Assembly: GCA_947446025.1 (NCBI GenBank)
Contig: CANFEY010000023.1
Location: 1-62,375 of the forward strand
DNA from: Bryobacterales bacterium
GTDB taxonomy: Bacteria > Acidobacteriota > Terriglobia > Bryobacterales > Bryobacteraceae
Direction: 5' to 3'
Length of the DNA stretch: 62,375 nt
The notes beneath the pieces were generated by a model. It searched no databases and was not told where the DNA came from. It was given only the letters and a program-made list of their open reading frames with translations. Below, one piece after another: positions 1-62,375 of the stretch; position 1 is the first letter of the stretch, and each line of letters starts with the position of its first letter. The translations under genes were made by a program, and so were the position numbers.

Positions 1-132
1 CTCTACCAAATCCTACAGGTTGTCAGCGTCACCATTTTCGAGCGGACGCCCATTCTACAGGCCCTTCAGCTACAACATACCGGAGAAAAATCAGACCCAT
101 TTTTCAACCAGCTGAATCTGTTCGACTTATAG
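1..132 (+). CDS. Transposase C-terminus (partial, 5' end outside window)
   Basis: The last 43 codons of an IS4-family (DDE, PF01609-type) transposase are present, read in frame 1 from the first base with stop TAG at 130-132. The tail motif (aromatic-rich ILQxxSVTIFE, then QLNLFDL) is characteristic of this group. The DDE residues are not in the window. The gene points toward the 3' end of the DUF433 gene on the opposite strand and stops 20 bases short of it. It is probably a complete gene in the genome, cut here by the contig edge. Confidence 0.7.
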   Translation, partial: LYQILQVVSVTIFERTPILQALQLQHTGEKSDPFFNQLNLFDL

Positions 133-145
133 CCGGACACTACTG
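1..145 (+). mobile_element. IS4-like insertion sequence, right end (partial)
   Basis: Reading from base 1, an open frame of 43 residues ends with TAG at 130-132 and matches the C-terminal tail typical of IS4/DDE transposases (…QILQVVSVTIFERTPI… then …NQLNLFDL). Bases 133-145 (ccggacactactg) look like the terminal inverted repeat. The same 145 bases recur, reverse-complemented, at 62229-62375 with one substitution (F versus L in the third-last residue). Similarity stops abruptly at base 145, which marks the element boundary. The catalytic domain lies outside the window, so the family assignment rests on the tail only. Confidence 0.75.
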
Positions 146-149
146 AGAT

Positions 150-356
150 TCAAACGAACGCGGCGTAGGCGAGCGCCTGTTGCAAGTCGGCTTCCTCAAG
201 ATCGGGGTAGTCGGCGAAGAGCTCGTTCCGGTCTTGGTAGGTTGCCAGGATTTCTAGAACGCGCCTCACGGTGATTCGGAAGCCGCGGATACAGGGTTGT
301 CCACCCATCTTCCCCGGCTCGATGGTGATGCGGTCGAATGGAGCCGTCAGTGTCAT
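150..356 (-). CDS. DUF433 domain protein (antitoxin-like)
   Basis: This 68-aa protein is a complete DUF433 (PF04255) domain: DRITIEPGKMGGQPCIRGFRI followed by VRRVLEILA and the closing DYPDLEEADLQQALAYAA. DUF433 proteins are small HTH-like proteins often encoded just upstream of a DUF5615 PIN-like toxin, where they act as antitoxins. Its ATG overlaps the stop of the DinB-like gene (ATGA), so translation is probably coupled. No PIN gene follows, because the insertion sequence begins only 5 bases after the stop codon. A partner may have been separated or lost. Family assignment is firm; the antitoxin role is inferred. Confidence 0.82.
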   Translation of the reverse strand: MTLTAPFDRITIEPGKMGGQPCIRGFRITVRRVLEILATYQDRNELFADYPDLEEADLQQALAYAAFV

Positions 357-859
357 CTAGCTCCTTGCGCCGCTAGCTCCTTCGCTCGGAACTCTTTGTA
401 CACGGCGCGGACCGCTTGGATCTCGCGGACGTGTTCTTCCAGGTGCTCTGCGAACCATTCGACAGACGCGCGCAGCGTGGTGGCCCCGTCCTTACTGTGC
501 GTGCCGGGGCGCGCGAATTCGGCTTCGGTCAGGTCCTTCAGCAGTTCGTGATTATCCGACCGCAGCCGGCGGAACGTCTCCAGCGCCACCGACACCTTGC
601 GCCGCGCGTAGTCGAGCCTGACCATCCACAGCGGGTCGTCGAAATATTGCAGCGTCGGATTGTCCTCGGCCAACATCTGCCGGAAGCGCATCACGGCCAC
701 CGCCTCGGCGTCGGCCAGGTGGCACACGATTTGGCGCACCGTCCATTCGTAGCCCTCGGCTTTGAAGTCGAGCACGGGACCCGCAGCACCCGTGGTGGCC
801 ATGGCCAGCAGTTCGGCTCCACGCCGATAGCGTTCTAGTAAATCAGAAAGTTGGCTCAT
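353..859 (-). CDS. DinB-like metal-dependent protein
   Basis: This 168-aa four-helix-bundle protein belongs to the DinB/YfiT superfamily (DinB_2). The three metal-ligand histidines are visible: H47 (VCHLADAE) and the H139-x3-H143 pair (AEHLEEHVREI). Members are thiol-transferase-like or of unknown function; no substrate can be read from the sequence. It is the middle gene of a tightly packed operon: its ATG directly follows the TAA of the 51-aa zinc-ribbon gene with no spacer, and its TGA overlaps the ATG of the DUF433 gene. Confidence 0.8.
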   Translation of the reverse strand: MSQLSDLLERYRRGAELLAMATTGAAGPVLDFKAEGYEWTVRQIVCHLADAEAVAVMRFRQMLAEDNPTLQYFDDPLWMVRLDYARRKVSVALETFRRLRSDNHELLKDLTEAEFARPGTHSKDGATTLRASVEWFAEHLEEHVREIQAVRAVYKEFRAKELAAQGAR

Positions 860-1015
860 TTAGTAGTAATCTGCACAGGACATGAAGTAGCCGCAACGCT
901 CGCAGTAGAGCTTGCATTTACGCTCGCTCAGGCGGAGGCTGCACACGGGACAGAAGAGCATGGGCTCGTTTTCGGCAAGCGCCTTGCGGGATTCTGCGGC
1001 CTGGTCCACGTCCAT
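860..1015 (-). CDS. 51-aa zinc-ribbon protein
   Basis: A short gene runs from ATG at 1015 to TAA at 860. The product has about 18 charged residues, then a four-cysteine ribbon, FCPVC…CKLYCERCGYFMSC, ending ADYY. The two CPxC/CxxC knuckles (residues 22/25 and 38/41) plus extra Cys at 34 and 47 indicate a small zinc-binding protein. Similar tiny ribbons of unknown function are, to my knowledge, recurrent in Acidobacteria. Its stop codon abuts the ATG of the DinB-like gene, which supports it being real and co-translated. It lies head to head with ggt, with only 36 bases between the start codons. Confidence 0.7.
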   Translation of the reverse strand: MDVDQAAESRKALAENEPMLFCPVCSLRLSERKCKLYCERCGYFMSCADYY

Positions 1016-1051
1016 ATAGAAGAACCATTATACTGGGGGCGGAGAGTTCAC

Positions 1052-2902
1052 ATGTCGCGAAAAAAGTTACTCGTTGGCTCCGCTGTAGCCGCCGCGCTGA
1101 TCGCTATTGCCTCGTTTTCCGTTGCGCAGACGCGCCGCAGTGAGCCGGGAATCCGGCAGGCGGTGCGTGGGGCGAACTCCGCCGTGGCCGCGGGGAGCGA
1201 TTACGCCACCGACGCGGGCATGAAACTGATGACCACCGGGGGAAATGCGATTGATGTGGGCGTGGCGACGCTATTCGCGGCTTCCGCCACCGAGCTTTCG
1301 CACTTCGGCATGGGTGGCGAGGCTCCGATTCTGGTGCGGACCAAAGAGGGCAAGGTATTTTCCATCGCCGGGGTGGGAACGATGCCGAAGCTCGCCACCG
1401 CGGATTTTTATCGCAAGCGCCAGCTCAAGATCGGTGAGACCACGTTCGACAATGACGGCAAGGGGCTGAAGGGTGTGATGCCGAACGCGGGCTTGATGCC
1501 GGCGCTGGTCCCCGGAATGGTGGACGCAGGCTTAGTGGCTTTGAAGGAATTCGGCACCAAGTCTTTCAACGAGATTATCGGACCGGCCATTGAGCACGCC
1601 GACGGCTACGTAGTCGACGAGATGCGCGCGCGCTCCTTCGCCGGCGGACGCGATTTTTTTGAGCTGTGGCCGACCTCGAAGGCCCACTTCATGCCGGAGG
1701 GCCACACTCCGCGCATTGGAGAAGTCTTCCGCCAACCCAATCTGGCGGCTACGCTGCGCGCCATGGCGGATGCGGAGAAGAAGGCTCTTGCCGCGGGCAA
1801 AGACCGCAAGGGCGCCCTCGACGCGGTGCGCGACTACTTTTACCGCGGCCCCATCGCCCGCAAGATCGACGAGTTCAGCAAAGCCAATGGCGGCCTGCTT
1901 CGCTACGAAGACATGGCGGCGTTCCACGCGGATGTGGAAGAGCCGGTTTCGACCACCTACCACGGCTACACCGTCTACAAGCCGGGCTTCTGGAGCCAAG
2001 GGCCGGACCTGATTGAAGCGCTGAATATCCTGGACACATTCAAAGACAAGCCCGCCTTCAATTCGCCGGAGTACATCCACCGGTCCGTTGAGGCGCTGAA
2101 GCTGGCGTATGCGGATCGCGACACCTACTACGCCGATCCGAAGTTCAGCAAGCTGGATTACAAAGTGTTCCTGACCAGGGAATACGCAGCGGAGCGGGCG
2201 AAGTTGATCACTGACCGCGCTTCGACCAGCTTCCGGCAAGGCGCGCTCAACGGCAAGACGCTGCCGCATCCGACGAGCGCGAATATGGCGTCGTACCGGA
2301 TTGACGATGCGTTGATGTCGCACGATACCACGTGCGTGGACGTGATTAACAAAGACGGCTCGATGTTCTCCGCCACGCCTTCCGGAGCGTGGATGCCCAG
2401 CGTGATCGCCGGCGATACGGGCATTCCGCTTACGCAACGCGCGCAGAGTTTTGTGTTGCTGGAAGGCCACCCGAACGAACTACAGGGCGGCAAGCGGCCT
2501 CGCGTGACGCTTTCGCCGACGCTGGTGACCACGGCTGCCGGCGCTCCCGCCTTCGCGCTATCGACGCCAGGGGCCGATGTGCAGGATCAGGCTCTGATGC
2601 AAGTTCTGTTCAACGCAATGGAGTTCGGCATGGACGCGCAACAGGCGGTGGAGGCTCCGCGCTATCAGACGCGCCATATGGTTTCCAGCATGGACAACCA
2701 CGCTTGGAACATCAACAGCCTGTGGCTGGATGAGCGCATTCCGGTCGAGACCGGCCAAGCGCTGGTCCGCATGGGACACGACGCAGCGCAGATGTCGAAG
2801 TACAACAGCGGCTCGGCACCGGTGATGGTGCGGGTGCTGTCCAACGGCGTGCTGGAAGCGGGCGCGGACCCCTTCTACAACCGCTCAGCGCGAGCCCGAT
2901 AG
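1052..2902 (+). CDS. ggt: Gamma-glutamyltransferase, secreted
   Basis: This 616-aa member of the gamma-glutamyltranspeptidase (Ntn-hydrolase) family transfers or hydrolyses the gamma-glutamyl group of glutathione and related peptides, usually in the periplasm. A signal peptide is clear (SRKK, then a hydrophobic stretch ending ASFSVAQ). The autoprocessing/catalytic Thr is T426 in HDTTCVDVINKDG; the residue two after it is Cys where many homologues have His. The GGKRPR and LSTPGADVQDQ motifs of the small subunit follow. The ATG at 1052 was chosen because it follows a ggggcggagag ribosome site and starts the signal peptide; a longer frame back to a TTG at 851 overlaps the zinc-ribbon gene and is unlikely. 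The 3' end overlaps the convergent hydrolase by 18 bases. Confidence 0.88.
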   Translation: MSRKKLLVGSAVAAALIAIASFSVAQTRRSEPGIRQAVRGANSAVAAGSDYATDAGMKLMTTGGNAIDVGVATLFAASATELSHFGMGGEAPILVRTKEGKVFSIAGVGTMPKLATADFYRKRQLKIGETTFDNDGKGLKGVMPNAGLMPALVPGMVDAGLVALKEFGTKSFNEIIGPAIEHADGYVVDEMRARSFAGGRDFFELWPTSKAHFMPEGHTPRIGEVFRQPNLAATLRAMADAEKKALAAGKDRKGALDAVRDYFYRGPIARKIDEFSKANGGLLRYEDMAAFHADVEEPVSTTYHGYTVYKPGFWSQGPDLIEALNILDTFKDKPAFNSPEYIHRSVEALKLAYADRDTYYADPKFSKLDYKVFLTREYAAERAKLITDRASTSFRQGALNGKTLPHPTSANMASYRIDDALMSHDTTCVDVINKDGSMFSATPSGAWMPSVIAGDTGIPLTQRAQSFVLLEGHPNELQGGKRPRVTLSPTLVTTAAGAPAFALSTPGADVQDQALMQVLFNAMEFGMDAQQAVEAPRYQTRHMVSSMDNHAWNINSLWLDERIPVETGQALVRMGHDAAQMSKYNSGSAPVMVRVLSNGVLEAGADPFYNRSARAR

Positions 2903-3604
2903 CCAGCTCCGCATGGCTGCGGAGACGGCGGTGGGTTGCTCCATGGTGGACATGTGGCCGGACCTGGGGACGATCACCAATTGCGAACCGGCGATCCCAG
3001 CCGCGATCTTTTCGTGCGCGGCGGGCGGGCTCCACGCGTCGTCGCCTCCGGTGAGCACCAGTGCGGGACACTGAATCGTTTCCAGCACCGGGCGCGCATC
3101 ACGCCGCGCCAGCAACGCCTGCTGCTGGACCAGGAATAGCTCCGGCGTCTTGCGCTCGAACATACCCACGATGGCATCCACTAAGACCGCGTCGCCACGG
3201 CGATGCTCCGGGACCATACCCTTCATCCACTCCATCGCCATCGCGCGGATGCCTTGCTGGAACGCGATATCGAGCAGATGCCGCCTCCCGCGCGCTTCCT
3301 CCTCGCCCGCCTCGCCCTCCGCGCGCGGAATGACGCCGGTGTTCATCACCGCGATGTGCGTCACACGTTCCGGCGCGAGCCTGTAAACCTCAAACGCCAC
3401 GCGCCCACCCATCGAATGGCCTGCCAACGCGAAACGCTGCGGTGCCGCAGCCAGTGCCGCCTGGGCCATTTCGACGAGCGTGGTGTGTTGCATGCCCCAC
3501 TCGACTACGCGCGCATCGGCGATGTCAGTGAGCGCCTCGATCTGCGCGTCCCACACCGTGTGGTCGCACATGAGGCCGGGAAGCAAGACTAGCGGCTGCC
3601 GCAA
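2885..3604 (-). CDS. Alpha/beta hydrolase
   Basis: This 239-aa single-domain alpha/beta hydrolase has its nucleophile in GHSMGG (about residue 64), the acid in GGDDAWSP and the histidine in RSGHMSTME near the C-terminus. The start LVLLPGLMCDHTVWD is the usual oxyanion-hole strand, so there is no signal peptide and it is probably cytosolic. It follows the tannase-like gene by only 4 bases on the same strand and is probably its operon partner. The substrate is unknown; esterases and peroxidase-type hydrolases share this layout. Confidence 0.85.
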   Translation of the reverse strand: MRQPLVLLPGLMCDHTVWDAQIEALTDIADARVVEWGMQHTTLVEMAQAALAAAPQRFALAGHSMGGRVAFEVYRLAPERVTHIAVMNTGVIPRAEGEAGEEEARGRRHLLDIAFQQGIRAMAMEWMKGMVPEHRRGDAVLVDAIVGMFERKTPELFLVQQQALLARRDARPVLETIQCPALVLTGGDDAWSPPAAHEKIAAGIAGSQLVIVPRSGHMSTMEQPTAVSAAMRSWLSGSR

Positions 3605-3608
3605 GGCC

Positions 3609-5129
3609 CTATTGCACCTTGCAGCTGAAGTTCGCCGCTTCGTTCGTGCTGCCCGAGCCGTTGTAGACAGCGGTCTGCGGATAGGTGCACAGCGGACGAG
3701 TGCGGTCCACCTGCCCTTGCGTGGAATGCGAGGCGATCATCTTCTCAGGCGCCTTGCCCTGCTCCACCCACTGTTCCATCAGCGTGACCGCGTCGAACGA
3801 ATTCGGCCCGTCGCCGCCGTTGCAGTGCTGCATGCCGGGAGCCATGAAGAGCCGCATCGATTGATCTATCTTCGCCACGCCGCCCAGCCTCTTCGCGACG
3901 CCGTTGTAGTAGTTGATGCTGTTGCCCGGTGCGATCAGCTGATCATTCCAGCCGTGATACATCAAGAGCTTGCCTTTGTGGTCAAAGAACTTGCTCAGAT
4001 CGGGATTGATCGCGTTGTTCAAGCCGTTGTCCGTCTTATCGAACTTGTCGATGTCGGCGAAGTCCAGCTTCATCGCATCCCAATTGGGGTCTTTGAACAT
4101 CACGAAGCGGAACGTATCGGCGGCAACGTCGGCTGGATTCCTGCCGGCCAGGATGCCCCACGACATTTCGCTGCCGGGTTCCAGCGGCGGGAAGATCTCG
4201 GCTTTGTTGCGCGGATTGGTTGCAGCGGTGTAGATCTGCTTCGCCGCAGCGACCTGGTCCGCGTTGAGGCAGCCCGTGGTTGCTCCGGCGGCGCACATCG
4301 TCACCGCGGGATCGAACTTGCACTTCTTCGGATTGTCGATCACGCCGTCGGCCACCCCGTCCAGCGCGTCACAGGCCTTGAGGGCAGCAGCGTGCAGGAC
4401 CTGCAAGTGCGCGTTTTCGAGCAAGCTATCGGGAGTCTTATGCACCGCCTGATACACCCACAGCGACCAGGCATGCAGATGGATCATGTAATTCGCGGGC
4501 GCACCAGCGACGATGCCGTCGAAGTCGTTCGGATACCGCTGCGCTTCCGTGAGCCCCTGCTTGCCGCCGGTGGAGCAGCCCACCCAGTATGAGTAGCGAG
4601 CCGGACTGCCGTAGAAACTTTCGATGACCGACTTCGCCTTCACCACCATTTCGTGCTCGGAGCGGTACGCGTAGTCAATCAATTTCTCCGGATGATCCAG
4701 CGCGAAGGTGCCGCGCCCGCCAACGTGTCCGGTGTCCGTCGAACTTGCGGCGTAACCGCGCTCGATCCCCAAAGCCAATGCGGAGTAGCTGATCACGCCA
4801 GCCCAGCCGCCGTTGCCCACCGCCTGATACTTGCCGTTCCAGCTCGTCGCAGGCAGCCACACTTCTACCTTGATGTCGGAATCTTTCGAGGGCGTGAGCG
4901 TCGCCGTCACGCGGCAGAACGCGGGCAGGTTCGCGTAGGGGTTCGGCCCCTTGCCCTTGCCTCCCTTGGCGTCCCCGGCTCCAGGGACTTGAAACGCTCC
5001 CGGCGCGACCACGGCGGCGGAGGTGATGGTGGCGTCCAGCAACTTCAGCGACGCGAGGCTTTCGCAAGTGGCCGCGAGGCCGGGCAGCGCGAGGGAGCAG
5101 AGAGACAAGGTCAAAAATTGGATGCGCAC
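3609..5129 (-). CDS. Tannase/feruloyl esterase family protein, secreted
   Basis: This 506-aa member of the tannase/feruloyl esterase family (PF07519) hydrolyses aromatic esters of plant origin. It has a signal peptide (about 20 residues, ending PGLAA), the nucleophile S186 in VGCSTGGKQG, and the C-terminal GMQHCNGGDGPNSFD that supplies the catalytic His. Cys185 and the Cys next to that His match the disulfide reported to hold the triad in this family. The start is GTG at 5129 behind an AAGGAG site. A lysine/glycine-rich linker (GDAKGGKGKGP) lies near residue 55. With the GH67 cluster it fits a plant-polymer-degrading lifestyle. Confidence 0.86.
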   Translation of the reverse strand: MRIQFLTLSLCSLALPGLAATCESLASLKLLDATITSAAVVAPGAFQVPGAGDAKGGKGKGPNPYANLPAFCRVTATLTPSKDSDIKVEVWLPATSWNGKYQAVGNGGWAGVISYSALALGIERGYAASSTDTGHVGGRGTFALDHPEKLIDYAYRSEHEMVVKAKSVIESFYGSPARYSYWVGCSTGGKQGLTEAQRYPNDFDGIVAGAPANYMIHLHAWSLWVYQAVHKTPDSLLENAHLQVLHAAALKACDALDGVADGVIDNPKKCKFDPAVTMCAAGATTGCLNADQVAAAKQIYTAATNPRNKAEIFPPLEPGSEMSWGILAGRNPADVAADTFRFVMFKDPNWDAMKLDFADIDKFDKTDNGLNNAINPDLSKFFDHKGKLLMYHGWNDQLIAPGNSINYYNGVAKRLGGVAKIDQSMRLFMAPGMQHCNGGDGPNSFDAVTLMEQWVEQGKAPEKMIASHSTQGQVDRTRPLCTYPQTAVYNGSGSTNEAANFSCKVQ

Positions 5130-5155
5130 GTGGACTCCTTATTTGTTCGAGTGTA

Positions 5156-6145
5156 TCACTGGATCTGAATGACGATGCGCCCGCGAACTTTCCCCGCCAA
5201 AATCTCTTCGCCCGCGGCGAAAACCTGATCGAGGGGACGCACCTCCGTCATCGCGTCGAGTTTCGCCAGCGGCAAGTCGCGTGAGAGCCGTGACCAGATT
5301 TCGAGGCGCCCGGCTTTATCCACCTTCGGCGAATCTATGCCGAGCAGGTTTACGCCGCGCAGGATAAAGGGGAAAACGGTGGTGTTGAGCGCGGTGCCGC
5401 CGGCCAGTCCGCAAGCCGCCACGCTGCCGCGCGACTCCACCGTTCGCAACGCAGCCGCCAACGTGTCACCGCCCACCGAATCGATCACGGCCGACCAGCG
5501 TTCGGTTTCGAGCGGGCGCTTGGATGGCGCGGCCAATTCCGCGCGGTCGAGGATGGTGGCAGCTCCCAGCGCGTGCAAGTAGCCGGCTTGCTCCGGCCGT
5601 CCCGTGGATGCCGCCACCGTGTAGCCAAGCTGCGCCAGGATCGCGACCGCCGTGCTACCCACTCCGCCCGCCGCACCGGTCACCAGCACGTCACGACCTC
5701 CGGGTTTGAGACCGTGATGTTCCAGCGCGATCACCGCTTGCATCGCCGTGAAGCCTGCGGTGCCGATCGCCATGGCCTGCACCAGCTTCATCTTTTGCGG
5801 CAACGGAACGATGTGCTTGGCGTCGATGCGCGCTAGTTCCGCGTAGCCTCCCCACATGATCTCCGAGGTGCCGCAGCCGGTCACCACAACCGAGTCGCCG
5901 GGTTTGAACTCAGCCACCGCCGATTCCTCCACCGTGCCCGCGAAATCGATGCCGGGGATCATCGGATACGTCCGGATCACGCCGGGTTTTCCGGTCACCG
6001 CGAGGCCGTCTTTATAATTGAGGCTCGAATAGGCGATGCGCACCAGCACTTCACCGGGTGGTAGCTGCGAGCGCTCGACATCGGTTATCGAGCAGGCAGT
6101 CTGTGTAACAAGTACAGCGCGAAATGTCGTCACAGCAGGTATCAT
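5156..6145 (-). CDS. YhdH/YhfP-type quinone oxidoreductase (acrylyl-CoA reductase-like)
   Basis: This 329-aa zinc-free MDR-family enzyme has an N-terminal GroES-like part with SLNYKDGLAVTGKPGV and PMIPGIDFAG, both hallmarks of the YhdH/AcuI subgroup, and a Rossmann motif GAAGGVGSTAV. Characterised AcuI enzymes reduce acryloyl-CoA with NADPH; whether this one does is not shown. It starts 19 bases from the divergent membrane-synthase gene, so the two promoters must overlap. A GTG 12 bases inside is an alternative start. Confidence 0.85.
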   Translation of the reverse strand: MIPAVTTFRAVLVTQTACSITDVERSQLPPGEVLVRIAYSSLNYKDGLAVTGKPGVIRTYPMIPGIDFAGTVEESAVAEFKPGDSVVVTGCGTSEIMWGGYAELARIDAKHIVPLPQKMKLVQAMAIGTAGFTAMQAVIALEHHGLKPGGRDVLVTGAAGGVGSTAVAILAQLGYTVAASTGRPEQAGYLHALGAATILDRAELAAPSKRPLETERWSAVIDSVGGDTLAAALRTVESRGSVAACGLAGGTALNTTVFPFILRGVNLLGIDSPKVDKAGRLEIWSRLSRDLPLAKLDAMTEVRPLDQVFAAGEEILAGKVRGRIVIQIQ

Positions 6146-6164
6146 AGTTCACTTACGCTCCCAC

Positions 6165-8561
6165 ATGAACACCAGCCCACCACGACCCTTCCTTCCGCTC
6201 CTCCTGCTGCTCTTCATCGGCAGCGGCTGCGCGGCGTTGATTTACGAGATTGTCTGGTTTCAGCTGTTGCAGCTAGCCATCGGATCGTCGGCGATCTCGC
6301 TGGGCGTTCTGCTGGGCACCTTCATGGGCGGGATGTGCCTGGGGAGCTTGCTGCTGCCGCGCTACGTCTCGGCGAAGGAACATCCGTTGCGGGTCTACGC
6401 GAAGATCGAACTGGGTATAGCGGTGTGCGGCGTCGCCGTGCTGTTTCTGATTCCGCTGGTTGATCGCCTGTATGCTGCGGTGGCCACATTCGGGCTCACG
6501 GGCGTGATCCCGCGCGCGATCGTCGCGGCACTATGCCTGCTGCCTCCTACGGTGCTGATGGGCGCGTCACTGCCGGCGATGGCGCGCTGGATTGAAACGA
6601 CGCCGCAGGGTGTCGCGTGGCTCGGATTCTTCTACGGCGGCAACATCGTGGGCGCGGTGCTCGGATGCTTGCTGGCGGGTTTCTACTTGTTGCGCGTGTA
6701 CGACATGGGCGTGGCGACGTATGCGGCCGTGGCAATTAATGTCGCGGTAGGCGTGCTCGGCTGGATTCTCGCAAACCGCGCTCCGTACACACCCGCCGTT
6801 GAAGAAGGTGGTCCGGCAACCGAGGTCGAAGGCAAGCCCGCTGTATTCGCGGCCATCGCGATCTCCGGCATGTGCGCACTGGGCGCAGAAGTGGTCTGGA
6901 CCCGGCTGCTCGCAATGATGATGGGCGCGACCGTGTACACGTTCTCCATCATCCTCGCGGTGTTCCTGGTCGGCCTCGGCATTGGGAGCACCGCCGGCGC
7001 GATGCTGGGGCGCAACGGCGTGCGGGCGCGAAATGCGCTGGGATGGGCGCAATTGCTGGCTGCGGGGGGCATCGCTTGGACTGCATACATGCTCGCCGAT
7101 TCCCTGCCCTATTGGCCCGTGAATCCGCTGCTGGCGAGCAGCGCTTGGTTTAACTTCCAAATTGATCTAGTGCGCGCCCTATGGACCGTGCTCCCGCCCG
7201 CGCTGATGTGGGGCGCGAGTTTTCCGCTCGCGATGGCCGCGGTGAGTGCGCCCGGGCAGGACTCCGCGAAAGTAGCCGGACAAACCTACGCAGCAAACAC
7301 CGTCGGTGCGATCTTCGGCGCTCTGCTGTTTAGTGTGCTCTTCGTCCCGTGGCTCGGCACGCAGAACTCGCAACGATTACTGATCGGCCTGGCGATGCTG
7401 AGCGCTCTGATCGCGCTGGCTCCCATGCTGCTCAACGCTATTCGGGGACGCTCAGACACGCTCGCGGCCGCAGTCGTGATCATCGCGATGGGGGGAGGAG
7501 CCGCCTTGATGCGCGGATTGAGTCCCGTACCGTGGCTCCCGCTCGCCTACGGACGCCGCGCCATCACCACTACCGGCGCGGGCGAACCACTCTACGTGGG
7601 CGAGGGCATGAACTCCTCCATCGTTATCTCGCAGCTTCCCGGCGGCCAGCGCTACTTTCACGTCAGCGGCAAAGTCGAAGCCTCCACCGAACCCTTCGAC
7701 ATGCGCCTGCAGCGCATGCTGGGACACATCTCCGCGCTGGCGCATCGCGATCCCAAGTCCGTGCTCATCGTTGGATTCGGCGCGGGCGTCACGGCCGGGT
7801 CGTTTACAACGTACTCAGGGATGCAACGCATCGTGATCTGCGAAATGGAGCCTCTCATCCCCCCCGCGGCAAACACCTACTTCGGCGAGGAGAATTATAG
7901 AGTCCTCAATGACAAGCGCACCGAGGTCCACTACGATGATGCGCGGCACTTCGTTCTCACCACTCCGGAAAAGTTCGACATCATCACCTCCGATCCCATT
8001 CATCCCTGGGTGAAAGGCGCGGCGACGCTATATTCGAAGGAATACTTCGAGATCGCTAAACAACACCTGAACCCCGGAGGCGTGATCACTCAGTGGGTGC
8101 CGCTGTATGAGAGCGACCTCGACACAGTGAAAAGTGAGGTCGCAACCTTCTTCGAGGTGTTCCCGAACGCGACCATTTGGGCCAACAATATCGACGGCGA
8201 AGGCTACGACGTGGTGCTGCTAGGGCAAGCCGCGCCAACTAAGATCGATGTGGATGAGGTCCAGCAGCGCCTCCAGCGCGAGCCGCAGGTGGCACAGTCG
8301 CTTTCACAGGTCCACATCAACGGCGCGGCGGAACTTTTTTCGACCTATGCGGGCCAGGCTCAGGACATGCGCCAGTGGGTGGCGGGCGCGGCCATCAATC
8401 GCGACTTGAACCTGCGCCTCCAGTATCTCGCCGGCATGGGATCCAATAATCAGAATGCGCCGCTCATCATGCAGGAGATCATCCAGACGCGCACGTTCCC
8501 GCGGGACCTGTTCACGGGCTCCCTGGAGACTCTGACGCATCTCAAAGAGCTGCTCCGCTGA
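6165..8561 (+). CDS. Membrane-fused spermidine synthase-like protein
   Basis: This 798-aa protein has two parts. Residues 1 to about 500 hold many transmembrane segments (GSGCAALIYEIVWFQLL is the typical first one), in two repeats of a transporter-like fold. The remainder is a spermidine-synthase/Rossmann methyltransferase-like domain with LIVGFGAGVTAG, the acidic ICEMEP, YDDARHFVL and DIITSDPIHPW. Such fused MFS/spermidine synthase proteins are common in Acidobacteria and Planctomycetes, and their substrate is not established. The ATG at 6165 begins the first membrane segment; an upstream extension would overlap the divergent gene. The YDDAR motif in place of the canonical GDAR is still compatible with aminopropyl transfer. 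Confidence 0.82.
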   Translation: MNTSPPRPFLPLLLLLFIGSGCAALIYEIVWFQLLQLAIGSSAISLGVLLGTFMGGMCLGSLLLPRYVSAKEHPLRVYAKIELGIAVCGVAVLFLIPLVDRLYAAVATFGLTGVIPRAIVAALCLLPPTVLMGASLPAMARWIETTPQGVAWLGFFYGGNIVGAVLGCLLAGFYLLRVYDMGVATYAAVAINVAVGVLGWILANRAPYTPAVEEGGPATEVEGKPAVFAAIAISGMCALGAEVVWTRLLAMMMGATVYTFSIILAVFLVGLGIGSTAGAMLGRNGVRARNALGWAQLLAAGGIAWTAYMLADSLPYWPVNPLLASSAWFNFQIDLVRALWTVLPPALMWGASFPLAMAAVSAPGQDSAKVAGQTYAANTVGAIFGALLFSVLFVPWLGTQNSQRLLIGLAMLSALIALAPMLLNAIRGRSDTLAAAVVIIAMGGGAALMRGLSPVPWLPLAYGRRAITTTGAGEPLYVGEGMNSSIVISQLPGGQRYFHVSGKVEASTEPFDMRLQRMLGHISALAHRDPKSVLIVGFGAGVTAGSFTTYSGMQRIVICEMEPLIPPAANTYFGEENYRVLNDKRTEVHYDDARHFVLTTPEKFDIITSDPIHPWVKGAATLYSKEYFEIAKQHLNPGGVITQWVPLYESDLDTVKSEVATFFEVFPNATIWANNIDGEGYDVVLLGQAAPTKIDVDEVQQRLQREPQVAQSLSQVHINGAAELFSTYAGQAQDMRQWVAGAAINRDLNLRLQYLAGMGSNNQNAPLIMQEIIQTRTFPRDLFTGSLETLTHLKELLR

Positions 8562-8573
8562 CCGGTAGGCAGT

Positions 8574-8867
8574 ATGGCCATACATATGGTAAAGTTCACC
8601 TTCACGCTGGACGAGGCCACAATTCAGCGGCTCACCGAAGCCGCCGCCCGCCGCAGGATTCCCAAAAGTCAGGCCGTTCGCGAGGCGATTGAGGATTTTT
8701 CGGTGAAGGAAGTCCGCCTCAGCTTGACCGAGCGCCATCGAAGGCTGGACGCGTTCAAAGAGTTTCTCTCCGTCAGCTCACCACGGCCCCACGCGGACAT
8801 CAAGCGCGAGATCGCCGAGATCCGGCGCGCCCGCCGGCATGGCGGAAGGCTGCATCGGGCAGAGTAG
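8574..8867 (+). CDS. Ribbon-helix-helix (CopG-like) antitoxin
   Basis: This 97-aa protein has an N-terminal ribbon-helix-helix fold: VKFTFTLDEATIQRLTEAA followed by RRRIPKSQAVREAIEDF. The strand pairs with its dimer partner to contact DNA. The C-terminal half is basic and probably binds the toxin. It precedes the PIN-domain gene with no spacer (TAG then ATG), the standard antitoxin-toxin order, so it probably represses the pair. A second in-frame ATG at 8586 may be the actual start. Confidence 0.8.
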   Translation: MAIHMVKFTFTLDEATIQRLTEAAARRRIPKSQAVREAIEDFSVKEVRLSLTERHRRLDAFKEFLSVSSPRPHADIKREIAEIRRARRHGGRLHRAE

Positions 8868-9248
8868 ATGATCCTCCTCGATACCTCCGTCGTGATCGCG
8901 GCGTTCGGTGCGGATAGAACCGCCTACGCGCCGCTCTTGAAGCTGTTAGACCACGACGAGCCAGTGGTACTGTGTACGGTGGTGCTTTATGAATGGCTGC
9001 GTGGCCCGCGCACCGCGCCGGAGATTGAATTCCAGGAACGCGTGCTGCCCGCCGCCGACGCCTTGCCCTTTGCTCAACCGGAAGCCGCTCTGGCCGCGGA
9101 TGTGTACCGCTCAGAGAAGCGAGCCCGCAACCGTGAAGTCGACATCATGATCGCTGCGACGGCCATGTATCACAAGGCTCGCCTGTGGACCCTCAGCACC
9201 AGCGACTTCGCCGATATCTCAGGCCTCCAACTCTACAAACCCCGCTGA
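8868..9248 (+). CDS. PIN-domain ribonuclease toxin (VapC-like)
   Basis: This 126-aa PIN domain carries the acidic metal-binding residues D5 (LLDTSV), E42 (YEWLRG), D92 (EVDIMIAATA) and D113 (TSDFADI), so it looks active. VapC proteins cleave specific RNAs, most often tRNAs, when not bound by antitoxin. It directly follows the ribbon-helix-helix gene and ends 1 base from the convergent hrpB stop. The cognate target cannot be inferred. Confidence 0.85.
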   Translation: MILLDTSVVIAAFGADRTAYAPLLKLLDHDEPVVLCTVVLYEWLRGPRTAPEIEFQERVLPAADALPFAQPEAALAADVYRSEKRARNREVDIMIAATAMYHKARLWTLSTSDFADISGLQLYKPR

Positions 9249-9249
9249 A

Positions 9250-11475
9250 TCATTCCGGCTTCTCCGGCCATTTGTGGCGAGGATAGCGGCGCATCAATTC
9301 CTTGCGGACCTGCGGGTACAGCCGTTCCCAAAATCCGGCCAGATCGCTGGTGACCTGCACGGGCCGCTGATTCGGTGCCAGCAGATGCACCACGATAGGT
9401 GCGCCGTTAATCTTCGGAGTTTCTTTCATCCCGAAGAAGTCCTGCAAGCGCGATTCAATCCACGGAGGCTTGCCAGGTTCGTAATGCACCTTCACTTGCC
9501 TCCCCCCGGAGAGCTTGAGCTGCGCGGGCGCGGCGTGATCCAAGCGGGCGGGGCGCAGCATCGCGAGCAAGTCCGCGGCTTCGAGTTCCTTGAAGCTGGT
9601 GGCCGTGACGCACAACGCGGCCAGCGCGGCTTCGGCGTCGATCAAGACACCCGCCAACGCGGCGCGCGAGGTCAATTGCGCCAACGCTTCCGGATCAACG
9701 AAGCGCCCTATTCCCACTTCGGCCGCCTTCTGCGCCAGCAGCTTTCCGGCTTCGTCGCACGCCGCGGCGGGCGCGCGCGTCTCTTCGATCACTAGTTGAT
9801 CGTAGACCAGCGCCGAGACTTGCTCCACGCGTTCAGCGGAGCGATTCCATTCGAAGCGCACGCGTTCCGTGGTGCGATCCAGCAGCCACTCCGGTTCAAT
9901 CGGCGCGGCTAGCCGGACCAGCGGCACACCATGTTCGCGGCGTTCTTCGATGTCTACGGCGACCAGAAACTCCCAGCGGCAATTCGGAAACTTCGCGGAG
10001 CCGCCGCCGGAGAGCAGCAGCTCCCCGTCGCGGCGATGGCGCGCAACACGGTCCGGAAACGCGGCCAGCAAGCTCTGCAGCAGCGCGGGGTCGCCGCCGC
10101 GATCCCGTCCGCCGACTTGCCGCTTCAGTTGGTCGTAGACGCGCTGCGTTTGCGGCTGCCAGTTGGCTTCGATCAGCGTCAACAGATCGGAAGATCCCCG
10201 CTCACCCGCGCTCAATACGGCAGCAACGGCGCAGCCTTTTTCCGGTACCCCGCGCTTCTTCGCTTCCGCCACCAACTTAGCCAGCCGCGGCGGGAGCGGC
10301 AAATCCGACATCTCCGGCGTCACGGCAAGCTTATCCAGCAACGCGCTCGCGGCGTCCCACGCAGCAGCAGGCGGCGCATCCAGCCAGTCGAGATTGTGCG
10401 CGCCCATCGCCCGCAGTTGCAGCACCAATTGCGACAACTCGCGCCGCAGAATTTCGGGAACGTCGGTGGCCGGGTGATGATGGAACTCCTGCTCCGTGTA
10501 AAGCCGGATCGCGCGCCCCGGTCCCAACCGTCCCGCGCGGCCAGCGCGCTGCTTCGCAGAGGCTTGACTGATGCGCTTCACTTCCACGCTCGGCAGACCA
10601 GTCCATGGCGAATCAGCGGCCACGCGCGCAAGACCCGAATCCACAACCGCGCGTACGCCTTCAATGGTCACCGAACTCTCGGCAACATTGGTGGAGAGAA
10701 TAACTTTAGGCCGATCCGCGGGTGAGACCGCCCGGTCCTGCTCCGCGGGCGAGAGGTCCCCATGCAGAGGCACCACCAGCAGGTTCGCGCGCTTGGCCAG
10801 CGGCTCCAACGCGCGAGCAGCGCGGCGGATCTCCGCGGCGCCGGGAAGGAAGACCAGAATGTCGCCCGCGCCCACAAGCTTCTCCACCGCCGCCGCCACC
10901 TGCTCCTCCAGCGGCTGCGCGGAATGCGGCGTGTATTCGATATCGAGCGAATGCGCGCGCACCTCTTGCGTGAACACAGGACAGCCGTCGAGATAGCGCG
11001 CCACCGGCGCGGCGTCAAGCGTGGCGGACATCACCACCATCCGCAGATCAGGCCGCGTGGTCTTCTGCAACCGCAGGAGCAGCGCCAGCGCGAGATCGCT
11101 ATCGAGGTGCCGCTCATGAAACTCGTCCAGTATGACGGTAGAAACGCCGCGTAGTTGCGGATCGGAGAGCAGCCGCCGCGTGAGGACCCCTTCGGTGAGA
11201 AATTTCACCCGCGTGCGCGGACCACTCACATCTTCAAAGCGGACTTGATAGCCCACCGCTTCGCCCACCTTCTCGCCCATCTCCTGCGCGACCCGCTTCG
11301 CGGCCATGCGCGCGGCTAGACGGCGCGGCTCCAGCACCAGCACTCCGCCGCGTTCCATCAATGCCGGTGGAACACGCGTGGTCTTGCCCGCCCCCGGAGC
11401 GGCTTCGATGACGAAGTTCGGAGACCGCTCGGCTACGATGCGCGGCAGCAGGTCATCAATAGGAAGCTTTATCAA
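9250..11475 (-). CDS. hrpB: ATP-dependent helicase HrpB
   Basis: This 741-aa DEAH-box helicase has Walker A APGAGKTT (about residue 27), the DEFHERH motif II, SATLDA motif III, and QRAGRAGRLGPG motif VI, followed by the HA2/OB region and the HrpB C-terminal domain. It is a little shorter than the about 800 residues usual in proteobacteria. The cellular role of HrpB is poorly defined (RNA/DNA helicase). Translation starts at a TTG overlapping the TGA of the DUF72 gene (TTGA), so coupling is likely. Confidence 0.9.
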   Translation of the reverse strand: MIKLPIDDLLPRIVAERSPNFVIEAAPGAGKTTRVPPALMERGGVLVLEPRRLAARMAAKRVAQEMGEKVGEAVGYQVRFEDVSGPRTRVKFLTEGVLTRRLLSDPQLRGVSTVILDEFHERHLDSDLALALLLRLQKTTRPDLRMVVMSATLDAAPVARYLDGCPVFTQEVRAHSLDIEYTPHSAQPLEEQVAAAVEKLVGAGDILVFLPGAAEIRRAARALEPLAKRANLLVVPLHGDLSPAEQDRAVSPADRPKVILSTNVAESSVTIEGVRAVVDSGLARVAADSPWTGLPSVEVKRISQASAKQRAGRAGRLGPGRAIRLYTEQEFHHHPATDVPEILRRELSQLVLQLRAMGAHNLDWLDAPPAAAWDAASALLDKLAVTPEMSDLPLPPRLAKLVAEAKKRGVPEKGCAVAAVLSAGERGSSDLLTLIEANWQPQTQRVYDQLKRQVGGRDRGGDPALLQSLLAAFPDRVARHRRDGELLLSGGGSAKFPNCRWEFLVAVDIEERREHGVPLVRLAAPIEPEWLLDRTTERVRFEWNRSAERVEQVSALVYDQLVIEETRAPAAACDEAGKLLAQKAAEVGIGRFVDPEALAQLTSRAALAGVLIDAEAALAALCVTATSFKELEAADLLAMLRPARLDHAAPAQLKLSGGRQVKVHYEPGKPPWIESRLQDFFGMKETPKINGAPIVVHLLAPNQRPVQVTSDLAGFWERLYPQVRKELMRRYPRHKWPEKPE

Positions 11476-12410
11476 GCGACCACGGCCTCAATCGTCGCCG
11501 GGGCGTTTCCCTCCAGCCGGTTGTTCACGAAAACATATGCGGCCTTGCGCTCTTCCTTCATGCGGCGCAGCAGATCCCGCAGCGCCTTGCGCGCCTCAGG
11601 ATTTTCGTCCTGCGTCTTCTCATAAGGAGCGAACTGCTTGACGGCTTCCTCATACGGACGCCCCTGGCGCAGCAGCGCGCGCGTGACCGTGAAGTCGGTG
11701 GTGAACGCCGCCTCCATTGCGAACTGTTCGTGCAACTGCGGCATTCGCGTCCACGCGTTGAATACATGCGCCGCTTGATGCGCGCGCAGCGTGTCGAAGT
11801 AAAGCGGTTGCAGGAACTCCCGGTTGCGCACTTCGACGGCATAGCGGAACGTTCCCGGCAGCTGCTTCAAGAACGCGTCCAGCGAAGCCGCGAACTCGCG
11901 CGGCGTCGTCGAGCGCGCTCCGAACTCCAGAATCAACGGTCCGATCCGGTTGCGGTAAGGCTCCAGCGGCTCCAGAAACAAGGCCTTCAGCGCTTCCGCA
12001 TTCAGGTATGAAGGGTTCTGCTGTCCCGCGCGCGGACCGTATCGCGCATGGCGTGGGAACACCTCCACGGTGACTTCTTCCGGAATTTTCAAACCGAACT
12101 TCAGCGCGGGCGGAGCACCCGTGAACAGCTTGCGCCAGAAATCCGGGGACGGAAACTGGTAGAAAGAAAAGTCCCCGCAAACCGCTGGAAATGTTTCGGC
12201 GAACTCCGCAAGGCACTCGGCCTCAAAGCGTGCCTTGGAAAACTTGCCGCGCGTCACGTAACGCTCACGCGTGTAGATTTGGCCCACCCAGCCTTCGTAC
12301 TTCCACGAACTGGTGCCGATCCAGATGTTCTCGCGCGCAAGCTCCACTAGCCGCTGCGCCAACCGGTCGCGGGGAAAAGAGGCTGGTTCCTCGAAAAGGG
12401 ATAGATTCAA
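11472..12410 (-). CDS. DUF72 family protein
   Basis: This 312-aa TIM-barrel-like DUF72 protein (PF01904) contains WIGTSSWKYEGWVGQIY, FSFYQFPS, and the FRYAVEVRNREF strand. The function of the family is not established; structures suggest a nuclease or deaminase-like barrel. The start is a TTG at 12410 with a poor ribosome site, 9 bases after the alpha-glucuronidase stop. Because conserved sequence begins only about 30 residues in, an internal start is possible. Confidence 0.83.
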   Translation of the reverse strand: MNLSLFEEPASFPRDRLAQRLVELARENIWIGTSSWKYEGWVGQIYTRERYVTRGKFSKARFEAECLAEFAETFPAVCGDFSFYQFPSPDFWRKLFTGAPPALKFGLKIPEEVTVEVFPRHARYGPRAGQQNPSYLNAEALKALFLEPLEPYRNRIGPLILEFGARSTTPREFAASLDAFLKQLPGTFRYAVEVRNREFLQPLYFDTLRAHQAAHVFNAWTRMPQLHEQFAMEAAFTTDFTVTRALLRQGRPYEEAVKQFAPYEKTQDENPEARKALRDLLRRMKEERKAAYVFVNNRLEGNAPATIEAVVA

Positions 12411-12419
12411 AATGGCCGC

Positions 12420-14837
12420 TCAATCCGCCGGCAGGATTTCGATGTAGTCCAATCCGGCGAGCTCCCCTGCATCTGGAAGTCCTTCGACGCGGATCACGTC
12501 GCCGGGACGCAGCGCGACGGCCTGAATCGTCCGACGCGACGAAGACGAGCTATCGATGCGGGCTGTGGGCACTACAAAGGTTGCCTGCCATTCGTCCACC
12601 ACCTGGTCCCCTACGCGCACGCGGTAGCGCGCCGCTCCGTTGTTCTGATCGAAATACTGCACCCGCAATTTGTACCAACCGGCTGCGCCATTGTGCGTGA
12701 GGCTGGCCTCACAGCGTGCCGCGCGGCACTCCACGGCCTTACCGCCCGAAGCGCTCTCCCATCGGATCGGCTCCATCGCAGTGTAGCCATCCAGGCGCAA
12801 CGCCTCCGCTTCCGTGCGTCCCGTATGGTTGCCCACATTCCCGCGCGCGTCCGCAATGCCCGAGGCCTTGTAGAAGTAGTTGTTGACAGCGTCCCGCCAT
12901 ACCGTCGCTTGCCCGGCTTGATAGTCCAGCTGCGCCAGGATCTCCGTGTACCGGCGCTCATCCATCTTGCCCGCCAAAGTGCGCCACTCGCGCGCGAACA
13001 GCTCCACTGTGGATGCGCCTAAGAAATGCGCATCGTATAGATGCTGAATCACGGTCTTGCCCGAATGAAGTTTGTGCGTGTAGGGAACGTGATGAAACCA
13101 CGTCACCAGTTCGTCTGGAGTGGTCGCCAAGGATTCAAACACCTTCGCGACCGCAGGCCAATATTGCCCGCTGTAGCCCGTGCCCGTCGCAACCGAGCGG
13201 TCCATGCCGACGCCCTTTTCATCCGCGCGATGCCACTGCCCCCAGCCGTTGCCCTCCGACGCTTCCACCGCCACCCCGTAGTGATTCCCCGTGATGTCGG
13301 TGAGCGTCTGCAAGCCCAACGGGCCCGTGTAGTTCTCAAACGCACGGTAGGAATCCAGCTGAATGCGCGTGACCACGTCCAGCACTTTTGGATCGCTGCC
13401 GAACGTGAGCTTCGTCCAATCTTCCGCGATCTTCCTCGACGTTACATTCGCGTTCCACGCGAGTCTCCCGAACGCGTACAAGTTCGCTTGCGAAAGATGG
13501 TTGCCCAGCCAGTTGTCATCCAGGCCCACGTTCGAGACGCCGACCACAGCATCGACCAGCGACTTCACCGGCGACGCCTGATCGCGCACGCGCAGGTCGA
13601 AATCGAGCGTATCTTTCCAGTATTCGGCCAGGAAGACCATGTGTTTCGCCTGACCAAAGTACTCCTGCGTGACTTGCAGCTCCAGCGCCTTCTTGGTCTT
13701 CTGCAACGTGCCGAACAACGGCGATGCCGGCTCACGCACCTGGAAATCGATCGGCCCGTTCTTGATCTGAATGATCGCGTTGTCATCGAAGGTGCCGTCC
13801 AGCTTGCGGAAGTTGTCATCCGCAGCCCGCGCCCGGTCGTTCTTCAGATTGCGCCAGTCCATCTTGTTGTCGTACACGAAGCCGCGATAGAAGATGAGGC
13901 CTTTGTGCGGTGCGAGCGCCCGGGCCACCACGTTTGTCGCATCCGCATGCGTGCGTCCATACACGGACGGCCCCACGCGCCCCTCCGAATCCGCCTTGAT
14001 GATGAACCCCGCCAGGTCCGGCACCGCCCGATATACTTCATCCGTCTTCGCCTTCCACCAAGCGATCACCTTCGGGTCGAGCGGATCAAACGTATCGAGC
14101 CCGCCCACCTTCTGCGGACTCCCGAAATCGACCGACAGTGCGACGTTCACGCCCCACGGCCGCATGGCGTCCGCGATGCGCACAATCTCCGGGAGAAAAT
14201 CCGTCGCCAAAATGCGCGGGTTCACATTGACGTTATTGATGGACGCGCCGTTGATGCCGAGCGACGCCAACATGCGTGCATAGTCCGTCACACGCGAGAG
14301 ATCCGCACGCGACTTCAGGTTGTCCCAGAAGATCGACCGGCCGCCGTAGCCGCGCTCAATCGTGCCCTCCAGGTTGTCCCAATGGTTCACCCAACGGATC
14401 GGCACAGCAGGCTCGCGCAGCTCATTCAAATTGTCCGTCCGCTCGCCCAGCGCGATCTTTTCAAGCAACGCGAACGCTCCGTACAACGCGCCCCGGTCGT
14501 TCGACGCCGAGATGATGATTTCAGCGGCCACGTTGCGCAAGCGGAACGCGTCGGGCTTGAGAGTGGAATCGTTGGGATTGAGGATAATCGCGCGTTCGTT
14601 GACAGCACCCGTGGCCGTCCGCGGAATCCTCCCTGTCATGCCCCGGATGCCGCGCACTAGCTCAGCTTGGGCGCGGCGCAACACAGGCGTGTCGCCCATG
14701 ATCGTGACAACCGGGGGCAGCGCCGGCGGCTTCTCAACCCGTTCGTAACGAAGCCAAGAGTTGTAGCCCGACTCCGCATGCAACGCCGTCAAGAAGAGAG
14801 TGCTAACAATTAACGCCTGACGCAAGGAAGCCTCCAT
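12420..14837 (-). CDS. Alpha-glucuronidase, GH67, secreted
   Basis: This 805-aa protein removes 4-O-methyl-glucuronic acid side chains from xylo-oligosaccharides. A hydrophobic signal-like N-terminus (ALIVSTLFLTALHAE) is followed by an N-terminal GH67N-type domain. The catalytic barrel holds WVNHWDNLEGTIERGYGG, KADSEGRVGP, and KNGPIDFQVREP, which carry the acid and base carboxylates known in this family. After about residue 690 there is an extra beta-rich tail compatible with a carbohydrate-binding role. It overlaps the SDR gene by 35 bases and probably shares its mRNA with the glucarate-dehydratase-like gene, consistent with uronic acid use. Confidence 0.88.
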   Translation of the reverse strand: MEASLRQALIVSTLFLTALHAESGYNSWLRYERVEKPPALPPVVTIMGDTPVLRRAQAELVRGIRGMTGRIPRTATGAVNERAIILNPNDSTLKPDAFRLRNVAAEIIISASNDRGALYGAFALLEKIALGERTDNLNELREPAVPIRWVNHWDNLEGTIERGYGGRSIFWDNLKSRADLSRVTDYARMLASLGINGASINNVNVNPRILATDFLPEIVRIADAMRPWGVNVALSVDFGSPQKVGGLDTFDPLDPKVIAWWKAKTDEVYRAVPDLAGFIIKADSEGRVGPSVYGRTHADATNVVARALAPHKGLIFYRGFVYDNKMDWRNLKNDRARAADDNFRKLDGTFDDNAIIQIKNGPIDFQVREPASPLFGTLQKTKKALELQVTQEYFGQAKHMVFLAEYWKDTLDFDLRVRDQASPVKSLVDAVVGVSNVGLDDNWLGNHLSQANLYAFGRLAWNANVTSRKIAEDWTKLTFGSDPKVLDVVTRIQLDSYRAFENYTGPLGLQTLTDITGNHYGVAVEASEGNGWGQWHRADEKGVGMDRSVATGTGYSGQYWPAVAKVFESLATTPDELVTWFHHVPYTHKLHSGKTVIQHLYDAHFLGASTVELFAREWRTLAGKMDERRYTEILAQLDYQAGQATVWRDAVNNYFYKASGIADARGNVGNHTGRTEAEALRLDGYTAMEPIRWESASGGKAVECRAARCEASLTHNGAAGWYKLRVQYFDQNNGAARYRVRVGDQVVDEWQATFVVPTARIDSSSSSRRTIQAVALRPGDVIRVEGLPDAGELAGLDYIEILPAD

Positions 14838-15576
14838 CCACTGCTATACATTGTCCCGTCAAAAAACTCGCCGCGTCGGACGCCAGCAGCACCGCCAGCC
14901 CGGCGATTTCCTCCGGCTTTCCGAACCGACCCATCGGAGTCCGCATCAGCAACTCATTGCCGCGCGGAGTCCCCATGATCAGCTTGCGATTCAACTCCGT
15001 CGGGAACACGCCCGGAGCAATCGCGTTGACGCAAATCCCGTCCTTCGCCCACTCACACGCCAAACTCCGCGTCAACCCGAGGATGGCCGTCTTCGCCGCC
15101 GCATACGCCGCGACTTCGTGAAAGCCCACGAACGATGTCAGCGATCCGAAGTTGATCACCCTCCCATGCTCCGTCGCCTTCAACGGCTCATAAAACGACT
15201 GGCACGCCCGCAGCGCGCCGTTCAAATGCGTGTCCAGCAGCGCCGACCATTTCTCTTCCGCCATCGTCGCGCTCGGCGAACGGAATGTGAACCCGGCAGC
15301 GTTCACCAGAATATCGACGTGTCCGAACTCCTTCAGTACCGCGTCACGCAGGGCATCCACCGAAGCTCGGCTGCCCACGTCGGCCATATGCGCCAGCGTC
15401 CTGCGCCGTCTCTCCGTAATCTCCGCGCAGACCGCTTCGATCTGCTCCATCCGGCGCCCCGTAGGCACCACGTCGGCGCCTTGTTCCGCCAATCCCAACG
15501 CCACCGCGCGCCCCAAGCCTGAAGTCCCCCCAATCACAACCGCAACGCGTCCCGATAGATCTAAACTCTGAAGCAT
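14803..15576 (-). CDS. SDR-family oxidoreductase
   Basis: This 257-aa classical short-chain dehydrogenase has the cofactor motif GGTSGLGRAVA (residues 16-26), NAAG, the catalytic Ser in NFGSLTS and the YAAAK pair. The C-terminal GFLASGVNC is a typical closing strand. Sugar-acid dehydrogenases such as gluconate 5-dehydrogenase and 2-deoxy-gluconate dehydrogenase look like this. Its position between an alpha-glucuronidase and a glucarate-dehydratase-like enzyme suggests a uronate or keto-sugar substrate, which is an inference. Confidence 0.85.
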   Translation of the reverse strand: MLQSLDLSGRVAVVIGGTSGLGRAVALGLAEQGADVVPTGRRMEQIEAVCAEITERRRRTLAHMADVGSRASVDALRDAVLKEFGHVDILVNAAGFTFRSPSATMAEEKWSALLDTHLNGALRACQSFYEPLKATEHGRVINFGSLTSFVGFHEVAAYAAAKTAILGLTRSLACEWAKDGICVNAIAPGVFPTELNRKLIMGTPRGNELLMRTPMGRFGKPEEIAGLAVLLASDAASFLTGQCIAVDGGFLASGVNC

Positions 15577-15579
15577 GTA

Positions 15580-16830
15580 CTAGAAGGGTATCGAAACCGT
15601 GCGTGCTTCCGTGGGATCGGCCCATCTTTCATTGGGCACCGTGGGCGACCAACCCGGCCGCCCAGGGTCCTGATCGTATGGATAGTTCCCCAGCCGCCGG
15701 TACAAATCCTGATACGCGCCCAGCCTATCCCGATCCAACTTCACGCCGAGCCCAGGCCCCGTTGGCACCGCAATCGACCCGCCCTCGTACTTCATCAGCC
15801 CGCCTTCAATCACGTCATCCGTCAAGTGGTGATAGTGCGCGTCCGCAGCGAATGCAAGGTTCGGAAGCACCGCCCCCAAGTGCAGCATCGTCGCGAGCTG
15901 AATGCCGAGTTCCCCTGACGAATGCACCGCCACGCCCAGCTGAAACGTGTCGCACACCGCGGCCGCTTTCACGCACGCCCGGATGCCGCCCCAGAACGTG
16001 GTGTCCAGCAGGATCACATCCACCGCCGTATTCAACACGTTCGCGGCTAGTTGCTCAAAATTCACCACCACCGTATTTGTCGCCAGCGGCATCCGAACTT
16101 TCTCGCGCGTGCGCCGCATGCCGTGCAACCCGAACACTGGATCTTCCAAGTAGTCGTTGCGCAACCCCTCGATCGCCTGCCCAAACCGGATCGCCTGCTC
16201 CGTGGACCACACCGCATTCGGATCGAACCGCAATTGATCCTCAGGAAACGCACCGGCAAGCGCGCGGTACACCGCCAGTTCGTAGTCCGGAGCAAACACC
16301 CCGCCCTTAACTTTGTGCGTCGTGAATCCGAAACGCCGCTTCAACTCGCCCGCATGCGCAACCATCTGCTCCACCGTCCGCACCTCGCCCGCGCCGTCGG
16401 CGTTCGCATAGCGGAAGAAACAGTACGAGGCAAACTGCACGCGATCCCGCAGCCGCCCGCCCAAAATCTCGCTCACCGGCACGCCCCACGCCTGCCCCAG
16501 AATATCCAGGCAAGCGAACTCCAGCGCCGCCAGCACCTGCGTCCGATTGTTGTAAAGCGAGGCCGTCGGATTCGCGATCTTGAAGCGCATCTCTTCCAGC
16601 CGCGACACCTCGTGCCCAACCAGGTAGCCCTTCGTCGCCCGGAACACAGCCTCCGCCGATTCGCCTCCGCCGCCCAGTTCACCAAGGCCGATAATCCCGT
16701 CGTCCGTCTCCACCTCGACAATCGTCCGCACAAAGCGCCCCCAGTGGCAACCGTTGGCATGGCGCAGCGGCGCTTCCAGAGGAACGGTAACGGTGGTGGC
16801 TCGAATATCTCGGATGTGCTGGGCTTTCAC
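15580..16830 (-). CDS. Enolase-superfamily dehydratase, glucarate dehydratase-like
   Basis: This protein of about 416 aa belongs to the glucarate-dehydratase-like branch of the mandelate racemase/enolase superfamily. Visible motifs are THKVKGGVF (catalytic KxK), [15 protein letters not shown] (metal acid) and ATNTVVV, and a late [13 protein letters not shown] that holds the catalytic His. Such enzymes dehydrate aldarates to keto-deoxy-aldarates. A GTG at 16830 was taken as start because conservation begins just after it ([13 protein letters not shown]); a longer frame from a TTG at 16893 reads unlikely sequence and approaches the divergent gene. It leads the GH67 operon. Confidence 0.82.
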
Positions 16831-16904
16831 CGAACCATGATGCCACGCCCGTGGCCATATGAGGTTGGGTGTATCATGTCTGGTGAGCTTCAAGGAGGTT
16901 TCAA

Positions 16905-18695
16905 TTGAATAAGCTGACCATTAGCAGCCTCGCCGCCGCCGCCCTCGGTATCGGACTGGCCATCACACTCACCCAAACTGCGGGCCAAGCCCAGCAGGGC
17001 AAGGGCAAAGGTCCTGAGCCGCTGCCCGTGATCCCGCCCGCGCTGGCCAATTATCCCGCCGTGACCGAAGCGCGCCTGAAGAACCCCGCCGATGGTGAAT
17101 GGCTGATGATCCGCCGCACCTATGACGGCTGGGGCTACAGCCCTCTGAACCAGATCAACGCCGGCAACGTGTCGAAGCTGAAACTCGCGTGGACGTCCGC
17201 CACCGGTGAGCTCCGCCCGCATGAGGCCGCTCCGTTGGTCAACGGCAACGCGATGTTCGTGCCTACCCCGAACGGGCAACTAATCGCCTTCGAAGCCAAG
17301 ACCGGCAACATCCTGTGGCGCTATCGCAAGCCGCGTACAGCCGGATCGGTGGTGCTGCACGACAACCCGCGCGGCGTCGCTCTCTACGGCGACAAGGTGT
17401 TCTTCGCGTCCGTCGAATCCGAACTAGTAGCCATCGACGCCAAGTCCGGCCGAGCCGTGTGGACCACCAACGTCGGTGACAACAAGAGCGGCTACTACAC
17501 CTCCATGGCCCCGTTGATCGCCAACGGCAAGGTGATGGTGGGCGTCTCCGGCGGCGAAGTCGGCGTCCGCGGCTACGTCGTTGCCGTCGATGTCGAAACA
17601 GGCAAGGAAGCCTGGCGCACCTATACGATCCCCGCGCCCGGCGAACCCGGCAGCGAAACCTGGCCCAAGGGCGGCGACCAATGGAAGACCGGCGGCGCAC
17701 CCGTCTGGGTCACCGGCAACTATGACATGGAGACCAACACCGCCTACTTCGGCACCGGCAACGGCGGCCCCTGGATGGGCGACAAGCGCCCCGGCGACAA
17801 CCTCTACGCCGCATCCACCATCGCGCTCGACGTGGCCACCGGTAAGCTCAAGGGCCACTTCCAGTACAATCCCAACGAGTCCTGGGATTGGGATGAAGTC
17901 TCCCCGCCCATTCTGGTGGACTATCAACGCAATGGCCGCACTGTGAAGGGCTTGATCGACGTCGCCCGCGACGGTTACGTCTGGTTCCTCGACCGCGGCA
18001 CCGGCGGCGCCATCAAGTATGTCGAAGGCAAGCCGTTCGTCTTCCAAAACGTCTTCAAGAGCCTCGACCCGGTTACCGGACGCCCTGATGTCGACCCCGC
18101 GCATAAACCTGGCAGCGGTAAGCGAGCCGAGTTCTGCCCCGGTGCGCACGGCGGCAAGAATTGGCCTCCCATCGCCTACAGCCCGAAGACCCGCATGATC
18201 TACATCCCGTCGAACGACAACGTCTGTGGAGCCATTCAGGGCGCGGAAGAGGTTGTCTACACACCCGGCAAAGGCTACAGCGGAACCGTCGGCGGTGGCC
18301 CGCCCGTGCCCCCGCACGCCACGGATCACTTCGGTGCAGTGCAGGCCTGGAACGTCGACACCGGCAAGAAGGTGTGGGAGCACACTTTCGCCACATCCCC
18401 CAACTGGGGCTCCATGCTAGCCACCGGCGGCGACCTGGTCATTAGCGGCGGCACCAATGACCGTAAGGTCCGCGCCTTCGATTCCAAGTCCGGCAAAGTG
18501 CTGTGGGAATTCCCCACCAGCAGCGGCGTCGAGGCTCCCGTGTCTACCTTCCTGCTGGACGGCAAGCAATACCTCGCCGTAGTCTCCGGCTGGGGCGGCG
18601 ACGCCGCAGGTATGAACAACACCATCCGCAACTTCGTCCCTGCGGCTCCCCAAGTGCCCGAGGGCGGCTCAGTGTGGGTATTCACGCTGGAGTAA
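16905..18695 (+). CDS. PQQ-dependent dehydrogenase, secreted
   Basis: This 596-aa eight-bladed PQQ propeller of the methanol/ethanol/glucose dehydrogenase class is periplasmic by its signal peptide ([16 protein letters not shown]…GQAQ). Tryptophan-docking repeats are seen ([29 protein letters not shown]), and [12 protein letters not shown] with [12 protein letters not shown] matches the active-site rim. It has no cytochrome c domain, so electrons need a separate acceptor. The start is TTG at 16905 behind a perfect AAGGAGG, with no better ATG. The substrate is probably an alcohol or aldose. Confidence 0.85.
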
Positions 18696-18700
18696 TGGAG

Positions 18701-18719
18701 GGCGGGCCTCCGGCCCGCC
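18701..18719. terminator. Shared hairpin between convergent genes
   Basis: Bases 18701-18708 (ggcgggcc) pair perfectly with 18712-18719 (ggcccgcc) around a 3-base loop. It lies 5 bases after the PQQ dehydrogenase stop and just before the convergent protease stop, so it probably serves both. No clear T-run follows, so efficiency is uncertain. Confidence 0.6.
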
Positions 18720-18722
18720 GTC

Positions 18723-19679
18723 CTAACTAAAGAACGTCTTCCAAGTAGTCACCGTTAACGCATGCGTCACCATCGACGCCCGGATTCCCTTGCCCTGCTG
18801 AAACGCCAGCCCGTAAAACACCCCCGCCAGCGTGGCCACGGCCACAAAGCGCCAATTCGGAAACGGGTCCTTGAACACATGCAACGATCCAAAGACTACC
18901 GCAGTCACCAGCAACCCCGCCCAGTCATTCTTCAACCACCCGCACATCCACTGCTGTAGCAGCCCGCGAAAGAACAACTCTTCCCCCAGCGCCAGCACCC
19001 ACAGCGTTCCGAAGAAGGTCAGCGGGAGTTCCGCCCATTCCTTGCCTGTGGGCCACTCGGGCCGCGTGAAGTCGATGGCCCACCCCAGCGGCGCGGCCAG
19101 CGCCAGCAGTCCGATGAAGAACACCAGCCCGATCTTCAACTCCCGCAGTTCCGGCCAGAACCCGAAGCCGATGTTCTTCACGCGCCGCACGCTCAAAATC
19201 GCGAACAGCCCCGTCCGGATCCACATCGCCGTCCCGAGCGCTTCCAGTGCCAGCCCTTCATGCGGCCGCGCGTAGACTTGCGGAAAGACCTTCAACAGCA
19301 CCACCGCCGCCGCGAACGCCAACAGTCCCGCATCCGTCAACGGATTGTGAGGCAGCACCACATACCAGAACGAAAGCACTGCCGCCAGCACCGCCAGCGC
19401 ACCTAGATGCAGCCAGGAAAACGACCCCATCACCAGCGCCGCCAGCGCGTAGGGCGCAACTGCCGCCAGCACCAACATGGATGCCACTGCGGCCGGCGGA
19501 AACTTCTCCATGTGCTTGCGAATCGATTCAGACGCCAACGCTAGGAACAGCGTCGCTTCCAACACGAACGCAGGCGCAACCGCCCGCGTCACCTCCCACG
19601 GGACACCGCGGGGTTGCGTGTACAAGTACCCGGCAGCCACACAGGCAGCCCAAAACAGCGGTATCAGGAGCCACTTCAT
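18723..19679 (-). CDS. CPBP family intramembrane protease
   Basis: This 318-aa integral membrane protein has about eight hydrophobic segments. The CPBP (CAAX/ABI) signature is in the C-terminal half: EELFFRGLLQQW (Glu-Glu-x3-Arg), FGSLHVF and VTHALT, giving the expected glutamates and histidines of a glutamic-type intramembrane peptidase. The substrate is unknown. A second CPBP protease with a different layout lies at 42064-42852. Confidence 0.82.
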   Translation of the reverse strand: MKWLLIPLFWAACVAAGYLYTQPRGVPWEVTRAVAPAFVLEATLFLALASESIRKHMEKFPPAAVASMLVLAAVAPYALAALVMGSFSWLHLGALAVLAAVLSFWYVVLPHNPLTDAGLLAFAAAVVLLKVFPQVYARPHEGLALEALGTAMWIRTGLFAILSVRRVKNIGFGFWPELRELKIGLVFFIGLLALAAPLGWAIDFTRPEWPTGKEWAELPLTFFGTLWVLALGEELFFRGLLQQWMCGWLKNDWAGLLVTAVVFGSLHVFKDPFPNWRFVAVATLAGVFYGLAFQQGKGIRASMVTHALTVTTWKTFFS

Positions 19680-19724
19680 TCTCGCGTTTCATGGTAGCAA
19701 CGTTAGGACGGTACAATCCCCTGT

Positions 19725-20894
19725 ATGCCCCGTTTCCCCGGTGTCGACTACCTCAAGATCGATTCCCAGTTCAGTGAGCAAGAGCTGCTGGTCCGCCAAA
19801 CCGCGCGCCAATTCGTCGACGACCGGGTGATCCCGCTGATGCGCGATTGCTACCGCGACGGGCGCTTCCCCAACGAGCTGGTCCCGGAAATGGCGCAACT
19901 CGGCTTCCTGGGCGCGAACCTCGACGGCTACGGCTGCGCGGGCATGAACAGCGTGGAGTACGGCCTCATCATGCAGGAACTGGAGCGCGGCGATTCCGGC
20001 CTCCGCAGCTTCGCCAGCGTGCAGGGAGCGCTGGTGATGTACCCCATTTTCACCTACGGCAGCGAAGCGCAGAAGCAACACTGGCTCCCCAGGCTGCAAG
20101 CCGGTAGCGCCATCGGATGTTTCGGACTGACCGAGCCCGGCTTCGGCTCCAACCCCGCCGGAATGCTCACCACCGCCCGCCGCGATGGCGCGGACTGGGT
20201 GCTCAACGGAGAGAAAACCTGGATCACCAATGGGTCCATCGCCGACGTCGCGGTGGTGTGGGCTCGCGCCGAGGAAGGCCTCGTCGGGTTTTTGGTGGAG
20301 CGCGGAACCCCGGGCTTCACCACGTCCGACATTCACGGCAAGCTCTCCATGCGCGCATCCGTGACCTCCAGCCTGCACTTCGCCGACTGCCGCGTGCCCG
20401 ACGCAGCCCGCCTCCCGGACGCCAGGGGCCTGCGCGCCCCGCTCGCCTGCCTAACCCAGGCCCGCTACGGCATCGGCTGGGGCGTGCTGGGCGCCGCGAT
20501 GGACTGCTACGAGACAGCCCGAGCCTACTCCGTCACCCGCAAGCAGTTCGATGGACGCCCCATCGCCAGCCATCAACTGGTCCAGGAGAAACTCGCGGGC
20601 ATGATCACCGAGATCACCAAGGCGCAGCTCCTAGCCCTGCACGTGGGCCGCCTGAAAGACGCCGGCACCGCCGACCCCGCGCACGTCTCCATGCTGAAGC
20701 GCAACAACGTAGCCATCGCCCTCGACTGCGCCCGCACTTCGCGCGACCTGCTTGGCGCCAACGGCATCGTCGACGAATTCCCGCTGATGCGCCACCTGTG
20801 TAACCTCGAAACCGTGAAAACCTACGAAGGAACTGACCATATCCACGCCCTGGTCATCGGCGAGCGCGTAACCGGCGTTCCCGCATACAAGTAA
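19725..20894 (+). CDS. Acyl-CoA dehydrogenase, glutaryl-CoA dehydrogenase-like
   Basis: This 389-aa flavoenzyme has the acyl-CoA dehydrogenase signatures GCFGLTEPGFGSNP and GEKTWITNGS. The RSFASVQGALVMYPI segment and catalytic Glu at 368 in TYEGTDHIHALVIG match the glutaryl-CoA dehydrogenase branch, which oxidises and decarboxylates glutaryl-CoA to crotonyl-CoA. It stands alone between a divergent protease gene and secG. Specificity was not tested beyond these motifs. Confidence 0.83.
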   Translation: MPRFPGVDYLKIDSQFSEQELLVRQTARQFVDDRVIPLMRDCYRDGRFPNELVPEMAQLGFLGANLDGYGCAGMNSVEYGLIMQELERGDSGLRSFASVQGALVMYPIFTYGSEAQKQHWLPRLQAGSAIGCFGLTEPGFGSNPAGMLTTARRDGADWVLNGEKTWITNGSIADVAVVWARAEEGLVGFLVERGTPGFTTSDIHGKLSMRASVTSSLHFADCRVPDAARLPDARGLRAPLACLTQARYGIGWGVLGAAMDCYETARAYSVTRKQFDGRPIASHQLVQEKLAGMITEITKAQLLALHVGRLKDAGTADPAHVSMLKRNNVAIALDCARTSRDLLGANGIVDEFPLMRHLCNLETVKTYEGTDHIHALVIGERVTGVPAYK

Positions 20895-20930
20895 CGTGCT
20901 ATCCTGGGGTTCGTCCCTCGGGTACTTCGT

Positions 20931-21314
20931 ATGATCATCCTAGTAACTATCGTTCACGTCATAATGTCTCTATTTTTGATCGGCGTCGTGCTGCTGCAAA
21001 GCGGCAAGGCGGCGGATTTGGCCGGCGCATTCGGCGGGCTTGGCTCGCAGACCGTGTTCGGACCCCGCGGATCGGCCACGGTGCTCACCCGCGCCACGTC
21101 GATCTCGGCCGTTCTGTTCATGGTGACCTCGCTGAGCCTGTCGCTTCTAGCCACCGGCGATGGCGGCGGTGCAACCGGCGGCGGCCTGCTGGATAAGATC
21201 ACGGCCCCGGTCCAGCAAACCGGCGAGACACCGGCGGCAACCCCGGCGGTTCCGGCTCCCGCGGCTCCGGCCACGGCGACCCCGGCTCCGGCAACCCCGG
21301 CCCCGGCGAAGTAA
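20931..21314 (+). CDS. secG: Preprotein translocase subunit SecG
   Basis: This 127-aa protein has two N-terminal membrane segments separated by the SecG loop (LLQSGKAADLAGAFGGLGSQTVFGPRGS). The C-terminus is a long Ala/Pro/Thr-rich tail after about residue 75, unusual compared with the short E. coli protein but frequent in high-GC taxa. It is the accessory subunit of SecYEG. It sits directly upstream of tRNA-Leu. Confidence 0.9.
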   Translation: MIILVTIVHVIMSLFLIGVVLLQSGKAADLAGAFGGLGSQTVFGPRGSATVLTRATSISAVLFMVTSLSLSLLATGDGGGATGGGLLDKITAPVQQTGETPAATPAVPAPAAPATATPAPATPAPAK

Positions 21315-21330
21315 AGGTTTGTAGTCACCT

Positions 21331-21417
21331 GCGGAGGTGGCGGAATTGGCAGACGCACTAGCTTGAGGTGCTAGCGGGAGCAATCTCGTGGGGGTTCAAG
21401 TCCCCCTCTCCGCACCA
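21331..21417 (+). tRNA. tRNA-Leu (GAG anticodon)
   Basis: The 87 bases fold as a type II (long variable arm) tRNA. The acceptor arm gcggagg pairs with tctccgc with a terminal G-U, then A73 and an encoded CCA. The anticodon loop ttgaggt gives GAG and is closed by ctagc/gctag. The variable arm is gggagcaatctcgt. The T-arm ggggg-ttcaagt-ccccc is perfect. GAG reads CUC leucine codons. Confidence 0.95.
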
Positions 21418-21427
21418 TATCCTCATG

Positions 21428-21462
21428 AAGGGCCGGGCGAACAACCCGGCCCTTTTCCTTTT
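21428..21462 (+). terminator. Rho-independent terminator after tRNA-Leu
   Basis: A perfect 10-bp stem aagggccggg (21428-21437) pairs with cccggccctt (21445-21454) around a 7-base loop and is followed by ttcctttt. It lies 10 bases after the tRNA CCA end. The convergent gene stop overlaps its last bases at 21461. Confidence 0.88.
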
Positions 21463-23329
21463 ACCGGCGCCGTACGAAGGGCCGCTCTTCTGCGCTGCGC
21501 GTGGCGGGCGACGACGCCTGCGCTGTCCCGACCGGGACGGCCACCTGCGAGGTGTAGGAGTCCGGCGTGCCGATATCCAGGAACACGTTCGCGCTGGCGG
21601 CGTTGTCGGGGATCTTCAGGTTCACCTGGTAAAGACCGCTGAGCGACGGAGCGAGCCCGGCATACGATACCTCCGCCGCCAGGTTGTCTACATACGCCTT
21701 CACCGTTCCAGGAGACGTCCGGTTCAACGTCGAACCGCCGCCCAGTGCCCCATCCGAGATGGTGGGGAACACCGCGCCCAGGCCCGTTAGGAACACCTGG
21801 ATCACCTCGCCCGGCCGCGCCGGCTTCGCTTCGGTAACCAGTGTGGAGTCGGCGTGCAGCACTGCTCCGATGCCTTCGCCCGACTGCGACTGCGAGAAAA
21901 TGCCGGGGCCAGTCACATAGCGGTACATCGTGACCGCGTTGGAAGTCACGCCGTCGCGCTCCACCTGCACCTGTACAATACCCTCCGTTGTCCCGTAAGG
22001 AACAATCGCCGCGATCTGCCCGGGGCTGACAAAATAGAGTGCCGACGGCCGGTTGTTCATTAGCACGCGCACGCCTCCCAGCGTCGATGGGAAAGCCACC
22101 CCGCCCCGCGTCACCACCGTGGACGCCGCAAGATTGCTGCCGTAGATGCTGACCAGTTCCCCGGGAGCCAGACCCGTCGTAAACGGCGCAAAGCTAGCCG
22201 CGTTGATGATGCCCGTGGGGTCGATGTAGGGAGCCGAACTCGGCGGCGTAAACACGGGCCCACGGACCGCAAGGCGTAGCGTCAGATATGGGGTGCGCCC
22301 GATGCCCACGCGAATACTCGCATCCTGGCTGATGGTGTAGTCGATCGAGGAAAGCGTGTCGGTATAGTCGGTAACCGCGCTACCCGGCAATACGCCGACG
22401 GCGGAGTAGTTGGACGGGAATCCATTGAGCGTGGAGAGGAAGCGTTGATGCTCCAGCATCACCGTGCCACGCGCCGTAAAGGCTCCGTAGAAGGTATCAA
22501 ACACGCCCGGAAGGTGTTCGACTCCCAGTGAATAATACAGCCCGTCAAGCCGCGGCGGCGTGCCCGATGCCTTGCGCACGCCGACAAACAGATCGAACCC
22601 GGTGCGCGAGCCTCCGAAGATAAAGTTCCCGTCCGCCGAAATGTACAGCTCCTTGTTGCCCCGGATGGCGAGCTGAGCCGTCGTAGGGAATCGCAGCGTT
22701 CCAATCCCGCTGGCGAAGCTGTACGTTACCCCGGCATGGTTCTGGTTGAGCGGCTGCGTGTTGCTGGTTCCCAGGTAGGTTTTGACAGCCGCTGTGCCGA
22801 TGTTGCCGTTCCCGTTCGCGTTGAATTGCGCAATGGAACCGTAGGAGTTGACCTGCGTTCCCGCCACCGAAAGGTAGTCCAGCGTGTAGTTGCCCGAAAA
22901 TGTCGCGTTGCTCGCGGACCCCGCCGGCACCGCTATCAGGACGTCATTGATGCCGTTCTCCGTCGCGCTGGCGATGAAGACGCCGTTCGAGATCATGCCG
23001 TGAATCGCTCCGCGCCGCGTATCGTAGGGATGCGTCATGAACCCGTACCCGTTGGGCGCGATCGAATAGGTCCCCGTGGTGTTAAAGGGCCCCGAACCGG
23101 CCACCGAGTCGACCACGTTCGCGGTCATCGTGTACGAGCCATTCCCGTTGAACGCAATGTTGCCGAAAAGCGCCACGTCACGCGTGATATTGCCGTTCGC
23201 GTCCGGAACGTAGATCGTCTCACGGAACACATAGGTGCCGTTCAACAGGTTGTTGCCTGTAAAATCCCACACCTGGGCCGATGCCACCATGGCCGTCAGG
23301 AATACCACTGCTCGCAAAAGTCGTGTCAT
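21461..23329 (-). CDS. Secreted protein with Solibacter-type C-terminal domain
   Basis: This 622-aa secreted protein has a signal peptide (LLRAVVFLTAMVASAQ). Residues about 20-350 are a beta-rich, glycine/asparagine-rich region. Residues about 370-605 match the C-terminal domain described from Solibacter (TIGR03437 type): GIINAASFAPFTTGLAPGELVSIYGSNLA, PSALYFVSPGQIAAIVPYG, and PARPGEVIQVFLTGLG. This domain is strongly enriched in Bryobacterales/Solibacterales and has no known function. It is a useful taxonomic pointer for the window. Confidence 0.82.
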   Translation of the reverse strand: MTRLLRAVVFLTAMVASAQVWDFTGNNLLNGTYVFRETIYVPDANGNITRDVALFGNIAFNGNGSYTMTANVVDSVAGSGPFNTTGTYSIAPNGYGFMTHPYDTRRGAIHGMISNGVFIASATENGINDVLIAVPAGSASNATFSGNYTLDYLSVAGTQVNSYGSIAQFNANGNGNIGTAAVKTYLGTSNTQPLNQNHAGVTYSFASGIGTLRFPTTAQLAIRGNKELYISADGNFIFGGSRTGFDLFVGVRKASGTPPRLDGLYYSLGVEHLPGVFDTFYGAFTARGTVMLEHQRFLSTLNGFPSNYSAVGVLPGSAVTDYTDTLSSIDYTISQDASIRVGIGRTPYLTLRLAVRGPVFTPPSSAPYIDPTGIINAASFAPFTTGLAPGELVSIYGSNLAASTVVTRGGVAFPSTLGGVRVLMNNRPSALYFVSPGQIAAIVPYGTTEGIVQVQVERDGVTSNAVTMYRYVTGPGIFSQSQSGEGIGAVLHADSTLVTEAKPARPGEVIQVFLTGLGAVFPTISDGALGGGSTLNRTSPGTVKAYVDNLAAEVSYAGLAPSLSGLYQVNLKIPDNAASANVFLDIGTPDSYTSQVAVPVGTAQASSPATRSAEERPFVRRR

Positions 23330-23438
23330 AGATGAAGTTGGAGAACCCGCTTCAATGATAGCGGTCCCCGGGTCCCTTTGGTTGAGACGCAGGAAGGAGC
23401 GAAATGGGGTACAAGCCGGTCTTCCGGCAGTGCGGAGC

Positions 23439-23834
23439 TTAGTCCCAGATGACTTGCTGGCTGGCGGTGTTCATCTTGCCGCAGATGACCAGCGTCACGC
23501 AGATCACCGCGTGCAGAACCATGTCGGCCTGGGTGATGCGGATCATGTCAAACAGCGTCGCGGTGCCCACGCGGTCCAGCGTCATGTAGCCCAACCCGCC
23601 GATCAGCGCGTGCAGAGCGGCCACCATGTAGAGTCCGAAGGCCGCCCAGCTTTCGCCCATGGTGGAAACCGCCATCAGCAGCAGGCCGGAAACGATGTGA
23701 ATATAGGGGGTCCCCGCGTAGCGGATCATCATACCGCCGGGACCGACGATGCCTGTGGGCAGGAATGCCAGGATGCCAATGAGGAACAGAACCCCGCCCG
23801 CAACCAACGCCAGTGTCTTCGCAATCTTTTTCAT
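23439..23834 (-). CDS. Small four-helix membrane protein, function unknown
   Basis: This 131-aa protein has four hydrophobic segments: residues about 5-27, 43-62, 68-88 and 103-121. The N-terminus KKIAKTLALVAGGVLFLIG resembles either a signal anchor or first helix. I do not recognise a family. It stands alone, followed convergently by the 622-aa gene and preceded divergently by the YjdF-like gene. Confidence 0.7.
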   Translation of the reverse strand: MKKIAKTLALVAGGVLFLIGILAFLPTGIVGPGGMMIRYAGTPYIHIVSGLLLMAVSTMGESWAAFGLYMVAALHALIGGLGYMTLDRVGTATLFDMIRITQADMVLHAVICVTLVICGKMNTASQQVIWD

Positions 23835-23905
23835 GTTCGGTCCTCGATCCTGAGAGTTAGTTCGGCGGGGTGGTAGGTGAGCTTTAGGGCGGGGTAATAT
23901 ACAAC

Positions 23906-24538
23906 ATGACTCACGGCTGGAGGTTACCCGGCATTTGCTGCGCCTTTGCCCTGTGGGTGCTGTACTGCGCCTGGAACCCGGAAAGCGTCTTCGACTTCTG
24001 GCTGGAAAACCTGCTGACGCTGATTTTCGTGGCAGTTCTGGCGGCGACCTACCGGCGAATGGCGCTTTCCGACGCCTCCTACGCGCTCATCGCCGTGTTT
24101 CTTGCGCTGCACGAATGGGGAGCGCTGTACAAATACAGCGACGTCCCGTTGGGCGAGTGGATGAAACCGGCCTTCGGGCTGACGCGCAATCACTATGACA
24201 GGGTGATGCACTTCGCCTACGGGCTGCTGCTGGCCTATCCGATGCAGGAGTGGTTTGTGCGCTCAGGCAACGTGCGCTTCCGCTATTTCCTGCCCATCCA
24301 GTTCACGCTGGCCTGCAGCGCCGTCTACGAAATGCTGGAGGCGCTGATGGCCAGCATCCTGTCTCCCCAGCGCGGCGAGGAGTTCGTGGGCATGCAGGGC
24401 GACCTTTGGGACGCCCAGCAGGACATGTTCCTGGCCACGCTGGGCGCGATGATCGCGATGGCGGGTCTGGCCGCGGCGCGGCGCTTCTGCACGCCCAAGC
24501 CGGTTCCGGCGTCAGACCTAAAGGTGACGCATGCCTGA
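23906..24538 (+). CDS. DUF2238 (YjdF-like) membrane protein
   Basis: This 210-aa integral membrane protein has about six hydrophobic segments. The motifs ALHEWGALYKYSDVP, RNHYDRVMHFAYG and YEMLEAL…GMQGDLWDAQQDM are characteristic of the DUF2238/YjdF family, whose function is not known. Its stop overlaps the start of the PilC/GspF gene by 8 bases, so the two are probably co-translated. Confidence 0.82.
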   Translation: MTHGWRLPGICCAFALWVLYCAWNPESVFDFWLENLLTLIFVAVLAATYRRMALSDASYALIAVFLALHEWGALYKYSDVPLGEWMKPAFGLTRNHYDRVMHFAYGLLLAYPMQEWFVRSGNVRFRYFLPIQFTLACSAVYEMLEALMASILSPQRGEEFVGMQGDLWDAQQDMFLATLGAMIAMAGLAAARRFCTPKPVPASDLKVTHA

Positions 24539-25739
24539 ATGGACTCTCAAATACGCCGACGCCCGCGGGGAAGTCCACCAGCAGGTGGCCGAAGCCGATT
24601 CCGAGCGCGAACTGCGCGACCGGCTGACCGACCAGGGCTTCCTGGTCTACTCCATCAAGCCCCGTTCCGAGGCCATGGTGGCCGGCCTGGGTCCCAAACG
24701 GAACAAGGTCAACCTGGAAAAGTTCCTGATCTTCAACCAGCAGTTCGTGACCCTGATCCGCGCCGGATTGCCCATCCTGAAGAGCCTGGATCTGCTGGCC
24801 GACCGGCTGACTGACCCGAAGCTATCGAAATACATCAAGGGCGTGCGTGAAGAGGTCAAAAACGGCGCGCTGCTTTCGGACGCCTTCGCGCGCCAGAACG
24901 TGTTCCCGGCGATCTACGTCACCAGCGTACTCGCGGGCGAACGCAGCGGCTCCCTGCCGGACGTGCTGGAGCGCTTCATCACGTATCAGAAGCTGTCTCT
25001 GGCGGTGCGCAAGAAGCTGATTGTTTCCCTGATCTATCCGGCGCTGCTGATCTTCCTGGTCATCGGCCTGATCGTGTTCCTGGTGACGTATGTGGTCCCG
25101 AACTTCGCGGAGCTGTACAAGAACCTCGACGCCCAGTTGCCCGCCATGACGCTGTTCCTCATCGCCATCGGCACCACGGCCCGAGGCTACGTCCTGGGAG
25201 CCTTTATCGGCCTGGTTGTGGGGATCGTCGGATTCCGCTACTGGGCGCGCACAGCCTCCGGCGGCGAGGCGGTAGACCGCTTCCTGCTGAAGGTCCCGGT
25301 GGTCGGCGAAGTATGGTTGAAGTATCAGGTAGCGCAGTTTTCCCGCATGCTGGGGACGCTGCTGGTGGGCGGCATTCCGTTGATGCAGGCGCTAAACACG
25401 GCCGCCGAATCGTTGGGCACGCCGGTGCTGAAAAACGTGCTGCAGCAGTCGGTGAAACTGGTGCGCGAGGGCCAGTCGCTCTCCAGCTCCATGCGGACCA
25501 CAGGCATCTTCCCGTCGCTGTCGCTGGACATGATCGAAGTAGGTGAATCCACCGGCGCACTCCCCGCCATGCTGACCAGCGTGGCCGAATTCTACGAGGA
25601 CGATGTCTCCACGCGGGTGACCGCCCTGCTCAGCCTGATCGAACCCATCATCATGCTCATCATGGCCGTGTTCGTGGGCTTCGTGCTCGTGTCTCTCTAC
25701 CTGCCGATCTTCTCGCTGGCGGATTCTATTCGGACGTAA
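24531..25739 (+). CDS. Type IV pilus/type II secretion inner membrane platform protein (PilC/GspF)
   Basis: This 402-aa protein has two T2SF domains (residues about 65-190 and 265-390). Typical motifs are FNQQFVTLIRAGLPILKSLDLLADR, SGSLPDVLERF, FSRMLGTLLVGGIPLMQALNTAAE and the closing VGESTGALPAML. The four-helix platform anchors the assembly ATPase. It starts within the end of the YjdF-like gene and is separated from the rest of the pilus genes by the decayed HEPN locus and a GT39-like gene. Confidence 0.9.
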   Translation: MPEWTLKYADARGEVHQQVAEADSERELRDRLTDQGFLVYSIKPRSEAMVAGLGPKRNKVNLEKFLIFNQQFVTLIRAGLPILKSLDLLADRLTDPKLSKYIKGVREEVKNGALLSDAFARQNVFPAIYVTSVLAGERSGSLPDVLERFITYQKLSLAVRKKLIVSLIYPALLIFLVIGLIVFLVTYVVPNFAELYKNLDAQLPAMTLFLIAIGTTARGYVLGAFIGLVVGIVGFRYWARTASGGEAVDRFLLKVPVVGEVWLKYQVAQFSRMLGTLLVGGIPLMQALNTAAESLGTPVLKNVLQQSVKLVREGQSLSSSMRTTGIFPSLSLDMIEVGESTGALPAMLTSVAEFYEDDVSTRVTALLSLIEPIIMLIMAVFVGFVLVSLYLPIFSLADSIRT

Positions 25740-25740
25740 C

Positions 25741-26153
25741 TTGACCCGCAAGGACCTACAGCGCTTGGCGGCGTTGCGCCTGCGGGAAGCAACGGCGCTA
25801 CATAAGGCGGGCACCCCGACGGAGCATACTATCTGGCGGGTTATTCCGCCGAATGCGCCATTAAGGCTTGCATCGCCAAACAAACCGAGCGTCATGAGTT
25901 CCCTGACAAAGACCGGGCCAACAAGAGTTGGGCCCACAATCTGAACCGCCTCATCGACGTTGCGGGACTGAAAGATCTCCTCAAAGAAGCTGCCGGGCAA
26001 GAGCTGGAATTCGCCGCCCGTTGGCAAGTTGTGCAAGAATTGAAAGAGAGTAGCCGCTATGAGAATCCCTCTTTCGCGGATGCAGAAAAGATGCTGGATG
26101 CGCCCTCGCATCCCAGATTCGGTGTACTTCGATGGTTAAAGCGCCACTGGTAA
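25741..26153 (+). pseudogene. HEPN-domain protein, frameshifted
   Basis: Frame 1 from a TTG at 25741 reads TRKDLQRLAALRLREATALHKAG, then goes out of frame. The frame starting at 25818 continues as DGAYYLAGYSAECAIKACIAK…, through ELKESSRY…, to TAA at 26151-26153. Joined, these give about 137 residues of a HEPN protein, including the HEPN RNase motif R-x6-H (RANKSWAHNL). The break lies in the C-run at 25814-25817 and fits a one-base deletion. HEPN proteins are RNA-cleaving toxins or defence factors. A sequencing error in the C-run is the alternative. Confidence 0.7.
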
Positions 26154-26501
26154 TTCCCGACGTTGAGTTCGGCGAGGCGTTTCTTAAGGACCTGGATGCT
26201 GCAAACTACCCGATTTACCGTTGCCGTGTGGGTAAAGGACAGCGACGACTAGTGGAAATTAGTCCTTGGGACGCCGCTTTACGATGAGGTCGGCGCTATC
26301 GATGCATATGTCCGTCTTGGGAAAGCGCTCTCGACTTCACTAATTGACTACCCGGTTCGGCTCGAGGGACACCAGAACGCCTTCATCAAAGACCTGCGGC
26401 GAAAATTCCGCAAGGCGGCTTCCGTCGACGGAATGCGGCTGGGCGGCCACACCATCGGCGGGAAGTGGATCGAAGACGCCTACGTCTACCGGATAACCTA
26501 A
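26132..26501 (+). pseudogene. HEPN-associated protein of unknown family, frameshifted
   Basis: An ATG at 26132 inside the HEPN 3' end opens VKAPLVIPDVEFGEAFLKDLD…, which stops at TGA 26285-26287. Another frame, open from 26253, continues as GTPLYDEVGAIDAYVRLGKAL, then EGHQNAFIKDLRRKFRKAASVDGMRLGGHTIGGKW and ends YVYRIT-TAA at 26501. The two halves together look like one protein of about 120 residues with an indel between 26253 and 26284. I believe such proteins co-occur with HEPN genes, but cannot name the family. Two independent frameshifts in adjacent genes favour real decay. Confidence 0.5.
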
Positions 26502-26538
26502 CGCCCCCACCACGAAGAGTCGATAGACGGATGGCCCT

Positions 26539-28128
26539 ATGCCATCCAAACGCCTTACATCCTGCCTCCTATTTCTCGCCCTGCTCATTCCCTCGGCGTG
26601 GTTCGCCTGGCAGAATCGCGACATGCCGCAGTTGGGGCGGGGGCACGATGACGCCATCTACCTGACCGTGGCCAAGTCGCTGGTGGATGGGAACGGGTAT
26701 CGCATCCAAAATCTCCCCGGTGCCCCCTACGAAACCAAGTATCCGCCGGTGGGCATCTGGCTGCTGATGCTGGTGTGGTGGATCAACCCGGAGTTCCCGG
26801 CGAACTTGCCGATCGCTACCGTTTTGCAATGGGCCATGATCCCGCCGTTTCTGTGGCTGGCCGGGGCTTGGTTGAAACGTGTGGGACTATCAGAGCGAGC
26901 CCGTTGGGGCGCATTGACGCTGCTGGCGGTAAGCCCCTATACCGTGGGGTTTGGAGCGGGCATCTATACCGAAGTCCTGTTCGGAGTGCTCTTACTGGCC
27001 TCCTTGCTGGCTTGCGAACGTGTAGGCTGGCGCTGGGCGCTGCTGGCCGGCGCTCTGGCGGGTCTGGCTTACTGGACGCGGACCGCTGGGATCGTCGCCC
27101 TGGTCTCCGCTCCAGCCGTATTTCTGTGGCGCAAGCAGCGCCGCGAGGCCGCCGCCTATTTCGCGGCAACCTTCGTGTTTGTGGGTTCCTGGATACTGTG
27201 GACCAAGCTGAATCAATCGCCCATGGTGGACGCAGCGACCTCCTACAACGCCGACTATGCCGGCTTTGCCTTGGCCAAGCTGCAATTTTCGGACCTCCGC
27301 ATCCTGGTGTGGGAGAACTTCAGCCGCATGCTGTACGCCATGGGCGGCTTGGCCCTGCCGCTGGAAACCGGATCCATGTTTCTGGCGATGCTGAAGATCA
27401 CCGTGGCTGTGGGTATCCTACACGGATTGTGGCTGCATCGCGCGAACCGTGTCCTGGGATTCTACGGAGTTTTCGCCGCCCTCACCGTGGCGGAGCTGTT
27501 GGTGTGGCACTACCCGCCGAACCTGCGTCTGATGTATCCGCTGGTGCCACTAATGCTGGCCGGACTGGTTTGGGAGGCACAACACTTCGCGGACATGCTG
27601 CGGAAAGCGTTTGCGCACCGGGACCGTTCCCAGCGCATCGCGGCAAAGCTGGTGGGGGCCGCCGCCGCCGGTTTCGCTGTCTACGGGGTGTGGATGCAGG
27701 GAGAAATGTCCTTTTCCGAACTGCCCGCCCAAGCACGCCAGCAAGAAGAAGTCCGGGCGGAGGGCAAAGCCGCCTTCGCGTGGATCGCCGAGCATGCCGA
27801 TCCGCAGGCCAACGTGATTTGCGTGAACCCGGCGCTGTATCTCTACTCAGGTTACCGCACGCAGTCGCTGTATCCCTACCCAATCTTCTGGTACCGCGGC
27901 GATTTCGAGAGCCTGCTGGAGCCGATCCGGAGTCTGCCAGCTCACGGGGCCGCCTACCCGATGGAATACCTCTACATGCACGAGTTCGATTACGATACGC
28001 TCGCTCCGGGGCGGGGCGAAGAAGCGCGCCGGATGGTGGAGTCGAACCCCGGCTTGACCCCTGTGTTCCGCAACGGACGCGGCGTGATCTACCAACTGGC
28101 CCAGACCTCGATCGCCGAGCGGCGCTAA
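26539..28128 (+). CDS. Membrane glycosyltransferase-like protein (GT39/ArnT type)
   Basis: This 529-aa protein has about eleven hydrophobic segments. GHDDAIYLTVAKSL, with an acidic pair after the first helix, and ETKYPPVGIWLL are characteristic of the PMT/ArnT-like GT39/GT83 fold, which uses polyprenyl-phosphate sugars at the periplasmic face. The acceptor is unknown. It lies inside the pilus gene run and could modify pilin or surface glycans, but this is only proximity. Confidence 0.78.
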   Translation: MPSKRLTSCLLFLALLIPSAWFAWQNRDMPQLGRGHDDAIYLTVAKSLVDGNGYRIQNLPGAPYETKYPPVGIWLLMLVWWINPEFPANLPIATVLQWAMIPPFLWLAGAWLKRVGLSERARWGALTLLAVSPYTVGFGAGIYTEVLFGVLLLASLLACERVGWRWALLAGALAGLAYWTRTAGIVALVSAPAVFLWRKQRREAAAYFAATFVFVGSWILWTKLNQSPMVDAATSYNADYAGFALAKLQFSDLRILVWENFSRMLYAMGGLALPLETGSMFLAMLKITVAVGILHGLWLHRANRVLGFYGVFAALTVAELLVWHYPPNLRLMYPLVPLMLAGLVWEAQHFADMLRKAFAHRDRSQRIAAKLVGAAAAGFAVYGVWMQGEMSFSELPAQARQQEEVRAEGKAAFAWIAEHADPQANVICVNPALYLYSGYRTQSLYPYPIFWYRGDFESLLEPIRSLPAHGAAYPMEYLYMHEFDYDTLAPGRGEEARRMVESNPGLTPVFRNGRGVIYQLAQTSIAERR

Positions 28129-28215
28129 ACCTGCACGTTTGGGCCTTGGGCGGCGTCTAGTACTTACAGAGTGGGCTGTCTCCAGACGGCTGCGCTCGGC
28201 AAGTGATTGATTCTA

Positions 28216-29844
28216 ATGGCCGCCAGTGACCGTCCCATCCTCACCGACGCTGCTCAGCAGACTGAGCAGGCGCGCGCTTTGGCCAAGCGCTATTACCACG
28301 AGTTCGTGGATTTGCGCGAAACCCGCATCGATCACGACCTGTTCACGTCCATCCCGGTCGACCTGATGTTCCGCTACAACTTTGTCCCGATTCAGGGGCA
28401 AAACGGGACCCTCGAGATCGCGCTGGCGGATCCGCGCAACCTGAGTCTGATCGATGAGCTGAGCGGGCTGCTGAACAAGAAGCTGCGGATCAAGGTCGCG
28501 ACGCTGTCGCAGATCTCGGACCTGCTGAAGAAAACCGAGCAATCGCAGCGCGTCCTCGAAGAAGTCACCGAGGGGTTCACCCTGGACGTTGTCGGCGACG
28601 AAGAGAATCCGGACGAGACGCTTTCCATCGACCGGCTCGCCGCCAGTGATTCCGACATCGCGCCCGTCATCAAGCTGGTCGACACCACCATTTTCAACGC
28701 GCTCGAGCGGCGCGCGAGCGACATCCACATCGAAACTCGGGATCAGGAAGTGGCCATCAAGTATCGTATTGACGGTGTCTTGCACTACGCCATGCCTCCC
28801 ATCGCGAAGGACTGGCATTCGACCATCATTTCGCGCATCAAGGTGATGAGCGAGCTCGACATCGCCGAGCGCCGCACGCCGCAGGACGGGCGCTTCCGCG
28901 TGCGCTACAAGAACCGCCTGATCGATTTCCGCGTGTCCATCATGCCCACCGTCTTCGGCGAAGACGCCGTGCTCCGCGTGCTGGACAAGGAATCGATGAG
29001 CGAGAAGTTTTCCAGCCTGTCGCTCGACGTGGTGGGCTTCTCCGGCAGCGATGTCACGAAGTTCCGGCGCTACATCAAGGAACCCTACGGCATGGTGCTG
29101 GTGACCGGCCCGACGGGCTCGGGCAAGACGACCACGCTCTACGCAGCACTCAACGAAATCAAGACGGACGAAGACAAAATCATCACCATCGAAGATCCGG
29201 TGGAATACCAGCTTAAGGGGATCACCCAGATTCCAGTGAATGAGAAGAAGGGCCTGACCTTCGCGCGCGGCCTGCGTTCCATCCTGCGCCACGATCCTGA
29301 CAAGATCATGGTGGGCGAAATTCGTGACCAGGAGACGGCGCAGATCGCGATCAACGCGGCGCTCACCGGCCACTTGGTGTTCACCACCGTCCACGCGAAC
29401 AACGTGTTCGACGTGTTGGGGCGCTTTCTCAACATGGGTGTGGAGCCGTATAACTTCGTCAGCGCTTTGAACTGTATTCTGGCGCAAAGATTGGTCCGGC
29501 AGATTTGCCCGCACTGCAAGAAGCCGATCCAGATTTCCGATGAGGAATTCAAGGAAAGCGGCATGGATGTGTCCAAGTGGCGCGGCGTGACGTTCTACGA
29601 AGGGCCCGGGTGCTTTGAGTGCGGCGGTACCGGATTCCGCGGCCGCAGTGCGATCACGGAACTACTCGACTTGAGCGAACCGATCCGCGAGCTGATTTTG
29701 GACAAGCGGCCGGCATCGGAGATCCGTCGCAAGGCGCGCGAAGAAGGTATGACGTCGCTGCGGGAGTCGGGCCTCGAAAAAGCGAAGGCGGGCGAGACGA
29801 CGTTGAAGGAGATCAACAAGGTCACCTTTATTGAGGCCAACTAA
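28216..29844 (+). CDS. Type IV pilus/type II secretion assembly ATPase (PilB/GspE)
   Basis: This 542-aa secretion ATPase has an N-terminal MshEN-like domain (residues about 20-150), then RRASDIHIET, Walker A GPTGSGKTTT, the Asp box EDPVEYQLKGITQ, Walker B-type DKIMVGEIRDQETAQIA and His box HLVFTTVHANN. A four-cysteine zinc clamp CPHCKK…CFECGG lies near residue 440. It powers pilus polymerisation on PilC. The ATG at 28216 is preferred over a TTG 9 bases upstream. PilM follows after 2 bases. Confidence 0.92.
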   Translation: MAASDRPILTDAAQQTEQARALAKRYYHEFVDLRETRIDHDLFTSIPVDLMFRYNFVPIQGQNGTLEIALADPRNLSLIDELSGLLNKKLRIKVATLSQISDLLKKTEQSQRVLEEVTEGFTLDVVGDEENPDETLSIDRLAASDSDIAPVIKLVDTTIFNALERRASDIHIETRDQEVAIKYRIDGVLHYAMPPIAKDWHSTIISRIKVMSELDIAERRTPQDGRFRVRYKNRLIDFRVSIMPTVFGEDAVLRVLDKESMSEKFSSLSLDVVGFSGSDVTKFRRYIKEPYGMVLVTGPTGSGKTTTLYAALNEIKTDEDKIITIEDPVEYQLKGITQIPVNEKKGLTFARGLRSILRHDPDKIMVGEIRDQETAQIAINAALTGHLVFTTVHANNVFDVLGRFLNMGVEPYNFVSALNCILAQRLVRQICPHCKKPIQISDEEFKESGMDVSKWRGVTFYEGPGCFECGGTGFRGRSAITELLDLSEPIRELILDKRPASEIRRKAREEGMTSLRESGLEKAKAGETTLKEINKVTFIEAN

Positions 29845-29846
29845 CC

Positions 29847-30704
29847 ATGTCGCTCTGGAAATCCATTACGAGGTTTGCGCAAGACCCTGCGCCGGCGCAC
29901 GTCTTTGAGATGTCGGAAGCGGGCATTGCGTATTCGGCCAACGGGCGTCAGGGGTTCGCGGAGTTTCCGGAAGGCACGCTGGTGGCTTCGCCGGTGGAAG
30001 ACAATTTGCTCTCCACCGATGTGCTGACGCAGACGATTCAGCGGATCGCGTCCCCAGGGGCCGCGGGGAAGAAGCGGCGTCCCGCGACGGTGATTTTGCC
30101 GGATCACGCCGTGCGCGTCAGCTTGCTCGATTTCGATTCGTTCCCCAGTTCGCCCGAGGAGCAGCTGTCGCTGGTGCGGTTCCGGGTGAAGAAGACGGTG
30201 CCGTTCGATATCGAGTCGGCGGCGGTGAGCTACTGGGTACAGCCGGGTGCGGCAGGCAAGAAAAAGGAAGTCGTTGCCGTCACCGTGGCGTTCGAGATTT
30301 TGGCCCGCTACGAGGCGTTGTTCCGGAGCCTGGGTTTCCATCCGGGCACAGTCACGTCGTCCTCGCTGGCAGCGCTGGAGCTGTACCGCGAGCCGGGAGT
30401 GGTGGTAATTGCCAAGCTGGCGGGGAACATCGTCACCATCATGGCTGTGGCGGACGGGCACTTGAAACTGTTCCGCTGTTTGCCGCTCGAAGAGATCAAC
30501 GACGAAGAACTGCTCGGCGTGTTGCATCCGACCTTTGCGTACGTGGAAGACGAACTGTCGCAGCCGGTGAGCAAGCTGCTGCTGTGCGGATTCGGGCGCG
30601 CGCCGGAGGGCATCTCCGTGCCGACGGAGACCTTGCGCAGCCGCCTGGGCCAGGTGAACGGGTTCAACGCGGGACTGCTCGGCTACTTGGAGGCGGTGGG
30701 CTAG
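29847..30704 (+). CDS. pilM: Type IV pilus assembly protein PilM-like
   Basis: This 285-aa cytoplasmic actin-like protein fits PilM: ATVILPDHAVRVSLLDF then EEQLSLVRFRVKKTVPFDIE, the segment that contacts PilN. It lacks part of the nucleotide-binding domain, being shorter than the about 350 residues of Proteobacteria. It follows PilB and precedes PilN, PilO and the PilP-like gene, the usual order. Confidence 0.82.
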   Translation: MSLWKSITRFAQDPAPAHVFEMSEAGIAYSANGRQGFAEFPEGTLVASPVEDNLLSTDVLTQTIQRIASPGAAGKKRRPATVILPDHAVRVSLLDFDSFPSSPEEQLSLVRFRVKKTVPFDIESAAVSYWVQPGAAGKKKEVVAVTVAFEILARYEALFRSLGFHPGTVTSSSLAALELYREPGVVVIAKLAGNIVTIMAVADGHLKLFRCLPLEEINDEELLGVLHPTFAYVEDELSQPVSKLLLCGFGRAPEGISVPTETLRSRLGQVNGFNAGLLGYLEAVG

Positions 30705-30723
30705 CGCCTGCGGCAGGAAATAA

Positions 30724-31293
30724 ATGAGAGTTCCGATCAATCTATCCACCGAGCCATTCCGCCGCGACCGGGCTACCGTGGTAGCTTCCGCGATCTGCTC
30801 CGTGCTGCTGGCGGGGTTGCTGGGCGTGATGGTGTACCTGATCCTGGGCGAGCGCGCACGGGCGGCGGAGAATCGTGATTCGGTGGGGCGGTTGCAAACG
30901 CAGATCAGCGTTGCGGCCGTGGAACAAGCCAAAGCGGACGCGACGCTGCGCATGCCGGTCAACGCAGAGGTCCTGCAGCAGAGCGTGTTGTTGAACGCGC
31001 TGGTGGAGCGGAAGTCCATCAGCTGGGCTCGCCTGTTCGCGGATATTGAGGGCGTGCTTCCGGGGAACGTACGGCTGATCCAGGTGCGGCTGCCGCAGGT
31101 GAATTCGCGCAATGAAGTGACGCTGGATATGGAAGTGGGGGCGCAGCAGCCTTCCCAGGCCGCGGAATTTACCAAGCGCCTGCAAGATTCGCCGTTATTT
31201 GGACCGGCGACGTTGTTGCGGTCGGATCCGCCGTCGCAGAATGAGCCGTTGTACCGGTATCGGTTGACTGTGAGCTATGGCCAAAAATTCTAA
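30724..31293 (+). CDS. pilN: Type IV pilus alignment protein PilN-like
   Basis: This 189-aa inner membrane protein has the short cytoplasmic PilN motif RVPINLSTEPFRRD, one membrane helix (residues about 22-43), a coiled-coil-prone stretch and a periplasmic ferredoxin-like domain. The INLxxxPF-like motif binds PilM. It overlaps pilO by 17 bases. Confidence 0.83.
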   Translation: MRVPINLSTEPFRRDRATVVASAICSVLLAGLLGVMVYLILGERARAAENRDSVGRLQTQISVAAVEQAKADATLRMPVNAEVLQQSVLLNALVERKSISWARLFADIEGVLPGNVRLIQVRLPQVNSRNEVTLDMEVGAQQPSQAAEFTKRLQDSPLFGPATLLRSDPPSQNEPLYRYRLTVSYGQKF

Positions 31294-31885
31294 AGTCAAA
31301 GCACCCGTCGCCGCAAGGCGGGCGAACACGGCGCAGATTGCGCGCTGGGCGCTCGGGCTGCTGGTGGTGCTCAACCTTGTCGCCGTGTGGCTGCTGCTGT
31401 ATCCGCCGTGGGGCTCGGCTGAGACACTGGAACAGGATCTGGTGCGGCTCCAAGCGCAGCTGAAACTGAGCAAGACGCGCCTCGAAGAAACGACACAGCA
31501 CGCCGGAGCAGTGGAAAAGGGCCGCGGCGGGGCGGATGAATTTCTCAGCAAGTACTTCGTGCCACGGCGGGCGGCTCCCACAACTTTCCTCAACGAACTG
31601 GACCAGATCGCCAGGCGAGCCGGGATTAAAGACCGCGGAGTCCAGTATTCCGAGGATGTGATCGAAGGCTCCGAAGAACTCGGCATGCTCACCATCACGG
31701 CCAACTTCGAGGGCACCTACAAAAACCTGCTGAGCTTCGTGCGCGAGATTGACCGTTCGCAGAACCTACTCATCATTGAATCCCTCAACGCCACGCCGCA
31801 GCAAGGGTCGAACGTCCTCACCGTCGCAATCAAGATGGAAGCGTTCCTGCGTCAGGACGGATCGGTTTTAGAGGCCTCCCGATGA
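31277..31885 (+). CDS. pilO: Type IV pilus alignment protein PilO-like
   Basis: This 202-aa protein has a short basic N-terminus, one membrane helix (residues about 25-45) and a periplasmic coiled coil followed by the PilO fold. PilO pairs with PilN to align the pilus platform. It overlaps PilN and the PilP-like gene, so translation is probably coupled. Confidence 0.8.
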   Translation: MAKNSKVKAPVAARRANTAQIARWALGLLVVLNLVAVWLLLYPPWGSAETLEQDLVRLQAQLKLSKTRLEETTQHAGAVEKGRGGADEFLSKYFVPRRAAPTTFLNELDQIARRAGIKDRGVQYSEDVIEGSEELGMLTITANFEGTYKNLLSFVREIDRSQNLLIIESLNATPQQGSNVLTVAIKMEAFLRQDGSVLEASR

Positions 31886-32607
31886 GCAAGTGGATGCCGA
31901 CCGGCTTGGGCGCGGAGCCGAAGAAGATGGTTTTCCTGCTCGGGCTGCTGGCTATGGCGCCTGTGGCTTACTGGTACGGCAACAGCACGGACACGCCGGT
32001 AACGGCACCTTCCGGGGCGAAGCGGGCAACCCTTCCCGCAGTGGAACCGAGCGTGATCGCGCGCCCCGCGCCGAAGGCCGCCAGTCGGACCACACGCAGC
32101 GGCAATGACGACTTCCATCCGACGCTGAAGCTGCCGGACGGATTCGATTTGAGCAAAGTAGACCCGACGCTCCGCACCGACTTACTGGCCCGTGTGCGCG
32201 AAATCGGCGAGGTGGGCGGGTCACGCAGTTTGTTCGAGTTCTATACGCCGCCTCCACCCCCTCCACCGAAGCAAGAGCCAATCATTCCCACAGCACCGAA
32301 GCCGGATCCGTTCGCGGAAGGAGTCAAACAAGCTGCCGCCGCGAAACAAACACCGCCACCTCCGCCTCCACCTCCGCTGATTCCGCTGAAGTACTCCGGC
32401 TACGAAGGCGCGCCCAGCGGCGGCAGCAAACTGCGCGCGGTGTTCGTCGATGGCGAAGACCATTTCCTGGTAGGCGTAAACGACACCATCAAGAACCGGT
32501 ATAGAATTGTGCGTATCGGCACTACGTCGGCGGAAGTGGAAGACATCGTGGCCAAGAATACACAAACGCTGCGCATTGCGGACCGCTGCGAGGACATCTG
32601 TAAGTAA
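31882..32607 (+). CDS. PilP-like proline-rich inner membrane protein
   Basis: This 241-aa protein has one N-terminal membrane segment (residues about 17-33), then a periplasmic stretch with two polyproline tracts (YTPPPPPPPKQ and QTPPPPPPPPL). The C-terminal 70 residues are beta-rich (LRAVFVDGEDHFLVGVNDTIKNRYRIVRIG), as in PilP/GspC homology domains, which bind the secretin. A canonical PilP lipobox is not seen. Position after PilO supports the role. Confidence 0.75.
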   Translation: MSKWMPTGLGAEPKKMVFLLGLLAMAPVAYWYGNSTDTPVTAPSGAKRATLPAVEPSVIARPAPKAASRTTRSGNDDFHPTLKLPDGFDLSKVDPTLRTDLLARVREIGEVGGSRSLFEFYTPPPPPPPKQEPIIPTAPKPDPFAEGVKQAAAAKQTPPPPPPPPLIPLKYSGYEGAPSGGSKLRAVFVDGEDHFLVGVNDTIKNRYRIVRIGTTSAEVEDIVAKNTQTLRIADRCEDICK

Positions 32608-32611
32608 CCCT

Positions 32612-34033
32612 ATGCAACCCCGTTCCGCCTCAGCACGGCGCAAGCGAACCCAAGGCGGGTTCATCCTGCTGGTCATCTTCCTGATGGCCGGAGCCATCGC
32701 TCTAATGCTGTATGCGCAGTTGCCGCGCGTGGCTTTTGAGAGTGAGCGAGAGAAGGAACAAATCCTGATCGACCGCGGCGAGCAGTTCATCCGCGCCATC
32801 CAGCTCTACCAGTTGGACAACGCCGGCCAATGGCCGCAGACGCTGGATGACCTGGAAAAGAAGAACAACAAACGCTACCTCCGCCGCCGCTATAAGGACC
32901 CCTTCACCGGCAAGGACGAGTGGCGCCTGATTCACACCAACGGCGGGCAGCTGACGGACTCCTTGATCACCAAGCCGCCGCTGGCGGATGGATCGTCGGC
33001 GACATCCAGCGCCTCGAGCAGCACGCAGCCGCAGGAGCAGCAGGTGAACGCGGCGGTGGGCTTGCGGCCCAGCGATGTTACGCTCCCCGGCAACCAGAGT
33101 TTCATCGCACAGTCGTTTCCGGGGCAAAATCCAGGCCTGCCTCCCAACGGCGTCCCAGCTCAGCCCCAACAGGGGTTCGGAATTCCCGGCGTGGTACAAG
33201 CCAACGGGATGCCGCAGATTTCAGCACTGCCTGGAGTGGGTGGCGCGTTTCAACCGCAGTTTCCCGGGCAGCAGTTCCCCGGCCAGCAGCCGCCGCCGGG
33301 AACGCAGGTTACACCGGGGGGATTTCAACCGCAGTTCCCTGGACAGCAGTTTCCAGGCCAACAGCCACCACCGGGGACGCAGATCGCTCCAGGAGGATTG
33401 CAGCCCCAGTTCCCCGGCCAACAGTTTCCAGGACAGCAATTCCCCGGCCAGCAGCAGGGAGGCGTTGGGGCTGCTCCACCCGTAGGATTTCAGTTTGGAC
33501 CAAACGGGCAGCTGATTCCGGCTCCCATTGGCCAGCCAGCGCCGGGCAGTCTCCCGGGCGCGAACTTGGGCGGGACTCCCGGACTTCCCGGGGGCGCCGG
33601 GAACGCCGGGATCGACGTGATCAACCGGTTGTTGACGACGCCGCGGACGCCACCGGCCGGAGTGGGCACGACGCAGAACAACGCGGTGGGCGGCGGCATC
33701 GCCGGAGTGGCCAGCACACATACCGGAGCCAGCATCAAGGTGTATAAGGAACGCTCCAAGTATGAGGAATGGGAGTTCGTCTACACACCGCAGCAGGGCG
33801 GCGGAGCCGGAATTGGTGGAGTGGGCGGACAGAACGGGCAGAACGGCCAGAACGGCCAGAACAACGGCAAGAACGGGCCCAGTCCACCAGGACAGAACAA
33901 CAACGCTGGGAACAACAGTTTCGGCAACAATGGCTTTGGCAATAATGGCTTCGGCAACGGCATCGGCACAACGCCTCCCGCCGGACGTGGTACCGCACCC
34001 GTCGGTGGCGCGGGAGCAACCAAGGGGCGCTAG
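32612..34033 (+). CDS. Pseudopilin-like protein with Gln/Pro/Gly and Asn/Gly repeats
   Basis: This 473-aa protein has a leader QGGFILLVIFLMAGAIALML followed by ILIDRGEQFIRAIQLYQLDNAGQWPQTLDDL and RRYKDPFTGKDEWRLI, which is the major pseudopilin (GspG-like) core, although the invariant Glu at position 5 is not evident. Residues about 210-285 are repeats based on QPQFPGQQFPGQQ, and residues about 405-455 are Asn/Gly-rich (GQNGQNGQN, NNGFGNN). The ATG at 32612 is preferred over an upstream frame overlapping the PilP-like gene. Low-complexity insertions of this size are unusual for a pseudopilin. Confidence 0.72.
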   Translation: MQPRSASARRKRTQGGFILLVIFLMAGAIALMLYAQLPRVAFESEREKEQILIDRGEQFIRAIQLYQLDNAGQWPQTLDDLEKKNNKRYLRRRYKDPFTGKDEWRLIHTNGGQLTDSLITKPPLADGSSATSSASSSTQPQEQQVNAAVGLRPSDVTLPGNQSFIAQSFPGQNPGLPPNGVPAQPQQGFGIPGVVQANGMPQISALPGVGGAFQPQFPGQQFPGQQPPPGTQVTPGGFQPQFPGQQFPGQQPPPGTQIAPGGLQPQFPGQQFPGQQFPGQQQGGVGAAPPVGFQFGPNGQLIPAPIGQPAPGSLPGANLGGTPGLPGGAGNAGIDVINRLLTTPRTPPAGVGTTQNNAVGGGIAGVASTHTGASIKVYKERSKYEEWEFVYTPQQGGGAGIGGVGGQNGQNGQNGQNNGKNGPSPPGQNNNAGNNSFGNNGFGNNGFGNGIGTTPPAGRGTAPVGGAGATKGR

Positions 34034-34045
34034 ACTCAGTAGAGC

Positions 34046-35395
34046 GTGAATTCTCCCGGCCGCATCCTCATCGTCGACGACCAGGCGCATGTGCTCGAAG
34101 CGCTGCGGCTGCTGCTCAAGGGCGAGGGCTTTTTCATTGAACCCGCGAACTCGCCCAACGGAGCCGTTGCCGCGCTCGAATCCGGTGACTTCGACGTGGT
34201 CCTGATGGACCTCAACTATACGCGCGACACCACCAGCGGGCAAGAAGGGCTCGATCTGCTCTCGCGCATTCAAGCCATTGATCCGGCGCTCGCGGTGGTG
34301 GTGATGACGGCGTGGAGCACAGTGGACCTGGCGGTGGAAGCCATGCGGCGCGGGGCACGCGACTTCGTGCAGAAGCCGTGGGAGAACGCCAGGCTGCTGA
34401 GTATTCTGCGCACGCAGCTGGAGCTGAGCACGGCGCTGAAGCGGGGGCAACATCTGGAGGCGGTGCTGCGCTCCGATGGCGGGCCGCAGTTGATCGCGGA
34501 GTCGGCGGCCATGCAGCCGGTGCTGGAGTTGATCGCGCGGGTGGGGCCCTCGGATGCGAACGTGTTGATCACCGGAGAGCCGGGGTCAGGCAAGGAAGTG
34601 GTCGCGCGCAAGCTGCACGCGGTGTCTGTGCGGCCGGGCCGGCCGATGGTAACAGTGAACGCGGGCGGCCTCGCCGAGGGCGTGTTTGAGAGCGAACTCT
34701 TCGGCCACGTGCGCGGCGCGTTCACGGATGCAAAGGCAGACCGCGTGGGCCGGTTCGAACTGGCTGACGGCGGGACTCTGTTTCTGGATGAAATCGCGAA
34801 CGTCCCGATGAATCTGCAATCGAAGTTGCTACGCGTGCTCGAAATCGGCGAGATGGAGCGCGTGGGGTCGTCCAAGACCAAGAAGGTCGATGTGCGGGTG
34901 ATCTCGGCCACGAATGCTCGGTTGGGGGAAGAGGTGACGGCGGGGCGGTTCCGCGAGGACCTGCTGTTCCGGTTGAACACCATTGAGATTCACTTGCCTC
35001 CGTTGCGTGAGCGGCGAGCCGACATCGGGACGCTGGCGGCCCACTTTCTGAAGACGCACGCGCAGCGGTACCGGAAACAGCTGCAGGGCTTCGATCAGGC
35101 GGCGATGCAGGCGCTGCTGGACAATCCGTGGCAGGGCAACGTGCGTGAACTGAACCACGTTGTCGAACGAGCTGTATTGATGGCGCAGGATTCGCAGATC
35201 CGGCCGGCGGACCTGGCGCTGCGCGCATCGGGCGCAACCAGTGCGAAGCTGGATGAAATGAGCCTGGAAGATGTTGAGGCGTTCCTTATCAAAAAGGCGC
35301 TGGCCAAACACGACGGCAACGTCAGCCACGCGGCGAATGCGCTGGGCTTGAGCCGCAGCGCGCTGTATCGGCGCTTGCAGCGCTACGGGTTGTGA
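34046..35395 (+). CDS. Sigma-54-dependent response regulator (NtrC family)
   Basis: This 449-aa regulator has a receiver domain with phospho-acceptor D55 (VVLMDLNY), an AAA+ domain with GEPGSGKEVVARKLH, LFLDEIANVPMNLQSKLLRV and the sigma-54 contact loop GAFTDA, and a Fis-type HTH ending RLQRYGL. The contact loop has Asp where GAFTGA has Gly. The start is GTG at 34046. It directly follows the pilus run and overlaps the histidine kinase start, so it is the likely regulator of a pilus or nearby genes. Confidence 0.87.
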   Translation: MNSPGRILIVDDQAHVLEALRLLLKGEGFFIEPANSPNGAVAALESGDFDVVLMDLNYTRDTTSGQEGLDLLSRIQAIDPALAVVVMTAWSTVDLAVEAMRRGARDFVQKPWENARLLSILRTQLELSTALKRGQHLEAVLRSDGGPQLIAESAAMQPVLELIARVGPSDANVLITGEPGSGKEVVARKLHAVSVRPGRPMVTVNAGGLAEGVFESELFGHVRGAFTDAKADRVGRFELADGGTLFLDEIANVPMNLQSKLLRVLEIGEMERVGSSKTKKVDVRVISATNARLGEEVTAGRFREDLLFRLNTIEIHLPPLRERRADIGTLAAHFLKTHAQRYRKQLQGFDQAAMQALLDNPWQGNVRELNHVVERAVLMAQDSQIRPADLALRASGATSAKLDEMSLEDVEAFLIKKALAKHDGNVSHAANALGLSRSALYRRLQRYGL

Positions 35396-36687
35396 GGCCG
35401 CCGCACGAACAGCGGATGCTCTTGTGGGCGCTCGCGGCAGGGCTGCCGGCCGTCGCCGTGGCGCTCTACCTGCTGTGGACTTCGGGGATGGGCGATAGTC
35501 TGCGGTGGACGGCGACGCTTGTCATTGTTGGAGCGTGGTGGTTCTGCGCCTCGGCGATCCGGCAGCGCGTGGCGTCTCCGCTGCGGGCGCTAGCCAGCTT
35601 GCTTGAAGCTATGCGCGAAGGCGACTATTCGATTCGCGGCGCGCAGGATGACGGCGCGCTGGGCGAGGTGATGCAGCAGGTCAACGCCATGGGCACGACG
35701 CTCCGCGAGCAACGGCTGGGCGCGCTGGAAGCAACCACGCTGCTGCGAAAAGTGATGGAGGAGATCGACGTCGCCATCTTTGCGTTTGATGGAGCGCGGC
35801 GGCTGCGGCTGGTGAATCGCGCGGGCGAGCGGCTGCTGGGCAAGCCGGCCGAGCGCATGCTGGCGGCGGACGCGGCGGCGCTGGGGCTGGCCGAGTTCTT
35901 GGAGGGCGACGATTCGCGCACCGTGCAACGCACCTTCGCGGCAGGCGCGGGGCGATGGTCGGTGACGAGGTCGCAGTTCCGCGAAGGCGGGCTGCCCCAT
36001 CAACTGCTAGTGGTCAGCGATCTGACGCGCGCGCTGCGTGAAGAAGAGCTGAAGGCGTGGCAGCGGCTGGTGCGTGTGCTGGGGCATGAGTTCAACAACT
36101 CGCTCGCGCCCATCAAGAGCATCGCCGGGAGCCTGGAAACATTGGTCGCGCGCGATCCGCTGCCCGGTGACTGGCGCGACGATATGCAGCGCGGCTTGTC
36201 GGTGATCGCCTCGCGCAGCGACGGATTGAGCCGCTTTCTAGGAGCCTACACCCTGCTCGCAAAATTACCGCCGCCGCAGTTGGCACCCATGAGCGTCGGC
36301 GATTGGGTGCGGCAGACGGTGGCGCTTGAAACCCGGCTGGTGCCCATCGTCGAAGCCGGGCCGGAAGTGATGCTCCAAGGCGACCGCGTGCAGCTCGAAC
36401 AAGTTCTCATCAACCTTCTGCGCAACGCCGCGGACATGTCAAAACAAGTACGAGTCACGTGGCGCAGGTCCGGAGCTCATGTGGAAGTTTCCGTAACCGA
36501 CGAAGGCCCCGGCCTCGCCAACACCGCGAATCTGTTCGTGCCGTTCTTTACGACCAAGCCGGGAGGCTCGGGCATCGGGCTGGTGTTGAGCCGGCAAGTC
36601 ATTGAAGCACACGGCGGATCGCTGGAGTTGCGCAATCGCGCGGAGGGGAAGGGCTGCGAGGCTAGGCTGCTGCTCCCGGCGCTATGA
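35392..36687 (+). CDS. Sensor histidine kinase (NtrY-like)
   Basis: This 431-aa kinase has two N-terminal membrane helices, HAMP/PAS-like cytoplasmic regions, the H-box LGHEFNNSLAPIKS, an N-box LINLLRNAADM and GxG motifs (VTDEGPGLA, GSGIGLVLS). It starts at a GTG overlapping the regulator stop (GTGA), so translation is coupled, and it presumably phosphorylates that regulator. The signal is unknown. Confidence 0.86.
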   Translation: MRPPHEQRMLLWALAAGLPAVAVALYLLWTSGMGDSLRWTATLVIVGAWWFCASAIRQRVASPLRALASLLEAMREGDYSIRGAQDDGALGEVMQQVNAMGTTLREQRLGALEATTLLRKVMEEIDVAIFAFDGARRLRLVNRAGERLLGKPAERMLAADAAALGLAEFLEGDDSRTVQRTFAAGAGRWSVTRSQFREGGLPHQLLVVSDLTRALREEELKAWQRLVRVLGHEFNNSLAPIKSIAGSLETLVARDPLPGDWRDDMQRGLSVIASRSDGLSRFLGAYTLLAKLPPPQLAPMSVGDWVRQTVALETRLVPIVEAGPEVMLQGDRVQLEQVLINLLRNAADMSKQVRVTWRRSGAHVEVSVTDEGPGLANTANLFVPFFTTKPGGSGIGLVLSRQVIEAHGGSLELRNRAEGKGCEARLLLPAL

Positions 36688-36694
36688 TAAAGCT

Positions 36695-37270
36695 ATGGCC
36701 GGGCACGCCCAGCCCTTCCTGACGCCGGAGCAATACCTCCACATCGAGCGCTCAGCCGATTCCCGCAGCGAGTATTACGACGGGCGCATGTACGCTATGG
36801 CGGGGGGATCTCAGGACCATCAGCGGCTAAAAGACAACCTCGCATTCGAGCTACGACGACGCTTTGGGAAGCGGCGCTGTGAGATTGGCACTAGCGACCT
36901 GCGCGTAAGCGTTTCCCACAACGGCCTCTACACCTACCCCGACGTCTTTGTGATCTGCGGAGAATCGAAGCTGCTGGACGGTCACAAGGACACGTTGCTC
37001 AACCCCGTACTCATTGCCGAAATCCTCTTGCCCAGCACCGAACGCTACGACCGCGTCTTCAAGTTCTCACAATACCGGCAAATCGAATCGCTGCAAGAGT
37101 ACGTGATCGTCTCGCAAAGTGAGCCGCGCGTCGAGGTCCAGCGTCGCGAGGCGGATGGGGCATGGAGTCTCACCGAGTTCGTGGGCATGAACGCGGTGTG
37201 CCGCTTCGCCAGTGTGGACTGCGAAGTACCGCTGGCCGAGCTTTACACCAACATCACGTTCGAGAGTTAG
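36695..37270 (+). CDS. Uma2 family (DUF820) endonuclease-like protein
   Basis: This 191-aa protein belongs to the Uma2 PD-(D/E)xK family: LTPEQYLHIE near the start, RSEYYDGRMYAMAGGS, TYPDVFVICGE and AEILLPSTERYDR. Role unknown in most bacteria, where copies are numerous. The ATG at 36695 follows the kinase stop by 7 bases. It overlaps the convergent small membrane protein by 4 bases. Confidence 0.83.
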   Translation: MAGHAQPFLTPEQYLHIERSADSRSEYYDGRMYAMAGGSQDHQRLKDNLAFELRRRFGKRRCEIGTSDLRVSVSHNGLYTYPDVFVICGESKLLDGHKDTLLNPVLIAEILLPSTERYDRVFKFSQYRQIESLQEYVIVSQSEPRVEVQRREADGAWSLTEFVGMNAVCRFASVDCEVPLAELYTNITFES

Positions 37271-37518
37271 CGTTCTTCGAGGTGCTTGAGGCGCGCGTCG
37301 AGTATTTCTTCCACGCGGTGCAGCTCTGCGCGCCAGATGTCGCGCGAGTCGGCGAATTGGCGGTTCATGTCGGCGCGAAGGTCCCGCATGTCCATTTTCA
37401 GGCTGTTCATGTCTGCCCTGACGTCAGACAGACGGAAGTTATTCAGCAAGATCCCGATGAGCACGGTGATCATAGTCGGCAAAGACGCCAAGACAAATGT
37501 AAGCTGCGTTTCGTTCAT
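37267..37518 (-). CDS. Small membrane-anchored coiled-coil protein, paralogue 1
   Basis: This 83-aa protein has an N-terminal membrane helix (QLTFVLASLPTMITVLIGILL) and a charged heptad tail ending AELHRVEEILDARLKHLEER. It is a close paralogue of the protein at 49865-50149, sharing ETQLTFVLAS and the last 20 residues almost exactly. I do not recognise a family. It ends overlapping the Uma2 stop. Confidence 0.68.
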   Translation of the reverse strand: MNETQLTFVLASLPTMITVLIGILLNNFRLSDVRADMNSLKMDMRDLRADMNRQFADSRDIWRAELHRVEEILDARLKHLEER

Positions 37519-37552
37519 GACAACTTAGTCGCAGGATAGCAGACAAAATCTC

Positions 37553-40075
37553 TTACTTTTTCAGCCCCGCCTGCCAGTTGAGGACCACCTTGATAGGCGC
37601 GGCCGCGTTCTGCGCGCTGGACTGAACAACCAGAAACCGCCCATCCGGAGCCACGTCCCATTCGCCGCCGTCGAGCATGGTGTACACCGTCCGCGGCTCG
37701 CCCGACTGGAACGCCGGAGCGGTGGTCACGTCCACGGCGAACAAGCGGGCTAACCAGCTGTAGAATAACTGCTTACCATCGCGGCTCCACGCGGGCACTG
37801 CCCCGCCACCTTTGGAGACCTGCCACTTGCCGCCGCCGTCCGGGAAGGAGCGCACGTAGACCTCGTCGTTTCCCGACTCATTGGATTGGTAGGCAACAAA
37901 ACGCCCATCGGGGGAGAAGCGTGCCCCGGATTCATTGAAGTCGGTGACCAGGAACGGACGCGGTTTCTTTTCGCCCTCCATGGGCAGCACCCACACGTCG
38001 TTCTTAGTCTTGGAATTGGTCACGGTGTAGAGCAAAGAGCCGTTGCGCGACCAATCCGTCGGTGTCTTGCTTTCGCTTGATTTAAGGAGGAGTTCTTCGT
38101 TCGCGGTTCCATTGGCGGCCCTCACAAAGAGGTCCCCATCGCCGTTCCGCAAGCCGCGAAATACGACCCTGCTGTTGTCCGGCGACCACACCGGGTTGCC
38201 ATCGGCAGTCTTCTCAAAGGTGAAGCGCGTCGGCAACGCACGGTTCAGATCTACCATCCATACGTCGAGATTGCCTTGGGTGTCCGCTCCGCGGAGCACG
38301 GCGCGGGTTCCGTCAGGGGATATACGCACCTGAACCCAGGCCGCAGGCATCGTCAAGGGAGTCTGCGTCTTTCCTTCCCGATCCACCCAGGTCAACTGGC
38401 GCACGTCCGCCAGGCTGTTGCTGCGGTAGATGAGCGTGTTGTCCGAGGCCATTGCGTTGAGGAAGGCTCCGCTCATGTGACCGACGGGGTCCGTCACCAG
38501 CACGGGCTCTCCGCTCAACTTGAGACTCGCCGTATCGAATGGCTGTGCCATCAGCGCCCGCTCTCGTTCGAAGAGCAGGAATCCGGACACGTACCGTCCG
38601 TTCACTTCGGCGGCCATCACGCGCGTCTTGAGTTTGGCGTCATCGAGTGAACCCACGTAGATGGCGGCGTTCTCCCCTGAGACAGCACGGCTGTGGAACA
38701 GAAAGTGCCGGCCGTCGGGCAGAAACTGCGGCATCTCGTGGCCGGTCTCCTGCTTGGTTTCATCCCGGCTGGTGACTTTTTCGGGAACCCCTCCATTCGC
38801 GGATACTTTTTGCAGGCCCTCCGGGCCACCAAACAGGATTGTGCCTTCCGCGCTCCAGGCACCGCCCAGGAAGTTCGACGGTGCATCGGACAAATTTTGA
38901 GAAGGGCCGCCTGCGGCGTCAATCCGGCGCAATTTTCCGTTGAGGTGATACCCAATGGATCGGCTGTCCGGAGACCAGAAGGGAACCGCATTTCCGGAGG
39001 TCGCCGTAAGCGGCTTCGCCTCCAGCGAGTCCAGCGACCGCACCCAGAGCTGCACCTGCCCATCTTCGCCACGCGCCGTGTAGGCGAGCTTCTTGCCGTC
39101 GGGCGAGAGGTTCATCCAATTGGTGAAGCTGCCCTTTTCGGGCGGGCCGACTTCGAACTTCACCACCTCCGGCAGTGCAGGGGCCGCGCGCCACGGTGCC
39201 CACAATCCAATCACGCCCAGCACCACACCCGCCGCCGCGGCGATGGGCCACAGCTTCGAAGAGCTTGCTGCTTGCGCTGCGGGAGCTTCTTCTTCCACTA
39301 ACAGCAGCCGCATGTCGCCGATGGACTGCAAGCGCTTCGTTGGGTCCTTTTGCAGGCACGATTCCAGCAGGCGATGCACGCGCTTCGGGGCGGCGCTCAA
39401 GTTGGGCTGCTCTTTCACGACGCTGGCGAGAATGTCGCCCAGGTCTTCGCCTGTGAACAGCCGCTTGCCGGTGAGGATTTCGTACAGCACCACGCCGAAC
39501 GCCCAGATGTCGGAGCGCGAATCGACGGGCTTGCCGCGAGCCTGCTCGGGTGACATGTACGCCGCTGTGCCCAGGATCATGCCTCCCTGCGTCATGCTCA
39601 TTGAGAGCGTCGGCGAGTTCTCGCTATCCGGGACAGCGACATGGCCGATCTTCGCGAGTCCGAAGTCCAGCACCTTGACCACGCCAGCCGGGGTCAGCAT
39701 GATGTTGCCGGGTTTCAGGTCGCGATGGGTGATCAGCTTCTCATGCGCCTCTTGCAGCGCGCTCGCAATCTGGTCAGCGATGCGCAGCGCTTCGTCCAGG
39801 TCCATGGGCCCCTTCAGGGGCGCGCCTTCGACCAGCTCCATTACCAGATAGTTAGGCCCGACGTCGTAGATCTGGCAAATGTTGGGATGGTTCAGCGCGG
39901 CTACGGCCTTAGCCTCGCGCTCAAAGCGTTCGCTGAAGCGCTGGTTGCTGGTCTTGATGGCGACGTCGCGATTGAGGCGTGGATCGCGGGCGCGGTAGAC
40001 CTCGCCCATACCACCTTTACCAAGGACCCCCGTAATCTCGTATGGGCCTAAGCGACTTCCAAGTTCGAGTGCCAT
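37553..40075 (-). CDS. Ser/Thr protein kinase with WD40/TolB-like propeller
   Basis: This 840-aa protein starts with an intact Hanks-type kinase domain (residues about 11-265): GKGGMGEVYRARD, K41 in VAIK, the catalytic D119 in HRDLKPGN and DFG at 137-139. A membrane helix lies at about 277-298, followed by a periplasmic six- to seven-bladed PD40/TolB-like propeller (repeated LSPDGKKLAY, WSPDSRSIGY, ISPDGTRAVL, FSPDGRFVAY). This architecture is typical of Acidobacteria. The ligand is unknown; the propeller is probably the sensor. Confidence 0.87.
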   Translation of the reverse strand: MALELGSRLGPYEITGVLGKGGMGEVYRARDPRLNRDVAIKTSNQRFSERFEREAKAVAALNHPNICQIYDVGPNYLVMELVEGAPLKGPMDLDEALRIADQIASALQEAHEKLITHRDLKPGNIMLTPAGVVKVLDFGLAKIGHVAVPDSENSPTLSMSMTQGGMILGTAAYMSPEQARGKPVDSRSDIWAFGVVLYEILTGKRLFTGEDLGDILASVVKEQPNLSAAPKRVHRLLESCLQKDPTKRLQSIGDMRLLLVEEEAPAAQAASSSKLWPIAAAAGVVLGVIGLWAPWRAAPALPEVVKFEVGPPEKGSFTNWMNLSPDGKKLAYTARGEDGQVQLWVRSLDSLEAKPLTATSGNAVPFWSPDSRSIGYHLNGKLRRIDAAGGPSQNLSDAPSNFLGGAWSAEGTILFGGPEGLQKVSANGGVPEKVTSRDETKQETGHEMPQFLPDGRHFLFHSRAVSGENAAIYVGSLDDAKLKTRVMAAEVNGRYVSGFLLFERERALMAQPFDTASLKLSGEPVLVTDPVGHMSGAFLNAMASDNTLIYRSNSLADVRQLTWVDREGKTQTPLTMPAAWVQVRISPDGTRAVLRGADTQGNLDVWMVDLNRALPTRFTFEKTADGNPVWSPDNSRVVFRGLRNGDGDLFVRAANGTANEELLLKSSESKTPTDWSRNGSLLYTVTNSKTKNDVWVLPMEGEKKPRPFLVTDFNESGARFSPDGRFVAYQSNESGNDEVYVRSFPDGGGKWQVSKGGGAVPAWSRDGKQLFYSWLARLFAVDVTTAPAFQSGEPRTVYTMLDGGEWDVAPDGRFLVVQSSAQNAAAPIKVVLNWQAGLKK

Positions 40076-40101
40076 AATCTAGCTAGCGCTTATAGCGCGT
40101 C

Positions 40102-40204
40102 TGTGGGGCAGGCACATTGCCTGCGGCGGCCTCGCAGGCCGCCCGATATCGGAGGGGACGAAGGCGGGCAGGGTGCCCGCCGCAGGCTGGGAGCCTGCCC
40201 CACA
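40102..40204. repeat. Intergenic palindrome cluster
   Basis: The 130-base space between the kinase start and glpX stop holds several nested inverted repeats. The outer arms are 12-bp perfect: tgtggggcaggc (40102-40113) and gcctgccccaca (40193-40204). Inside are a gcctgcggcggcc…ggccgcc hairpin and a gcgggcagggtgcccgcc hairpin. The layout resembles dispersed palindromic repeats; no coding potential was seen. It may also terminate glpX transcription. Confidence 0.6.
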
Positions 40205-40205
40205 T

Positions 40206-41228
<1,023 letters not shown>

Positions 41229-41251
41229 ATGGTCGAGTTTACCAGAGCTAG

Positions 41252-41273
41252 GCCCCACGCTGACGCATGGGGC
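41252..41273. terminator. Hairpin upstream of glpX
   Basis: Bases 41252-41260 (gccccacgc) pair with 41265-41273 (gcatggggc) with one mismatch around tgac. It separates the stop of the preceding same-strand gene from the glpX start. It lacks a T-run, so it may be a weak terminator or an attenuator-like structure. Confidence 0.4.
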
Positions 41274-42061
41274 TACTTAATGGGACCCGCATTGTCCATC
41301 GTGCTACCGTTGATGCCTGCGTAGTATTCCTGGACGCTAACCACTTTTGCGCCGGCGAATTTCACGAAGCGCATGATGCCCGGGGGCTTGCCGTAGATGA
41401 AGTCTTCGTAGTCCACATCCTCTTTGGTCTCTCGCGACTTGCTCACCGGCGTGCCCAGCGCCATCAAGACCTGCTCGCGGTCCATGCCGACGATGGCTTT
41501 CTTCGCCTTAATGGCTTCGCGCACGGGCTCGGGCAAGGAGTCGATGTAGCTCTCGACGGCCGTGTGCTTGTCGAAGTCCAGCACCTTGGCCAGGATCTTC
41601 TTCACTCCAGTGGCGTCGGTGTCACCGATAGAGTCCGGGAACTTGATCTCAATACTGGCGCCTGCCATCGCGTTGGTCTTGGGGCGGGTGACGGGAGCGG
41701 TCTGGTTGCCGGTGCCGATTTGCACGCGATCCCAGAAGGAGCCTTCCTTCGAGCCGTCGTTGATCTCAATCTTGATTTTGTCTTCGTCCACCTCGACCTT
41801 GGTAATCTGTACCATGTCGCCGGGGCGTGCAGCAGGGCCGTTGCGGTAGTTCTCGTTCATCCAGGCTTCCTCGTCCCAGCCGCCCAGAGAATCGAAGGGC
41901 AGGGGCTTCTTGGAGACGGGCAGGACGATCTTGGCGGTGGCCCACTCGGCGGTGAGCCCGCGCACGATTTCGCGGCGTTGTTCCTGGCTGAGCTTCTTGG
42001 TGTCGGCCTGCAGACCCGCCGCCATCCACACGGTTGCCGCGACTACGGAAAAGACACGCAT
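41273..42061 (-). CDS. Secreted protein with BamE-like C-terminal region
   Basis: This 262-aa protein has a signal peptide ([18 protein letters not shown]). The C-terminal part [23 protein letters not shown] and the beta hairpin [19 protein letters not shown] resembles the BamE/SmpA fold, in which a short helix-turn-GxP motif precedes a strand pair. The N-terminal part is unknown. The ATG at 42061 was chosen as the first Met before the signal peptide, 2 bases after the stop of the CPBP gene, so the two are co-transcribed. Confidence 0.72.
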
Positions 42062-42063
42062 AC

Positions 42064-42852
42064 TCACCTCATACTCCGGATACGCCGGACCAGCAAGAAC
42101 ACGGGCAGAGCCACGATGGTCGCCAGCAATCCGCCTTCGACGCCATAGTTGCCGCCGCTCCACAACTCGGACCCGGACCAGCGCAATTCCCAGGCCGTCG
42201 CCCTTATTGTAAGCCCACTGAGGTTGGAGGTGAAGAGGGTGAGGGCCAGATTCCAGCCGAAGTGGATGCCAGTGGGGAGCCACAGCGAGCGGCCGCGGAC
42301 GCAGGCGTAGCCCAGCAAGCATCCCCACAGGGCTGTGTTCGCGGCTCCGATGGGCTGGACGTTGTTGTTGAAGAGGTGTACCAGTCCAAAGAGGATGCCG
42401 AAGGCAACGATGGTGATAGACGCGTTCCATTCGCGTGCCAGGTATTGGAAGGCGTAGCCGCGGAAGAGCATTTCTTCGCCCAAAACGCCCATCAGGATGA
42501 GCAGGATTGTCAGCAGCAGGGAGTGGTCCGCCACCGTGGGCGCGAATGCCGCGAGCCCGAGCACCAGAGCGGTGCCGACCACGGCACCCAGCGCCACCGC
42601 ACCTTGCGCGAATCCGGCGGCACAGTAGCGGGGTGGCCAGCCCAGGCCGAAGTCAGAAAAGCGCCCGCGCTCAAACTTTGTGACGATGAGAAGATTCGCG
42701 GCCAGCCCAGAGGCGAAGACGGCGAGAGCGGAGCGGGTGAAATCGTCCAGGCTGTTTCCGGACGCCGCGATCAGTACCACAAATCCGACGACGGCGAACC
42801 CACCCACGCGGAGCAGGACGTCGAAAAGGTCGGGCTTGGGTTCGTTTTGCAT
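42064..42852 (-). CDS. CPBP family intramembrane protease
   Basis: This 262-aa multi-pass membrane protein has the CPBP signature GEEMLFRGYAFQYL (Glu-Glu-x3-Arg), a downstream FGLVHLFN and IHFGWNLAL, giving the usual glutamates and histidines. It is upstream of the BamE-like gene by 2 bases. Substrate unknown. It is smaller than and only distantly similar to the other CPBP protein in the window. Confidence 0.82.
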   Translation of the reverse strand: MQNEPKPDLFDVLLRVGGFAVVGFVVLIAASGNSLDDFTRSALAVFASGLAANLLIVTKFERGRFSDFGLGWPPRYCAAGFAQGAVALGAVVGTALVLGLAAFAPTVADHSLLLTILLILMGVLGEEMLFRGYAFQYLAREWNASITIVAFGILFGLVHLFNNNVQPIGAANTALWGCLLGYACVRGRSLWLPTGIHFGWNLALTLFTSNLSGLTIRATAWELRWSGSELWSGGNYGVEGGLLATIVALPVFLLVRRIRSMR

Positions 42853-42858
42853 TTTTTA

Positions 42859-43350
42859 CTATGCACGCTGCAGCAGGATCGCGAAGACCACCGCGACGCC
42901 GGCGCTGAGAGCCGCACCCATCAATGCTACATCCGGCAGCCAACCGGACCAGAAATAGAAAAGCGCCAGTAGGGACACTAAGAGCAGGCGGGCCACCAAC
43001 TTGGATGCTGTGAACGCGACACTGAGACAAGCTGCAACGGAAAGCGCCAGTCCGAAAAGGCCGCACTCGGCCAGGCTCAAGAGGTTAGGGCCAACGACAA
43101 CCGTGCGGGTGAAGTAGATCGCGGCGACTCCCGTCAGCCGCATCCCCCAGCTCATCAGAAGCCCTGTGCGGACGGACTTGAATACAGATATTCCTGAGGC
43201 CGCCGCTGGCGCTGAGAAGACGACTCCAAGGCAGGCATATGCCCCGAGGACAACGGGATCAAGGAACGAAATCCCCTTTTGCAGCGGCAGCCACACGCCA
43301 AATACCGCCAACAAAACGACTTGGGGGAGAATTGTGCGAAGCGAAGACAT
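42859..43350 (-). CDS. Multi-pass membrane protein, function unknown
   Basis: This 163-aa protein has about five hydrophobic segments (for example LPQVVLLAVFGVWLPL, PVVLGAYACLGVVFSAPA, GLFGLALSVAACLSVAF, VARLLLVSLLALFYFW). No motif I can name. It is 6 bases upstream of the CPBP gene on the same strand and is probably in one operon with it. Confidence 0.62.
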   Translation of the reverse strand: MSSLRTILPQVVLLAVFGVWLPLQKGISFLDPVVLGAYACLGVVFSAPAAASGISVFKSVRTGLLMSWGMRLTGVAAIYFTRTVVVGPNLLSLAECGLFGLALSVAACLSVAFTASKLVARLLLVSLLALFYFWSGWLPDVALMGAALSAGVAVVFAILLQRA

Positions 43351-43503
43351 AGTTGCGGGGCCCGCATCAACATGGTACCAATCGTCAGGGAGTTCTACGG
43401 CGGGTGCGACAGGACCCTCCTAATCCTTTATAGGGCGAAATCCCCTAAGGGAGCTAGACTACTCAAAGATCCCCAGGGTACCGATAACAAATACAGAACG
43501 CAT

Positions 43504-43875
43504 ATGTTAGACCGCCGAATCGAAACTCGAATGCTCTGTGCCGACCTGGTGGATTTCCACTGGAAGGACTCGAATGGCCGCAAGCGACGCGGCGTGGCGA
43601 ATCTGGAGGACATATCGCTCTCTGGCGCTTGTCTACAGGTGGACCGGCCCGTGCCGCTGGGCAGCGTGGTCCACATCAGCTACCCGAGCGGGGAGTTGAA
43701 GGGCATCGTCAAGTACAGCGTTTTCCGCGACATTGGGTACTTTCTGGGGATCGAATTCGAGGCAGGCGTCAGGTGGTCGCAGAGCAGCTACAAGCCGCAG
43801 CACCTTCTTGATCCGCGGCGATTGATGGACCAGACCATCCAGCGGATTGACGAAGAAGCTCGAGCCGCCGGTTAA
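43504..43875 (+). CDS. PilZ domain protein
   Basis: This 123-aa protein is a single PilZ domain, a c-di-GMP receptor fold. The RxxxR motif is present at the N-terminus (RRIETR) and the [D/N]xSxxG motif as DISLSGACLQ, so binding is plausible. The ATG at 43504 gives the best domain fit, though an upstream frame is open. It lies 64 bases upstream of the exosortase, suggesting c-di-GMP control of surface polysaccharide or protein sorting. Confidence 0.78.
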   Translation: MLDRRIETRMLCADLVDFHWKDSNGRKRRGVANLEDISLSGACLQVDRPVPLGSVVHISYPSGELKGIVKYSVFRDIGYFLGIEFEAGVRWSQSSYKPQHLLDPRRLMDQTIQRIDEEARAAG

Positions 43876-43939
43876 GGGTAAGCACCGTGTCATCCGTCCG
43901 CGCTATGCCGTATTTAGGGTATGTTGGGACCCGTATCCG

Positions 43940-44851
43940 ATGGAAACGCTGACTGAGCAACAGCCTGTTCGTGAGCAAGTAACCACCGCGGTAGACGCGC
44001 GTCCGTTGCCCTGGGCCGCCATCGGTTGGTTTGCCCTGCTCCTAATCGCCGCCTATTTCCCGATTCTGCGCAAATTAGTGGATCAGTGGATGACGGACGA
44101 CGACGTAAGTCATGGATTTTTTGTCCCCCTGGTAGCCGGCTAGATTGTCTGGCAGCGCCGTGACGTTTTGCTCAGTATGGAGTGGAAACCGGCTTGGTGG
44201 GGCCTCGGTCTACTGGCCTGGAGCGGCGTGCAGGCGTTCCTGGGAATGTTGGGGGCAGAGTTATTCCTGCAGCGCACGGCGTTTCTGGAGGCTTTGGTCG
44301 CGCTGCTGCTGATCATGGGCGGGACGGCCGCGATCCGGGCTTTGCTCTTCCCGCTGCTGCTGTTGCCCTTTATGATCCCGATTCCTACGGTGATCTACAA
44401 CCAAATCACCTTTCCCCTGCAACTGTTCGCCAGTCAGGTAGCCGAGCAGGTGCTACTCCTCATCAACATTCCAGTGCTGCGCGATGGGAACGTTCTAGAG
44501 CTGGCCAGTCAGAAGCTATCGGTGGCCGAGGCCTGTAGCGGCATTCGCAGCCTGCTGATGCTGACGTTCCTGTCCTTGGTCTACGCCTACTTTTTCGACA
44601 GCAAACTCTGGATGCGGTGGGCGTTGTTCCTGTGTACGATTCCGATCGCGATCATCGCTAACGCGCGCCGGGTGACGATCACCGGAATCTTGAGCGAGAT
44701 CGATACCGAGTTGGCCACAGGAATTTTCCATGAAACCGAAGGGTTCGTGATCTTCGGCATCGCTTTCGCCTTCCTGGCGCTCACCCATTGGGCGATCAAT
44801 TGGGTTTGGAATTTCCGCAGCCAGCCGAGCGCGCCGCTAGGTGAGGATTAG
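43940..44851 (+). pseudogene. Exosortase family protein with in-frame amber codon
   Basis: Reading from ATG 43940, the frame spans 304 codons, the normal exosortase length, but codon 68 is TAG (44141-44143). It falls in DDDVSHGFFVPLVAG-stop-IVWQRR, where homologues have an aromatic or hydrophobic residue, so a one-base change from a Tyr codon is the simplest explanation. Downstream the core is intact: C199 in AEACSGIRS, R243/R244 in NARRVT, H264 in HETEG. Exosortases cut and attach PEP-CTERM proteins. An internal ATG at 44168 opens the last 227 residues but has no ribosome site. Pseudogene, read-through or sequence error remain open. Confidence 0.78.
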
Positions 44852-44854
44852 CCC

Positions 44855-45502
44855 ATGTTTCGATTCTTCAATTCCCTTCCCGTCCGGGTTGCCAGCCTGG
44901 TGCTGATCTTACAGGGTGGGCTGCTGTATAGCTCTATCCGCGAAGAAGTGATTCCTTCCAGCCGGCCTCTCGCGGATGTGCCGCGCACCTTGGGCCAGTG
45001 GCAGTTCGTACAGGAAGGCGTCATCGACAAGGAATCCATGGCGGTGCTCCAGGCCGACGACACGTTGGTCCGGGAATATGCCAAGGACGGGGTGCAAGCC
45101 AATCTGTATGTAGCCGGGTTCCGCTCCCAGCGGACGGGCAAAGCGCCTCATTCCCCCAAGAATTGCCTGCCGGGGTCAGGATGGACGCCGCTGGATGACC
45201 GGGAAGTCACGTTGGACGTAGGACAAGGCCAAGTGATTCCAGCAAACCGTTACGTGATCACCCACGGCGATTACCGCAGTATGGTGTTCTACTGGTATCA
45301 ATCCCGCGACCGCGCCGTGGCCCGAGAGTTCAAGGCCAAATTCTGGGTCATGGCCGACGCACTGCGTTACAATCGCACCGACACCGCGCTGATCCGCGTG
45401 ATCGTGCCGATCATCAACAAAGATGAGGCCGCCGCCGAACGTCAGGCTACCGACTTCGTAAAGTCGATGTATTCCACCGTGCTCGACTATTTACCGTCGT
45501 AA
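44855..45502 (+). CDS. EpsI family protein (exosortase-associated, DUF3485)
   Basis: This 215-aa protein has an N-terminal membrane helix (VASLVLILQGGLLYS) and the EpsI motif AGFRSQRTGKAPHSPKNCLPGSGW, with the later VFYWYQSRDR. EpsI works with exosortase, often fused to it, in extracellular polysaccharide assembly and PEP-CTERM sorting. It follows the exosortase by 3 bases. Because its frame is intact, some pressure may still maintain the pathway. Confidence 0.85.
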   Translation: MFRFFNSLPVRVASLVLILQGGLLYSSIREEVIPSSRPLADVPRTLGQWQFVQEGVIDKESMAVLQADDTLVREYAKDGVQANLYVAGFRSQRTGKAPHSPKNCLPGSGWTPLDDREVTLDVGQGQVIPANRYVITHGDYRSMVFYWYQSRDRAVAREFKAKFWVMADALRYNRTDTALIRVIVPIINKDEAAAERQATDFVKSMYSTVLDYLPS

Positions 45503-45550
45503 ATTCAGCCCGCGCCTCGCGCATTCGGGTGTTACAATAGAAACGTTCCC

Positions 45551-46234
45551 ATGCGATTCGGTGTCGTCGTGTTTCCAGGCAGCAATTGTGACCATGACGC
45601 TTGGTATGCGGTCTCGCAGAACCTCGGCCATCAGGCGGAATTTATCTGGCATGACTCTGCTTCCTTAAGCAATGTCGATGCCGTCATCCTCCCCGGCGGG
45701 TTCTCCTACGGCGACTACCTGCGTTGTGGCGCGATCGCGAAATTTTCTCCCGTGATGAAGGCGGTGCGCAAGTTCGCCGATGAGGGCGGACCGGTGCTCG
45801 GCATCTGCAACGGGTTCCAGATCCTTGTCGAGAGCGGCTTTCTCCCAGGCGCGCTGCTGCGGAATCGCGACTTGCGTTTCGTGTGCCGCGACGTGACTTT
45901 GCGGATCGAGACGACGAATTCTCCCTTCACCTGCGCTGCGGCCAAGGGCCAGTTGATGCGGGTCCCGGTCGCCCATGGCGAGGGCTGTTACTTCGCCGAC
46001 GAACGCACGCTGGACCAGCTTGAAGCCGAGGACCGGGTGATCGTGCGTTATCTCGACAATCCCAACGGCAGCCTGCGCAACATCGCCGGCATTTGCAGCG
46101 AACGCCGCAACGTCATGGGGATGATGCCGCATCCAGAGCGCGCGTCGGACGTGCTGCTGGGTTCAACCGAGGGACGAGTCATCTTGGAATCCATGATTGC
46201 CAGTATGGCGGGGCACCTAGGTGCACGACAATGA
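45551..46234 (+). CDS. purQ: Phosphoribosylformylglycinamidine synthase glutaminase subunit
   Basis: This 227-aa class I glutaminase supplies ammonia to PurL in purine synthesis. Motifs: [13 protein letters not shown], the nucleophile C86 in GICNGFQ, and MMPHPER with the catalytic His. It overlaps purL by four bases (ATGA). Confidence 0.93.
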
Positions 46235-48411
46235 GTACCCTTCCTCCTCAGGAGATGGAAAAAGTCCGCGCGATTCTGAAGCGCGAGCCGAACGAAACCG
46301 AACTCGGCATCTTCAACGTGATGTGGAGTGAGCATTGCTCCTACAAGAGCAGCCGCTTGCACCTGAAGAAGCTCCCTACCAAGAACGCGCGCGTGCTGGT
46401 TGGGCCGGGTGAAAACGCGGGCATCATCGACATCGGTGACAATGTGGCCGTGGCGTTCAAGATTGAATCGCACAACCACCCGAGCTTTATCGAACCCTTC
46501 CAAGGTGCGGCCACCGGCGTCGGCGGCATCTTGCGCGACATCTTCACCATGGGCGCGCGGCCGATCGCGGTGATGGATGCGATCCGCTTCGGCCCGCTCG
46601 ACGATCCCGAGCATGGCGAACGCAACAAGCGCATCGTCACGGGCGTGGTGGAAGGCATCGCGCATTACGGCAACTGCTTCGGCGTGCCGACGGTGGGCGG
46701 CGAGACGCAGTTTGAGGCGTGCTACAACGGCAATCCGCTGGTCAACGTGTTCGCGCTCGGTATCTTCAAGCACGACGAGATTTTCTTCGGCAAGGCGACC
46801 GGCATCGGCAATCCGGTGATCTACGTGGGCGCGAAAACAGGCCGCGATGGGATTCAGGGCGCGTCGATGGCGTCGGAAGAGTTCAGCGAAGAGTCGAAGA
46901 GCAAGCGCCCCAACGTACAAGTGGGCGATCCGTTCATGGAAAAGCTGCTGCTTGAGGCCTGCCTCGAAGCCATGCACACAGGCGCAATTGTTGGGATTCA
47001 GGACATGGGCGCGGCGGGCTTGACGTGCTCGACGTGCGAGATGGGTTCGCGCGCGGGAACGGGTCTCGACGTGGACCTGAAGTTCGTTCCGCAGCGTGAA
47101 ACCGGCATGACTCCTTACGAGATCATGCTTAGCGAATCGCAGGAACGCATGCTGCTGGTCGCGGAAAAGGGCCGCGAAGAGGAAGTCTTCCGTGTATTCC
47201 GCAAATGGGGGCTGGATGCGGTTACTGTCGGCACCGTTACGGACACCGGCAAGCTGATCGTGCGGAATCACGGCGCCATCGTGGTGGACATTCCGAACGC
47301 TGAGTTAGCAGATGAGGCTCCGTTGTATGACCGTCCGCATGGCGTGAGGCCATATCGCACGGCTCCGATGGAAGCACCTAAGTTCCAGAGCAAAGACCTT
47401 AAGGCGGATCTGCTCACGCTGCTCGCGTCGGGCGATTTGTGCTCCAAGCGCTGGATCTGGCAGCAGTACGACTACACGGTGCGCACGAATACGCTCGCGG
47501 GCCCAGGCGGCGACGCGGCGATTGTGCGCGTCAAGGATACGAACACCAGCATCGCGATGTCGCTGGACGGCAACGGGCGCTACTGCATGCTCGATCCGCG
47601 TGAGGGGACCAAGCTGCTGGTGGCGGAGTGCTGCCGCAATCTTTCCACCGTCGGAGCGGAACCAGTGGCCGCGACAAACAACCTCAACTTCGGCAATCCG
47701 GAGCGGCCGGAGATCATGGCGCAGCTCGTCGAATCCATCGAAGGCCTGGGCGAGGCGTGTACGCACTTCGGCACTCCAATTACCGGCGGCAACGTCAGCC
47801 TGTACAACGAAACGCTGGGCGAGGCGATCTGGCCGACGCCGGTGATCGGCATCGTCGGCTTAATGAAGACGGCGGCTCCGGTGACCATTCCCTTCAAGAA
47901 CGAAGGCCGGACGGTGATCCTGCTGGGCGGATACGGCTCGGTGGATGACGTGCGGTTCGGCGGCACGCAGTATGCCAAGGCTGTGCTGAAGACGGTGTGG
48001 GGCTTGCCCCCGGCGCTCGACATGGATTACGAAAAGCGCGTGCATACGGCGATTCGCGAAGTGGTGCAGCAGGGGCACGCGGAATCCTCGCACGACGTGG
48101 GAGCAGGCGGGCTTGCGGTGGCGCTGGCGGAATGCTGTTCGCTGGGCATCGGCGCGGCGGTGGAAGTGAAGACTTCCATGCGTCCTGAATTCGCGTTGTT
48201 CCACGAAGGCCCGTCTCGCGTTTTGGTTTCGACCGCGACGCCGGAAGCGGTGGAGCAGATCGCGGCCCAAAACAAAATCGAGTGCGTGCGTTTGGGCGTT
48301 ACATTGAAAGAGCAGCTACGGATTGACGGATTGCTCGAATGCTCAGTGAAGCAACTGCAACAGGTTTGGGAAAAATCTTTCGAGGAGATGCTACAACCCG
48401 CCCATGTTTGA
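46231..48411 (+). CDS. purL: Phosphoribosylformylglycinamidine synthase large subunit
   Basis: This 726-aa small-type PurL converts FGAR to FGAM with ATP and PurQ-derived ammonia. Seen: [11 protein letters not shown], the ATP/Mg segment [24 protein letters not shown] and [15 protein letters not shown]. The ATG at 46231 overlaps the purQ stop. No PurS gene is seen next to it. Confidence 0.93.
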
Positions 48412-49819
48412 CGAACTGCATGAGGAATGTGGAGTCTTCGCCGTCTACGGACACCCGGAAGCGGCTAATCTAGCGTACTTAGGACTCTACGCCCTGCAAC
48501 ATCGCGGGCAGGAAAGCGCGGGCATCGCATCGAGTGACGGCCGCAATACGCATCTGCACCGCGGCATGGGCCACGTGGCGGACCTGTTTACTCCGGAAGT
48601 GCTGGGGCGGCTCCCCGGGGATCACGCTATCGGGCACACGCGCTACTCCACGGCGGGCGATAGCGGCCTGCTGAACGCACAGCCGCTATCGGTGACGTGC
48701 AACAAAGGCAAGATCGCGGTAGCGCACAACGGCAACATCACCAACGCGGCGGAATTACGCCGTGAGCTGGAGCACGACGGGTCGATTTTTCAAACTTCGA
48801 GCGATACGGAAGTCATTCTGCACTTGGTGGCGCGCTCGCGCGAGCGCACGTTGCCGGGAGCGCTGCGAGAAGCGTTGTTGCAACTGGAAGGGGCGTTTTC
48901 ATTAGTCTTCCTGGCCGGCGACCGCATCCTGATCGCGCGCGACCCGCACGGCTTCCGCCCGCTGGCGTTCGGACAGCTGGAAATGTCGGGCGGCCACGTA
49001 TCCAGCGTGTTCGCTTCCGAAACCTGCGCTTTCGACCTGATTGGCGCGGTCTACCTGGGCGACGTCGAGCCGGGGGAAATGGTGATCGTGGGTCCGGAAG
49101 GCCTCACGCGCGAGCGCTACGCACCCAAGCGCGACACGGCGCACTGCGTCTTCGAACACGTCTACTTCGCACGGCCCGATTCCATCGTCTTCGGTCGCTC
49201 CGTTGAAGAGTCCCGTGAGATTCAGGGCCGCAAGCTGGCCCGCGAATGCCCCGCCGACGCTGATATCGTGGTGCCGGTCCCCGACTCCGGCGTGCCCGCG
49301 GCGCTAGGCTACTCTACCGAGTCCGGCATCCCGTACCGCAACGCGCTCATCCGTAACCACTATGTGGGGCGCACCTTCATTGAACCCTCGCAAGCCATCC
49401 GCGACTTCGGCGTGAAGCTGAAGCTGAACCCCGTGCGCCACCTGCTGGAAGGCAAGCGCGTGATCCTGGTGGACGATTCCATCGTGCGCGGCACCACGTC
49501 GCGCAAGCTGGTCCGCATGGTGCGCAGCGCCGGTGCGCGCGAGGTTCACTTGCGCATCTCCTGCCCTCCCACCATCTCGCCCTGCTTCTACGGCGTGGAT
49601 ACACCCAGCGTGGGCGAGCTCATCGCCGCGAACAACTCCATTGAAGAGATCCGCCGTTTCGTGGAGGCGGATTCGCTGGGGTACCTGTCGCTGCCCGCGC
49701 TGCGTGAGTCAGTGGCGGATCACGTGGAGCACAAGTACTGCTACGCCTGCTACACCGGCAACTACCCGACAGAGCTGGTCAACATCGACGAGCTGATGTC
49801 GTCGCGCGAGCGGCGCTAG
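48404..49819 (+). CDS. purF: Amidophosphoribosyltransferase
   Basis: This 471-aa enzyme makes phosphoribosylamine, the first step of purine synthesis. C9 of [12 protein letters not shown] becomes the N-terminal nucleophile after removal of an eight-residue propeptide. The PRPP loop [14 protein letters not shown] is present, and the cysteines in CPPT… and CYACYTGN fit the Fe-S-containing type. It overlaps purL by 8 bases. Confidence 0.93.
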
Positions 49820-49864
49820 CAAGAAAAGCTGAGAATTTCTCCTCTATTCTGCAGCTAAGTCGGC

Positions 49865-50149
49865 ATGAGCGAAACGCAACTCACCTTTGTCCTGGCGTCG
49901 GCACCGACCATGCTGACGGTCCTGATCGGAATTCTGCTGAATAACTCCCGCCTGTCGGACGTGCGGACGGACGTGAACGGCCTAAAGGCGGACATGAATC
50001 TGCGGCTCGGGGAACTCCGATCCGACATGAACCGCCAGTTTGCCCAAGTCGACCGCCAGTTCAGCGACTCGCGCGACATTTGGCGTGCCGAGTTGCACCG
50101 TGTGGAAGAAATCCTCGACGCGCGGCTGAAACACCTGGCCGACCGCTAG
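49865..50149 (+). CDS. Small membrane-anchored coiled-coil protein, paralogue 2
   Basis: This 94-aa protein has the same layout as that at 37267-37518: membrane helix (QLTFVLASAPTMLTVLIGILL), then heptads. It has about 11 extra residues in the middle (NLRLGELRSDMN…VDRQF), an addition of one to two heptads, and the same end VEEILDARLKHL. Function unknown. It overlaps the convergent KASIII-like gene by 4 bases. Confidence 0.68.
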   Translation: MSETQLTFVLASAPTMLTVLIGILLNNSRLSDVRTDVNGLKADMNLRLGELRSDMNRQFAQVDRQFSDSRDIWRAELHRVEEILDARLKHLADR

Positions 50150-51048
50150 GAGCGCTCGGCCAACACCGCTCCCCAGTGGAATCCCGCGCCGAAGCCACAG
50201 AAGACTACGGGGCCTTGGACCGAATTCGTCTCCGACCATTCGGAGGCCGCAATTAGCATGGATGCCGACGACGTATTGCCGTAGCTCGCGATGTTGCTGA
50301 AGAATTTCTCGAGGTCAACGCCGAGCGTTTTCGCCACCCGCGTCAGAAGGTTTAGATTGGCCTGGTGGACCATAAAAGCTCCCACTTGCGAGGCCGCGAC
50401 CTGGTTGCGATCCAGCAGCTCCTGAATCACCCCGGGCATCTTGCGCGACGCGTGTAAGATGACGTTGAGGCCGTTCATGGTGAGCGTGCCATCGGACTTC
50501 AGGTCGTCGCGATACTGGCCGTCGCTGTGCAGCACGGCGTCGATCAAACGCCACGGGCCGGGGTCGCGCGAGATCAGGGCTGCTCCCGCACCATCGCCGA
50601 AGAGGATCGCTGTGTTGGGGTCGCCGCCGATAAGCGCGGACATTTTTTCGCTGGCAATCAGCAGCACGTTGCCGTGCGCCTCGGCCAGACGCATGGCTAG
50701 CGCGAGTCCGAAGACGCTGCCGGCGCTGGCGATGGGCAGGTCGAGCGCGGGCGTGTTTTCGAGGCCGAGCTTATGCGCCACTTCGGCGGCGGGTCCGGGA
50801 AAGCCGGTGGCTCCGCTGCCGCTGGCTAGGATCAGTAGTCCAACCTCGCGCGAATCGCGCAGGCAGTCCTCGGCTGCGAGCACGGCCATGTCGGCGATAC
50901 TCTCATCCGCCACCGCGTAGCGACGTTCGCGGATGCCGGAGGCGTTTTCGATCCACTCCGCGGTGCGGTCGAAGCGCGCGGCGAGTTCGGCGTTGGTCAC
51001 CACGCGCTCCGGCAGGTAGCGCCCGAAGCGGTGCAGATAGGCGCTCAT
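50146..51048 (-). CDS. FabH-like (KASIII) acyltransferase with Ser at the catalytic Cys position
   Basis: This 300-aa thiolase-fold protein matches beta-ketoacyl-ACP synthase III in the C-terminal half: FMVHQANLN with H228, SNIASYGNTSSAS with N258, GFGAGFHWGA. At the nucleophile position it has ALDLPIASAGSVF, giving S108 where FabH has Cys. Ser variants such as the DpsC type act as acyltransferases or priming enzymes, so normal fatty acid initiation is unlikely. It is translationally coupled (ATGA) to the acyl carrier protein. Confidence 0.82.
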   Translation of the reverse strand: MSAYLHRFGRYLPERVVTNAELAARFDRTAEWIENASGIRERRYAVADESIADMAVLAAEDCLRDSREVGLLILASGSGATGFPGPAAEVAHKLGLENTPALDLPIASAGSVFGLALAMRLAEAHGNVLLIASEKMSALIGGDPNTAILFGDGAGAALISRDPGPWRLIDAVLHSDGQYRDDLKSDGTLTMNGLNVILHASRKMPGVIQELLDRNQVAASQVGAFMVHQANLNLLTRVAKTLGVDLEKFFSNIASYGNTSSASMLIAASEWSETNSVQGPVVFCGFGAGFHWGAVLAERS

Positions 51049-51281
51049 TTCGAATCGAGATACGCCTCAATGCGCGCGATGGAATCAAACTTGCGCGGGT
51101 TCAGGTCGGCGTCGGGGACCTTGATAGCGAAGGCCTGTTCAATGGCGCTCACCAGATCGGGAAGCGCGAAGGAATCAAGCAGTCCGCTTTCAAACAACGA
51201 CTCATCCTCGTCAGCCGGGGCGGGCTTTCCGGCCACATCTTGGATCAACTTGCGGAGCTTATCGGTTCGGGACTCAGGCAC
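51045..51281 (-). CDS. Acyl carrier protein
   Basis: This 78-aa ACP has the phosphopantetheine Ser at about S37 in ESGLLDSFALPDLV, with the usual four-helix pattern. The GTG at 51281 fits the normal ACP length; a longer frame to 51353 would run into the divergent fliW start. Overlap with the KASIII-like gene (ATGA) marks a dedicated pair. It is not the housekeeping AcpP by sequence (LDS-F instead of DSL) and context. Confidence 0.78.
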   Translation of the reverse strand: MPESRTDKLRKLIQDVAGKPAPADEDESLFESGLLDSFALPDLVSAIEQAFAIKVPDADLNPRKFDSIARIEAYLDSK

Positions 51282-51329
51282 GATTCCAGTCTGACACGAG
51301 CGGCCCCCGGATTGCAGTATTTCGTGTAG

Positions 51330-51758
51330 ATGCCACGTGTACAGACAGAACAATTCGGCGAGTTGGAATATTCAGAGGATGCGGCGCTGCTCTTCCCTCG
51401 GGGCTTGCCAGGGTTTGAGGCGGCGCGGCGCTTTGTGCTGCTGGACGACGCGGAATTGGCTCCGCTGGTGCACTTGCAAAGCCTGGAAATAGGGGGCTTA
51501 TGCTTTCTGGCGCTGCCGGTGCGGAGCATTGAGCCGGAGTACGAAACCGCACTGACGGGTGAGGATCGGGAGGTGCTGGGGCGTGGTCCGACGCTGGACC
51601 TGGCGCTGCTTTCGGCGGATCACGAGGGCAGCCTCAGCGCCAATTTGTTGGCACCCGTCGTCATCGATTTGGCGACGCGGCGGGCCGTGCAGGCGGTGCG
51701 GGCGGACTCGCGGTACTCGTACCGGCATTCGTTGTCTGAGGTGCCTGTATGCTCGTGA
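51330..51758 (+). CDS. fliW: Flagellar assembly factor FliW
   Basis: This 142-aa protein has the FliW features FGELEYSEDAALLFPRGLPGFE near the N-terminus, then YRHSLSEVP near the end. FliW binds flagellin and antagonises CsrA, so flagellin translation follows export. It overlaps csrA by 10 bases and lies two genes upstream of the flagellin, the classic order. Confidence 0.9.
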   Translation: MPRVQTEQFGELEYSEDAALLFPRGLPGFEAARRFVLLDDAELAPLVHLQSLEIGGLCFLALPVRSIEPEYETALTGEDREVLGRGPTLDLALLSADHEGSLSANLLAPVVIDLATRRAVQAVRADSRYSYRHSLSEVPVCS

Positions 51759-52003
51759 TCCGGCGGCGGGTGGGCGAGACCTTGTTAATAGGCGACGAGG
51801 TTGAAGTGGAGGTGCTGGAGGCAGGCAGCACGCAAGTGAAGCTGGGAATTCGCGCGCCGCGGTCGGTGGGGGTGGTGCGGAAGGAGATCCGCGTGGTGGG
51901 GGAACAGAACCAAGCGGCCGCCCGGCCTATTTTGGTGCCGGAGCTCAAGGAAATCCTAAAACAATTCAAGAAGCCCGACGCTTCTCCGATAAGCCCCGTG
52001 TAA
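51749..52003 (+). CDS. csrA: Carbon storage regulator CsrA
   Basis: This 84-aa CsrA has MLVIRRRVGETLLIGDEVEVEVLE, QVKLGIRAP and VVRKEI, with the conserved GxxAP and Arg of the RNA-binding face. It binds GGA motifs in mRNA leaders and represses translation. The last 25 residues are a non-conserved tail. It overlaps fliW; flagellin follows 49 bases later. Confidence 0.92.
   Translation: MLVIRRRVGETLLIGDEVEVEVLEAGSTQVKLGIRAPRSVGVVRKEIRVVGEQNQAAARPILVPELKEILKQFKKPDASPISPV
51985..51992 (+). promoter_or_regulatory. Possible flagellar sigma factor -10 element before flagellin
   Basis: The sequence tccgataa at 51985-51992 matches the sigma-28 -10 consensus gCCGATAA, inside the 3' end of csrA. A start site 7-8 bases later would give a leader of about 50 bases containing both GGA sites. 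No good -35 match was found at the expected distance, so this is tentative. Confidence 0.35.
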
Positions 52004-52010
52004 GAAGCAC

Positions 52011-52026
52011 CGGGAAAGGATTCCCG
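52011..52026 (+). promoter_or_regulatory. Hairpin with GGA loop, probable CsrA binding site
   Basis: A perfect 6-bp stem (cgggaa 52011-52016, ttcccg 52021-52026) presents the loop agga at 52017-52020. A GGA in a hairpin loop is the canonical CsrA target. A second GGA lies at 52042-52044 within the flagellin Shine-Dalgarno, 24 bases downstream, as in the hag leader of Bacillus. Confidence 0.62.
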
Positions 52027-52039
52027 AGTCGCACAATCT

Positions 52040-52047
52040 AAGGAGAG
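52040..52047 (+). promoter_or_regulatory. Flagellin Shine-Dalgarno with second GGA motif
   Basis: The run aaggagag precedes the flagellin GTG start by about 8 bases. It contains GGA, so CsrA bound here and at the upstream hairpin would occlude the ribosome. Confidence 0.6.
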
Positions 52048-52052
52048 AAACA

Positions 52053-55000
52053 GTGGCATTTGCAATCAATACCAACGTAGCCTCGCTGCAAGCACAGAAC
52101 AGCTTGCGCGTAACCGGCGACCTGCAATCGAAGACGATTAACCGTGTGACCTCGGGCTTGCGCATCGTGGCCTCGGGCGATGACGCGGCGGGCTTGGCGA
52201 TCGCCAACACCTACCGTTCGGACGGCGCGGTTCTTGCGCAAGGCGTTCGCAACGCCAATGACGGCCTCAGCCAACTGCAAACCGCGGACGGCGGCATCAA
52301 CAACATTTCGCAGCTTCTCGATCGTGCGCGCACCCTGGCGACGCAGTCTGCTTCCGGTGCGTTTACCGGTGACCGCAGCGTGCTGAACTCGGAGTTCGGC
52401 AGCGTGATCACGGAAATCGACCGGCAGGCGCAGGCCATTGGCTTGAATACGGGCGGGCAATTTGCGAAAGCCCTGAGCGTGTTCATCGGCGGCGGCCAGT
52501 CCTCGAACGGCGTCAGTGCGACGACGAACGGGTCGGTTTCGCTCGATCTGAGCCGTTCTTCGGTGGATTCCTCGAGCCTGGGCTTGAAGGGCGTGCAGGC
52601 GACGGGCGTGACGGGCACCGACATCGGGTCGGGTTCGGCGGCCACCAGCTTGTCGGCGATCCTGGGCAACACGGCGAACAGCGGGTCGGTCTCGACGCCG
52701 GGGTTCACCACGTTTGTCATCAAGGGACCGGGCTTTGACGGAAACGGCGTGAAGCTGTCGGTGAACACGGCGAATTTGGGCGGCACCTCGGATCTGGCGG
52801 CGGCGGTGAATGCCGCGATTTCGGCGGCGGGCAACGGCGGCACGCAGCAGGCCACGGCATTTAAGAATGCGAACGTGCTCGCGTCGATCACCACCGATTC
52901 CACCGGCAAGCAGCAGTTGGCGTTCAAGAGTTCCACTACGGCGTTCCAGGTGCAGGCTGGGGACCGTCAAGCGAACGCGTTGCTGGGCAACTTCGAGCGC
53001 AACGCGGCGGCGACGGGGACCGATACCGCAGCCTATGTAAACACGACCACGGACAACCTTCTGTGGTTCAAGTTCGACGGCGGCGCGCAGATCAACGTCA
53101 CGTTGACCACGCAGGCGGCAGGGACCTCAAAGGGCCAGATCGCGAAGGAATTGAACGCGAACGCGAACTTCGCTCTGGCGGCCACTGCGTCCATCGAAGG
53201 CAACCAGCTGATCATCAAGAGCAAGGGCAACTCGGCCACCTCTTCGGTCGAAGTGGTCACGACGAACCTAAATACCACGCTCGGTCTGTCCGGCACGGCC
53301 ACGGCGGCGGCGGCTTCGACGGGCGCGGCGCTGAAGGTTCAGGATCAGGGCGTCGGCAGCATCGACGCGCGGGCGAACATCATCGCCACCGATACGGCCG
53401 CGACCAAGACGATTGCCACCGGTGCCAACGCCATCAGTTTGACGGTTGGCTCCAGCGGCGCGCAGACTCTGTCGCTCAATTTGGGCACCACGTTGACCAA
53501 GGCGCAGATCGTGACCGATATCAACGCCAAGATCGCCGCCAACGGCAACTTCACCGGCAACAATACGGTGACCGCGAAGCTGGTGGACAACCAGGTGGTC
53601 TTCGAGGCCGGCAAACAAGGCCAGACGATTTCCGTAAACGCGGTGGCGAGCGACGCCTATACGGCGCTCGGCCTGACGGCGGGCACTTCTTCCACCACCC
53701 ATAAGGCCGTGGCTTCCGACTCGATCACCCTGCGCTTCCAAGGCAGCGGTCTGACCAGCCCGGTGGACATCACCTTGAACACTCTGGTGGCGGGCACCAC
53801 CACGACGGCGGACTTGCTGGCCGATTTGCAGACGAAGATCTCCAATTCCGGCGCATTGAACGGGGCGGGAATCTCGCTCTCCACCTCCGCAGTGGGCAAC
53901 AACCTGGTGTTCACCTCGAGCAAGGGCGAACAGTTCCAGGTGCTAGCCACAGGAGACAGCTCGAACTTGCTGGGTCTGGGCAGCCACCTCTCGGGTGCCA
54001 GCGGCGCGGTGGACTACACGACCATCACCGCCGGTACTGCTTATTCGACCAGTGGACACGCCGGCACAGTGAGCTTTCAAGCGTCGCTGAACGGCGAGTC
54101 TTCGAGCGTCAACGCCTTCTCGGCAAACCTGGCAGCGGGCGATGCCACGGCGGCGACGCGCACCAGCACGGTGGTCTACGCTGCCGGTGTGGTCGACTTG
54201 ACCGGCGGTGCCAACCTCACGCTCCGTGTCGATGGCGGTGCCTCGTTCAACGTGGCTTTGGGAACCAGCGCCACCACTCCCATCGCGACCATTCTCACCG
54301 CGATCAACGCTGCTTCAACCACCGCTGGCCATGGCAACATTGCTTCGTTGAACGGGTCTGGCAACTTGGTGCTCACCTCGAATACCAAAGGCTCGAGCAG
54401 CAGCCTTGAAGTGGTCAACGTCGCGGGCGGTTCCGACGCCGAAACCCTGACGGCCCTCGGTTTGGGTGCCGGCGGTTTGGTCTCCAACGGTGCCAACGCT
54501 TCGGCGGCCAACGTCGTGCAGCAGTTGAATGACTCGATTGCTGGTGACGCCGAACTGGTGAAGGCGGGCCTCACAGCCTCGCTCGATACCGGCAAGGTGG
54601 TGATCTCCTCCAGCAACGGAACCTACTTCCGCCTCAACGCCTTCGGATCGGGCGACGCCGGGTTCACCCGCAACGGTGCCACCTTCACGGGCAACACCCA
54701 GGGCGCGGCCCCGACCACTTCGCCTTACTTCAACTCGCAGGGCGCGGATGCCTCCTCGGCGCTGGCCTACACCGACCGGTTGTACGGCAGCGACGATCAG
54801 ACCATCTCCATCTCGGCCAACGACGCCAGCGGCGTGAAGCACTCGCTCTCGGTGAACCTGCAGAACGATACCACCGCGCGCAGCCAGTCCATCGATCAGG
54901 CGCTCAGCAGCATCAACAGCGCTCTGCAGCAGTCGAACGATTCCACCCTGAACCGCGTCGTCGCGGTGAAGGAAGAATCGGGGGGCGTGCAGTCGATCCG

Positions 55001-55421
55001 CTTCCTGAGCACCGTCCGGGGCTTCCAGGTCACGGTCGGTTCCTCGCCGAACTCCACCGGCGTCACGCCGCCGTCCGGTAACCAGAGCACCGCTACCACG
55101 GTGGGCGAGGGTGCCAACGCCGACATCGGCGACCAGGCGAGCGCGCAGTCCGCTGTCGCGGCTCTCGCTACCGCGGTGAACCTGCTCGGTAAAGCCCAAG
55201 CCGTCGTCGGCCGGGGTCAGAACCAGTTCGCGTTCGCCATCAACCTGGCCCAGTCCCAGCTCACCAACCTGGCTGCCGCCGAATCCCGTATCCGCGACGC
55301 GGATCTGGCCGCTGAATCCGCCAACTTAACCAAGTCGCAGATTCTGCTCCATGCCGGTATCGCGGCACTGGCGCAAGCCAACTCCGCTCCGCAGCAGGTG
55401 CTGTCGCTGCTGAGAGGCTAG
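52053..55421 (+). CDS. fliC: Giant flagellin
   Basis: This 1122-aa flagellin is about twice to three times the usual length. The N-terminal D0/D1 (residues 1 to about 150: FAINTNVASLQAQNSL, RVTSGLRI…DDAAGLAIAN) and C-terminal D1/D0 (about 1025-1122: RIRDADLAAESANLTKSQIL, ending QVLSLLRG) are canonical. Between them lies about 870 residues rich in Ala, Gly, Ser and Thr and without Cys. It holds about six related modules, starting near 52704, 53056, 53427, 53718, 54214 and 54798. These resemble the Flagellin-IN fold seen in FliD. The start is GTG. Confidence 0.92.
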   Translation: MAFAINTNVASLQAQNSLRVTGDLQSKTINRVTSGLRIVASGDDAAGLAIANTYRSDGAVLAQGVRNANDGLSQLQTADGGINNISQLLDRARTLATQSASGAFTGDRSVLNSEFGSVITEIDRQAQAIGLNTGGQFAKALSVFIGGGQSSNGVSATTNGSVSLDLSRSSVDSSSLGLKGVQATGVTGTDIGSGSAATSLSAILGNTANSGSVSTPGFTTFVIKGPGFDGNGVKLSVNTANLGGTSDLAAAVNAAISAAGNGGTQQATAFKNANVLASITTDSTGKQQLAFKSSTTAFQVQAGDRQANALLGNFERNAAATGTDTAAYVNTTTDNLLWFKFDGGAQINVTLTTQAAGTSKGQIAKELNANANFALAATASIEGNQLIIKSKGNSATSSVEVVTTNLNTTLGLSGTATAAAASTGAALKVQDQGVGSIDARANIIATDTAATKTIATGANAISLTVGSSGAQTLSLNLGTTLTKAQIVTDINAKIAANGNFTGNNTVTAKLVDNQVVFEAGKQGQTISVNAVASDAYTALGLTAGTSSTTHKAVASDSITLRFQGSGLTSPVDITLNTLVAGTTTTADLLADLQTKISNSGALNGAGISLSTSAVGNNLVFTSSKGEQFQVLATGDSSNLLGLGSHLSGASGAVDYTTITAGTAYSTSGHAGTVSFQASLNGESSSVNAFSANLAAGDATAATRTSTVVYAAGVVDLTGGANLTLRVDGGASFNVALGTSATTPIATILTAINAASTTAGHGNIASLNGSGNLVLTSNTKGSSSSLEVVNVAGGSDAETLTALGLGAGGLVSNGANASAANVVQQLNDSIAGDAELVKAGLTASLDTGKVVISSSNGTYFRLNAFGSGDAGFTRNGATFTGNTQGAAPTTSPYFNSQGADASSALAYTDRLYGSDDQTISISANDASGVKHSLSVNLQNDTTARSQSIDQALSSINSALQQSNDSTLNRVVAVKEESGGVQSIRFLSTVRGFQVTVGSSPNSTGVTPPSGNQSTATTVGEGANADIGDQASAQSAVAALATAVNLLGKAQAVVGRGQNQFAFAINLAQSQLTNLAAAESRIRDADLAAESANLTKSQILLHAGIAALAQANSAPQQVLSLLRG

Positions 55422-55431
55422 TCCTAACCCC

Positions 55432-55455
55432 GGCCCGGGGAGCGATCCCCGGGCC
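55432..55455 (+). terminator. Flagellin terminator hairpin 1
   Basis: A perfect 9-bp stem ggcccgggg/ccccgggcc encloses a 6-base loop, 10 bases after the flagellin stop. No T-run follows. Confidence 0.6.
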
Positions 55456-55462
55456 ACAAACG

Positions 55463-55514
55463 CACTTCGGGCCACGCTGACGATCCACCAGATCGCGTCG
55501 CGTGGCCCGAAGTG
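55463..55514. terminator. Long inverted repeat after flagellin
   Basis: Fifteen-base arms (55463-55477 and 55500-55514, cacttcgggccacgc and its complement) pair perfectly around a 22-base loop that itself can form a small cgatc/gatcg stem. It lies between the convergent flagellin and FliT-like genes and may terminate both. Confidence 0.6.
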
Positions 55515-55592
55515 TTTCTAGCCCTGGGGTTTCTAGCCCTGGGCTTCTGGCCTGATGTTTCCGGCCCGGTGTTTCTAGCCTTGGTGTTTCTA
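55515..55592. repeat. Tandem repeat, about six 14-15 bp units
   Basis: The motif tttcta(gcccTgg) or close variants starts at about 55515, 55530, 55544, 55558, 55572 and 55587. On the minus strand each full unit contains a TAG, and the last unit overlaps the stop codon of the FliT-like gene. It appears to be amplification of sequence around that stop. Confidence 0.6.
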
Positions 55593-55826
55593 GCCTTCGA
55601 TGTCGAAAAGCGCCATTTGCCGCAGCCGGGAACTCTCCATGCCTGTTTCCCGGATGAGCTCGCGCAGCAGCTGCGCCGTCAATTCCCCCGCCGCATGGAT
55701 TCCAGGAGTAGGAAGCTCGCCGCGCGTAAGCGCCTCGGCGCGGGCCGCCAGTGCGGTAGCGAGCGCATCTAAATCCCGCGCCCGAGCAGCTTCCAGCGCC
55801 GCTGCGCTCGATTCTTCGAGGTTCAT
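55590..55826 (-). CDS. FliT/FlgN-like flagellar chaperone (probable)
   Basis: This 78-aa all-helical protein has a heptad-like Ala/Leu/Arg pattern (ALEAARARDLDALATALAARAEAL), reminiscent of the FliT or FlgN chaperones that hold FliD or hook-associated proteins. It directly follows fliD by 6 bases. The family match is by pattern and context only. Confidence 0.55.
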   Translation of the reverse strand: MNLEESSAAALEAARARDLDALATALAARAEALTRGELPTPGIHAAGELTAQLLRELIRETGMESSRLRQMALFDIEG

Positions 55827-55832
55827 GTGGGG

Positions 55833-57176
55833 TTAGCCCTGCTGCTTGCCGTACAGCACTACGTTCAGGCCCTGCAAACTGGCCTTGACAACGTTCTGTT
55901 GGCTTTCGAGCGATGCCAGTAGAGAATCCGCCTGCTGCAACTTCAGCGCCATGCCGCGCTGCATCACCGTGAGCCGGTCCGTCAGCGCCGAGATCTGCTT
56001 CTGTAGCGCGGCATCGACGCGGTCGAGCCCCTGCTGCTCCAGCTTAATCAGCCCGCTGATCGGATCGCTGAACTGGCGTAGCCCGCCGGCAAATTTGCCC
56101 AGCCCGGTAGCAGAATTGTTCAGAAACGTAAACGCGTGCGACAACTGGTCACTGGTCAGCCCGTCGAGCACCTTGGAGTCAAACGTCATCGTACCCTTGC
56201 TGTCAAAGGTGATGCCGACTTCCGTCAGGCCCCTGATCGAGCCGCTCGACGCCCGATGCGACGCCATTTGCCGGAGTTGACCGCTCAGTTGGGTGACGAG
56301 CGAATTTCCGCTCAACAACCCCGCAGCCGAACCAATCTGCGAGTTGAGTTGCCCACGCACCGTATTAAAACTGTCGGCGAAATTGGACAGCGCGGACGCC
56401 AGCTCCGCGCGCGCGCTCGCGAGCGTCAACTGCGTCGCGGTGTTGGTTTCACTCAATACCGTGAACGACAGCCCAGGCACCACGCTGTTCACCAGGTTGT
56501 GCGACTGCCGCACTTCGATCCCATTCAGATGGAACACCAAGTCCGATCCCTGATTGTCGGTGGTCAGCAGATTCGTGTTCGCTCCACCCGGGGCATCGCG
56601 CAATTGCAGAGCCTTCGCCCCGGGGGCGTTGGCTGAGACGGAAATGAAGTTTCCACCCGCCGTCGTCAGGATCGAGGCGGTCACGCCCGCGCCCAACGTG
56701 TTGATCTTGTCCCGCAACCCAACCAGCGTATTGTTGGTCAACGTGAAATCGAACTGCTCCGAGCCGACCACCAACCGGAAGTCGCCCGTAGACCCGACCT
56801 GGGTCGCCCCGGAATCCGCATACCCGGCCGGGCTCCGCTCCGCCGCAGCCACGGCGATCGACGTAACCGAGTTGATCGTATAGGACGCCGCCGATGTCGC
56901 GCCCGCATTCACCACGCTCACCACTGTGGGCCGCGAACTGGTGGCCGTCAGTCCTTGGTTGTCCGCAGTCGCCCCAAGTGCTTCCAGACTCGCCGCCAAC
57001 CCGCTCACGCCCGCCGAGACGCTGCTCAGCAGCGCCTTCTTCTGGAGCGCATCCCCGGTGCGGTTCTGCAACGCGGTGATCGGCAACTGCGCGATCTTTA
57101 CAGCCCGTTCCATGATCGACTGGAAATCATTCGAAAACTGGCTTACGCCAGTAAATGCAAGCGGAGTGAAACTCAT
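55833..57176 (-). CDS. fliD: Flagellar cap protein FliD
   Basis: This 447-aa protein fits FliD (HAP2). The N-terminal region has coiled-coil potential; middle DFRLVVGSEQFDFTL…GLRDKIN…NFISVSANAPGA matches the Flagellin-IN repeat; the C-terminal region has VGITFDSKGTMTFD and the final heptads QQADSLLASLESQQNVVKASLQGLN. It caps the filament and promotes flagellin folding. Confidence 0.85.
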   Translation of the reverse strand: MSFTPLAFTGVSQFSNDFQSIMERAVKIAQLPITALQNRTGDALQKKALLSSVSAGVSGLAASLEALGATADNQGLTATSSRPTVVSVVNAGATSAASYTINSVTSIAVAAAERSPAGYADSGATQVGSTGDFRLVVGSEQFDFTLTNNTLVGLRDKINTLGAGVTASILTTAGGNFISVSANAPGAKALQLRDAPGGANTNLLTTDNQGSDLVFHLNGIEVRQSHNLVNSVVPGLSFTVLSETNTATQLTLASARAELASALSNFADSFNTVRGQLNSQIGSAAGLLSGNSLVTQLSGQLRQMASHRASSGSIRGLTEVGITFDSKGTMTFDSKVLDGLTSDQLSHAFTFLNNSATGLGKFAGGLRQFSDPISGLIKLEQQGLDRVDAALQKQISALTDRLTVMQRGMALKLQQADSLLASLESQQNVVKASLQGLNVVLYGKQQG

Positions 57177-57226
57177 TCCGTACCTCTTATCGTCCGCACG
57201 GCGGGCGGCATGAGGTAGGATTCAAC

Positions 57227-58066
57227 CTATTCGAGCGTTGCGGGACCGTTGATGTGGCTCACGTCCTGGTTGTTTTCCTGGCAAATGTACTCCATCAACT
57301 CTTCGCCCGGACGCAGCGTTGCCTGGAACGTCACCGTGAAGGGCTTCGAATACGCCCCTGGATCGGTGATGGTGGTCTGCACTGTCAAGTTCCCGTAGTC
57401 CGTACGCTTGTAGCGTTCCACAGTGGTCATCAATTCCGTGTGTGGCGTGCCCATGAAATCGAACCAGAACTTGTCGTTATAGCCTTTGGTTTCGACAATT
57501 AGCGTATTCCCCTCAATGCGGCCAATCGAATAGCCGAACCAGGTCGGGTCAATGTCCTCGTCCTTGGGGAACTTCCGGCCATCCATGAAAATCTGGCGGT
57601 AGGTATGGATGTTGCCCTCAAACAGGAAAAACACGTGCGTAGGCGTCTGCACAATGCGCCACGGATACGGGGCAATGCGCGGCACGCCCGTCGGCAAGCA
57701 ATTCGCCTCGGGATCATCCTGCGACTTGCGCTTCTCCATCAACGCCTTGGCCGCTGGCAACAACGGGAGCGTCTCGCCCGGCGCCAGGCCCTGCTTGATG
57801 TCGCCCACCGGACCGCCGCCGTTCCAGATCCCCGAGAAGTCGGTCTTCCCGTCCGCGGTCTTGGGAATCGGCCCCGCAGGACCGCCCTTGGCTTTGCCCT
57901 TCGCTTTGAGCGTGTCCGCATTCTGGCTACCGCCCGCCGGAGCTGTGGGATCGCCCTTGACAGCCTTGCCCGCCGGAGCCTGCGATTCCGCCGGCGTCTG
58001 CAGCAGCAACAACGCCGCCACCACCACGCCCGCGGGCACGATCAGGTTCAACAGTTTCTTGTTCAT
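57227..58066 (-). CDS. Secreted protein of unknown function, DUF6152 partner
   Basis: This 279-aa protein has a signal peptide (LLNLIVPAGVVVAALLLLQTPAESQ), a Lys/Gly/Ala-rich linker, then DFSGIWNGGG and the conserved block YPWRIVQTPTHVFFLFEG…YRQIFMDGRKFPKDEDIDPTWFGYSIGRIEG…PHTELMTTVERYKR. This family is widespread in Acidobacteria and Proteobacteria but its function is not known. The ATG at 58066 follows the DUF6152 stop by 1 base. Confidence 0.75.
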   Translation of the reverse strand: MNKKLLNLIVPAGVVVAALLLLQTPAESQAPAGKAVKGDPTAPAGGSQNADTLKAKGKAKGGPAGPIPKTADGKTDFSGIWNGGGPVGDIKQGLAPGETLPLLPAAKALMEKRKSQDDPEANCLPTGVPRIAPYPWRIVQTPTHVFFLFEGNIHTYRQIFMDGRKFPKDEDIDPTWFGYSIGRIEGNTLIVETKGYNDKFWFDFMGTPHTELMTTVERYKRTDYGNLTVQTTITDPGAYSKPFTVTFQATLRPGEELMEYICQENNQDVSHINGPATLE

Positions 58067-58067
58067 G

Positions 58068-58466
58068 CTATTTCCCGTCCCCGCCCGAGGATCCCGCAAA
58101 CACGCGCTTGCCGCTGGCCAGCGTCACCGCCCGAGCGTTCGCCATGTTCGCCCCGTCTTTGGCAGCCGACCCTTCCACCGTCACCGCGTCGCCTTCCTTG
58201 AGCGCCGTGCGCGTCCACCCCGACCGCTTCAACACGTTCGGGCTGGCCAGTTCCAGGTTCCAGTTGACCACCTTGCCGTTGGCATCCTTCACGTCGACAT
58301 AAAACCGAGCGTGCGGATTGGTCCATTCGACCTTGGTCACCGTACCCTTCAGCGTCACCGGCTTGTTGGCATCATACTCGGCTGCAAATGAGTGATGTGC
58401 GGCCACGGGGACCAGCGGCACCATCATCCCTGCCGCAGCGGCAAAGATCGCTAACTTCGTTCTCAT
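58068..58466 (-). CDS. DUF6152 family secreted protein
   Basis: This 132-aa secreted protein has a signal peptide ending AAHH. HHSFAAEYDANKPVTLKGTVTKVEWTNPHA matches the DUF6152 family, an OB-like small domain. It precedes the 279-aa gene with near overlap. Role unknown; it is commonly found near TonB receptors and secreted enzymes. Confidence 0.8.
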   Translation of the reverse strand: MRTKLAIFAAAAGMMVPLVPVAAHHSFAAEYDANKPVTLKGTVTKVEWTNPHARFYVDVKDANGKVVNWNLELASPNVLKRSGWTRTALKEGDAVTVEGSAAKDGANMANARAVTLASGKRVFAGSSGGDGK

Positions 58467-58567
58467 CTCAGGAAACCTCCAACAGAATGGCGAGGCACAC
58501 GGCCCCTGGGGAACGAGTCTAGCATGACGCGTTCCCGGCTTAAAGGGGGTAAGATTGGCTCCTACAG

Positions 58568-61500
58568 CTAAAAGCTGAAGCGTGCACCAATCTGGATCTG
58601 CCGGGCAGAGGCATCAAGCGAGGTGAGCTGCCCGAACGTCGTGTTGTTGATGGTGTACGGGCCCGACGCACCGTTGTCGCCAGCGGTGCTAGGCGGCATA
58701 TAGAACGTCGGGTGGTTGAGCGCATTGAAGAAATCAAAGTGCAAATCAACTTTGACGCGCTCGCCGATTTTCACTGCCTTGATCACCGACATATCAAGCG
58801 CCTGATTCCAGGGACCGCTAAACATGCGGCGTTGCAGGTTTCCTACGGTTCCCGCATCCGGGTTATAGAACACCTGTCCAGCAAACGCGTTGGCTCCTGT
58901 CTGTGCCGTGCCTCTGCCATCGCTGTTCAGTAATGTCGGCGATAGGAAGTAAATATTGTCGATCGTCTTGTAGATCCCAGAGGTCAAGGGACGCAATTGG
59001 TCCATCGTCGCGCCCGCCACCGAAGCCGTATTCGTCGCGGTGGAACGAGCCCCGCGATTCAGCGTGCCATAACCCGATAGGATCGAGTAAGGATTGCCCG
59101 ACTGGTAATTCCAGATGCCGGAGACAGACCAATTCCCAACCACGTGATTGACGAGTGAATTGCCGCCCCACTTCTTCCCTGCCCCAAAGGGGAGCTCGTA
59201 GTAGACGTTCGCCTTAAACGATTGCCGGATGTCAGATGGCGTCCGCGCACGCTCCAGGCTGGGATTGGCATTGTCCAGCAACGGTTCGAAGTTGGTTTGC
59301 CCGTCCCCAGTCGTATTGGCAAGCGCTTTTCCGTAGGTGTAACTGAACTGCGATTGCAGTCCATTGCGCGTCCGCTTAGTCGCTTGCAGTTGTAGTGCAT
59401 TGTAGTTGGAGCGGCCATCGTTGGTGACGGTATTCGCGCCCTGAAGATTCGGGTTCGTATAGAAACTCACGGGTCCGTTATTTCGGCCGGTCATGTAGGA
59501 ATCCGCCAGCGAGGCAACTTGACCCGTGCGCAAGAAGTTGACATTGGTTGCGTTCCCCAAATTGCCGCCGGCAACCAAAAGCGGGAATACCGTAAGCGGC
59601 TGGCTCCCCTGGATGGCGGCGTTGTAGGAGCCGTTGTACACTCCCGTAACGGTTTGGGCCAGCAAGCCATTGCTTTGCGCCCGCTTGAAATCCGCCAGGA
59701 AGCCGTTGGCGTTGTACAGGACCTGATTGACGTCGAGCGCGCGAAGCAGGTTGGTGCCTTTGTTGCCGATGTACCGGCCCGAAATTAGGATGCCGTGAAC
59801 ATCATGTTCAACGCTGATGTTCCACTGGTGGATCATCGGTGTAATTAGGTTGGGGTTGGGAAGCCCGGCCGCCGAGGTTGTCGTGATGGCGTAGTTATCC
59901 GCCAGCGTCCGCGGCACCTTATACGTCGGTGCCGCGATTACCGGCGCGTTCGGCAGCGTGGCTGTTTGATTCACGAGGCTATTGGCGAACGACAAGCCAC
60001 TGTTTGTGTTTACGTTGTTGCGAACCGTGGTAATCACGTTGTCATTCACGAACGCAATTGAGTACCCGGCCCGGATCGATGTCTTGCCGGAATGAGAAGG
60101 ATCCCACGCAAAACCAACATTCGGCGCAAAGTTATTCTTGTCCGACTTGTAGAACTTTCGGCCAGAGGAACCCCCGATGAAATCGAGCACAGCGTTGGGG
60201 TTAAGCAAGGTTGCTTTCGCATCGTTGTTCTCCAGCCGCGGCGCTATGAACAGGCCATCTTTTTCATCCAGCGGCGTCCAATATTCGTAGCGCACACCCA
60301 GATTTACGGTCATGTTCCGCCGTACCTTCCAGTTGTCCTGGACATAGAGGGCGTGAGTGTTCTGATTGAATCGCCGGACGCTGGTCGCACCCGGGACAAA
60401 GCCGGAAGTAGCGCTGGTCACGTTGAATGTGGCCGAACCCGAGCTGATGATGCCAGCCAAATTTGCGTACAGGCTGTTAGCGATTGCCAGCGCCGAGGCC
60501 CCTACGCCAGGTAGGTCCGCGGTTGTCAGGCCGGTTGTGTTCGCGGCGCTGATGCCTAGCGTATACGTCGGCACAATGCCCGCGTCGTTGAAAGGCCTGG
60601 CCGTAAGCTTTTGATATTGGTAACCGAAGGAGACTTGATGCTGGCCCTTAATCCACGTCGCGTTGTCCTGGATCGGATAGGAATTCGTATCCCGGCCCTG
60701 CGCCAGGAAGGTGTTCACCGGGTTGGTGAAGATAAGCCCGCCGACTATCGATTTTGGATACGCTGCGCTGACGTCGAAATTCCCGTGTGTGCGGGCAAAT
60801 CCGCCGTGCACTTCATTGGATAACGTCGGGGTAACCGACCAGCGCCACTGTAACGACAGGAGGTGATTCTTCAAGGTGTTCTGTACATTTGGTTGCAACG
60901 TGTAGAACGAAGTCGTAACGTCCGGACGCTGCGTTGGATTGTCGATATAGTTATAGGTGCCCGTAATGGAATGGTTCCTATTCAGGTAGTAATCCGACTT
61001 GTATACGAATTGATTGCGAAACTGATTTGCCACCGCGTTGAAGCGATAACCGGCAGTGTTCAGTCCATCCCCGCCAGGAGCATTTGTTTTGGGCAGCTGT
61101 GAGATCAACGCCGCGACTGTCGGATCAGGAGTGAATCCACGCAGGGCCCGCAGGTCAGCTGTCCTCCTCACTCCACCGGCATCATACGTAAAGATTCCAC
61201 TTCGTGCCGAATCGGTAAGCACTGTCCGCGTCTGGCTCGTCTGATTCTTGTTCCGGTACCACTCATAGTTGGCGTAAAAGAACAACTTATCGTGCAGCAC
61301 CTTATGCGGAGAGATTGCGACCGGGCCGCCAAAAGCCACGCCGGGCTGATTCAGGTCAAGCTTCGGTTTGGCGACGTTGTCGCGGTTGCTGAACCAATCC
61401 TTGGCTGATAAAGCATCATTGCGGTTGTACCAATACGCCGTGCCATGGTAAGCATTCGAGCCGGACTTCGTCCTCATAATGAACTGCGACGCGCCGCCGC

Positions 61501-62173
61501 CGTATTGCGCGGTGGCATTCGCCGTCGTAATCGTGATCTCTTCGATTTGGTCGATGGTCGTACGAAACGGCTGGTAGTCAAGATCGTTCGTTCGGATAAA
61601 GTTATCCTGCACGTTGACCCCATCCAGCGTCACATTGGAAAACGAACTCTTGAGGCCATTCACAACGGTGTTCGCGCCATTGAGGATCACGCCAGGCTGC
61701 GTCGCAAACAGATTAGAGACTTGGCGACCGAGTACCGGCAGATTTTGGATCTGAACACTTGTAATCGTCGTCGAGACTTGGGCGTTCTCGGTCTGGACCC
61801 GTTGTGCACTGGCGACAACCTCCACGATCTCGGATACGGTCTGAACCTTTAGCTCGGTCGCCGGCAGCGCCATTTCATTACCTGCCGAAACCCTCACCTG
61901 ACGGTATATAACCGGGCCAAACCCGCTCGCTTCGACCCCGACATCATAGGTATCCGCCTTCACTGAGCCAAAAACGAAACGCCCCGAAGTATTCGTGGTG
62001 CTTGATAGGATTGGCTCTTTGCCGCCGGCAAGGTAAACCTTGACGGTGGCATTCGGGATACTCGCCTGATTCTGGTCAACCACTGACCCGCTCAGACTTG
62101 CCGTCGCCTGGGCGAACCCGGTGATTGAAGCGGCCGCCAATAAGAAAATTGAAACGACGATTCTTTGTAGCAT
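58568..62173 (-). CDS. TonB-dependent receptor with carboxypeptidase-regulatory domain
   Basis: This 1201-aa outer-membrane protein has a signal peptide ending GFAQ. A CarboxypepD_reg-like domain follows at about 25-110 (ASLSGSVVDQNQASIPNATVKVY…SGRFVFGSVKADTY), then a TonB plug (residues about 125-240) and a large beta-barrel, ending in aromatic (IGARFSF). It belongs to the Oar-like group abundant in Acidobacteria and probably imports complex carbohydrates or peptides. The insertion sequence ends 56 bases upstream of its ATG. The ribosome site is ggaagggg. Confidence 0.88.
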   Translation of the reverse strand: MLQRIVVSIFLLAAASITGFAQATASLSGSVVDQNQASIPNATVKVYLAGGKEPILSSTTNTSGRFVFGSVKADTYDVGVEASGFGPVIYRQVRVSAGNEMALPATELKVQTVSEIVEVVASAQRVQTENAQVSTTITSVQIQNLPVLGRQVSNLFATQPGVILNGANTVVNGLKSSFSNVTLDGVNVQDNFIRTNDLDYQPFRTTIDQIEEITITTANATAQYGGGASQFIMRTKSGSNAYHGTAYWYNRNDALSAKDWFSNRDNVAKPKLDLNQPGVAFGGPVAISPHKVLHDKLFFYANYEWYRNKNQTSQTRTVLTDSARSGIFTYDAGGVRRTADLRALRGFTPDPTVAALISQLPKTNAPGGDGLNTAGYRFNAVANQFRNQFVYKSDYYLNRNHSITGTYNYIDNPTQRPDVTTSFYTLQPNVQNTLKNHLLSLQWRWSVTPTLSNEVHGGFARTHGNFDVSAAYPKSIVGGLIFTNPVNTFLAQGRDTNSYPIQDNATWIKGQHQVSFGYQYQKLTARPFNDAGIVPTYTLGISAANTTGLTTADLPGVGASALAIANSLYANLAGIISSGSATFNVTSATSGFVPGATSVRRFNQNTHALYVQDNWKVRRNMTVNLGVRYEYWTPLDEKDGLFIAPRLENNDAKATLLNPNAVLDFIGGSSGRKFYKSDKNNFAPNVGFAWDPSHSGKTSIRAGYSIAFVNDNVITTVRNNVNTNSGLSFANSLVNQTATLPNAPVIAAPTYKVPRTLADNYAITTTSAAGLPNPNLITPMIHQWNISVEHDVHGILISGRYIGNKGTNLLRALDVNQVLYNANGFLADFKRAQSNGLLAQTVTGVYNGSYNAAIQGSQPLTVFPLLVAGGNLGNATNVNFLRTGQVASLADSYMTGRNNGPVSFYTNPNLQGANTVTNDGRSNYNALQLQATKRTRNGLQSQFSYTYGKALANTTGDGQTNFEPLLDNANPSLERARTPSDIRQSFKANVYYELPFGAGKKWGGNSLVNHVVGNWSVSGIWNYQSGNPYSILSGYGTLNRGARSTATNTASVAGATMDQLRPLTSGIYKTIDNIYFLSPTLLNSDGRGTAQTGANAFAGQVFYNPDAGTVGNLQRRMFSGPWNQALDMSVIKAVKIGERVKVDLHFDFFNALNHPTFYMPPSTAGDNGASGPYTINNTTFGQLTSLDASARQIQIGARFSF

Positions 62174-62228
62174 GTTGTCCCCTTCCTGAACTCACTCAAA
62201 ACACAGCTACATCTTCAAGAAAATTTAA
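62174..62228 (-). promoter_or_regulatory. Short leader of the TonB receptor
   Basis: Only 55 bases separate the IS end from the ATG, with a ggaagggg ribosome site near the start and ttgaag/ttgagt hexamers. A native promoter may have been truncated or replaced by the IS. Confidence 0.35.
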
Positions 62229-62375
62229 CAGTAGTGTCCGGCTATAAGTCTAACAGATTCAGCTGGTTGAAAAATGGGTCTGATTTTTCTCCGGTATGTT
62301 GTAGCTGAAGGGCCTGTAGAATGGGCGTCCGCTCGAAAATGGTGACGCTGACAACCTGTAGGATTTGGTAGAGGC
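62229..62375 (-). mobile_element. IS4-like insertion sequence, right end (partial, second copy)
   Basis: These bases are the reverse complement of 1-145 with one substitution. The terminal inverted repeat is at 62229-62241 and the transposase tail lies at 62242-62375. The copy points toward the TonB receptor, in the same direction, so read-through from the IS could drive it. Confidence 0.75.
62242..62375 (-). CDS. Transposase C-terminus (partial, second copy)
   Basis: It reads 43 residues plus stop, identical to the left copy except for Leu in place of Phe third from the end. The 5' part is outside the window. Confidence 0.7.
   Translation of the reverse strand, partial: LYQILQVVSVTIFERTPILQALQLQHTGEKSDPFFNQLNLLDL

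Follow-up and report, generated by a model that had tools for sequence, protein, structure and literature searches.

A KASIII-like protein that carries serine where FabH has its catalytic cysteine, and the acyl carrier protein (ACP) encoded beside it, probably form (we would put this at about 0.6) the cytoplasmic, or charging, half of a pathway for acylating the envelope, with the KASIII-like protein charging the carrier and an MBOAT membrane protein and SGNH proteins exporting the acyl group. The pair lies in a stretch of 62,375 nucleotides from a Bryobacterales bacterium, here called the window, whose genome (G000) has 4.43 Mb in 120 contigs and is 99.88% complete. A single operon holds these genes in the majority of genera examined; in the genus to which the window belongs, charging and membrane halves would have been split, and in a few species the charging half would have landed beside fliW-csrA-flagellin.

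We infer the individual transfer steps, the direction of flow and the identity of both acyl group and polymer. The Ser-type KASIII would take an acyl group on Ser108 and pass it to the phosphopantetheine arm of its dedicated ACP; the acyl-ACP would hand it to the MBOAT membrane protein, which would move it to the tyrosine of its own C-terminal FxYxxF, outside the cytoplasm; from there two SGNH proteins would attach it to a surface polymer. The acyl group could come from malonyl-ACP or another acyl-ACP instead of from acyl-CoA.

The gene pair and its serine

The features of the pair and its neighbours are collected in Table 1. An earlier note, made from the window alone, had located the arrangement in 51045-51758; that interval does contain the ACP and fliW genes, but the KASIII gene sits just to its left. 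Its description of a translationally coupled pair, with 48 bases separating it from a divergent fliW-csrA-flagellin set, agrees with the coordinates, the ACP stop and the KASIII start overlapping by 4 bases (ATGA).

Table 1. Positions of the gene pair, its expected catalytic residues and the adjoining flagellar genes in the window
Feature	Position	Strand	Basis or detail
KASIII-fold protein	50146-51048	-	300 aa; translation; Pfam ACP_syn_III 50.3 bits, ACP_syn_III_C 80.8 bits
Asn258 codon	50275-50277	-	Place of FabH Asn274 (alignment)
His228 codon	50365-50367	-	Place of FabH His244 (alignment)
Ser108 codon AGC	50725-50727	-	Place of E. coli FabH Cys112 (alignment)
Stand-alone ACP	51045-51281	-	GTG start; 78 aa; Pfam PP-binding 40.4 bits
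ACP Ser37 in LDSF motif, expected phosphopantetheine site	51171-51173	-	Translation; D-S-F invariant in 48/48 aligned ACPs
Divergent spacer, ACP start to fliW start	51282-51329	.	48 bases
FliW	51330-51758		Pfam
CsrA	51749-52003		Pfam
Flagellin	52053-55421		Pfam

Judged by its Pfam matches, by an AlphaFold2 model (mean pLDDT 93.9) and by the TM-score of that model against E. coli FabH 1hn9 in Foldseek (0.95 by query length, and about 0.95 on FabH structures), the protein is, as modelled, of thiolase-type KASIII fold. Of the 151 relative genomes searched, 49 have a close orthologue, the window's own genome included, after which scores drop to FabH-like values. Fifty rows were aligned: 49 show an ASAG motif with the serine, and one, L111 from genome G041, has cysteine; at 39% identity it was kept out of the orthologue counts. 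Serine is therefore present in 49/49 orthologue rows, the window's among them, against cysteine in 28/28 FabH rows, and since it is kept in all of the orthologue rows its occurrence by chance is excluded. The earlier note had foreseen that homologues might have cysteine in this column with a locally shifted alignment; the orthologues all have serine, and neither the model nor the TM-score shows a shift.

Its statement that His228 and Asn258 are intact around a serine at the place of the FabH cysteine stands likewise. The residue alignment with E. coli FabH has 47 Ser-clade rows, the counted orthologues L109 (cut by a contig end) and L074 (with an N stretch) being left aside, and in it the catalytic column is serine in 47/47 rows against cysteine in 28/28 FabH rows, with histidine at the His244 place and asparagine at the Asn274 place in every row of both sets. 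In the tree a branch supported at 100/96 separates the Ser clade from the rest. The window protein scores below the curated FabH-type cut-offs of NCBIfam (fabH, 208.9 against 292.1 bits; PRK09352, 234.9 against 249 bits).

FabH Lys214 and Arg249 bind ACP, and in the Ser clade the first is replaced by leucine or methionine (42/47 rows) and the second by asparagine (45/47), with isoleucine at the Phe213 place in 47/47. Phenylalanine at the place of Phe87, an acyl-pocket residue of E. coli FabH, is kept in 46/47 rows and suggests a short acyl pocket. Arg36 is lost in 47/47 rows and Arg151 in 29/47; tryptophan at the Trp32 place, which the 47 rows of the main alignment have, is missing in 3 of 10 orthologues from a later survey. 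According to the available portions of PMC4606726 and PMC10054515, Arg36 of FabH is at the pantetheine arm and Trp32 and Arg151 are at the CoA adenine, so that with Arg36 gone an acyl-CoA donor becomes doubtful.

These residues bear on an unlikely though quite conceivable variant of the pathway, in which the Ser-KASIII makes acyl-ACP not by transfer from CoA but by decarboxylation of malonyl-ACP or by condensation (giving, for instance, 3-oxoacyl or 3-hydroxyacyl groups). The loss of Arg36 fits it, as does the invariance (47/47) of His228 and Asn258, whose FabH counterparts are said, in what is accessible of PMC10054515, to stabilise the enolate; a sister lineage in genome G208 keeps cysteine in the same operon, and DpsC, which bears serine, is described in the review text available as also condensing. 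Against it, the replacements at Arg249 and Lys214 make FabH-like docking of malonyl-ACP doubtful, and the five-gene order has no recurrent reductase. In the open-licence literature no paper on decarboxylation by C112S was found. With DpsC presented in the available parts of two reviews as both ketosynthase and acyltransferase, the earlier contention that Ser variants are acyltransferases and not condensing enzymes goes too far. Nor can serine simply stand in for cysteine, since Cys-to-Ser mutation inactivates the acyltransferase CerJ (PMC9573744, in the portion available).

The operon and its distribution

Charging of the carrier by the KASIII-like protein, the reading preferred here, takes its footing from what the genomes contain, namely the operon, the co-occurrence of its genes and the conserved catalytic residues. 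ORF clustering and the reading of loci, with confirmation by Pfam, showed that the ACP gene is preceded by an MBOAT gene and two genes of SGNH type (Lipase_GDSL_2). Layout was scored by script in 60 loci (48 from relatives and 12 from the later survey; 58 of Ser type). The order MBOAT-SGNH1-SGNH2-ACP-KASIII on one strand was found in 23/60, a figure that became 25 once L081 and L086 had been corrected by reading, so that 25 of the 58 Ser-type loci have the five-gene operon. MBOAT or SGNH genes are near the pair in 39/58; the 19 loci lacking them are 18 from the window's own genus and L079. With a carrier and a KASIII-fold protein in one operon, the simplest account would have the carrier loaded by the KASIII and then supplying the MBOAT. 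A small cluster of shared neighbours near the KASIII gene was discarded, being overlapping wrong-frame ORFs of that gene.

An ACP orthologue is present in 49/49 genomes with the Ser-KASIII and in 1/102 without it. In 47 of the 48 loci from relatives it immediately precedes the KASIII gene, the exception being G079, whose ACP orthologue is on another contig. An MBOAT orthologue (at least 290 bits, a limit chosen, like the other bit-score limits, after the gaps were visible) is present in 47/49 genomes with the pair against 7/102 without it, and the Fisher test on this co-occurrence treats related genomes as independent. In G130 and G143 a more distant MBOAT, below the 290-bit limit, is right beside the pair. 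Taking one genome for each of the other genera of the family, with the window's own genus excluded, the MBOAT is in 27/27 genera with the pair and in 3/41 without. The MBOAT proteins have a C-terminal FxYxxF in 53/53 loci with a complete end, six of them from genomes without the pair, and the SGNH proteins retain Ser, Asn and Asp..His.

In the window's own genus both halves are present and unlinked, the membrane half of G000 being at 743-4942 of contig 45. Altogether pair and MBOAT operon are unlinked in 24/49 genomes, the window's own included, although most genomes are drafts and 'unlinked' may mean another contig at an unspecified distance. The MBOAT is found in all 23 genomes of the genus and the pair in 19; G001 (65% complete), G006 (98%), G017 (79%) and G019 (89%), which lack the pair, make up with G033, G080 and G041 the seven that have the MBOAT alone. 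In G033 and G080 the MBOAT genes run up to a contig end. In G006, at least, the membrane half seems to operate in the absence of the pair. The four own-genus genomes that lack the pair, the 24 unlinked cases, the partial loss of CoA-site residues, the inactive Cys-to-Ser form of CerJ and the cysteine in the G208 operon are the points that count against the pathway as proposed.

Several loci deserve notice for their own sake. In G041 (L159:4127-8123) an ACP gene is retained after SGNH2, the Ser-KASIII is missing, a transposase-like ORF is nearby and a Cys-type KASIII relative is on another contig. Weak ACP matches are found a few kb from more distant MBOATs (G134:C2, G127:C200, G042:C49, G090:C57 and G090:C146), and carrier-linked MBOATs may be more widespread. 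At L127:4939-6054 a gene for an SH3_3-domain protein, perhaps a wall-binding helper, directly follows SGNH2, an arrangement confined to the window's own genus among the loci searched. Such a gene was tried as a pointer to peptidoglycan and rejected: it matched in 15/91 loci, all of them own-genus MBOAT loci, and so cannot name the polymer.

The Ser-clade profile was also run against 396 genomes of the phylum, with up to five candidates scored per genome, which is less than a full census. Thirteen genomes, three of the window's own genus, scored at least 372 bits, and the next match was at 270 bits. All 10 of the new orthologues have serine, and in all 10 MBOAT or SGNH genes are adjacent; the full five-gene order is present in 6/10, all in family f11. 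For the others, an MBOAT is beside the pair in L187, L188 and L189, the last two with SGNH genes too, and an SGNH gene adjoins the pair on the 4.9-kb contig of L186. Below the gap, G208 (270 bits; L190:4246-9964) has the order SGNH2-MBOAT-SGNH1-ACP-KASIII with a Cys-type KASIII, so the partnership with MBOAT and SGNH proteins is wider than the Ser clade, and serine may be a later change within it. That operon is a natural comparison for the effect of the serine. G434 (258 bits) has cysteine, and no neighbours of MBOAT, SGNH or ACP type occur within the stretch fetched.

One database entry needs a word: CALQCC020000004.1 (L005), titled as a Bordetella parapertussis metagenome-assembled genome, agrees in length (177736 bases) and in gene set with contig 4 of the own-genus genome G014, and the title is very probably wrong.

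Flagellin and other possible destinations

FabH and ACP genes occur in some flagellin glycan islands, and the earlier note had raised the possibility that an acyl group loaded on the ACP serves to modify flagellin or a surface glycan; the acyl group would then go onto flagellin itself or onto a nucleotide sugar destined for it. The head-to-head arrangement invites it, though among 48 relative loci only L063 and L064 have the window's fliW-csrA-flagellin arrangement next to the pair. Neighbourhoods were read for up to about 10 kb on each side, many being ended by contig ends, and in these, flagellar genes are near the pair in 9/49 loci (the window, L063, L064, L068, L069, L070, L076, L079 and L088), that is, in 8 of the 19 pair-bearing genomes of the window's genus and in L079; genes for GDP- or dTDP-sugar enzymes are near several of the own-genus loci. 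The other 40 loci have no flagellar genes nearby, and in relatives the pair is thus mostly away from flagellin, the very situation in which the note had said that its idea would fail. Four of the 49 pair-bearing genomes have no Flagellin_N match (G010 and G130, both 100% complete; G021, 89%; G143, 82%), and across the family flagellin is about equally common with the pair (44/46 genomes) and without it (40/45). In G010 the pair adjoins pheS-pheT, and in the sister loci L068-L070 fliW, csrA and fliD come between. The conservation of the pair is explained by its MBOAT and SGNH partners. Flagellin as the general target was consequently rejected, and acylation of flagellin or of its glycan is now improbable, although a side role for flagellin may exist in the window's own genus. 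The broader part of the earlier suggestion, an ACP-loaded acyl group destined for a surface polymer, is the best reading now, by virtue of the MBOAT/SGNH operon and the co-occurrence.

The flagellin of the window is itself very long (1122 aa with a large central insert), and those of relatives near the pair have 900-1200 aa. A few kb from the pair, at 44168-45502, exosortase-like and EpsI-like ORFs are upstream of purine genes. Here and above, the names purQ/L/F, pheS/T, sugar-nucleotide genes, transposase and exosortase were given by eye, without Pfam or NCBIfam.

A quite improbable role, also rejected, would have the pair replace FabH and AcpP as the starter of fatty-acid synthesis in genomes without a canonical FabH. 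No canonical FabH (PF08545 above 80 bits) was found in 7 of 16 genomes searched (G000, G007, G014, G004, G008, G089 and G001), and in G000 PF08545 matched nothing beyond the Ser type and a weak hit interrupted by an inner stop. The other nine do have one, however: five are without the Ser type (G006, G017, G019, G033 and G080), G041 has the Cys type besides, and in G010, G085 and G130, the cases on which the rejection turned, canonical FabH and Ser type stand alongside one another. G000, moreover, has a second ACP, of housekeeping type, encoded next to a KASII-like gene (both named by eye), and the condensing cysteine is replaced by serine. Least probable of all is that the Ser-KASIII works as a late, soluble acyltransferase, moving the acyl group from the ACP onto some small molecule in the cytoplasm, for which CerJ, a KASIII-like enzyme that acts on a sugar (PMC9573744, in the part available), gives precedent, with the MBOAT operon co-inherited for other reasons: the tight co-occurrence and shared operon with MBOAT and SGNH genes speak against it, and no alternative ACP-charging enzyme recurs in the operon.

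Kinship with known systems

The resemblance to Dlt (DltA-DltB-DltC-DltD-DltX, for D-alanylation of teichoic acid) is in the stand-alone carrier adjoining MBOAT and SGNH genes, and the NCBIfam names closest to MBOAT and ACP are DltB and DltC, but all scores are below the cut-offs: DltB, the sole NCBIfam match of the G000 MBOAT, has 160.2 bits against 375, and DltC (cut-off 68 bits) has 32.4 bits for the window ACP and 47.5 bits for that of the L081 operon, its best match. Unlike Dlt, the five-gene order has a KASIII-fold protein in place of an adenylating DltA-like gene, none of which was found in it (L182 has an AMP-ligase-like gene, so named by eye, downstream), and the hexapeptide expected to carry acyl-Tyr is at the C-terminus of the MBOAT, whereas in Dlt it is on the DltX peptide.

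It is in this tail and in the SGNH partners that the likeness to PatA/PatB, to AlgI/J/X of alginate and to WssH/I of cellulose is seen (PMC12148441, as far as its accessible text goes). There, PatA auto-acetylates the tyrosine of its FxYxxF motif and then gives the acetyl to PatB, and carrier proteins are said to be missing from MBOAT/SGNH pathways apart from Dlt, because these draw on acyl-CoA; the present operon, in contrast, has an ACP and a KASIII-like gene. The marks of an MBOAT-SGNH system (FxYxxF, and Ser with Asp..His in SGNH) are found here, in the window's own genome on another contig. As tested, the system would work like a hybrid of Dlt and PatAB, and is a member of neither.

For the charging step, the KASIII-like ChlB3 is described in the available part of PMC9573744 as loading a discrete ACP, and the same fold would, as with ChlB3/ChlB2, charge a stand-alone ACP here; ChlB3 differs in its Cys113-His296-Asp301 and in its antibiotic pathway, against Ser-His-Asn at the FabH places and an envelope operon. 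DpsC, a Ser-type priming ketosynthase, shares serine at the nucleophile place, acylating itself on it and transferring the group to ACP (PMC12664062, in the text available). Its partners are given there as His297 and Asp302, and in the accessible text of PMC9573744 as two histidines, in place of the FabH-like His228 and Asn258 found here. By our reckoning His297 and Asp302 would align with the FabH Asn274 place and the residue five further on, where the window protein has Asn258 and Ser263, with asparagine in 47/47 rows; membership of the DpsC type was rejected on the asparagine place, and in the neighbourhoods examined no type II polyketide gene cluster was found. With FabH itself the fold, the His, the Asn and, in 46/47 rows, the Phe at the Phe87 place are held in common, and the differences are the serine, the replaced Arg36, Lys214, Arg249 and Phe213, and scores under both FabH-type cut-offs.

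In such open-licence literature as was available, in part, no described set of KASIII, ACP and MBOAT was found, which is not proof of absence. It is an even wager that we have here a third design of transmembrane acylation, in which a condensing-enzyme fold, converted to a Ser acyltransferase, takes the place of Dlt's ATP-using ligase, charges a dedicated carrier and feeds an MBOAT with its own acyl-Tyr tail. The combination in one operon of a PatA-like MBOAT with its own tyrosine tail, a Dlt-like carrier and a putative charger of KASIII fold breaks the no-carrier rule, and suggests a likely function for one Ser-for-Cys clade of KASIII proteins, a clade that scores below curated FabH cut-offs. 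The split of the operon in the window's genus illustrates how an accidental neighbour, in this case flagellin, can mislead the calling of function. If the proposal is true, the carrier would allow export of acyl groups built or chosen on ACP, beyond the reach of systems fed by acyl-CoA.
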